A DNA stretch of 34,272 nt, taken from positions 1-34,272 of the forward strand of contig JAACDG010000011.1 of assembly GCA_009937025.1 (NCBI GenBank), given 5' to 3'. Numbering within the stretch: position 1 is the first letter of the stretch; every line of letters begins with the position of its first letter. The translations under genes were made by a program, and so were the position numbers. This DNA is from Methanobacteriota archaeon (GTDB taxonomy: Archaea > Thermoplasmatota > Poseidoniia > Poseidoniales > Poseidoniaceae). Below the pieces are notes generated by a model, which did not search any database, was not told the DNA's origin, and saw only the letters and a list, made by a program, of their open reading frames with translations. Below, piece after piece: positions 1 through 34,272 of the stretch.

Positions 1-4
1 AGCA

Positions 5-2452
5 TTGATTTCTCTTTCTGAAAGCGGGCTTCTTGCATTGAATCTCGAAGAAATGCAAACAATCCAATCCCACTACAGAGATGACGCGATTCGCCAAGAA
101 CGAGCAGCCGTTGGAATTGTTGCTGATGCGCCTACTGACGTTGAACTCGAGTGCCTAGCACAAACGTGGAGCGAACATTGTAAACACAAAATCTTCGCAT
201 CCAAAATACATCATATCGATACTGAAACAGGGGAAGACTCAGTAATCGATTCAATTTTCAAAACCCACATTATGACACCAACCCACGATATGCAAAAAGA
301 AGTGGATTGGCTTCTCTCGGTATTCCACGATAATTCCGGCGTCATTGCCTGGAACGAAGAGTGGAGTGTCTGTATGAAAGCAGAAACCCATAATTCCCCT
401 TCAGCCCTTGACCCCTATGGTGGTGCAATGACGGGCATTGTTGGAGTGAATCGCGACATTCTTGGCACCGGCCTCGGTGCCCGACCCATAGCAAATACCG
501 ATGTGTTTTGTTTCGGTCCACCAGACTGGCAAGGGGAACTCCCCGACAATCTCTTCCACCCTTCACGTGTTTTCCGGGGAGTTCACGCAGGGGTTCGTGT
601 AGGTGGTAACGAGTCTGGTATCCCGACGGTGAATGGAGCCATTGTTTTCGATGACCGATATATTGGAAAACCCTTGGTCTATTGTGGAACAGTTGGAATA
701 ATGCCAAGAAAATTACCCGATGGCCGAGAATCCCATATCAAAGCCCCAACAGCCGGCGACGCTGTCTACATGGTCGGAGGGAGAGTTGGTTACGATGGAA
801 TTCACGGAGCAACCTTCTCCTCACTTGAACTGACAGAAGAATCCCCCTCCAGCGCGGTGCAAATTGGCGACCCAATTACCCAAAAGAAAATGCTTGACAT
901 GGTTCTTGAAGCCAGAGACGCAGGACTGATATCATGCATTACAGATAACGGGGCAGGAGGATTATCGTCTTCAATTGGAGAAATGGCAGAATATACCAAT
1001 GGGTGTGAAATTGATTTAGCAAAAGTGCCCTTGAAGCAACCGGGACTTTCTGCTTGGGAAATTCTGGTCTCAGAAAGCCAAGAACGGATGACCATTGCAG
1101 TAAAACCAGAGGATTGTGCAGCGTTTGATGCAATGGCAGAACTCCATGAAGTCGAAGCGACACCCGTTGCAACCTTCACCAGCACAGGGATGTTCCATGT
1201 CAAATACGGAGAAGATACAGTAGCCTACCTCTCCATTGACTTCCTTCATGATGGTGTTCCACAACTTCAACTTGAATCAGAATGGCACACACCTTCACCT
1301 GAACTTTTCACACCAGAAACCATTGCCGTTTCTGACGAAGCAGGACACTCCAATCTTCTCCTTCGAATGCTTGCTCGCCCAAACATCGCTTCAAAAGAAT
1401 CGTGGGTTCGTCAATACGACCACGAAGTCATCGCCCAAACAGCCGTCAAACCCTTTGTTGGTGTTGAACGCGATGGACCTGGTGATGCAGGCGTCATCGC
1501 ACCGATTCACGGCGACCCTCACGGACTTGTCATTTCATGCGGCATAGCCCCGAGATATTCAGATTTAGATGCTGGCGCAATGGCTGCTGCATCAATCGAT
1601 GAAGCGGTTCGTAATGCAGTATGCGCCGGCATAAATGTCGACAAAATGGCAGGCCTCGATAATTTCTGCTGGCCGGATTCAATCGAATCGGTAAAAACCC
1701 CCGATGGCAAATTCAAACTCGCCCAACTCGTTCGAGCAAACCGAGAACTTGAACGGGTATGCCGAGCATACAACCTCCCATGCGTTTCAGGTAAAGATTC
1801 GATGAAGAATGATTACGGAACCGGCGAAAAGAAGATCTCAATCCCTCCAACATTACTTTATTCAGTGTTTGGAGACCAACCCGATGTTCGATTTACGGCC
1901 ACGAGCGATTTCAAAAACCCAGGTGATAAAATCTACCTCGTTGGAGTTTCAAAAGAAGAATTGGGCGCTTCAGAGATTGCCTTCATGCTACGAGACAGTG
2001 GTGAAGCAAACGGAATCGGAGGGCAAGTACCTCTCTTGCCAAACCCTGAAGTGAACATTACAACCTATCGTGCACTTTCCACAGCAATCCAAGCCGGCAT
2101 TGTTCGTACAGCTCACGATTGTTCAGAAGGTGGCGTTGCCGTTGCCGCAGCAGAAATGTGCATCGGTGGGCGAGTTGGCGCTGACCTTGACATTGATGGG
2201 ACAGGGGATGCAAGCGTTTGGGCTCGACTCTGGGGCGAATCCCTTGGACGATTTATCGTCGGTGTTCAACCCGAAGATGAAGCGGATTTCGTTGAATGGA
2301 TGTCCGGACATCCAATCACTTTACTTGGGTCAGTTACCGATTCGAACAACCTCACGATTTCAGATGGATATGATGTTCTCATCGATGCGGAAATACATCC
2401 AATGGTTGAGGCGTGGCAGAATACACTTGACATGACTGGAGGTGTTGCTTGA
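5..2452 (+). CDS. purL: Phosphoribosylformylglycinamidine synthase, synthetase subunit (PurL); probably 5'-truncated by the window edge
   Basis: WSEHCKHKIF, KAETHNSPSALDPYGGAMTGIVGVNRDI, SGKDSMKND and AHDCSEGGVAVAAAEM motifs. The ORF starts at a TTG 4 nt from the edge with no upstream in-frame stop, so the true start may lie outside. Confidence 0.95.
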   Translation: MISLSESGLLALNLEEMQTIQSHYRDDAIRQERAAVGIVADAPTDVELECLAQTWSEHCKHKIFASKIHHIDTETGEDSVIDSIFKTHIMTPTHDMQKEVDWLLSVFHDNSGVIAWNEEWSVCMKAETHNSPSALDPYGGAMTGIVGVNRDILGTGLGARPIANTDVFCFGPPDWQGELPDNLFHPSRVFRGVHAGVRVGGNESGIPTVNGAIVFDDRYIGKPLVYCGTVGIMPRKLPDGRESHIKAPTAGDAVYMVGGRVGYDGIHGATFSSLELTEESPSSAVQIGDPITQKKMLDMVLEARDAGLISCITDNGAGGLSSSIGEMAEYTNGCEIDLAKVPLKQPGLSAWEILVSESQERMTIAVKPEDCAAFDAMAELHEVEATPVATFTSTGMFHVKYGEDTVAYLSIDFLHDGVPQLQLESEWHTPSPELFTPETIAVSDEAGHSNLLLRMLARPNIASKESWVRQYDHEVIAQTAVKPFVGVERDGPGDAGVIAPIHGDPHGLVISCGIAPRYSDLDAGAMAAASIDEAVRNAVCAGINVDKMAGLDNFCWPDSIESVKTPDGKFKLAQLVRANRELERVCRAYNLPCVSGKDSMKNDYGTGEKKISIPPTLLYSVFGDQPDVRFTATSDFKNPGDKIYLVGVSKEELGASEIAFMLRDSGEANGIGGQVPLLPNPEVNITTYRALSTAIQAGIVRTAHDCSEGGVAVAAAEMCIGGRVGADLDIDGTGDASVWARLWGESLGRFIVGVQPEDEADFVEWMSGHPITLLGSVTDSNNLTISDGYDVLIDAEIHPMVEAWQNTLDMTGGVA

Positions 2453-3306
2453 TGGGCGCTCCAAAAGTTGCGGTTTTGTTTGGCTTTGGTATTAACTGCG
2501 ACCACGAAACAGCGGCGGTTTTCAACTTGGTTGGGGGAGATGCTGACAGAGTTCACGTGAACCATTTCGTTTCCGGCAACCGCAGTCTCGCTGATTTTGA
2601 AATTCTTGCAGTGCCAGGCGGCTTTTCTTTCGGGGACCACTTGGGAAGCGGACGCTTGATGGGCAACAGAATGCGTTTTGCACTTCGTGAGCAATTACAC
2701 GCTTTTGTAGCAGCAGGAAAACCGATTATCGGTATTTGCAACGGCTTCCAAGTACTCGTCAAAACAGGTCTTCTCCCAGGCCCTACTGCCAGCACACCTC
2801 TTCCTGATTTCGTACAAAGGGCGAGCTTGACACTCAATGATTCTGGGAGATATGAAGACCGTTGGGTCACCCTTGAATTCGATGCTGAAAGCCCTTGTAT
2901 TTGGACGAAAGGAATCCAACGAATTGATTGTCCAGTTCGACACGGAGAAGGAAAATTTGTCATGCCATCGACAACAGATTTTGACGCTTTAGCAGCGAAT
3001 CACCAACTCACCGTTCGATACGTTGACCCAACGACCCCACTCGGCCAAGGCAGTACAGACCAACCCCTTCCTTTCCCTCTTTCACCGAATGGAAGTATGC
3101 GAAACATTGCAGGAGTTTGCGATTCAACAGGCTTAGTGTTCGGCCTGATGCCCCACCCTGAGGCCGTGTATGCCAAATGGCTCCACCCCGACCACACCCG
3201 CCAATCAGCACCAGGCCCATTGAACAGTGATGCACTGGGCGAATGGGAAGGTGAGGGGCTTCAAATGTTCCGTAACGCCGTCGAATACGTCTTGGAAAAC
3301 CGCTGA
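2452..3306 (+). CDS. purQ: Phosphoribosylformylglycinamidine synthase, glutaminase subunit (PurQ)
   Basis: Class I glutamine amidotransferase: VPGGFSFGDHLGSGRLMG, GICNGFQVLVKTGLLPG, GLMPHPEA. ATG overlaps the purL stop (TGATG). Confidence 0.95.
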   Translation: MGAPKVAVLFGFGINCDHETAAVFNLVGGDADRVHVNHFVSGNRSLADFEILAVPGGFSFGDHLGSGRLMGNRMRFALREQLHAFVAAGKPIIGICNGFQVLVKTGLLPGPTASTPLPDFVQRASLTLNDSGRYEDRWVTLEFDAESPCIWTKGIQRIDCPVRHGEGKFVMPSTTDFDALAANHQLTVRYVDPTTPLGQGSTDQPLPFPLSPNGSMRNIAGVCDSTGLVFGLMPHPEAVYAKWLHPDHTRQSAPGPLNSDALGEWEGEGLQMFRNAVEYVLENR

Positions 3307-3310
3307 GAGA

Positions 3311-4348
3311 ATGTCACAAACACAACGAATTCACCATATCGACTCTCTCCGAGGGGCAGCAGTACTTTTGATGGTCATGGTCCATGCTGCGGCTACTTGG
3401 AACCCCTTTCAAGGTGCACAACAATCGATTTTGGCCTATACTGTATCTGGGTTAGGCGGCCTAGCGGCGCCCCTTTTTGTCACCTTATTTGGCTGGGGGG
3501 TCGTTCGCAGCCAATTATCTGTAAAAGCAAGAATATTTCAAGCCCTTTTTCTTTTTACAGCACAAATTTTGGTGAACACAACCTCGCCCCATTTGTTCAA
3601 TTCCTTCACTCCAGGTATACTTTCTCTCTTTGGACTATTAACACTCATTCTGCCGCCCTTAACCCTTCGAATGAAGCCATCCAATATTCAACCACTTGCC
3701 ATAACAACAGCATTGGTCTTTGGAATACAGGTTTTCTTTCCCGAAATCCAAGGTGCAGGTGAATGGTCAGGCCGAGTGAGTGACGACTCAGCGCATCAGA
3801 TCGTTTCAAACTTATTTTTAACCGGTACATATCCGCTTTTCCCTTGGATTATATTCGCACTCCTCGGTGCGACAATATCCCTAGCAAACCCAGGGTCAAG
3901 CCAAACCCTTCAACAAAATAGATTCACCAAATCAGCACTTGTCCTCGGATTGGTGTTCTGCCTCTCGACTTTCATACATTCAAACATCGAAAATGCTCTA
4001 TGGGCACACCCAACCGAAGACGCCTACTTGACGTTCTTTCCGGCGAATTCAGCTTTTATTATTGCAGCAATGACGGGAGTTCTCCTCATCTGGACATTCA
4101 TACAGCGGTATGAACTGTCCTTTCTCAACAGCACGGGACAGATCTCTTTGACGATATACCTGATTCATTTCATCCCCCTCTCACTGATGAATGATTTTGA
4201 AACTATCCATCAGTGGAGGTTGACAACATCTGCTGCATCGACCTTACTCTACACGTTGGCATGGATCCCAGCCTCAGCCCTTTGGATGAAGCAATGGCCG
4301 CACGCCAACTTCGAGACACTTCTCAAGAGGATTCGAAAATCACTCTGA
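3311..4348 (+). CDS. Polytopic membrane protein, DUF1624/HGSNAT-like or related acyltransferase family
   Basis: Starts MSQTQRIHHIDSLRGAAVLLMVMVHAA (the 'DxLRGxxxxxMxxxH' type N-terminus of membrane acyltransferases) and has many hydrophobic segments. ATG at 3311, not the 3227 ORF start, which overlaps purQ. Confidence 0.6.
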   Translation: MSQTQRIHHIDSLRGAAVLLMVMVHAAATWNPFQGAQQSILAYTVSGLGGLAAPLFVTLFGWGVVRSQLSVKARIFQALFLFTAQILVNTTSPHLFNSFTPGILSLFGLLTLILPPLTLRMKPSNIQPLAITTALVFGIQVFFPEIQGAGEWSGRVSDDSAHQIVSNLFLTGTYPLFPWIIFALLGATISLANPGSSQTLQQNRFTKSALVLGLVFCLSTFIHSNIENALWAHPTEDAYLTFFPANSAFIIAAMTGVLLIWTFIQRYELSFLNSTGQISLTIYLIHFIPLSLMNDFETIHQWRLTTSAASTLLYTLAWIPASALWMKQWPHANFETLLKRIRKSL

Positions 4349-5200
4349 AGCAGCAAGGGCTTCAGTTGCTTTCCGTGCACCCATCCATGCAACAACACCG
4401 AACCCGATCTTGTTGATAATGTCAGCAACATTGTAAGCAACAGCCATGGCTTCTTGATTACCAGGTAGCAAATCAACTTCTGGACTGAAGAGGTAGCCGA
4501 GTGGGTAGATGACCCAGCCGACGACGATGAACCAGCGTAGTGCATTTGCACTCCAGATGAGTTCCGGGGAGATTTTGTCATTATCGACGCCAAGACCGGA
4601 AGTCCATGGAGTTCCAGTTGCTACGATAATCATGGCCCAACCTACTCCACCGAGCACCAATGCAGGCACACCCGGCATCAAACCAGCTTCACCAGCGTAA
4701 CCAAAACCAATCATGATGAGGGCACCAGTAAAGCAGATTCCAGTGAATCCAAGCCCAGCGAACTTTGCGTCAGTGATTGCACCCTTTCCAACAAGGGAAG
4801 GGAATTTGAGGGCCATCAATGGAACGGTAATAATCCAGTCCATGTAACGATATTCAATGGAAACAACTTCGAATTCTGCGTAAACACTGCGCATGTAGTA
4901 GTAGTGGAAAGCAGCAATACCAACAATCAGTGCTGAGATTGTCATTGTTGTACGGTATTGAGGTGCCACATTTCCGCGCTCACTCATGAAGAATACGAAT
5001 GCTGCACCCATCGAAATATATCCGATGAAGAACAAGAAGAACGTCAGTGATTGCAGACCATCATCCACGCCATCTGAGAGGAAAGGTGGCAGACCATCCG
5101 TACTTTCGGGATCTACCGCACTGACCGTGGAGGCCATGGCAAGGGCAAATGTGGCAACTAACAGCAGGCTCGTCGTTTTTGAAAATCGTTGATTTAACAT
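4340..5200 (-). CDS. Proteorhodopsin-type microbial rhodopsin, predicted green-tuned proton pump with Lys at the donor position
   Basis: Signal-peptide-like N-terminus; helix B FHYYYMR; helix C RYMDWIITVPLMALKF; helix F RWFIVVGWVIYPLGY; helix G YNVADIINKIGFG with the retinal-binding Lys. ATG at 5200 preferred over TTG at 5209. Confidence 0.96.
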   Translation of the reverse strand: MLNQRFSKTTSLLLVATFALAMASTVSAVDPESTDGLPPFLSDGVDDGLQSLTFFLFFIGYISMGAAFVFFMSERGNVAPQYRTTMTISALIVGIAAFHYYYMRSVYAEFEVVSIEYRYMDWIITVPLMALKFPSLVGKGAITDAKFAGLGFTGICFTGALIMIGFGYAGEAGLMPGVPALVLGGVGWAMIIVATGTPWTSGLGVDNDKISPELIWSANALRWFIVVGWVIYPLGYLFSPEVDLLPGNQEAMAVAYNVADIINKIGFGVVAWMGARKATEALAASE

Positions 5201-5220
5201 ATCACTCAAAGACTTTTTTT

Positions 5221-5236
5221 GGCCCGGGCCTTATAA
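5221..5236 (-). promoter_or_regulatory. Candidate rhodopsin promoter: TATA-like TTATAA followed by palindrome GGCCCGGGCC
   Basis: Minus strand reads TTATAA-GGCCCGGGCC-AAAAAAA-GTCTTTGAGTGAT-ATG; perfect 10-bp palindrome at 5221-5230. Confidence 0.4.
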
Positions 5237-5287
5237 TGGACTGTAAATAGGCATAGAAACCACATATTGCTAAAAAATACACAGGAG

Positions 5288-7060
5288 TCACTCACTTTGA
5301 CCCGTTTGAACGGCCCACATGCGAGTGTAAATTCCACCCTTTTCAACTAAATCTTCATGTGCGCCATCTTCGACAATCTTTCCTTGGTCGAGCACCAGTA
5401 TCCGGTCGGCATTCCGGACGGTAGAAAGGCGATGAGCAATAATAACAGCAGTACGATCCTGTGAGAGTTTGTTGATTGAGCGTTGGAGTGCTGCTTCGGT
5501 TTCGTTATCGACAGCCGATGTTGCCTCATCGAGAATGAGGAGAGGCGCATCCTTGAGCACGGCCCTAGCTATGGCCAAACGTTGCCTTTGACCGCCAGAA
5601 AGACGATGACCCCCCTCGCCAACTAAAGTGTTCCATTGTTCAGGTAATTCCTCAACAAACTCTGACACCTCAGCCAGCCGAGCTGCTTCATACACCGCGT
5701 CGTCCATTGCTTCAGGATTCCCGTAGTGGATATTCTCTTTGATTGTCGCCGGGAATAAAGTGATGTGCTGATCGACCAAAGCCATAGATGAGCGCAATCG
5801 TTCTAAACGCCATTGATCGAGTGGCTTTCCTGCCCATTCAACAGTTCCCCGAGTTGGTTCTGCAAATCGTAACAGCAAGCGAATCAATGTGGTTTTACCT
5901 GCGCCTGTTGAACCAACTACACCAACAGTTTCCCCAGAACGCAATTCAAGGTTCAGGTTCGAAAATACAGGGTCTCGGCCAGGATAAGAAAAGTCAACAT
6001 CCGAAAACACAATACATGAAGCTTCAATCTCTTCGAGCGAAGGAACATACTCGCCTTGTTTGATTTCGGTTGGAGAGGTCAGAACATCGAGAACGCGAGT
6101 TGATGATGCCATTGCCCTTTGATACAAATCAAACGTTTCACCAAGACGGGTCAGTGGCCAAAGTAATCTTTGTGTCATAAACACAAGTACGGAATACGCA
6201 CCAACCGCCAGAGTGCCCTCTAACGTCATCCACCCTCCGAGAAGAAGTGTTGCAGTAAAACCACATAAGATGGCCATTCGAATAAGTGGAGTGAATGCAG
6301 CAGACAAACGAATTGCTTCACGATTTGCATCTCGGTATTGATTACTCAACGCCTCAACCCGCTTCATTTCGCGTTCTTCAGCGGTGAAGGATTGAATTGT
6401 AGACATACCAGACAAATCGTTCTCAAGTAGGGCATTCATTGCACCTGCGGATTTCCGAACTTCAGCATACCTCGGTTCGAGACTTTTTTGATATCGAAAC
6501 GCCCCCCAAATGATGATTGGTATTGGGAGGACTGCGAATAAAGCCACCTTCCAAGAAATAAACAAAAAGACGCCACCAACTACAATGACCGTAGTACTGA
6601 CTTGGAGAAAATCATTTGCGCCTTTATCCAGAAACCGTTCGAGTTGATTGATATCATCATTGAGAATTGCTAAAACATCACCTTTTTGACGCTCATCAAA
6701 CCACCCCATACCTTGCTTTTGAACATGGTCAAACGTATCAAGTCTCAATTCGTGTTGTACCGTTTGGGCTAAATTCCTCCAAAGAATCCCATAAAAATAT
6801 TCAAACAAAGATTCCAAGCCCCAAATCGCAAAAGTGAGAATCGATAAGAAGACCAATTGATGCCAAGGATCAATCAAACCGAACGAAGCGAGTAACGAAT
6901 CTTCCTTCAAAACAACAACATCGACCGCTAATCCAATCAGTAAAGGCGGGGCTAAATCCCATACCTTGTTGACAATTGAACACGCAGAAGCAAGACGTAT
7001 CGTACTCCTGTGAGAGCGCATGTAGACAAGAAGACGCTTGAATGGACCCACATCCGACAT
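5288..7060 (-). CDS. ABC transporter, fused permease and ATP-binding (exporter, MsbA/MdlB-like)
   Basis: Walker A GSTGAGKTTL, signature LSGGQRQRLAIARA, Walker B LLILDEATSAVD, H-loop IIAHRLSTV; N-terminal transmembrane domain. Confidence 0.95.
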   Translation of the reverse strand: MSDVGPFKRLLVYMRSHRSTIRLASACSIVNKVWDLAPPLLIGLAVDVVVLKEDSLLASFGLIDPWHQLVFLSILTFAIWGLESLFEYFYGILWRNLAQTVQHELRLDTFDHVQKQGMGWFDERQKGDVLAILNDDINQLERFLDKGANDFLQVSTTVIVVGGVFLFISWKVALFAVLPIPIIIWGAFRYQKSLEPRYAEVRKSAGAMNALLENDLSGMSTIQSFTAEEREMKRVEALSNQYRDANREAIRLSAAFTPLIRMAILCGFTATLLLGGWMTLEGTLAVGAYSVLVFMTQRLLWPLTRLGETFDLYQRAMASSTRVLDVLTSPTEIKQGEYVPSLEEIEASCIVFSDVDFSYPGRDPVFSNLNLELRSGETVGVVGSTGAGKTTLIRLLLRFAEPTRGTVEWAGKPLDQWRLERLRSSMALVDQHITLFPATIKENIHYGNPEAMDDAVYEAARLAEVSEFVEELPEQWNTLVGEGGHRLSGGQRQRLAIARAVLKDAPLLILDEATSAVDNETEAALQRSINKLSQDRTAVIIAHRLSTVRNADRILVLDQGKIVEDGAHEDLVEKGGIYTRMWAVQTGQSE

Positions 7061-7143
7061 GCCCTGTCGTCAGCGAAGAGGTATGAGAACCCTATGTCTA
7101 CCTCCTTCGAGATGTTTCTGTGCGCAACGCCTATGCTGTGTCC

Positions 7144-7980
7144 ATGAAACGGAGAGGTGGGGATGACATGAGGCGGGCCGATGCTACGACGCTGGAATAT
7201 GTGACTGCAAGCAGCCACAACACGCGACACATCACCTTGATTGACCCAGCAAAGCAAGACCCGAACACGGCTGCAAATAGGGCAATGGTTGCTATTGAAT
7301 GTGGCAGCAGCATGATCTTTGTTGGCGGCTCCACAGACACTCCCGACGAAGTCGTCCATGCCACATGCAAAGCCATTCAAGAGGCCTTTGAATTACGAGC
7401 CTTTGCTTCAAGCCAAGACCCAGAGTCCGATGAATCACAATGGCAAATACCCGTTGTTCTGTTCCCTCGAGGGGGGCATGCTCTTTCTCCAGCGGCCGAC
7501 GCAATCACATTCATGATGCTGATGAATTCTACCATTCGGAGATTTTTGGTCGGTGAACAAATCCGCGGCGCACCTTATCTGGAAAAATTTGGTGTCGAAG
7601 CCCTACCTACAGGATACTTGGTGTGCGCCCCAGGTGGCAAGGTTGGGGAAGTTGGAGAGGTTGAACTGATACAACCCAGTGAGGTGGATTTAGTTCATGC
7701 ATATGCGCTTACAGCACGGATGTTCGGATTCAAACTCCTCTACCTTGAAGCAGGCAGTGGCGCAGAGACCCAAGTTCATCCGGACTTGATTGAAAGCGCT
7801 CGCTCTGTAGGCGACCTCACACTTGTTGTTGGAGGCGGCATCCGTACGCCAGAGCAGGCAAAACTCGCTGCAGAGGCCGGTGCAGATTGGATTGTGACTG
7901 GAACGCTTACAGAAGACGCAGCAGATTTACAAGAACTACGCCAACGAATCAGCGAGATTACCTCGGCATTAGAAGACTAA
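7144..7980 (+). CDS. Geranylgeranylglyceryl phosphate synthase family protein
   Basis: HITLIDPAKQ, FVGGSTDTPDEV, VVLFPRGG, YLEAGSGA, VVGGGIRTPEQAKLAAEAGADWIVTGTLTE: TIM-barrel GGGPS/PcrB pattern. Start uncertain (GTG 7120, ATG 7144 or ATG 7168). Confidence 0.9.
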   Translation: MKRRGGDDMRRADATTLEYVTASSHNTRHITLIDPAKQDPNTAANRAMVAIECGSSMIFVGGSTDTPDEVVHATCKAIQEAFELRAFASSQDPESDESQWQIPVVLFPRGGHALSPAADAITFMMLMNSTIRRFLVGEQIRGAPYLEKFGVEALPTGYLVCAPGGKVGEVGEVELIQPSEVDLVHAYALTARMFGFKLLYLEAGSGAETQVHPDLIESARSVGDLTLVVGGGIRTPEQAKLAAEAGADWIVTGTLTEDAADLQELRQRISEITSALED

Positions 7981-9242
7981 TCTTCATCTTCAAAGACAAC
8001 AGGGTCTCCAGAACCACCAGGTGATGGGGGCCGAACACCGTCGACATCAATTCCGGATTCGATTTCACTCTCACTCACTTCTAGATTGACGCGTCCACCT
8101 TCTGCGAGTTTTGACATATCCTCGGTGTCGGGCGTTGAAAGCGTTCTTTTAACATCAGGAGCATTACTGTAAGCATCTCTCTTCGCTTCACGAGCATCAT
8201 GGGTTCGAACCAATGAAAGGGAGTCAGCAAAGACACGACCTACAACTTCACGGGTTCGCTCACCGCGTCGAACAGAATCAAGTTCATGCACCATCGTTTC
8301 CCGCTGCCCTTCAATCTCTCGGAGTTCTGCAGTTCTGTCTTGTAATGCAGCCTCCATATCGGTAAGGGTGAGAGTGATTTGTTGAATACGTTCATCGCGT
8401 TCAAACACATCATTATGCAAACGTCGTTCTCGTCGTCGTAGAGAATCGTATTCCCTGTTTCGTTCAAGCAACCGTCGCTTGAGCTCATCGATTTGCTCAA
8501 CCAAATAATCGTGTTCTGCTGAAACAGAACGGGGACCTTGCATCACTCGCTCCAATTGTTCTTCCAATTCCCCGAGTCGACCGTCTCTTGCATCGAGAAG
8601 CCCGCGTAATCTGTCTGCGATATCTCGAAGTCTTTGACGCTCTTCTTCAAGTGCCTTATTTGCGGCTTGTTCCGCATCATTTTGAGCAAGTAAAGTGTCG
8701 AGTTGTGCTTTCAAACTTCGAACTTCTTCCGCAGTAACGGATGTTAAACCTGCATCAGCTGCACGTTCGAGCGCTTCGACCATCTGACTGATTCGACCTT
8801 CCATTTCTCCAATGACTTCGTCTTGCTGACTTGTCAAAGACCGCAATTCTCCAACTTCAGTTGCCATTGATTCACGTTCTTCATGTGAAAGAGAGGATTG
8901 CTGTGAAGCCAATTCTTCTCGCGTGTCGCCCAAAAGACGCTCAAGGTGAATCACTTTTGCTTCACTGTCTTGCAGGGCTGCATCGGTTTCAGCAAGACGG
9001 GCAACTTCTGGAGCCACCATATCTTCTCGTTCCGCCAAATCGAGTTCGAGCACCCGGAGGCGCTGTTTGACAGAAACCATTTCTTCATTTCGAGCAGCCA
9101 ACTCTTTCCATGCGATGAGAACTTCTTCGACTAATTGCTCTACAGGGTAGCCTTTGAGCATCCCCTCAAGCGCTGCTCGCTCATCGCCAGTCGCGTCACC
9201 AATTCGGTTGATACCAGTTGTTCCGGAAGAGTCGAGCGTCAT
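7977..9242 (-). CDS. Long coiled-coil protein of unknown function with acidic C-terminal tail
   Basis: 421 aa; roughly residues 55-330 are rich in heptad-like E/L/R/Q repeats (e.g. EMEGRISQMVEALERAADAG, LRRRERRLHNDVFERDERIQQITLTLTDMEAAL). C-terminus ends GSGDPVVFEDED. Confidence 0.85.
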   Translation of the reverse strand: MTLDSSGTTGINRIGDATGDERAALEGMLKGYPVEQLVEEVLIAWKELAARNEEMVSVKQRLRVLELDLAEREDMVAPEVARLAETDAALQDSEAKVIHLERLLGDTREELASQQSSLSHEERESMATEVGELRSLTSQQDEVIGEMEGRISQMVEALERAADAGLTSVTAEEVRSLKAQLDTLLAQNDAEQAANKALEEERQRLRDIADRLRGLLDARDGRLGELEEQLERVMQGPRSVSAEHDYLVEQIDELKRRLLERNREYDSLRRRERRLHNDVFERDERIQQITLTLTDMEAALQDRTAELREIEGQRETMVHELDSVRRGERTREVVGRVFADSLSLVRTHDAREAKRDAYSNAPDVKRTLSTPDTEDMSKLAEGGRVNLEVSESEIESGIDVDGVRPPSPGGSGDPVVFEDED

Positions 9243-9245
9243 ACA

Positions 9246-9261
9246 GGCGGCTATCGCCGCC
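9246..9261. repeat. Short inverted repeat GGCGGC-TATC-GCCGCC just upstream of the coiled-coil gene start
   Basis: 6-bp perfect GC arms with 4-nt loop, 4-19 nt from the ATG at 9242 (minus strand). Confidence 0.45.
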
Positions 9262-9336
9262 CAACTACACTTGAACTTTCGCCATCAAAAGAGGGCTTTG
9301 AGGGTCGGTTTTCCACCCTTTGCAGAAGCGCCGCAA

Positions 9337-10341
9337 TCAGTTGATTGCAGTAAACATGTCATCTGGCATTTCACCAGCGAGTTGGAGGGCGCCTGTAGCA
9401 ACAGCGTTGATTGGATCATCGACACACCAAACATTGACGTCCCCAATATCGGAAATTTCGTCAGCCATACGAGCTGCGACACCTTCAATCAAAGAGCCGC
9501 CGCCAGAGAGGATGATGTTGTTTCGAAGAATTGGTTGGTATTCAGGGTCTGCGCCAGCAACAATTCTCTTGATTGCATTTCCGATTTTCGGGATAATCAA
9601 TTCACATGCTTGGTTGACCAAGTCGCCGATATCGACAACTTGCTTCTTTCCTTCAACGGACAATTCAACCATTGCTTCACGGTCATCGCCGCCAACATAG
9701 GAGACTTCTTCTTTCCACTTGCGAACCATGTCCTTCGTGACTTGTGCGCCGGTGTACTTCTTTCGAATAAGTTCCATGAGTTCGTTGTCCAACCAATCTC
9801 CAGCCTCTTGGATAGTGACTTGGTCTTCATCAGTAGGGAATGTACCATAGATTCGAGCGATATCAGTTGTTCCAGCGCCAATATCAACGACAATTGAACT
9901 TGCAATTTCACCAATACCAAAAGCAGTAGCAAAAGGTTCTGTAACGACCATGATGGCGTTTACTTGACCACGAAGGGTTGCGACGAGGTTGGATTTGTCA
10001 GTGAATGAAACGTGGCTTGGAGAACAGATAACGCCAAACACTTCATCGAATTCTTCAGGGTCAACTGTTTCCAAAAGGTGAGAAACGAAAGCCTTGGCAG
10101 CTGCCAAATTTGCTTCATCATCTTGTGCAACACCAGCAGCCATGGGGCGGTAGAGATTACATGCGAGTTTATTCTTGAGAGCATCGCCTCCAAACAATAC
10201 ATCTCTTCCAAGGAAATTTCGTGCAACAGGGTCCTTTGGACGCCCGACGACAGTTTCGATTGTGTGGCTAATGCCAGCACTTGATGCAATAGTAGATTGG
10301 TAGGTACCCAGGTCAATTCCAACATATAGACGGTCACTCAT
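9337..10341 (-). CDS. Actin-like ATPase, MamK/MreB-like
   Basis: Phosphate-1 motif VGIDLGTYQSTIA, VVTEPFATAFG, phosphate-2 motif IVVDIGAGTTDIA, adenosine motif ILSGGGSLIEG. MamK-like stretches: VVGRPKDP..LGRDVLFGGDA, GTFPTDEDQVTIQEAGDWLDNEL, PEYQPILRNNIILSGGG, GALQLAGEMP. ATG at 10341. Confidence 0.88.
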   Translation of the reverse strand: MSDRLYVGIDLGTYQSTIASSAGISHTIETVVGRPKDPVARNFLGRDVLFGGDALKNKLACNLYRPMAAGVAQDDEANLAAAKAFVSHLLETVDPEEFDEVFGVICSPSHVSFTDKSNLVATLRGQVNAIMVVTEPFATAFGIGEIASSIVVDIGAGTTDIARIYGTFPTDEDQVTIQEAGDWLDNELMELIRKKYTGAQVTKDMVRKWKEEVSYVGGDDREAMVELSVEGKKQVVDIGDLVNQACELIIPKIGNAIKRIVAGADPEYQPILRNNIILSGGGSLIEGVAARMADEISDIGDVNVWCVDDPINAVATGALQLAGEMPDDMFTAIN

Positions 10342-10376
10342 ATTCTTCACCTTCCGCTTTGCGGATATGTTGGCGA

Positions 10377-10403
10377 GGATGCCACCACCCTTCAAGGTTC
10401 ACC
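10377..10403 (-). promoter_or_regulatory. Putative two-part upstream element GGTGAAC-N6-GGGTGGTGGCATCC (copy 1)
   Basis: Plus strand GGATGCCACCACCC (10377-10390) and GTTCACC (10397-10403). The same 14-mer and 7-mer occur at 23130-23154. Confidence 0.35.
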
Positions 10404-10454
10404 TTTACTCCGATAGCCACATAGGGCAAAAATCGCCCCCGTTCCGCTTCTTGG

Positions 10455-13400
10455 TCACTCGTTTTCACCAATTGCTTGGTCCGCGTGGTACCCCGCACCC
10501 TCTTCAAAAGCCGGTGGAACTTTTTTATCGGTATTTTCTCGTCGAATCTTCCAACTTAATTGGTACATGAATACGAAGCCACAAACGATACCAATCACGC
10601 CCCAAGCCAAAGCACGGTTTTGTGAAGCAACACCCTCCTCTGGCGAAGAAATCAAATCGTTGTTGTCGAGCAATGGGTGCTTCCAATCACTGGTAAATAC
10701 AGCAACATCTCGAAGAAGAACAAGGTCCCTTTTTCCTTCCGGAGAATTATTTCGACTTTGTGCATAACTTTCAATTTGGAGCGACTCACCCCGAATATCC
10801 CAAACGGGCAAGTCTCTTGGAACATACCACGTGCAGGAAAAAGTCCCATTCAGAACGTTTTGTTCAAAGCAAGAAGCGACAGGATACGACCCGCCTGAAC
10901 TCGAGGCATTTAATACGTGAATTTCAGCTCCGGTGTCAAACGCATCACCATCACCGTCCTCAACACTCCATTGAATAAGAAGCGCATCATACCATTCCCC
11001 CCCGTCTTCAGGGGACAAAACAAAATTGATGACAGGTAGCAAATCAACCGGTCTGCAACCAAATTCATCCACGGGCCAAAATGCCGAAACGGCATTGGTG
11101 TAGCACACATCAACATCATCATAGATACCATCGCCATCCGTATCGTCGACACACCCGTTTGAATCCATATCATATTGGCTGGCGTTTTCACCTGGGCATT
11201 CATCGAGGTTATCTCCAATTGAATCACCATCTGTATCATCGATACAACCATCTCCATCTGAATCCCACTCGCTCGAGTTTTGGTTCAGACACGCATCATT
11301 TTGGTTTGGTACACCATCTCCATCACCATCCCCCCATGAATCAGAATCACGGTGAACCCCTTGTATGGCCAACGCAAAACCAACACGATTTCCATCGATA
11401 CCCACGCCACCATCATGGCTGCCCGGAGAGATGTACCGAGCGCGAACTTCAACCTCTATCCACTCAATGCCGCTAAGGTCGGCTTCGGAAAGCGAAACAG
11501 CCAATGTCGTTTCGTTTGACATCGGGAAAGCAATCCCATCTGAGAAATCAACCATTTCTGAAAAAGAGAGTGTCGAATCGCCATCGTTTTGATATTCGTT
11601 TGCGATAGCCACTCGGCCGTCTGAAAGCCGAACGATGAGTTGAAGGTCATCAACCAGATGGGGTTCAGGAGCAGCAGCCCAAGCAAGACGTGCATCAAAA
11701 TTTCCCCCGACGACATCAAAACGCTCGACCCAAACATCGCCACTTTTCAAGAACGGACCAACAGCCCCTGTGCCGTCCCAAGTCGCCGAAACCAAATTCT
11801 CTAAAGCTTCAGAATCTCCCTGTCTTTCTTGTAACCACGATTGGGGCGTTTGGTTCAACAAACGGTACGAATCGTGAATCCATATATCTTCTGCAGGAAC
11901 CCCGTCTCCTTGGTGCAACGCCGTCTCAATTTGGCCTAAATCGATTAATTCCGAGAGATTTAATTGACCCCAACCATCGTAATGATTTTGCAATTCAAAT
12001 CCTCCATTTTCACCGTTTCTAACTTCTTGTGGAAGCGGCGTAGTTGCTAATGAGAGCAACGCCCGTAACAAAGAGCCAGACGGTGAAAAACCCGAGGCGA
12101 GGCTCAAATTATTCGTCGTATTCCCCCCTCCTTCAAACCATTCTGGGCGCAAAGTATTCACGGATTGCCACGTTCGATTTTCGTTCCCAGAAATCCACCC
12201 TTGCTCTACCATTTGCTGAATGACGGCAGCAGTACTCGCAGCCGCAGGCGTCGCCATACTCGTGCCGCTCGATGAACGCAAACCGTCGTTATATGAATCA
12301 TCTATTCCATCAGCACGTGCTGATTGAATGGACGAACCAGGTGCCAATGCAAAAATCCCATTTGTGCCAGATTCAGTTGGCCCAATCGAAGAAGAGCTCC
12401 AGCGGTCTGTTGATTCCGATTTAATTGAAGCCCCAACAGCAACGACGTTCCGTCCGTTTGCTGGTTCAAGTAATTGGCCCCCATTATTCCCAGGGGCAAT
12501 AAAGGCGAGAGACCAAGGCATTTCCAAGGCCCATGCATCAAAATCACCAGTACGTGCAGTATATTCTGTTGTTGCATCACCCCGAGAATTGGAATGTAAA
12601 GTTGCACCATTCAACCCCGCTTCAACAAGTAAAGCGTCAACATCCGGCGGCACCCACCCCGCTTCAGAAACAATATCTTGGAACAGAATTTGGGAAGCAT
12701 ATGAAAGTGAAGAACCGTTTTGAGGCAACGTTCCTGAGCGCATGTCATAGACGTTATAGCATGACAATGTCCCTGCAACATGAGTACCATGCCTGTAGTC
12801 TGATTGACCAGGGGTATCTCCCGAATCAATGGAATGATTCAACAACAAAACCTTCCGATGTTCAGGGCCAGGAGTCCCGACACCATCGGTTAAATTTTCA
12901 CCTTCCGAACCAAATCCACCAGGTAGAGTGGCATTTCGAAAGCATGCATGGTCAGCATCTAGCCCGGAGTCCGCTACAGCAACGACAACACCTTCGCCAT
13001 TTAACCCTAAATCCCAAGCAGGATTTCCAGATAAACCACCGTATTGCAATAACGAGCCAGCCTGCTCATTCCGAGCGAGAGTAGGTAGTACCGGCTCGAC
13101 CCAAAGCAAACCATCGAGAGAGGAGAGTGTTGAAAAATCACTCATCCAACTCCCAACTTCTACATGGGGGACCCCAGTAGAATAATACTCGGCTCGCGAT
13201 TCAATGTCAACACCATGCTGCTCGAATACAGCAACCAACTGTTGCACTGCATCTGAAGGGAGGTTGGGCTCAAACACGAAACGATAGTACTCATGGGTGG
13301 AAAATTGAAACACATCACCTTTGAATTCGACTTCTGGGGCTTTGTTCATCGAGACGCCTACGATTTCGCTTGCATCCGGAGAGTGCCAAACCAACACCTC

Positions 13401-13592
13401 AGACGGGTGAATCATTCGAAGAGGTGTATACCCTTCATCATACAACTCCATCCACTGTTCTTGCGTCCATGTCCCTTGTTCCAAGACGAGGACCCATTCC
13501 CCCCCCGTTAAGTCTTCAGAAAAAACAGGAGGTGCGAACCCCTGAACCAAAGGCAACAGCAACAGCATCATGACAAAGAACACCGGTCGCAT
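10455..13592 (-). CDS. Secreted, membrane-anchored subtilisin-like serine protease (S8) with thrombospondin type-3 repeats
   Basis: Catalytic D (VVAVADSGLDADH), H (YRHGTHVAGT), N (FIAPGNNGG), S (SSGTSMATPAA). Signal peptide MRPVFFVMMLLLLPLVQG from ATG 13592. DxDxDG repeats at about 11055-11348; C-terminal TM ALAWGVIGIVCGFVFMYQLSW followed by basic residues. Confidence 0.93.
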   Translation of the reverse strand: MRPVFFVMMLLLLPLVQGFAPPVFSEDLTGGEWVLVLEQGTWTQEQWMELYDEGYTPLRMIHPSEVLVWHSPDASEIVGVSMNKAPEVEFKGDVFQFSTHEYYRFVFEPNLPSDAVQQLVAVFEQHGVDIESRAEYYSTGVPHVEVGSWMSDFSTLSSLDGLLWVEPVLPTLARNEQAGSLLQYGGLSGNPAWDLGLNGEGVVVAVADSGLDADHACFRNATLPGGFGSEGENLTDGVGTPGPEHRKVLLLNHSIDSGDTPGQSDYRHGTHVAGTLSCYNVYDMRSGTLPQNGSSLSYASQILFQDIVSEAGWVPPDVDALLVEAGLNGATLHSNSRGDATTEYTARTGDFDAWALEMPWSLAFIAPGNNGGQLLEPANGRNVVAVGASIKSESTDRWSSSSIGPTESGTNGIFALAPGSSIQSARADGIDDSYNDGLRSSSGTSMATPAAASTAAVIQQMVEQGWISGNENRTWQSVNTLRPEWFEGGGNTTNNLSLASGFSPSGSLLRALLSLATTPLPQEVRNGENGGFELQNHYDGWGQLNLSELIDLGQIETALHQGDGVPAEDIWIHDSYRLLNQTPQSWLQERQGDSEALENLVSATWDGTGAVGPFLKSGDVWVERFDVVGGNFDARLAWAAAPEPHLVDDLQLIVRLSDGRVAIANEYQNDGDSTLSFSEMVDFSDGIAFPMSNETTLAVSLSEADLSGIEWIEVEVRARYISPGSHDGGVGIDGNRVGFALAIQGVHRDSDSWGDGDGDGVPNQNDACLNQNSSEWDSDGDGCIDDTDGDSIGDNLDECPGENASQYDMDSNGCVDDTDGDGIYDDVDVCYTNAVSAFWPVDEFGCRPVDLLPVINFVLSPEDGGEWYDALLIQWSVEDGDGDAFDTGAEIHVLNASSSGGSYPVASCFEQNVLNGTFSCTWYVPRDLPVWDIRGESLQIESYAQSRNNSPEGKRDLVLLRDVAVFTSDWKHPLLDNNDLISSPEEGVASQNRALAWGVIGIVCGFVFMYQLSWKIRRENTDKKVPPAFEEGAGYHADQAIGENE

Positions 13593-13692
13593 AAACCTCG
13601 TTGAACCGTCTAACTTTGTCAATCTCGCGGTTGTTTTCACCAGATTCTACGCGACGGCGCGTTTAAGTCGGGTTTGCGAGTCGCCCACTTCG

Positions 13693-13965
13693 ATGAAGGC
13701 CTTTCGCGTAACAGGAGTCGCCCCGTTTGGCAGCATGCGCCAAGCATTTTCTTTAGACCTACCAGCATCTGATGCTGGCGATGCAGAACATCGAACATAT
13801 TCGATCATGGGCTCTCGGCACAAGGCAAACCGCCGCTCTATTGACATCACATCAGTTGAAGAAATCGACCCACGAACCTCTACAGAACCACGCATTACTG
13901 ACCATTTCCGAGAAGAAATCGCAGCTGCTGGCGGAGCAATCATTGCAACAAATGAAGAAGAGTGA
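13693..13965 (+). CDS. Ribosomal protein eL20 (L18a/LX)
   Basis: MKAFRVTGVAPFGSMRQAFSLDLPA...YSIMGSRHKANRRSIDITSVEEI matches the archaeal LX pattern (MKAFRVxG...GSRHxxxRxxIxIxxVxEI) and sits upstream of pfdA-ftsY as in other archaea. ATG 13693, internal to the 13570 ORF. Confidence 0.88.
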   Translation: MKAFRVTGVAPFGSMRQAFSLDLPASDAGDAEHRTYSIMGSRHKANRRSIDITSVEEIDPRTSTEPRITDHFREEIAAAGGAIIATNEEE

Positions 13966-14566
13966 ACCCTCGCGGGATTCTTCAAGGGCAACCGTCTCGG
14001 ACTACGTGAGCCGCATGGTTGAAAGAAGCGAGTTACAAAAAATGGCGCGAACAATCGACGCGCACAGAAAACAACTTGATGCACTCATTGCACAAACCGA
14101 ACAAATTTCTGCGATTATCGAAGAGCACACCCTGACAACCGGGATTCTCGCCGAACTTCAAAAATCTAGCAAAACTGGCCACACAAGCGCTCGCCTTTCT
14201 ATTGGTTCTGGAGTGACTTTGAATTACACGCACGAAGGAAAAGAAGAGGGCACAGCCCTCATCGATATTGGAAGCGGTGTTTACGGAGAAAAGCCTTGGT
14301 CTGAAGTGCATGCATTAACACTTGAACGAAAAGAAGGCATCACATTGTTACACAAAGATTTGGCTGAACAAGTGAGAAAATTGGAGGAGAAAATCACCCT
14401 TTTAGCCCAAGAATTCAATTCAGCAGCCGAACAACTTCAACCCTCTCAACCTCAAGATGCACCCGTTCAAGAAACACCTTCTACATCTGCGCCCGCAGAG
14501 AAACAACCTCGTCGCCAACAACGCCGTGGAAGCCGTTTTGGCAATGAACTAACACTGGATGACTGA
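13952..14566 (+). CDS. pfdA: Prefoldin alpha subunit
   Basis: Two coiled-coil ends flanking a beta-rich centre (LSIGSGVTLNYT...ALIDIGSGVYGEKPWSEV); located between eL20 and ftsY. ATG 13952 overlaps the eL20 end by 14 bp. Confidence 0.82.
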   Translation: MKKSEPSRDSSRATVSDYVSRMVERSELQKMARTIDAHRKQLDALIAQTEQISAIIEEHTLTTGILAELQKSSKTGHTSARLSIGSGVTLNYTHEGKEEGTALIDIGSGVYGEKPWSEVHALTLERKEGITLLHKDLAEQVRKLEEKITLLAQEFNSAAEQLQPSQPQDAPVQETPSTSAPAEKQPRRQQRRGSRFGNELTLDD

Positions 14567-14575
14567 GGGTTGCGA

Positions 14576-15997
14576 ATGGGACTTTTTGATAGATTTCGGA
14601 AAAGAGTGACAGAAGTCGCCACCGAAACCGATACAGATGCACTTTCCGCTGAAGCCAACACAAAAGAAGCCCAAGAGGCATTAGCAACTGCCCAACCACC
14701 CACTTCTGAGCCCCCAACACCAGTTCAACAAACCCCAGAGATTGAACCGGAGGAAGAAGGGTGGGAGGACCTGGAGGCATTGGACGAAGCCGAATCCCTT
14801 GAATCTTCGAGTGAAGAGTGGGATGATTTTGACGATGAAGAAGAACTCGCCTTACCAGTTGAACTTACTCGTAAAGAGAAGAAACAGCAAGAAGCACGCC
14901 GTCGGACAGAAGAAAAACGCCTCGCTAAAAAGCGTAAGGAAATGGCGAAGCGAGGGGCGGTTGAAATGGCCCGGCCAAAAGGGTCACATGTTGACCTTTC
15001 TGTAATGAGAACAACAACCGGCCGCCAACTTGTTAGCGTTCAATCTACGCCGAAAGGTTCGGTTAAAGAAGCCGAAATTGAAACAGAAGCAGGAACCAAA
15101 GTCAAAGTCGACCTGGGAGGGGGTGTTGTTTCCGAAGGCGGGCGAGTTATCAAAGCCGGCGGAGCACTCGACAATCTCCTTGAAGAACTCGAATGGGTTC
15201 TTCTTGAATCCGATATTTCCAGCGACGCAGTCACTGCAGTCACTGCAGCATTGCGTGCAAACCTTGTGGGGGCACGTCTCCGAAGGGGGGCAGATTTGGC
15301 AAAGGTGCTTGAAGCCGCCCTCAAACGAGCATTGCGGAATATTTTAGCAGCAGGATACTGGGATTTCGACGCAACAGTTCAATCCTTTGTCGATTCTGGT
15401 GATACGCCGGTTGTCATTATGCTGGTTGGAGTAAACGGTACAGGAAAAACCACGACGGCGGCAAAAATCGCTCGCCGACTTCTCGACCAAAACCTCAGTG
15501 TTGTCGCCGCAGCAGGCGATACTTTTCGAGCAGGTGCGATTCAACAACTTGAATCGCATTGTGAGACTTTAGGAATTCGTTGTATCTCCAGTCAACGCGG
15601 AGGAGATGCGGCGGCAATCGCACGCGACGCAATCGATTCTGCCAAAGCGAAAAACATTGACGTGGTACTTGTCGATACTGCCGGGCGTATGCAAAACAAA
15701 GTCAATCTCATGAACGAACTCAACAAGGTTCGACGCGTAGCCAACCCACACCTAACATTATTCGTCGGCGACTCACTTGCAGGAAACGACGCTGTTGAGC
15801 AAGCGAGAATGTTCCAAGAAATTATGAAATTCGATGGCGCTGTGTTAACAAAAATCGACACAGACGCCAAAGGTGGAGCAGGCCTTTCTATCGCCTTCTC
15901 AACAGGTCGCCCAATTGTATTCGCAGGTGTTGGCCAAGGATACCACGACTTGAAACAATTTGACCCAGACTGGCTTCTTGAACAAATGTTCGATTGA
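14576..15997 (+). CDS. ftsY: Signal recognition particle receptor FtsY
   Basis: SRP GTPase motifs GVNGTGKTTTAAKIA, GDTFRAGAIQQL, VDTAGRMQ, TKIDTDAKGGAGLS, VGQGYHDLKQFDPDWLLEQMF; long acidic/basic N-terminal A-domain. Confidence 0.96.
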   Translation: MGLFDRFRKRVTEVATETDTDALSAEANTKEAQEALATAQPPTSEPPTPVQQTPEIEPEEEGWEDLEALDEAESLESSSEEWDDFDDEEELALPVELTRKEKKQQEARRRTEEKRLAKKRKEMAKRGAVEMARPKGSHVDLSVMRTTTGRQLVSVQSTPKGSVKEAEIETEAGTKVKVDLGGGVVSEGGRVIKAGGALDNLLEELEWVLLESDISSDAVTAVTAALRANLVGARLRRGADLAKVLEAALKRALRNILAAGYWDFDATVQSFVDSGDTPVVIMLVGVNGTGKTTTAAKIARRLLDQNLSVVAAAGDTFRAGAIQQLESHCETLGIRCISSQRGGDAAAIARDAIDSAKAKNIDVVLVDTAGRMQNKVNLMNELNKVRRVANPHLTLFVGDSLAGNDAVEQARMFQEIMKFDGAVLTKIDTDAKGGAGLSIAFSTGRPIVFAGVGQGYHDLKQFDPDWLLEQMFD

Positions 15998-16040
15998 AGT
16001 GAAGCGATGGGGACTTAGCCCCCAAACCCCTCCGAACACC

Positions 16041-16418
16041 ATGGCGGGTACTTTCAAAGACGAAGAAACTGAACAATTTTTTCAATTGGTTCACATGTTT
16101 CAACGCTCAGCCTTACTTCACATGGGCCTTTTACCAGACCAAGAAGGAAACATGATGTTCAACCTTGGTGAAGCAAAAGCTGCTATTGATTTGTTGAGAA
16201 TGCTTCAAGGTAAGACCAAGGGCAATTTGAGCGACCATGAGGAGAGGATGTTGAAAGGCATTGTCAGCGAACTACAACTACAATTCCTCAAAGCCCCTTC
16301 AAGGCGCCGTGAAATGGAAAGCGATGCGGCCCAATCTCAAACAATACGGGAGGCATTTGCAAATCCTCAAAGTGGCCCCATCGAAGACCTCTCGAACATC
16401 CAAGACGGCGAAGAATGA
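16041..16418 (+). CDS. DUF1844 family small alpha-helical protein
   Basis: MGLLPDQEGNMMFNLGEAKAAIDLLRMLQGKTKGNLSDHEERMLKGIVSELQLQFL matches the DUF1844 pattern (NLxxAkxxIDLLxMLqeKTkGNLtxeEexll). Confidence 0.8.
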   Translation: MAGTFKDEETEQFFQLVHMFQRSALLHMGLLPDQEGNMMFNLGEAKAAIDLLRMLQGKTKGNLSDHEERMLKGIVSELQLQFLKAPSRRREMESDAAQSQTIREAFANPQSGPIEDLSNIQDGEE

Positions 16419-16463
16419 CCGATCCTTTGCGGTTAATTGATGTGTAATGGCGATTTCAGCGAG

Positions 16464-17159
16464 ATGATTCACATGGCTTATGTCACGCCGACTGCAGAAG
16501 AAACCGCTCCAACGGTTCTCATTGTAGACAACAACCCGATGTCTCTGAGGCGACTTCGTGAAATTTTCAAAATTCGAGAATTCATCGTTGAGGTTTGCGA
16601 AGATGGTGACCAAGCAGTGGACGAGTACATTCGTATCGACCCCGAACTCGTTGTCATCGCTCTTGACCTCCCATCTTTGGACGGCCATCTTGCTGCTTTG
16701 GAAATGAGGGAACATGGCGGCGAAAGCCGTATTGTCTTCATCGCTTCACGCAGATTGGTACAACTAGCTGAGGATGCAAGTCATTCAGCAGGCGCTGTAG
16801 CATGGCTTGAAAAGCCAATTTCTTCCACTGCAATTGAAGAACAATGGGAACAAATTCTTGGCCCTATACCGGACGCTCCAGGACTTGAAGACCTCGATCA
16901 ACTCTATCCCGAAGACCGGGTAAAACCAGAGGCTGATGAAGGTTTCATGCCACTTCCTGCATTACCCGGTATGCCCGCACTCCCCTTGCCGGGCGTTACT
17001 CTTGAACCGCTTCCAGAGATTTCGATAGCACCGCTTTTGGCCACAGTGCCGGTTAAACCAAAACGGCGAAAGTTGAGGATGCTCGTTATCGTATTGGTCC
17101 TCTCAGGGCTCGGGTATTTGGCTTATGCCAAATTTTCGGGACTTGCCCCATTCGCTTGA
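16464..17159 (+). CDS. Response-regulator receiver-like (pseudo-receiver) domain, proline-rich linker and single C-terminal TM helix
   Basis: TVLIVDNNPMSLRRLREIF...PELVVIALDLPSLDG...IVFIASRR...AVAWLEKPIS: CheY-like fold. C-terminus KPKRRKLRMLVIVLVLSGLGYLAYAKF. Start uncertain (TTG 16437 / ATG 16440 also possible). Confidence 0.85.
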   Translation: MIHMAYVTPTAEETAPTVLIVDNNPMSLRRLREIFKIREFIVEVCEDGDQAVDEYIRIDPELVVIALDLPSLDGHLAALEMREHGGESRIVFIASRRLVQLAEDASHSAGAVAWLEKPISSTAIEEQWEQILGPIPDAPGLEDLDQLYPEDRVKPEADEGFMPLPALPGMPALPLPGVTLEPLPEISIAPLLATVPVKPKRRKLRMLVIVLVLSGLGYLAYAKFSGLAPFA

Positions 17160-17389
17160 GTCCCGGGACTCTGCATAACCACCACATTCGCATTTGGTAT
17201 GACGCGGGTGTTCGGCGGCAAGCCGGTTATTTGTGTAATGATGACGCCATTATCGTCGAGTAAAGATGTATCATTTTGCGAAAGGCGGAAATCAAGGTTT
17301 GCAGCCTTTTTACCTGCTCGCCAAAGAATCCAAAGAGGCACAAAAGACAGACCGATGGCACAAAACCACAGTAATGTCCGCACCATCAT
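17123..17389 (-). CDS. Small membrane protein of unknown function
   Basis: 88 aa, N-terminal TM (VRTLLWFCAIGLSFVPLWILW). ATGA overlap with the upstream pyrF stop suggests translational coupling. Confidence 0.6.
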   Translation of the reverse strand: MMVRTLLWFCAIGLSFVPLWILWRAGKKAANLDFRLSQNDTSLLDDNGVIITQITGLPPNTRVIPNANVVVMQSPGTQANGASPENLA

Positions 17390-18201
17390 ACCGCATTCCT
17401 CGATTGGCTACGTTCTACAAAAGCACTCCACGAAGCATCAGCATATGCTTGAGCTTTGTGAGATGGATTTTGCGCTTTGTGGATGCCCGAGCCGACGATA
17501 ATACAATCCGAACCGGCGAGAATGGCTTCACGCGGGCTTCCATAGCGTTGGCCCATTTCCCCATCCCCGACTGCAAGGTTTACCCCCGGAGTCCAGATTA
17601 GTTTCCCAGGCCCCACCGCTTTCCGCAGGACTTTCAATTCCTCGGGCCTTGAACCGTTACCAATGAATCCAAAAACTCCAGCATGATTTTTCCCAACGGA
17701 AACAACCTTGCCTGTGTAATCGGGAACGAGCAAATTACCTCTGCTTGACATTTGAGCCAAGAGAAGCACACCGCCTTGGCGCCCAACATCATTCCACCCG
17801 GCTTGTAATCCATCGACGATGTCTGGTCCTGAAATGAGGTGCGCCGTTACCAAATCAGCCCACGAACGGATATCGTAAATTCCCGACATTTGCTTTCGAC
17901 TGATCCCGCCAATATCTGCAAATTTCCGGTCTTCAAACACCAACAGGTCGGCTGAATTTGCCTTCGAACAAAAGGCAGTCCACGCCTCGGCAGACCAATC
18001 ATCAACCAAATCAACATGTGTCTTGAGTGCAGCGATATGAGGCCCGACTTCATCGATTAATTGATTCAGTTCAGCCATAGTGGAGCGGTCTGCTGCAAGA
18101 CAGACAAGACTCTTTTTTCTGCAAGCGACCTCCATATAGGTGTGAGCCATTGTCAGCGAGTTTTCACTCCAACGGTCACCCCACACTACCTCTGCCTGCA
18201 T
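17386..18201 (-). CDS. pyrF: Orotidine 5'-phosphate decarboxylase, eukaryotic-like
   Basis: ALKTHVDLVDDW, LVFEDRKFADIGG (OMPDC signature), GVLLLAQMSSRGNL, IWTPGVNL, GQRYGSPREAILAGSDCIIVGSGI. ATG 18201. Confidence 0.92.
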   Translation of the reverse strand: MQAEVVWGDRWSENSLTMAHTYMEVACRKKSLVCLAADRSTMAELNQLIDEVGPHIAALKTHVDLVDDWSAEAWTAFCSKANSADLLVFEDRKFADIGGISRKQMSGIYDIRSWADLVTAHLISGPDIVDGLQAGWNDVGRQGGVLLLAQMSSRGNLLVPDYTGKVVSVGKNHAGVFGFIGNGSRPEELKVLRKAVGPGKLIWTPGVNLAVGDGEMGQRYGSPREAILAGSDCIIVGSGIHKAQNPSHKAQAYADASWSAFVERSQSRNAV

Positions 18202-18310
18202 GGTTGTCCCAAGGCGGCGCGCCACTCATACCTTACGGCAGAATTGACGCTCAACCCCTGCCTCTAATGAACGGTTTGAGATTTTGAAGAATCTTTTAGC
18301 ACACAACTTC

Positions 18311-19615
18311 TCAATCTTCGCCGCCAGCCTCAAACATACTGAGGATACTGTTGAGTTCTCTGAGGTCATCTTCGAGCATTTTCTTATCCTTCTTATTCAA
18401 ATCAGGGCTCTTCAATCTTTCAGTAATGAATTCTATATCCTCTTTAGCCGCAGCACGTTCTTTAGATAATTTCTTGTCTTCCTTAACCATCTGTAATCTG
18501 GCCATTCGTACACTTGTCTTCTTGTGTCGTGGATTTGCATATTTTTCACTCTCTCCTACAATCTCAACAGAAGTAGGATATGGAATATCGATTCCCTCCA
18601 TCTTGAATTTTTCATCTACGTTCATCAACAACCAATCACGGGCAACAAACTCATCTGAGTAGTCTTCAACCCAGCCATACATTCGGAATATCTTGGAGAA
18701 ATCTGCGAGTTCGATGAGCAATACGCGCGGGTCCGGCTTTTCCAAAATGTGCGGACATTCACGCATCAATTTTAGAATTGTATATTTGACGTGGGCAACG
18801 TCTTCATCATATCCGACTCCAATGTCTTGTACGAGTGATATGCGGCGCCCAACACCATCTCCTCCTCCGCGAGCATGGTTGATAACGGTTGAATTTACTA
18901 GACTGTTGTTAGGAATAACAACTAAGTTTTCTTCATGAGTTAGAATTTTGGTAGAAAGAATACCAACCGATACAACTGCACCAACTTTCCCCTCAACCTC
19001 GATTCTGTCTCCAACTTCAAATGGTTGGTCAAGAGCTAGCATGAATGAATTAACAATGTTGCCTAATGATTGCTGCATAGCGAACCCAATAATCAAAGAG
19101 AATACCGCTAAGGAAGCAAGAACACCAAACAATTCAATTCCAAGTTCAGATAGTGCGAGATACATGCCGCCGAACCATACGACGGCTCTTGCCAAGAACA
19201 CAATTAATGAATTACTTCCAGATACAGTGACGCTTGTAGGGTCGGAGAACCGTTCCATTATTACAGGGACCATTACCATCAAAGAAACGCTAAGAAACGA
19301 CGTTGAAAGAAGAATGTAAGAAGCTTGGAAGAATGGGTCAGCAGACAATACAAATGAATCATACTCACCCTTTACCCATGTCATGGTTAATTGAGTTGCT
19401 GCAATTATTATGAAGGCGTAAAGACGTTTAGTGACTGGAGCATACAAACGGTCATCCCATTCAAACTTCGTCTTCTTTACGAAGTCGAGTACCACTTTGC
19501 GCATTAAGAACCGAGCCAATACCAATGTCAGCAATGCGGCAACCGCGCCAGCCACCCATTGCGCCCATTCACCTAGTTCAATCAATTTGTCAATATAGCT
19601 GGTTATCGAGTCCAT
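18311..19615 (-). CDS. MscS-family mechanosensitive ion channel
   Basis: Three N-terminal TM segments; VLASLAVFSLIIGFAMQQSLGNIVNSFMLALDQPFEVGDRIEVEGKVGAVVSVGILSTKILTHEENLVVIPNNSLVNSTVIN is a classic MscS core. ATG 19615. Confidence 0.93.
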   Translation of the reverse strand: MDSITSYIDKLIELGEWAQWVAGAVAALLTLVLARFLMRKVVLDFVKKTKFEWDDRLYAPVTKRLYAFIIIAATQLTMTWVKGEYDSFVLSADPFFQASYILLSTSFLSVSLMVMVPVIMERFSDPTSVTVSGSNSLIVFLARAVVWFGGMYLALSELGIELFGVLASLAVFSLIIGFAMQQSLGNIVNSFMLALDQPFEVGDRIEVEGKVGAVVSVGILSTKILTHEENLVVIPNNSLVNSTVINHARGGGDGVGRRISLVQDIGVGYDEDVAHVKYTILKLMRECPHILEKPDPRVLLIELADFSKIFRMYGWVEDYSDEFVARDWLLMNVDEKFKMEGIDIPYPTSVEIVGESEKYANPRHKKTSVRMARLQMVKEDKKLSKERAAAKEDIEFITERLKSPDLNKKDKKMLEDDLRELNSILSMFEAGGED

Positions 19616-19690
19616 GTCATTCCCCTTAGCCGTGTTGAAATACAACCCCTTGATGAGAGTGTCGGAAGGGACACAATCCACTTCACCAAT

Positions 19691-20698
19691 TCAAACTGAT
19701 AATTTTAACATCGATTCGATAGAATCAACCAAGGTTTGTTCAGACGAATGCAGTTCAATTCCCAACTCTTGTTCCATGTTTCCAATATCATACGCGACAT
19801 GTCTTCCAAGTGATGAACGAACCATTTTCCATGTGAGTTGGGGGTGAAGTACTGCCAATAAAGCGGCAGCGGGTTTGGGAAGGCGAAGTACAGCCCATTT
19901 TTTCCCAGGTTTGAATACACGCAAACGCCGGCCGATTTCCTGCATCCAAATCCCTTCTTTATGCAAAATATACCGGGCCCCGTTTTGACCAGATTCGAGA
20001 GCAGCCACATGGGCGCAAGCAACATCCCGAACATCGACATAGTTCAGATGAGTATTGAGAACAAAGGGCATTCGGCCAGTAAAATGCTTGAGGTATGCCA
20101 TTGAACCCTGTGTGTGGCGCTTTTGAAAGACCGGTCCGAAGACAATGGAAGGGTGAATTGTTACGAGTCTTGGGCGCTTCTGTTCGGGTTGCCGTTCGAC
20201 AAATGCCCGCATTATACGTTCAGCTTCTGCCTTTGCTAAGCCGTAGGGATTTGATTGTAATGTCGCATCATCACACCAATCTTCGGCGGAAAAGGTGTGG
20301 CCGTTTTGGTAGCGCGTTCTGCGAATTGCAGCAACCGACGAAGTGTGTATTACAGTCTTGACACAACCCACTCCTTCTATCGCTTCACAAAGATTCGTCG
20401 TTCCAACAACCGAGGGATCAACAACGTCGCTCTGAGCATCACGTACGCCAACCATGAGCGCCGCTGCACAGTGAATCACAATTTCACACCCTTCAACGGC
20501 ATGAACTACCGAAACTTTGTCGAGCAAATCCATGGCTACAATCTCAAGCGATGCCTCCTTTTGTTTTGGAAAGACTTCAAGAAATTTTGCTCGCTCCGGA
20601 TTTCTGGCCGTTGCACGCACATCAAACCCTTTTTCGAGTAACAAATGTACAACATGGGAGCCGATGAATCCAGCGGCACCAGTCACAAGTACGGGCAT
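19691..20698 (-). CDS. NAD(P)-dependent epimerase/dehydratase (extended SDR, dihydroflavonol-4-reductase-like)
   Basis: VLVTGAAGFIGSHVVHLLLEKGFDVRATAR, HCAA, SNPYGLAKAEAERIM (YxxxK), TIHPSIVFGP. ATG 20698. Confidence 0.9.
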   Translation of the reverse strand: MPVLVTGAAGFIGSHVVHLLLEKGFDVRATARNPERAKFLEVFPKQKEASLEIVAMDLLDKVSVVHAVEGCEIVIHCAAALMVGVRDAQSDVVDPSVVGTTNLCEAIEGVGCVKTVIHTSSVAAIRRTRYQNGHTFSAEDWCDDATLQSNPYGLAKAEAERIMRAFVERQPEQKRPRLVTIHPSIVFGPVFQKRHTQGSMAYLKHFTGRMPFVLNTHLNYVDVRDVACAHVAALESGQNGARYILHKEGIWMQEIGRRLRVFKPGKKWAVLRLPKPAAALLAVLHPQLTWKMVRSSLGRHVAYDIGNMEQELGIELHSSEQTLVDSIESMLKLSV

Positions 20699-20752
20699 AG
20701 TTAGCCCACACGTTTCCCCTTCTTGATGTACCGTTTTCGAACCATCACATTG

Positions 20753-22561
20753 ATGCCAAACCCCTCTTTCGCCCAACCAATGCGAATCGCCATATTCCTG
20801 TCTATGTTGTTCCTCCTCGGCCCTCTTTCGGGTTGTTTCGGAGAAGCAACCCCTCAAACAGAGAATGAAGATTCAACCCTCTATCCAACAGAATGGGAGC
20901 GCCACACCCTCGAGTGGAATTGGACGGACAGTTATTCCTATGTGCTGCAGCCGGGCCCTTACACCGCCCTTGAAGTTCAAGAAGCGACCTTTGAAGTCGA
21001 TACTTCCGAGGTTTGGGAAACAGGCCCATCCACTTCAAACGTCCACCTTTCCTATTGGCTTCCATCCAACACAGAAGAAGGAGAAAAAGTACCTGTCATA
21101 GCGGTCGTTAGCCCTTATTTCTCCTTCGGACAACCCGGAGATGAATCAGGTGCAACCAATGTCGTTGGAGCTGGCCGTGGCGAATTTATTTATGACAATT
21201 ATATTCCTCACGGTTATGCATTTGCCCAAGTATCTGTTTTCGGCACAGAAGAATCCTCTGGATGTTTTGATTACCGTGGCGAAGGAGAGGGTTGGGGCAT
21301 TCATCAAGCAGTTGAATGGCTTGGTAAACAAAATTGGTCAAACGGCAAGGTTGGTTTGTATGGAAAATCCTATGAAGGCGCTACACAATGGGAGGCAGCA
21401 GTCCATGGAAGTGAACACTTAGCCACTATTGTACCGATTTCAGGCACGACAGGATTGCATCCACTTCTTTACAAAAACGGAAGCGCTGAAGCCCGCAGCC
21501 AAGTTATGCACATGAATTATTTCGGAAGCACAGTTGATTATAACGCTGAAGATATGGACAATATTTGCCCGGACATCATCGAAGGGCTTTTTGCAGGACC
21601 GGTCACATACGGCATGGGTGAATTAGACCCATACATGTCGAATTACTACGAAGAAAGGGAACACATTTCGAAAGCACTTACCAATTACAATGGCAGCGTA
21701 TACTGGGTCCAAGGAATGCAAGATTGGAATGTCGACCCCCACCAAGTCTTCCCATGGTACCAGATATTTATCGACGCTGGATTCGATGTTCGAGGAGTGC
21801 TTGGGCAATGGGAGCACAATTACCCCGACCAGTGGTCGAAACACAACGCACAAGACAGCGGATATGGCGGCGAAGCAATTCAAAACATGACGCGTTGGGA
21901 TTGGGGGCAAGATTTGTTTGAATGGTTCGAGTATTATCTGAAAGGTATTGGAGAAAAACCAGAACTCCATGCTCAAATTCAAAGGAATGACGGACAATGG
22001 CGCATCGAAGATACATGGCCCCCACTTGACCGGATTTCGGGCGAAATACCTCTTGAGACCTGTACTCAAACGGGGACACGGGTGCAAGGCGTATCGACCA
22101 CGGGCGGCAGCGTGAGCGGTGTAGTGATTGAATGCGATGCGTTAAACCCCTCTTCCGATATTCATATCTCGGGACTTACAACGCTCCACCTCGAAGTTCA
22201 AGCAGCCATGGATGGCGGTCAAATATTCGTCGAGTTACAAGACGCAGTAACAAACCTTCGCCTTGGCCACGCAACAATGGATATTCGTTACCACCAAGGC
22301 GGTAGCGACCCCACCACAGTATTCCCAGGGCAATCGTTGACCATGCTGATGGAGTTTCAAGCGATTGACGCTCTTTTACCTGCAGGCCACGGCATTCGTT
22401 TGGTCATGACGGAAACTGGCGAGGACTATCTTGCACCTGCCTGCGGCGTCTTGTGTCCAATTACGGTGAATGGCGGCATGCTCACCCTCCCTCATATCGT
22501 TCGAGATGGAAGTAATGTGCTCATCACACCTCAGAGTGAAGACGCAGCAAATAATCAGTGA
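20753..22561 (+). CDS. Secreted lipoprotein, CocE/NonD or X-Pro dipeptidyl-peptidase (S15)-like alpha/beta hydrolase
   Basis: Signal peptide with lipobox GPLSGCFG; nucleophile elbow VGLYGKSYEGATQWEAA; DWNVDPHQV; QWEHNYPDQW; C-terminal jelly-roll-like region. Start codon approximate. Confidence 0.85.
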   Translation: MPNPSFAQPMRIAIFLSMLFLLGPLSGCFGEATPQTENEDSTLYPTEWERHTLEWNWTDSYSYVLQPGPYTALEVQEATFEVDTSEVWETGPSTSNVHLSYWLPSNTEEGEKVPVIAVVSPYFSFGQPGDESGATNVVGAGRGEFIYDNYIPHGYAFAQVSVFGTEESSGCFDYRGEGEGWGIHQAVEWLGKQNWSNGKVGLYGKSYEGATQWEAAVHGSEHLATIVPISGTTGLHPLLYKNGSAEARSQVMHMNYFGSTVDYNAEDMDNICPDIIEGLFAGPVTYGMGELDPYMSNYYEEREHISKALTNYNGSVYWVQGMQDWNVDPHQVFPWYQIFIDAGFDVRGVLGQWEHNYPDQWSKHNAQDSGYGGEAIQNMTRWDWGQDLFEWFEYYLKGIGEKPELHAQIQRNDGQWRIEDTWPPLDRISGEIPLETCTQTGTRVQGVSTTGGSVSGVVIECDALNPSSDIHISGLTTLHLEVQAAMDGGQIFVELQDAVTNLRLGHATMDIRYHQGGSDPTTVFPGQSLTMLMEFQAIDALLPAGHGIRLVMTETGEDYLAPACGVLCPITVNGGMLTLPHIVRDGSNVLITPQSEDAANNQ

Positions 22562-22563
22562 AA

Positions 22564-23118
22564 TCATTCGGTTTCCCGCAATGCACGAACCATATCGATT
22601 CTGCCCACCAGTCCAACCAAGATGCCGCGCTGGTTGACCAACAACACCTCTTTCTCACCGAGAAGGCGGCGCGCCTCTTCAACTGAAATATCAACATCAA
22701 CCATCGAGTAGTCCGTTCGCATCACTTCATCAACACAAACGTCTCTCCCAACATTCCCTTTGAGCAGGCTTGCTTCTGAAACCAATCCAACGACAGAACC
22801 CGCATCTCCAAGCACAGGGAGGTGACTAATGCCACCGAGAACCATCTTGTCAATCGCAGATTGAACAGTATCAATACGCAATAAAGTTGTAACTTCTGAG
22901 ACCATGATGTCGCCCACAGTGTGGGCCTGGTTGGGATGTTCCTCCCGATTGAGCGCTCCGACCATCTTCCTCAATGTCGAGGCGCGAGGATCTACTGATT
23001 CAGTTTCAACCTTGGCGATAACAGACTGCGTCAACCCGGAACGTTCTGCCAATGCCGCTTGGGTGAGCCCTAAGGATTTGCGCCATTGCCGCAAATAGCC
23101 ACCTGTGGGAATTTCCAT
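22564..23118 (-). CDS. XRE-type HTH + tandem CBS domain transcriptional regulator
   Basis: GYLRQWRKSLGLTQAALAERSGLTQSVIAKVETESVDPRASTLRKMVGAL (HTH_3), then VGDIMVSEVTTL...GGISHLPVLGDAGSVVGLVSEASLL...VDEVMRTDYSMV...LLVNQRGILVGLVGRIDMVRAL (CBS pair). Confidence 0.93.
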   Translation of the reverse strand: MEIPTGGYLRQWRKSLGLTQAALAERSGLTQSVIAKVETESVDPRASTLRKMVGALNREEHPNQAHTVGDIMVSEVTTLLRIDTVQSAIDKMVLGGISHLPVLGDAGSVVGLVSEASLLKGNVGRDVCVDEVMRTDYSMVDVDISVEEARRLLGEKEVLLVNQRGILVGLVGRIDMVRALRETE

Positions 23119-23129
23119 TGTATGCTCGT

Positions 23130-23154
23130 GGATGCCACCACCCAAGAGTTCACC
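23130..23154 (-). promoter_or_regulatory. Putative two-part upstream element GGTGAAC-N4-GGGTGGTGGCATCC (copy 2)
   Basis: Plus strand GGATGCCACCACCC (23130-23143) and GTTCACC (23148-23154); matches 10377-10403. Confidence 0.35.
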
Positions 23155-23273
23155 GGTCCGGGGCAGAAAAACACCGTGAATCTGAACCCTCTTCTCCGGT
23201 GTTCATTCGCTCATTTTTTTTTGGATTCCGCGAACAAATGAATAAACTTTGACTCGCTAAACAACCACATTAA

Positions 23274-23303
23274 TAATCAAAAATTCATTATTATTTTTGA
23301 TTA
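23274..23303. promoter_or_regulatory. Inverted repeat TAATCAAAAAT-N8-ATTTTTGATTA, candidate operator between the CBS-HTH gene and glutamine synthetase
   Basis: 11-bp perfect arms (23274-23284 / 23293-23303) in the divergent 266-bp intergenic region; a further TAATCA at 23305-23310. Confidence 0.5.
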
Positions 23304-23384
23304 GTAATCAAACGCCAAATAAATTTGCGGGAAAAATGAGCGTATGGTTGATATACCGTCTTTGTAAGCATTGAACCGATACCT

Positions 23385-24398
23385 ATGATGGAGAAAGCAA
23401 AATTAGAATACATCTGGCTTGATGGATATAACCCGACACAGAACATGCGCAGCAAAACACTCGTGAAGAAAGATTTCACGGGAACAATCGAAGAATGTCC
23501 AATGTGGAACTTTGATGGCTCCTCAACCAAACAAGCAGAAGGAAACTCCTCCGACTGCCTCCTCAAACCAGTATCGATTTATCCAGACCCTCAACGATTC
23601 AATGGCTTTCTTGTCATGTGTGAAGTTTTGAATGCCGATGGCACACCTCATTCGAGCAACGGACGGGCAACAATCGAAGACGATGACGACGATTTCTGGT
23701 TTGGATTCGAGCAAGAATATTTCATCATGGATGCCGATACACAACTCCCTCTTGGTTTTCCAATGGGTGGATATCCCGGCCCACAAGGAATGTATTACTG
23801 TTCAGTTGGTGGAAAAAACACCCACGGACGAGCTCTCGTTGAAGAACATGCAGACCTTTGCCTCGATGCAGGAATAAATTTTGAAGGAATTAACCAAGAA
23901 GTTGCTTGCGGACAATGGGAATTCCAAATATTTGCCAAGAGTGCTAAAAAAGCAGGCGATGAACTCTGGGTTGCTCGCTATCTTCTTGACCGATTGACAG
24001 CAAGTTATGGTTGCTATATTGAATACCATCCAAAACCGGTCAAAGGCGATTGGAACGGTTCTGGAATGCACGCAAATTTCTCTGATGGCCGAATGCGAGA
24101 CGAGGGTGGAGAAGAACTGTTCACAAAAATCTGTGAAGAATTTGGAAAGAACATCAAGAAGCACATGGATGTTTATGGGGAATACAACGATGAACGTTTG
24201 ACAGGACTGCACGAGACTCAAGCGATTGACCAATTCTCATATGGTATTTCAGACCGTGGTGCATCTATTCGAATTCCAGTTACTGTTCCAGAAGATGGCT
24301 GGGTTGGACGACTAGAAGACCGCCGACCAGCATCAAACGGAGACCCGTACAAGATTGGCGCCGTGATCATCTCGACAACAAAAGCATCTTACAATTGA
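23385..24398 (+). CDS. glnA: Glutamine synthetase, eukaryotic-type (GSII-like)
   Basis: YIWLDGYNPTQNMRSKT, CPMWNFDGSSTKQAEG, FGFEQEYF, GINFEGINQEVACGQWEFQ, WNGSGMHANFSD, LTGLHETQ, DRGASIRIPV, LEDRRPASNGDPYKI; 337 aa, the length of GSII rather than GSI. Confidence 0.95.
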   Translation: MMEKAKLEYIWLDGYNPTQNMRSKTLVKKDFTGTIEECPMWNFDGSSTKQAEGNSSDCLLKPVSIYPDPQRFNGFLVMCEVLNADGTPHSSNGRATIEDDDDDFWFGFEQEYFIMDADTQLPLGFPMGGYPGPQGMYYCSVGGKNTHGRALVEEHADLCLDAGINFEGINQEVACGQWEFQIFAKSAKKAGDELWVARYLLDRLTASYGCYIEYHPKPVKGDWNGSGMHANFSDGRMRDEGGEELFTKICEEFGKNIKKHMDVYGEYNDERLTGLHETQAIDQFSYGISDRGASIRIPVTVPEDGWVGRLEDRRPASNGDPYKIGAVIISTTKASYN

Positions 24399-24682
24399 GA
24401 TTCTTCTGATTGAGCCTCGCTTTTGCGAACTCGAAGAACACCGATGATAACAGCCCCTATGACGGACAAAGTCATGATATTAGCTGCAATCATCGCAAAA
24501 GAATCGACAAGAATTCCATAGATAAGCCAAAGTCCAAGGGCGAATGAAACGACTGCAAACGTGGTCAACGAGATGCCATCATGGCGTTTGTGAACCCATA
24601 CCTGGACAATCTGGGGAATCCAAGCGAAGATACCGATGACGCCTGCAAGCAATCCAATTGCCTCAATCCATGGTTCAGCCAT
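24389..24682 (-). CDS. SemiSWEET / PQ-loop small transporter
   Basis: IGLLAGVIGIFAWIPQIVQVWVHKRHDGISLTTFAVVSFALGLWLIYGILVDSFAMIAANIMTLSVIGAVIIGVLRVR: PQ motif and three TM segments. ATG 24682. Confidence 0.85.
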   Translation of the reverse strand: MAEPWIEAIGLLAGVIGIFAWIPQIVQVWVHKRHDGISLTTFAVVSFALGLWLIYGILVDSFAMIAANIMTLSVIGAVIIGVLRVRKSEAQSEESQL

Positions 24683-24724
24683 GGCTATAGCCGTTCGACC
24701 AACCCACATCAAACCTCGTGAACA

Positions 24725-25636
24725 TCACACATTCTTCGCCCAATCAGCAGGGGGCTTTGAAACGCTGATGTGGGTTATGTTTGCCCAAGCGATTTTACGA
24801 GGCTTCTTTTCTCCGACAACATGCATTTCAAGAGCCATGCCGTATGGAATTTTAGCGACGATGTTTTTCCCCCCGGTTTTCAGTGTAACTTCACTGGGAT
24901 TGTTCGTAAAGAGAGAAAACAACGAACGATTGTGTTCAGCAGTTGCCCCAACAGGGCTTTTGCGTTCTGAAAACCATGACCGTAACTGGTCGCCTAAGCC
25001 AAGACTGAAGACATCTCCTTTCAACATCAATCCACCATGAAGGTGAACTTCGTCCCAGGTGTTGAACCCACCCAAGGTTTCCATCAAATCCTCATTCATC
25101 TCACCAGGGCTGGTCGATTCGAGAATTTGAATAAAGCCGGCTTCATCGACCATTTCTGCGGCTAAATCATCAGGTATCTCGGGCCACTCAAGGGTCTGGT
25201 GAGTCATAGCGACAATGACTCGCATGGCTATGGAGTCCTCTTCAGAAAGTGAAAGTCTTTTTTCATGCAGCGCTTTCAATATTCGAGCTTTACGTGCGAT
25301 ACGGTCTGCTACACCATCGTGGTTGTGTGTTGTCCTATTCTTTCGGTGCTGTACGAAATGATGCTCTTTTGTGATGACAAAAGAACCAGCCCATTGTTTC
25401 TGTTCAACGACTAACATTGTATTTCCTCCGATTACAACCATGTCAATTTCCCTTCGGCCGCCCTCTGGGTCTGGGATTCGAACCGATTCAAAAATATGCC
25501 AACCATTGTCTCTTCCAGCAGCCCGAGAAAGTTTACATAAACGCATTTCAGCCAAATCGCCGGCTCGGTGAATATCGTCAGGAGGGTGCTTCAACCGTCT
25601 TGAGCGCCACCAATTCCAACGGATTTTGAACGACAT
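24725..25636 (-). CDS. NERD (nuclease-related) domain protein
   Basis: AGDLAEMRLCKLS..GWHIFESVRIPDPEGGRREIDMVVIGGNTMLVVEQKQWAGSF: NERD-type PD-(D/E)XK core (E...EID...EQK); uncharacterised C-terminal half. Confidence 0.75.
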   Translation of the reverse strand: MSFKIRWNWWRSRRLKHPPDDIHRAGDLAEMRLCKLSRAAGRDNGWHIFESVRIPDPEGGRREIDMVVIGGNTMLVVEQKQWAGSFVITKEHHFVQHRKNRTTHNHDGVADRIARKARILKALHEKRLSLSEEDSIAMRVIVAMTHQTLEWPEIPDDLAAEMVDEAGFIQILESTSPGEMNEDLMETLGGFNTWDEVHLHGGLMLKGDVFSLGLGDQLRSWFSERKSPVGATAEHNRSLFSLFTNNPSEVTLKTGGKNIVAKIPYGMALEMHVVGEKKPRKIAWANITHISVSKPPADWAKNV

Positions 25637-25643
25637 AAATTCA

Positions 25644-26432
25644 TCACCGCAGCAATTGGTCTACACTGTTGACGATTACAGTGGGCTGTTGCTCTGCACC
25701 TTCTTCTAATTTCGAAACATCTTCCATCGTTGCTTCTCCGGAGAGCACCAGCACACCAACACAACCTGCTCTTGTTGCCATTGCAAGGTCGGTATACAAG
25801 CGGTCTCCGACCATTGCACAACGTGCAGGGTCAAGCCCTAAAGCCTCGATTTTATGCAAAATCATTCCAGCATTTGGCTTACCAGTTATGTGGACTGGGT
25901 CAACGCCAGTGGTTGTTATGAGTAAGGCGAGATAAGCCCCGACATCAGGCAACCCGCCATCGGGAGAAGGGCAGACCATATCGGGGTGGCTTGCAACTAA
26001 CGGCACACCTGCATGAAGGAAAATGCTCGCTTTGGAGAGTTTTTCATAATCGATTTCCGTATCGTACCCAAGCACGACATATTCGGGATGTTTGCTGCGC
26101 GTTTCAATTCCGGATTCTTCAAGCATTTCTCTCATGCCTCCGGTCCCAATCAACCATGTTTTAGTGATCGAGTTCGATGCAAGCCATGCCAATAAATCAT
26201 GCGTTGAAAGCAACACATCCTCTTCGACCGCCGGAATTCCGAACGCGTGTAATTTCTTCACGTATTGTTTCACCGAACGGCTTGAATTATTCGATAGAAA
26301 ATAGCGCTGAATACCTCGTTCATCACAACGCTGGAGAAAATCAAGCGCCCCTTCAATAAGGTCGCCCCCGAGATAAATCGTTCCATCTAAGTCGAGAAAT
26401 ACCGCATCGATTTCATTGAGTCGTGCATCCAT
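25644..26432 (-). CDS. HAD-superfamily hydrolase, NagD-like (HAD-IIA)
   Basis: VFLDLDGTIYLGG, YFLSNNSSRSVKQYVKKL, VHITGKPNAGMILHKIEALG, MVGDRLYTDLAMATRAGCVGVLVLSGEA. Confidence 0.93.
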   Translation of the reverse strand: MDARLNEIDAVFLDLDGTIYLGGDLIEGALDFLQRCDERGIQRYFLSNNSSRSVKQYVKKLHAFGIPAVEEDVLLSTHDLLAWLASNSITKTWLIGTGGMREMLEESGIETRSKHPEYVVLGYDTEIDYEKLSKASIFLHAGVPLVASHPDMVCPSPDGGLPDVGAYLALLITTTGVDPVHITGKPNAGMILHKIEALGLDPARCAMVGDRLYTDLAMATRAGCVGVLVLSGEATMEDVSKLEEGAEQQPTVIVNSVDQLLR

Positions 26433-26441
26433 ATTCTCGCC

Positions 26442-27821
26442 TCAAAACAACAATGTTTTCACCATAAACCAAGGTGAATGTAAATTCTCTTGCGCTTCTT
26501 TACTCGCAATCATCTCAGTCATCATTTCTTGGAGAGCCGGTTTCTTTTCCGCTTTCCCTACAAACCAATTGAGGAGCCAAGATTTTCTGCTGAGTTTTTG
26601 CATCCGATAGGAGTTAATCAATTCTGGTCCAAGTACTTTCCAAACTTCGTCTTGGTATTCAAGAAACGGTCTTTTTTCGGTGATGTGCCGAGCAGCCATC
26701 TCTCCAGTTACCAGAGCATTACCGACACCTTCCCCCGAAAACGGGTCAATCAATGAGGCAGCATCTCCGACCAATCGAATACCGTTCATACTTGAACGGC
26801 GCGGTTGACGAGAGGTTTTCTTTCGAGGCGAGCCAAAAGGAAGTTGCCATCCTTTGGCTGAGCCCGGTACCATTTCAGCTTCAGCAAATCGCTCTTTGAA
26901 CATTGGATGATTAGCGATTACATCGGCTTGAAGAGCCTTCAATTTCTTCTTCTGTTTATCCAACAGCCCCATGACCATTCCGATACCGACGTTCACGACA
27001 TTTTCGGAAACTGGGAAGAGCCAAAAGTATCCGGGAATAACCGAATCAACAAAGTGAATTTCAATATCGCCGACGTTTGTTTCACAGCCCTTGACGTTCT
27101 GCCAATACTCGCGATATCCCCCGCAATAATGGTCTCTGTCCATCATGACTTCATTGTATGATGACTCGACAACCGAGCGAGCAACCGGACATCTGTAGCC
27201 TGCAGCCCCAACCAATTCTCGAGTGTAATATGTCCGCTCTTCACCGCCTCTACCGCCTATTCGAACAATGACGCCGGAGTCATGCCGAGCATCCCCCGCC
27301 CCTTCACCGGGGTCTTCGCCGCCAGCACCATCATCAAACAACACAGAGCGTACTTCTCCGCCTTGAATGACCAAACCATCAGCTTCTCGCACCATTGCTT
27401 GGCAACGATTGAACAGTAAAGAATCAAATTGCGCACGAGGTAAAGCATAGCCTGCCTCTAGTCTTTGAACGTCTTCTTCGGGCAACGGGACACGAACCGT
27501 ATTTCCTTTTGGTGATGAAAATACAATGCCTGTGACTCTAAAATGGGGCGTCGATTCTAAATCTGCTTTTACGCCGAGCTCGTTGACGTGAGAGAGCGAT
27601 TTCCCACCCACGGCATCGCCGCAAATTTTGTCGCGTGGCCACACATCTTTTTCGATTAACAAGACACGTGCGCCGGATTTAGCCAAGTAGCCCGCAGCGG
27701 AAGAACCACCAGGTCCACCACCAACGACAATAGCGTCGAATTCCGTACCACTTTCAGGGACCTCGCCAGTCTCGATGGGTAATTCCCATGCCCGCACCGT
27801 AGAACCCCCATCCTCCGTCAT
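26442..27821 (-). CDS. Geranylgeranyl reductase-family FAD-dependent oxidoreductase
   Basis: FDAIVVGGGPGGSSAAGYLAKSGARVLLIEKDVWPRDKICGDAVGGKSL; IRLVGDAASLIDPFSGEGVGNALVTGEMAA. ATG 27821 (27839 also possible). Confidence 0.9.
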   Translation of the reverse strand: MTEDGGSTVRAWELPIETGEVPESGTEFDAIVVGGGPGGSSAAGYLAKSGARVLLIEKDVWPRDKICGDAVGGKSLSHVNELGVKADLESTPHFRVTGIVFSSPKGNTVRVPLPEEDVQRLEAGYALPRAQFDSLLFNRCQAMVREADGLVIQGGEVRSVLFDDGAGGEDPGEGAGDARHDSGVIVRIGGRGGEERTYYTRELVGAAGYRCPVARSVVESSYNEVMMDRDHYCGGYREYWQNVKGCETNVGDIEIHFVDSVIPGYFWLFPVSENVVNVGIGMVMGLLDKQKKKLKALQADVIANHPMFKERFAEAEMVPGSAKGWQLPFGSPRKKTSRQPRRSSMNGIRLVGDAASLIDPFSGEGVGNALVTGEMAARHITEKRPFLEYQDEVWKVLGPELINSYRMQKLSRKSWLLNWFVGKAEKKPALQEMMTEMIASKEAQENLHSPWFMVKTLLF

Positions 27822-27926
27822 ATCGACAACACACCACATTCACTCCTTGAGTCTTCGTCTTCAAGCAGTTGCAAATCACCTGTCTCGACCGCTATACTCA
27901 TTCGGCGCCAACTTCGGCCATGGGGT

Positions 27927-28901
27927 ATGGGCGAAACCCTCTCGCAACCCAGCAGTGGTTTGGAAGCCGGCCCAGCCAGTCCGCTGCAGAGGAAGAAAGC
28001 ATTGTTTGCATTGCTTGTTGTTACTTCCGTATGGGGTGCGACTTTCATCTGGATGAAACAAGCCCTCAATGCTCTCGAACCCGAAATAATCGATTACGGA
28101 CAATTCCAAGTGGTTGCAGTACTTGTTGCGGCACGATTTACTGTAGCGGCATTGGCTATGATTCTCATCTTCCCGAAGGCCCGAGCGGCCCTCAATCAAC
28201 GTGAACAATGGCGCGGAGGCTTCATTCTCGGAGGAATCATGCTTGTTGGTTTCGTTACCCAAATGATTGGCCTAGAAGAAATCAGCCCTTCAGTTTCCGC
28301 TTTTCTAACATCTCTCTACGTGGTTTTCACGGCCCTTATTACAGTTATATTCACTAAATCACGACCATCTCGTGCTTTACTCATGGGTGTATTTCTGGCA
28401 ACATTCGGTGCGGGTGTCATACAAGGCCCTCCACATTTGACATGGGGACTTGGAGAAATTCTAACTGTGATTTGTGCAGTCTTCTTCGCCCTCCACATCA
28501 TCTACACTCAGAAAATAACTCAACAAGTGGAACCTATTGGAGTTACACAAACATCTTTTCTCGTCGTTGCAATAGGTTCAATCCTTCTGCTGTTCCTTTT
28601 TGGTGGCGGGCGCTCACTCTCACAATGGGAACTTGTGTTCAAAGACGGAGTGTTTTTGCAAGTGCTTTGTCTTGGGCTCGGCGGCTCCCTGTTTTGTTTG
28701 CTTTTACTCAACCTCTATCAACGATATTTGCACCCAATTCAAGCAGCAATTATCTATGCATTTGAACCAGTTTGGGCCACAATATACGGTTTGAGTCTTG
28801 GCCTTGACCATTGGAGTGGATGGATTCTCCTTGGCGGCGGGGCGCTTTTCATTGGCAACATTGTGGTTGAAATTTTCTCAAGTGCCGATGGGGAAGAGTA
28901 A
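27927..28901 (+). CDS. EamA/DMT-family transporter
   Basis: About 10 hydrophobic segments; VTSVWGATFIWMKQAL, ISPSVSAFLTSLYVVFTALI, LHPIQAAIIYAFEPVWATIYGLSLG. Confidence 0.92.
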   Translation: MGETLSQPSSGLEAGPASPLQRKKALFALLVVTSVWGATFIWMKQALNALEPEIIDYGQFQVVAVLVAARFTVAALAMILIFPKARAALNQREQWRGGFILGGIMLVGFVTQMIGLEEISPSVSAFLTSLYVVFTALITVIFTKSRPSRALLMGVFLATFGAGVIQGPPHLTWGLGEILTVICAVFFALHIIYTQKITQQVEPIGVTQTSFLVVAIGSILLLFLFGGGRSLSQWELVFKDGVFLQVLCLGLGGSLFCLLLLNLYQRYLHPIQAAIIYAFEPVWATIYGLSLGLDHWSGWILLGGGALFIGNIVVEIFSSADGEE

Positions 28902-30122
28902 ATGATGGCCGACGATTCGACTGAGATGAGGGATTCTATGGCAGCAGACGATAATCTTGATTTGAAAGGATTTGGAAGTAAAGCAGTACACAGCGGAACC
29001 AACCACATTGGCGACGCCGTAAACACCCCTATTTTCCAATCCTCGACCTACAAACTCACGGATGAACGCTATGCTGGATGGGCGGATGGAGCCCAACACA
29101 CACTTCTCTATGCACGAATCTCATCGGTCAATTCTGCTGCGGTTGCCGAAAAGTTGACTGCGATGGAAGGCGGCGAAGATGCAGAGACATTTTCTTCCGG
29201 CATGGCGGCAATCTCAACGACTCTGATGTCGTTTCTTTCAGCAGGCGACCATATTGTGGCCTCACCAGACGTCTATGGGGGGACATACGGCCTCCTTACA
29301 GAAGAACTTCCACGGTTCGGTATTGAAACCACCATGGCAGATATGCGAGACCCAGCATCATACGAAGCAGCTATTCAGCCAAACACCAAAATTCTCTACA
29401 TCGAAACACTCACGAATCCTGTGCTCAAAGTCTGCGACATTCCCGCTATGGTCGAAATCGCAAAGCGCCACAACCTCCTCTGTATTATTGATAACACCTT
29501 TACTTCACCATGGGCTTGCCAACCACTTTCAATGGGCGTTGATTTAGTCATCCATTCCACCACGAAATACCTTGGCGGACATTCCGATATCATCGGCGGC
29601 GGCGTGGTTGGTTCGAAGGAACTCATCGCTGAAATATTCGGCCGAAAAGCCATATTTGGGGGAAATCCAGACCCGCACACATGTTATCTCCTTGAGAGAG
29701 GTATGCGCACGTTACATGTTCGAATGCCAGTTTTGTGTCAGAATGCAGCTGAACTCGCACGGCGGTTAGAAGCCCACCCAATGATTGAGAAGGTCAACCA
29801 CCCCTCTCTCCCTTCACACGAGGATTATGAAGTCGCTCAACGCGTCATGCCTAAAGGAACAGGGATGATTGCTTTCGTCGTCAAAGGTGGCGATGAAGCC
29901 GCGTTGAAATTCATGCGCGGACTCAAGATGATTTACGAAGCAACAAGTTTGGGGGGTGTTGAATCGTTGGTTGAATGCCCTTTCAATTCAAGCCATATGA
30001 TGATTCCAGAAGACGTTCGACACGCCGCAGGTCTTACACCAGGCTTTGTTCGAATCAGTATTGGAATCGAAGACGTTGAAGATTTGTGGACAGACCTCGA
30101 AAGAGGATTTGCCAACCTTTGA
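28902..30122 (+). CDS. Cys/Met-metabolism PLP-dependent enzyme (cystathionine gamma-synthase/lyase or O-acetylhomoserine sulfhydrylase type)
   Basis: VHSGTNHIGDAVNTPIFQSSTY, YARISSVN, SSGMAAI, DNTFTSPWACQPLSMGVDLVIHSTTKYLGGHSDIIGG (PLP-Lys), SLGGVESLVECP, VRISIGIED. Confidence 0.94.
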   Translation: MMADDSTEMRDSMAADDNLDLKGFGSKAVHSGTNHIGDAVNTPIFQSSTYKLTDERYAGWADGAQHTLLYARISSVNSAAVAEKLTAMEGGEDAETFSSGMAAISTTLMSFLSAGDHIVASPDVYGGTYGLLTEELPRFGIETTMADMRDPASYEAAIQPNTKILYIETLTNPVLKVCDIPAMVEIAKRHNLLCIIDNTFTSPWACQPLSMGVDLVIHSTTKYLGGHSDIIGGGVVGSKELIAEIFGRKAIFGGNPDPHTCYLLERGMRTLHVRMPVLCQNAAELARRLEAHPMIEKVNHPSLPSHEDYEVAQRVMPKGTGMIAFVVKGGDEAALKFMRGLKMIYEATSLGGVESLVECPFNSSHMMIPEDVRHAAGLTPGFVRISIGIEDVEDLWTDLERGFANL

Positions 30123-30124
30123 AT

Positions 30125-31108
30125 TCAGATTGCTTCACCAGTAACTGTTTTGAGGGCTGAAAAAGCCTCCATCCAAGCAGATGTTGCTTCTTCAACATCA
30201 TCATCATCGCAACTGTACAGAGTTTTTCCTGCATCGAGCAATTGTTGAGTTGCTCCCATCCAAGCCCCTCCGCGGTCCCTTGCATTGATTTCAAAGTGCC
30301 ACTCTTGGCCAGTTGACCGACCAGCAGCGAGCAACCAAGCCCATGCAGCAGCGGCAGAATCAATAGAATCGTGCCGTTGTGTAGCGTTTCGTTCTGCTTT
30401 TCCGTCGCCTTCCAACAAACCTTGCAGAATCAAGCCATGAACCGCTCCAGTTGCCCCAGACAATTTTTCTTCGCGTGTTGGGAACCGAGTAATTTTCTTG
30501 GCCATCTCACGAGCAGAATCGAGACTCTTGAGGAAATTCCCAAACGGCTGAGGCTTTTTGTGTTGCTTTTTCCAAATTTCTTCTGCTTCGGCACCCGTGA
30601 TGCCAAGTCCAGCCAAACCCTCGAGGCCCCATTTTTCCCACAATGCTCCGAGAACATTGCCGCAACTGGTACCTTCCATGACTTCCAATGCCGCAGCCTT
30701 ACGCTCAGAAACATCACCCTTCGCAGTGATTCGTACTCCTTCGCCATCGACTGAACCTTCTCGCATAGAAGCGTAGAGCATGTGGGCGGCTAAATTGCGT
30801 TCATCGTTTGAGCCAGGATGGGATTGTAAAGCCTCTTCAATCTCATCGAAATCCGACCCTGTGATCCACGAATCTCCAACGACTAAACCAGAATCAATTG
30901 AATCCAATACCGACCTTCGTATCGCCAGAGCGATGACGCCTTCATTCATGGTCAAACCTTGCCATGCATCGAGAACTTTATCTTTACTTTCTGTGGCAGA
31001 ATCAGGCAATGGAGTCGATACATCCCATCCTTTCGGCGTCCAAAAAGCCTCGATTTTAAGAATCGAAGGAAGGAAAGGTGGCAACATTGAAAGTGCAAGA
31101 TGATGCAT
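30125..31108 (-). CDS. Conserved-looking protein of unknown function (327 aa)
   Basis: Long ORF flush against the convergent neighbour (2-bp gap), with a good match to the window's gene packing; no recognised domain. Confidence 0.7.
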   Translation of the reverse strand: MHHLALSMLPPFLPSILKIEAFWTPKGWDVSTPLPDSATESKDKVLDAWQGLTMNEGVIALAIRRSVLDSIDSGLVVGDSWITGSDFDEIEEALQSHPGSNDERNLAAHMLYASMREGSVDGEGVRITAKGDVSERKAAALEVMEGTSCGNVLGALWEKWGLEGLAGLGITGAEAEEIWKKQHKKPQPFGNFLKSLDSAREMAKKITRFPTREEKLSGATGAVHGLILQGLLEGDGKAERNATQRHDSIDSAAAAWAWLLAAGRSTGQEWHFEINARDRGGAWMGATQQLLDAGKTLYSCDDDDVEEATSAWMEAFSALKTVTGEAI

Positions 31109-31152
31109 AAATGACGATTCTTTCTTCTCGGTTTTTGATAAACTGTCAAAAC

Positions 31153-31878
31153 CTATAGCAAGGATTGGTCCGTGCTTAAATGAGAATCGAACATAACCCT
31201 CGCCGCTTGTTTGAAGTCGTGTACTGCTTGAGCATCAATCCCCTCCGTCACCCAAATAGGCACCGACAAATCATCGTGTTTGGTGAATTCAAACCGAGAA
31301 CGCTCCAAGACATCATCAAGCCATTCGTCAGGTGGAGTTGGGTTTGGCCCAGTGCAAACAAAACCGCCTTTCCATGTGAAGAAATACATGCCACGCTTAG
31401 CGTGGTCTTCCCACGGCAACATACGAAGCGTAAGGTTGGAATAATTTTGTAAACCCGCAAGATAGCCTTGCTTCCCTTCTCCACGCCGAATGAATGAGGC
31501 AGAACCGAAAGAGCTTGAATTGAATTTACCAACGACGGTGATGTCTTGGTCGTGAGCAGCATGGAGAGACCCGGCAAAGGCCTTAGCCACAGGGTCGCCG
31601 CGCTTTGCCATCATGCGCTTACTCAAGTAAGCCATGTTGTCCTTTTTTCGAAGAATCATTTCAAGTGATTTCATTGTCTTTGTAACGGGGTCGACTCGCC
31701 CCCAACGAAGCCTCCCTTTCCACGTCATCACGGGTAAGTGTGCCCTTGGGTTTTCCAAGAGTTTTGCAAGTTCTCGCTTGAGTTTATTAGCGGTTGCTTC
31801 GTTGGCATGTTTGGTTCCACGCATCCGAAAACGCTGCTTTTTTTGACCGGGGAATTCTACTTTCGACGGACCGGCCAT
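31153..31878 (-). CDS. Protein of unknown function with basic N-terminus (241 aa)
   Basis: Long ORF with a non-overlapping position and plausible composition (MAGPSKVEFPGQKKQRFRMRGTKHANEATANKLKREL...); no recognised domain. Confidence 0.7.
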   Translation of the reverse strand: MAGPSKVEFPGQKKQRFRMRGTKHANEATANKLKRELAKLLENPRAHLPVMTWKGRLRWGRVDPVTKTMKSLEMILRKKDNMAYLSKRMMAKRGDPVAKAFAGSLHAAHDQDITVVGKFNSSSFGSASFIRRGEGKQGYLAGLQNYSNLTLRMLPWEDHAKRGMYFFTWKGGFVCTGPNPTPPDEWLDDVLERSRFEFTKHDDLSVPIWVTEGIDAQAVHDFKQAARVMFDSHLSTDQSLL

Positions 31879-31930
31879 AGATTCCCCTCACCCTCACCCA
31901 AAACCCTCTCTCGTTTGATTCCTTCGCGCC

Positions 31931-31947
31931 TTAAATACTGTCGACAG
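31931..31947 (+). promoter_or_regulatory. TATA-like TTAAATA directly followed by perfect palindrome CTGTCGACAG
   Basis: TTAAATA 31931-31937, CTGTCGACAG 31938-31947, in the divergent region upstream of the AAA ATPase. Confidence 0.4.
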
Positions 31948-32030
31948 GTGAAAGAATACAGCGGAAAAGAAAGCCCGATTACATGAAAGCATGAGGGCAT
32001 CCCAACCGCTAAAAACACAGAGGAATTACA

Positions 32031-33494
32031 ATGAGTGATGAATACGCAGAAGAAGAAGAATATACAATGGAACAACACTATGGGGAGCAACTCCATCCAG
32101 AACCCGAAGACGGTAAGCAACCTTCAATGGTGATGGAAATTCAAACTCCAATGGGCCCAGTTTCCATCGATATGAAGCAGTTAGATATCATCAAAAGTGC
32201 TGTTGCCGCCACCCACAAAACAGCCCCACAGTTGCCACTTGCAGAGCAAATGATGAACGGATTCATCGGCTCCAAACACAAGCGTGATTCACGTTATTGG
32301 AGTGGTAAATTAGGCGTTTTGATGAAGTTGCATTTCGACAACTACCTCGAAGAAGAATTCGAAGTCACAGAAGAATTCATGATTGACCAAGGTAAAATCC
32401 GTGCAGCAATGTACGAGACAATCGCCGTTCAGGACGAGACACGCCTACGCTTCCTTGCTATTGGCACTCGTTTTTACCGTTCAAAGACCGAGCCCGAACA
32501 CCAATTCATTACAGTTTCAACCGTTGACCACGATGGCGACCATCGCTTGTCAGTCTATACTCCTGCAGATACAACAGTTCTTGTAAACGGAAAAGAAGCA
32601 GATGAACTCATCTCTCAAGTTGAGGCTGATTTTTACAAATGCGGCATCCTCAAGGGCGCCTTCTTTGATTTACGATACAACTTCATCACCCGAGACAAAA
32701 GAATTGACGAGTTAATCGCTTGGGACGAAAATGTGAAGGAAGCCCTGTGGAAAGACATCATTGGTTTCCAAAAAGCCATGCCTAAACTCCGCGAATGTGG
32801 AATACCAAATTCACGCGGCGTAATTCTTGCAGGTCCGCCTGGCACTGGGAAAACCATGATTGCAAAATGGCTTGCAGCTCATTCCGACATTACTTGCATT
32901 CTGATTTCTGCTGAGATGATTACTGGCCGAAACGACATCAAATCTTGTTTCGAAATGGCTCGTAAACTCTCTCCGACCTTACTCATCATCGAAGACATCG
33001 ATACAGCAGGGGCTCTTGACCGAAGAGCAACCGACCACCCCTTGTTGGGTGAATTTTTGCAGTCCATGGATGGTATTGTGCCAAACCACGGCGTCATCAC
33101 CCTTGCAACCACCAATCACTCAAACAAAATCGACCCTGCAATCGCAGACCGACCAGGACGATTCGACCGAATCATTGAGGTTGGAATGCCAGGGAAGGAA
33201 CAGCGCTTCCATATCTTCCACCACCTGTTGCAAAAGTTGGATATCTCTCGAAACGTTACACTCGATGTCAAAGAAAAACTGGCAAAGAGTTCTGAAGGTC
33301 TCACAGGTGCATGGATTCGAGCCATTGTCCAAGACAGTTTCATTTTGGCCGCTAGCCAAGACAAAAACAAGATTGGCAAAGACCACTTGTTCGCTGCTCT
33401 GAAAGACGTCATGGAACGCCGGGGTATGGCCTACAGGGTTGCTACTTACACTCCTCCACAAGTTGCTGCCAAGGCAGATGTCTACGTCCAGTGA
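32031..33494 (+). CDS. AAA+ ATPase with uncharacterised N-terminal domain (Bcs1/Cdc48-like AAA core)
   Basis: Walker A LAGPPGTGKTMIAKWLA, Walker B TLLIIEDIDTA, sensor/arginine-finger region ATTNHSNKIDPAIADRPGRFDRIIEV. GAGG upstream of the ATG. Confidence 0.92.
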   Translation: MSDEYAEEEEYTMEQHYGEQLHPEPEDGKQPSMVMEIQTPMGPVSIDMKQLDIIKSAVAATHKTAPQLPLAEQMMNGFIGSKHKRDSRYWSGKLGVLMKLHFDNYLEEEFEVTEEFMIDQGKIRAAMYETIAVQDETRLRFLAIGTRFYRSKTEPEHQFITVSTVDHDGDHRLSVYTPADTTVLVNGKEADELISQVEADFYKCGILKGAFFDLRYNFITRDKRIDELIAWDENVKEALWKDIIGFQKAMPKLRECGIPNSRGVILAGPPGTGKTMIAKWLAAHSDITCILISAEMITGRNDIKSCFEMARKLSPTLLIIEDIDTAGALDRRATDHPLLGEFLQSMDGIVPNHGVITLATTNHSNKIDPAIADRPGRFDRIIEVGMPGKEQRFHIFHHLLQKLDISRNVTLDVKEKLAKSSEGLTGAWIRAIVQDSFILAASQDKNKIGKDHLFAALKDVMERRGMAYRVATYTPPQVAAKADVYVQ

Positions 33495-33536
33495 ATGAAC
33501 TGATGGATTGATGATACCTGCCGCTTTGGACCCTTC

Positions 33537-34272
33537 ATGGTCGAGGTGTCGGTGCTCGGTATTGCACAGGACGGAGGCCATCCACAACCAGGGTGCCTCC
33601 GTCCCTGTTGCGCCAATGTAGCCGAACAACATTACCCAGTTTCACTCGGCATTCGTAGCAGTGAAGGAACCAACCTTCTGATTGAAGCAACACGTCATCT
33701 CGGTGACCAATTCGCCATTTGGGGCCAAACCAATGTCGGCCACCTGTTGCTCACACATGCCCATTTTGGGCACGTCGATGGGTTGGGTTTATTTGGGCGC
33801 GAAACGCTTGCTGCACAGGGGATAGAGTTGCATGTATCCGATGACATGTATCATCTGGTTGACCAAACTCCGCAATGGAATTTAATGGTTCAACAAGGAG
33901 TCTTTGACATACGGACTTTTGCCGCTGGCGATGTTGTCTTTGGCCAGGGCGAACTCTCTGTTGAGGCTGTTCGAATACCTCATCGAGACGAGCTGTCCGA
34001 CATGCATGCTTTCATGGTACGAGGGCCGAGTAAATCACTGCTGTTCCTTCCCGACCCCGATACCTGGAACGAGACGCCTGCCGTTCACAACAGTTCCTCA
34101 ATTCGAGAATGGTTGGCAAAGATGGATGTAGATATTGCGTTGGTCGATGGAACATTTTGGTCTGAAGATGAACTTGGTGGCCGTAATCAAGCGCAAGTTC
34201 CTCACCCGCCAGTACGTCAAACACTGAAGATGCTCGGTGAGAAACAATCAAGCGACCCAGAAATTTTGTTCA
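33537..34272 (+). CDS. MBL-fold metallohydrolase, PqqB-like; open at the right window edge
   Basis: Own translation from ATG 33537 is open to the edge: MVEVSVLGIAQDGGHPQPGCLRPCCANVAEQHYPVSLGIRSSEGTNLLIEATRH...HLLLTHAHFGHVDGLGLFGRE...LLFLPDPDTWNE...DIALVDGTFWSEDELGGRNQAQVPHPPV. Not listed in the ORF track because no stop is present. Confidence 0.85.
   Translation, partial: MVEVSVLGIAQDGGHPQPGCLRPCCANVAEQHYPVSLGIRSSEGTNLLIEATRHLGDQFAIWGQTNVGHLLLTHAHFGHVDGLGLFGRETLAAQGIELHVSDDMYHLVDQTPQWNLMVQQGVFDIRTFAAGDVVFGQGELSVEAVRIPHRDELSDMHAFMVRGPSKSLLFLPDPDTWNETPAVHNSSSIREWLAKMDVDIALVDGTFWSEDELGGRNQAQVPHPPVRQTLKMLGEKQSSDPEILF

Follow-up and report, generated by a model that had tools for sequence, protein, structure and literature searches.

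Within the window, by which we mean the whole 34,272-nucleotide stretch of Poseidoniales DNA that was analysed, an actin-fold ATPase gene (actin A) lies directly upstream, on the same strand, of the gene for a 421-aa protein, as the first-pass annotation had described. The actin A reading frame begins with an ATG at 10341, at MSDRLYVGIDLG, and ends with a stop at 9337-9339; the longest possible extension, from an alternative TTG start 54 bases upstream of this ATG, would add 18 residues. The second frame opens 94 bp downstream with an ATG at 9242 and closes with a stop at 7977-7979. All motifs that had been quoted are present in the two frames, among them VGIDLGTYQSTIA, IVVDIGAGTTDIA and ILSGGGSLIEG in actin A and VFEDED in the coiled-coil protein (Table 1).

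Table 1 Features of the actin A locus, with the basis of each assignment.
Feature	Position	Strand	Basis
Secreted subtilase (S8), one C-terminal membrane helix	10455..13640	-	Pfam Peptidase_S8 E 5e-22; gene order; tail sequences
Actin A, MamK-superfamily actin-fold ATPase, 334 aa	9337..10341	-	ORF, NCBIfam, PDB, tree, conserved residues
Long coiled-coil protein, 421 aa, candidate adaptor/bundler of actin A	7977..9242	-	ORF, coiled-coil score, AlphaFold2, adjacency in carriers examined
N-terminal block common to the short homologue of actin-less genomes, residues 25-77	9012..9170	-	Alignment, conservation
C-terminal extension, residues 162-421, only in actin-bearing genomes	7980..8759	-	Family f2: 22 long with actin vs 9 short without
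Most conserved extension block, residues 230-296, GPRSVSAEHDYL...RRRERRLHNDVFERDER	8355..8555	-	Conservation; highest model confidence; weak bacterial-motif match
Block ERTREVVGRVFADSLSLVR at rod end, residues 329-347, alternative docking candidate	8202..8258	-	Conserved in nearly all long homologues
Geranylgeranylglyceryl phosphate (GGGP) synthase, convergent with coiled-coil gene	7120..7980	+	Pfam PcrB E 6e-41; gene order

In genomes that carry the pair, the locus consists of FtsY and prefoldin alpha with a small L20a-like protein, followed on the other strand by the subtilase, actin A and the long coiled-coil gene, whose end is convergent to GGGP synthase. Every carrier has the subtilase gene immediately before actin A, in the same orientation, and in some the two genes overlap. 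The first-pass annotation had staked the pairing on conserved adjacency in related genomes, and actin A and the coiled-coil gene indeed adjoin in essentially all carriers of both Poseidoniales families; their spacing is constant wherever both could be read, even at about 50% coiled-coil identity. Actin-less relatives keep GGGP synthase and a short coiled-coil gene, with the subtilase and the actin missing from the site. Since the synthase is retained beside it, the short form marks the homologous site.

Actin A carries the phosphate-1, phosphate-2 and adenosine motifs of the actin superfamily full length and matches MamK, BeeR, MreB and actin structures in the PDB. It scores 91 bits with Pfam MreB_Mbl (cut-off 27) and is also above the cut-off of Pfam Actin. 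The top NCBIfam model is MamK (335.5 bits, E 3.1e-100), followed by weaker scores for BeeR (211), MreB (86), salactin (30), ParM (21) and HscA (19). The nearest solved structures are likewise those of MamK (5jyg and 5ljv, E 8e-63), then BeeR (1e-38) and MreB (~1e-13), a ranking that is unchanged with a profile built from eight archaeal sequences. The resemblance to MamK over MreB, originally proposed from motifs, is thus borne out by both comparisons. E135 and D153 of actin A are conserved and align with MamK E143 and D161, which we take to be the catalytic residues from work on MamK mutants.

Other assignments fall short of their curated cut-offs. The MreB score of 86 bits compares with an NCBIfam cut-off of 293, and the actin A neighbourhood contains neither mreC nor mreD. 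Salactin models give 23.6 vs 27.1 bits (PF25229) and 30 vs 400 bits (NF053533); the BeeR model gives 210.9 vs 530 (NF053558), and the 30-50 aa disordered N-terminal extension of BeeR is absent. Hsp70 (HSP70 14.9 vs 20.6) and ParM (20.9 bits vs 417) were rejected as well, and in NCBIfam, PDB and tree comparisons actin A does not show the grouping with Hsp70/DnaK or ParM-like proteins that had been named as evidence against a cytoskeletal role. The cut-off of the MamK model itself (NF040964, 400 bits) is not reached by actin A (335.5 and 339.5) or by the second actin described below (359.8 and 358.8). Because the archaeal actins fail both this cut-off and the clade test, the name MamK is inappropriate for them. 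The best reading of these profiles is that the Poseidoniales proteins are MamK-superfamily actins, homologous to MamK and distinct from magnetosome MamK. The kinship noticed in the first-pass annotation is therefore real, but it lies below the curated cut-off and within a family that is widespread in non-magnetotactic bacteria.

The protein encoded beside actin A had been described as mostly coiled coil with an acidic tail. A COILS-type score, computed with a self-written matrix, assigns 191 of its 421 residues to coiled coil (shuffle mean 26), about half by this strict measure, whereas AlphaFold2 (mean pLDDT 76) predicts a mostly helical rod over residues 19-359; the acidic tail holds up, residues 360-421 being predicted as disordered and acidic. 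No Pfam family was matched by the protein. Among 32 long homologues the strongest conservation falls in residues 230-296 and 329-347 of the extension, and these are the places to look for candidate actin-contact regions. Many actin-less relatives have the N-terminal part, which may point to an earlier role of the protein that does not involve actin.

A second actin, with a partner of its own, lay outside the view of the first-pass annotation. Actin B, 47% identical to actin A, is encoded at 18787-19782 of contig C136 in the same genome (1.88 Mb, 83% complete); apart from the two actins, only DnaK and no further actin-family filament protein was found in this genome. Actin B scores 359.8 bits with NCBIfam MamK. 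It exceeds the Pfam salactin cut-off (61.9 vs 27.1) and stays below that of the NCBIfam salactin model (69.9 vs 400). Throughout a 40-genome set, and in essentially every carrier read, the gene immediately before actin B encodes a zinc-ribbon protein of about 340 aa, which has one zinc ribbon close to each terminus and a middle without assigned family. Its AlphaFold2 model has a mean pLDDT of 70 and no meaningful PDB match. We also observed a faint TerB-like signal in this protein.

We surveyed Poseidoniales for these genes and found an actin match in 176 of 293 genomes. In family f1, to which the source genome belongs, just four genomes are without a match, all of them 71-78% complete. In family f2, real actin carriers are confined to genera g5, g7, g9 and g22. 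A coiled-coil survey of 58 genomes, mostly f2, revealed a switch in length. All 22 f2 genomes with the long form carry actin; all nine that have just a short homologue (genera g3, g4, g6 and g10), of about 160 aa, ending near residue 161 and without the C-terminal 260 residues, are actin-less (p 5e-8). The zinc-ribbon protein is present in 29/32 f2 carriers vs 0/24 others (p 7e-13); both p values overstate independence, as species share ancestry, and at genus level the long/short switch is four vs four. One apparent exception, a long coiled coil without actin in G210, was rejected: the fragment borders the end of a contig, and the absence of the actin reflects a gap in the assembly. The whole set is absent at once from G039 (91% complete), a member of genus g5, which also contains carriers. 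In summary, Poseidoniales genomes have or lack all four genes jointly, namely actin A with its long coiled coil and actin B with its zinc-ribbon protein. The simpler reading is that the ancestor of Poseidoniales already had the set and passed it on vertically, and that its members were lost jointly in f2; the co-inheritance could instead stem from a common lifestyle, not from physical contact.

Beyond Poseidoniales, the phylum survey yielded one more MamK-like actin, encoded by the MAG SG225.bin14 ('Thermoplasmata archaeon'). This actin gene adjoins archaeal genes for RNA polymerase and Kae1 and is followed by that of a 618-aa coiled-coil protein; the actin scores 435.7 bits, above the MamK cut-off of 400. 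MreB-like matches in G442 and G283 proved to be ordinary MreB; that in G283 is followed by MreC/MreD/PBP2/RodA-like genes, which marks the contig as a bacterial contaminant. A scan of GTDB genomes returned at least 491 MamK-like relatives. The tree and partner survey used 80 of these, picked by similarity to the SG225.bin14 actin, and nearer bacterial relatives of actin A or B may therefore exist. The 80 come from Planctomycetota, Nitrospirota, Desulfobulbia, Acidobacteriota, Gammaproteobacteria, Omnitrophota and others, and known magnetotactic bacteria form one nested clade among them. Judging by these matches, the MamK-like actin family is mostly found outside magnetotactic bacteria. In the trees, Poseidoniales actins A and B are deep branches outside all 80 relatives, the magnetotactic clade included. 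The best tree does not unite A and B as one clade, but the AU test does not reject a tree that joins them (p_AU 0.108); the two may therefore have arisen by duplication inside the order.

The proteins encoded directly upstream of the bacterial MamK-like actins vary in type. They include membrane-anchored amidases (Amidase_3) whose genes overlap the actin gene, coiled-coil, PAS-containing or other proteins in Planctomycetota, and proteins of 145-180 aa in the magnetotactic clade and Omnitrophota. These unrelated types have in common a docking-like motif, hFxxNLxh (for example ILKGVFEDNLRIIG, LMADLFKANLKLQK and ALLQAIVNENRALRD), in every case close to a terminus. The strict pattern, devised after some sequences had been read, matches 37/63 upstream neighbours, 0/42 downstream neighbours and 10/494 other ORFs. 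A score matrix recovers 54/63, 3/42 and 24/494, respectively, but was trained on strict matches, part of the same set, which makes the strict pattern the cleaner test. Several of the 24 other ORFs matched by the matrix are further genes of the same operons. Clustering of the upstream proteins with the motif masked gives 12 clusters with no relation to one another; the motif occurs in 28/30 amidase-type proteins, in all members of three more clusters (13, 8 and 4) and in one singleton. ParR and arcadin-2 each have a helix that docks into the hydrophobic groove of the cognate actin (PMC5173319), and the bacterial motif is compatible with a helix of this kind. In the archaeal proteins the match is weak and its rank not significant. 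The coiled-coil protein of the window scores 6.5, ranking about 26th of 293 ORFs, and its homologues in G044 and G058 score 9.4-9.8; the best archaeal match, RLHREVFERDERIQQ in G044, lies inside the conserved block, with a score that is not exceptional. We regard a motif counterpart in the archaeal coiled-coil protein as a weak lead only.

Taken together, we consider it fairly probable that these genes encode a two-actin cytoskeletal system with a dedicated coiled-coil adaptor or bundler. Actin A would be an ATP-binding, filament-forming MamK-superfamily actin, and the coiled-coil protein an elongated helical rod acting as its dedicated partner. A physical partnership of the two would be the best account of their constant adjacency and of the long/short switch; that switch strengthens the partner idea of the first-pass annotation. 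The conserved C-terminal half of the rod would bind actin A filaments and bundle them, or the older N-terminal part may link the filaments to another structure; bundler and adaptor roles look alike by sequence. Actin B and the zinc-ribbon protein encoded directly upstream of it would form the second half of the system elsewhere in the genome. Since all members of the set are inherited and lost together, filaments A and B would act in one process. That process is most likely cell architecture, either shape or the placing of a structure or membrane complex, which we take as the default function, with cargo positioning as the main rival.

A broader version of the two-actin reading adds the bacterial data. 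Here a two-filament actin cytoskeleton on a deep archaeal MamK-superfamily branch would have dedicated partners that dock by a short helical motif, and MamK-type actins would be general adaptor-docking filaments, magnetosome alignment being one late use. The docking-motif proteins encoded beside bacterial MamK-like actins (amidases, coiled-coil, PAS and others) are consistent with this proposal, which we put forward tentatively, as possible rather than probable.

The filaments might instead position organelle-like cargo, as MamK does for magnetosomes, with the coiled-coil protein as the filament-cargo tether. MamK is the nearest characterised family, and AlphaFold2 models a long, disordered and acidic tail at the C-terminus of the coiled-coil protein; MamJ is also acidic. 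In Desulfovibrio magneticus RS-1, MamK and Mad28 organise magnetosome chains with coiled-coil Mad proteins (PMC12748827), and the two Poseidoniales actins with their partners resemble this MamK/Mad28/Mad20-26 set, in which two actins and coiled-coil proteins work as one organising system. Unlike that system, the present one belongs to an archaeon, shows no magnetosome context and has one coiled-coil and one zinc-ribbon partner. In agreement with the first-pass annotation, no magnetosome-type gene was found among the neighbours of either actin, and both actins fall outside the clade holding magnetosome MamK. A search for the magnetochrome domain gave no match in 15 carriers, and its control search also matched nowhere, which makes this negative uninformative. 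We know of no organelle from Poseidoniales. Cargo positioning seems unlikely, and a magnetosome in Poseidoniales is not supported.

It is quite improbable that the filaments are a motility accessory that places or braces the archaellum machinery. Archaellin genes occur in most carriers, and both are typical of MGIIa (PMC6336850), but a strict link is broken both ways: genera g7 and g22 have actins without an archaellin match (G044, G058, G091, G142 and G096), G039 and genus g4 have archaellin matches without actin, and neither actin locus is near an archaellum operon. A similarly slim chance attaches to incidental adjacency, that is, to an actin inserted beside an older, unrelated coiled-coil gene. 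That several genera keep a short homologue at the same site without actin fits this idea; however, the long form is limited to actin-bearing genomes and has its conserved blocks in the added half, order and spacing are maintained across two families, and in SG225.bin14, another archaeal lineage, a coiled-coil gene likewise accompanies an actin of this kind. We give least credence to a ParM-ParR-type DNA-segregation pair with the coiled-coil or zinc-ribbon protein as DNA adaptor: a PHROG 'partition protein' match (7.7e-7) and the two zinc ribbons of the actin B partner speak for it, whereas the ParM score is just 21 bits, the location is chromosomal with fixed synteny and housekeeping surroundings, and Pfam and NCBIfam place no DNA-binding domain in the coiled-coil protein. 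A plasmid or phage origin of the actins was also rejected, as the PHROG matches are weak, and no relative of the Poseidoniales actins was found in viral contigs.

Among known systems, MamK (NF040964; PDB 5jyg, 5ljv) is the best model and structure over the full length and has the same ATP-site residues; it works with partner proteins, as is predicted for the archaeal actins from gene order. The archaeal actins differ in their lower scores (335.5 and 359.8 vs 400 bits), their 34-38% identity to AMB-1 MamK, their position outside the bacterial MamK clade and their neighbours, which include no magnetosome genes. BeeR (Verrucomicrobiota; PDB 8r2n; PMC11929497) is likewise a MamK-related actin in organisms without magnetosomes, but actin A scores 211 against its cut-off of 530, lacks its N-terminal extension and has other partners. 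Bbp of giant bacteria (PMC10580974), compared by description only, is also MamK-related and occurs without magnetosomes. Salactin and volactin (PMC10746226, PMC10869688) of Haloarchaea are, like the present proteins, euryarchaeal actins from the part of the superfamily that holds MreB and MamK; actin A does not reach the Pfam salactin cut-off, and actin B, although above it (61.9 vs 27.1), scores 359.8 with MamK. Crenactin with its arcadins offers another archaeal actin with clustered partner genes, one of them SMC-like (arcadin-4), and arcadin-2 depolymerises crenactin via a C-terminal peptide (PMC5173319); crenactin belongs to a different actin branch, however, and no arcadins were found here. 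Our literature search, which covered papers outside subscription, returned no report of a cytoskeleton or of MamK-like actins in Poseidoniales.

Few archaea of surface seawater are as abundant as the uncultured Poseidoniales (Marine Group II), and the co-inherited actin set points to an unstudied internal skeleton in them. Two actins and two partners are concrete proteins for expression and imaging, and relatives without the set, which retain just the short coiled-coil form, provide a natural experiment. In the light of the wider survey, MamK-type actins look like general filaments whose partners are modular and bear a motif; if true, this view would change the reading of magnetosome MamK and supply a testable docking peptide.

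At the site of actin A, the MamK-superfamily actin of the window, the gene for the secreted subtilase lies directly upstream of the actin gene in all carriers and overlaps it in two genomes (G044 and G058). Relatives devoid of these actins encode a short homologue of the coiled-coil protein that adjoins GGGP synthase and occupies the same site as the long form. The second MamK-like actin, actin B, is encoded a few genes from a NUDIX/polyprenyl synthetase fusion gene, itself adjoining a gene for an amino-acid-kinase-family protein; GGGP synthase is likewise a lipid gene near actin A. The split of the actin B gene in G060, a single-contig genome, could be either a sequencing error or a real break.

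Coordinates of the actin-associated features
Feature	Position	Detail
MamK-like actin, then 618-aa coiled-coil protein, SG225.bin14	L080:10127-13278	JAEHCK010000014.1
Short coiled-coil homologue, actin-less relatives	L056:9125-9592, L057:9892-10386, L059:7449-7943	155-164 aa
Secreted subtilase	window 10455-13640	C-terminal membrane helix, short acidic cytosolic tail
NUDIX (IPP isomerase-like) domain fused to polyprenyl synthetase	L044:3597-5429
Actin B gene in two pieces, G060	L082:10445-11456	model positions 1-152 and 154-335

Outside Poseidoniales, the actin of the Thermoplasmata MAG SG225.bin14 scores above the NCBIfam MamK cut-off, and its contig bears archaeal RNA polymerase genes. One Poseidoniales MAG includes a contig (G283:C29, locus L086) with a bacterial-type MreB followed by MreC/MreD/PBP2/RodA-like genes, which is most likely contamination.

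A terminal motif, h[FY]xxNLxh, recurs among non-homologous proteins encoded directly upstream of bacterial MamK-like actins (loci L091-L168 of the GTDB scan) and is also present in upstream-gene proteins of the magnetotactic clade. Its strict pattern occurs in 37 of 63 upstream neighbours, compared with 0 of 42 downstream neighbours and 10 of 494 other ORFs. The motif is a candidate general docking peptide. In Nitrospirota, Desulfobulbia and Acidobacteriota (L091-L126 and similar loci), a gene for a membrane-anchored N-acetylmuramoyl-L-alanine amidase extends at its end into the MamK-like actin gene; at the Nitrospirota loci the next gene encodes a protein whose start resembles a receiver domain and whose end resembles a SPOR domain. 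This gene arrangement suggests that the MamK-like actin at these amidase loci has a cell-wall role.
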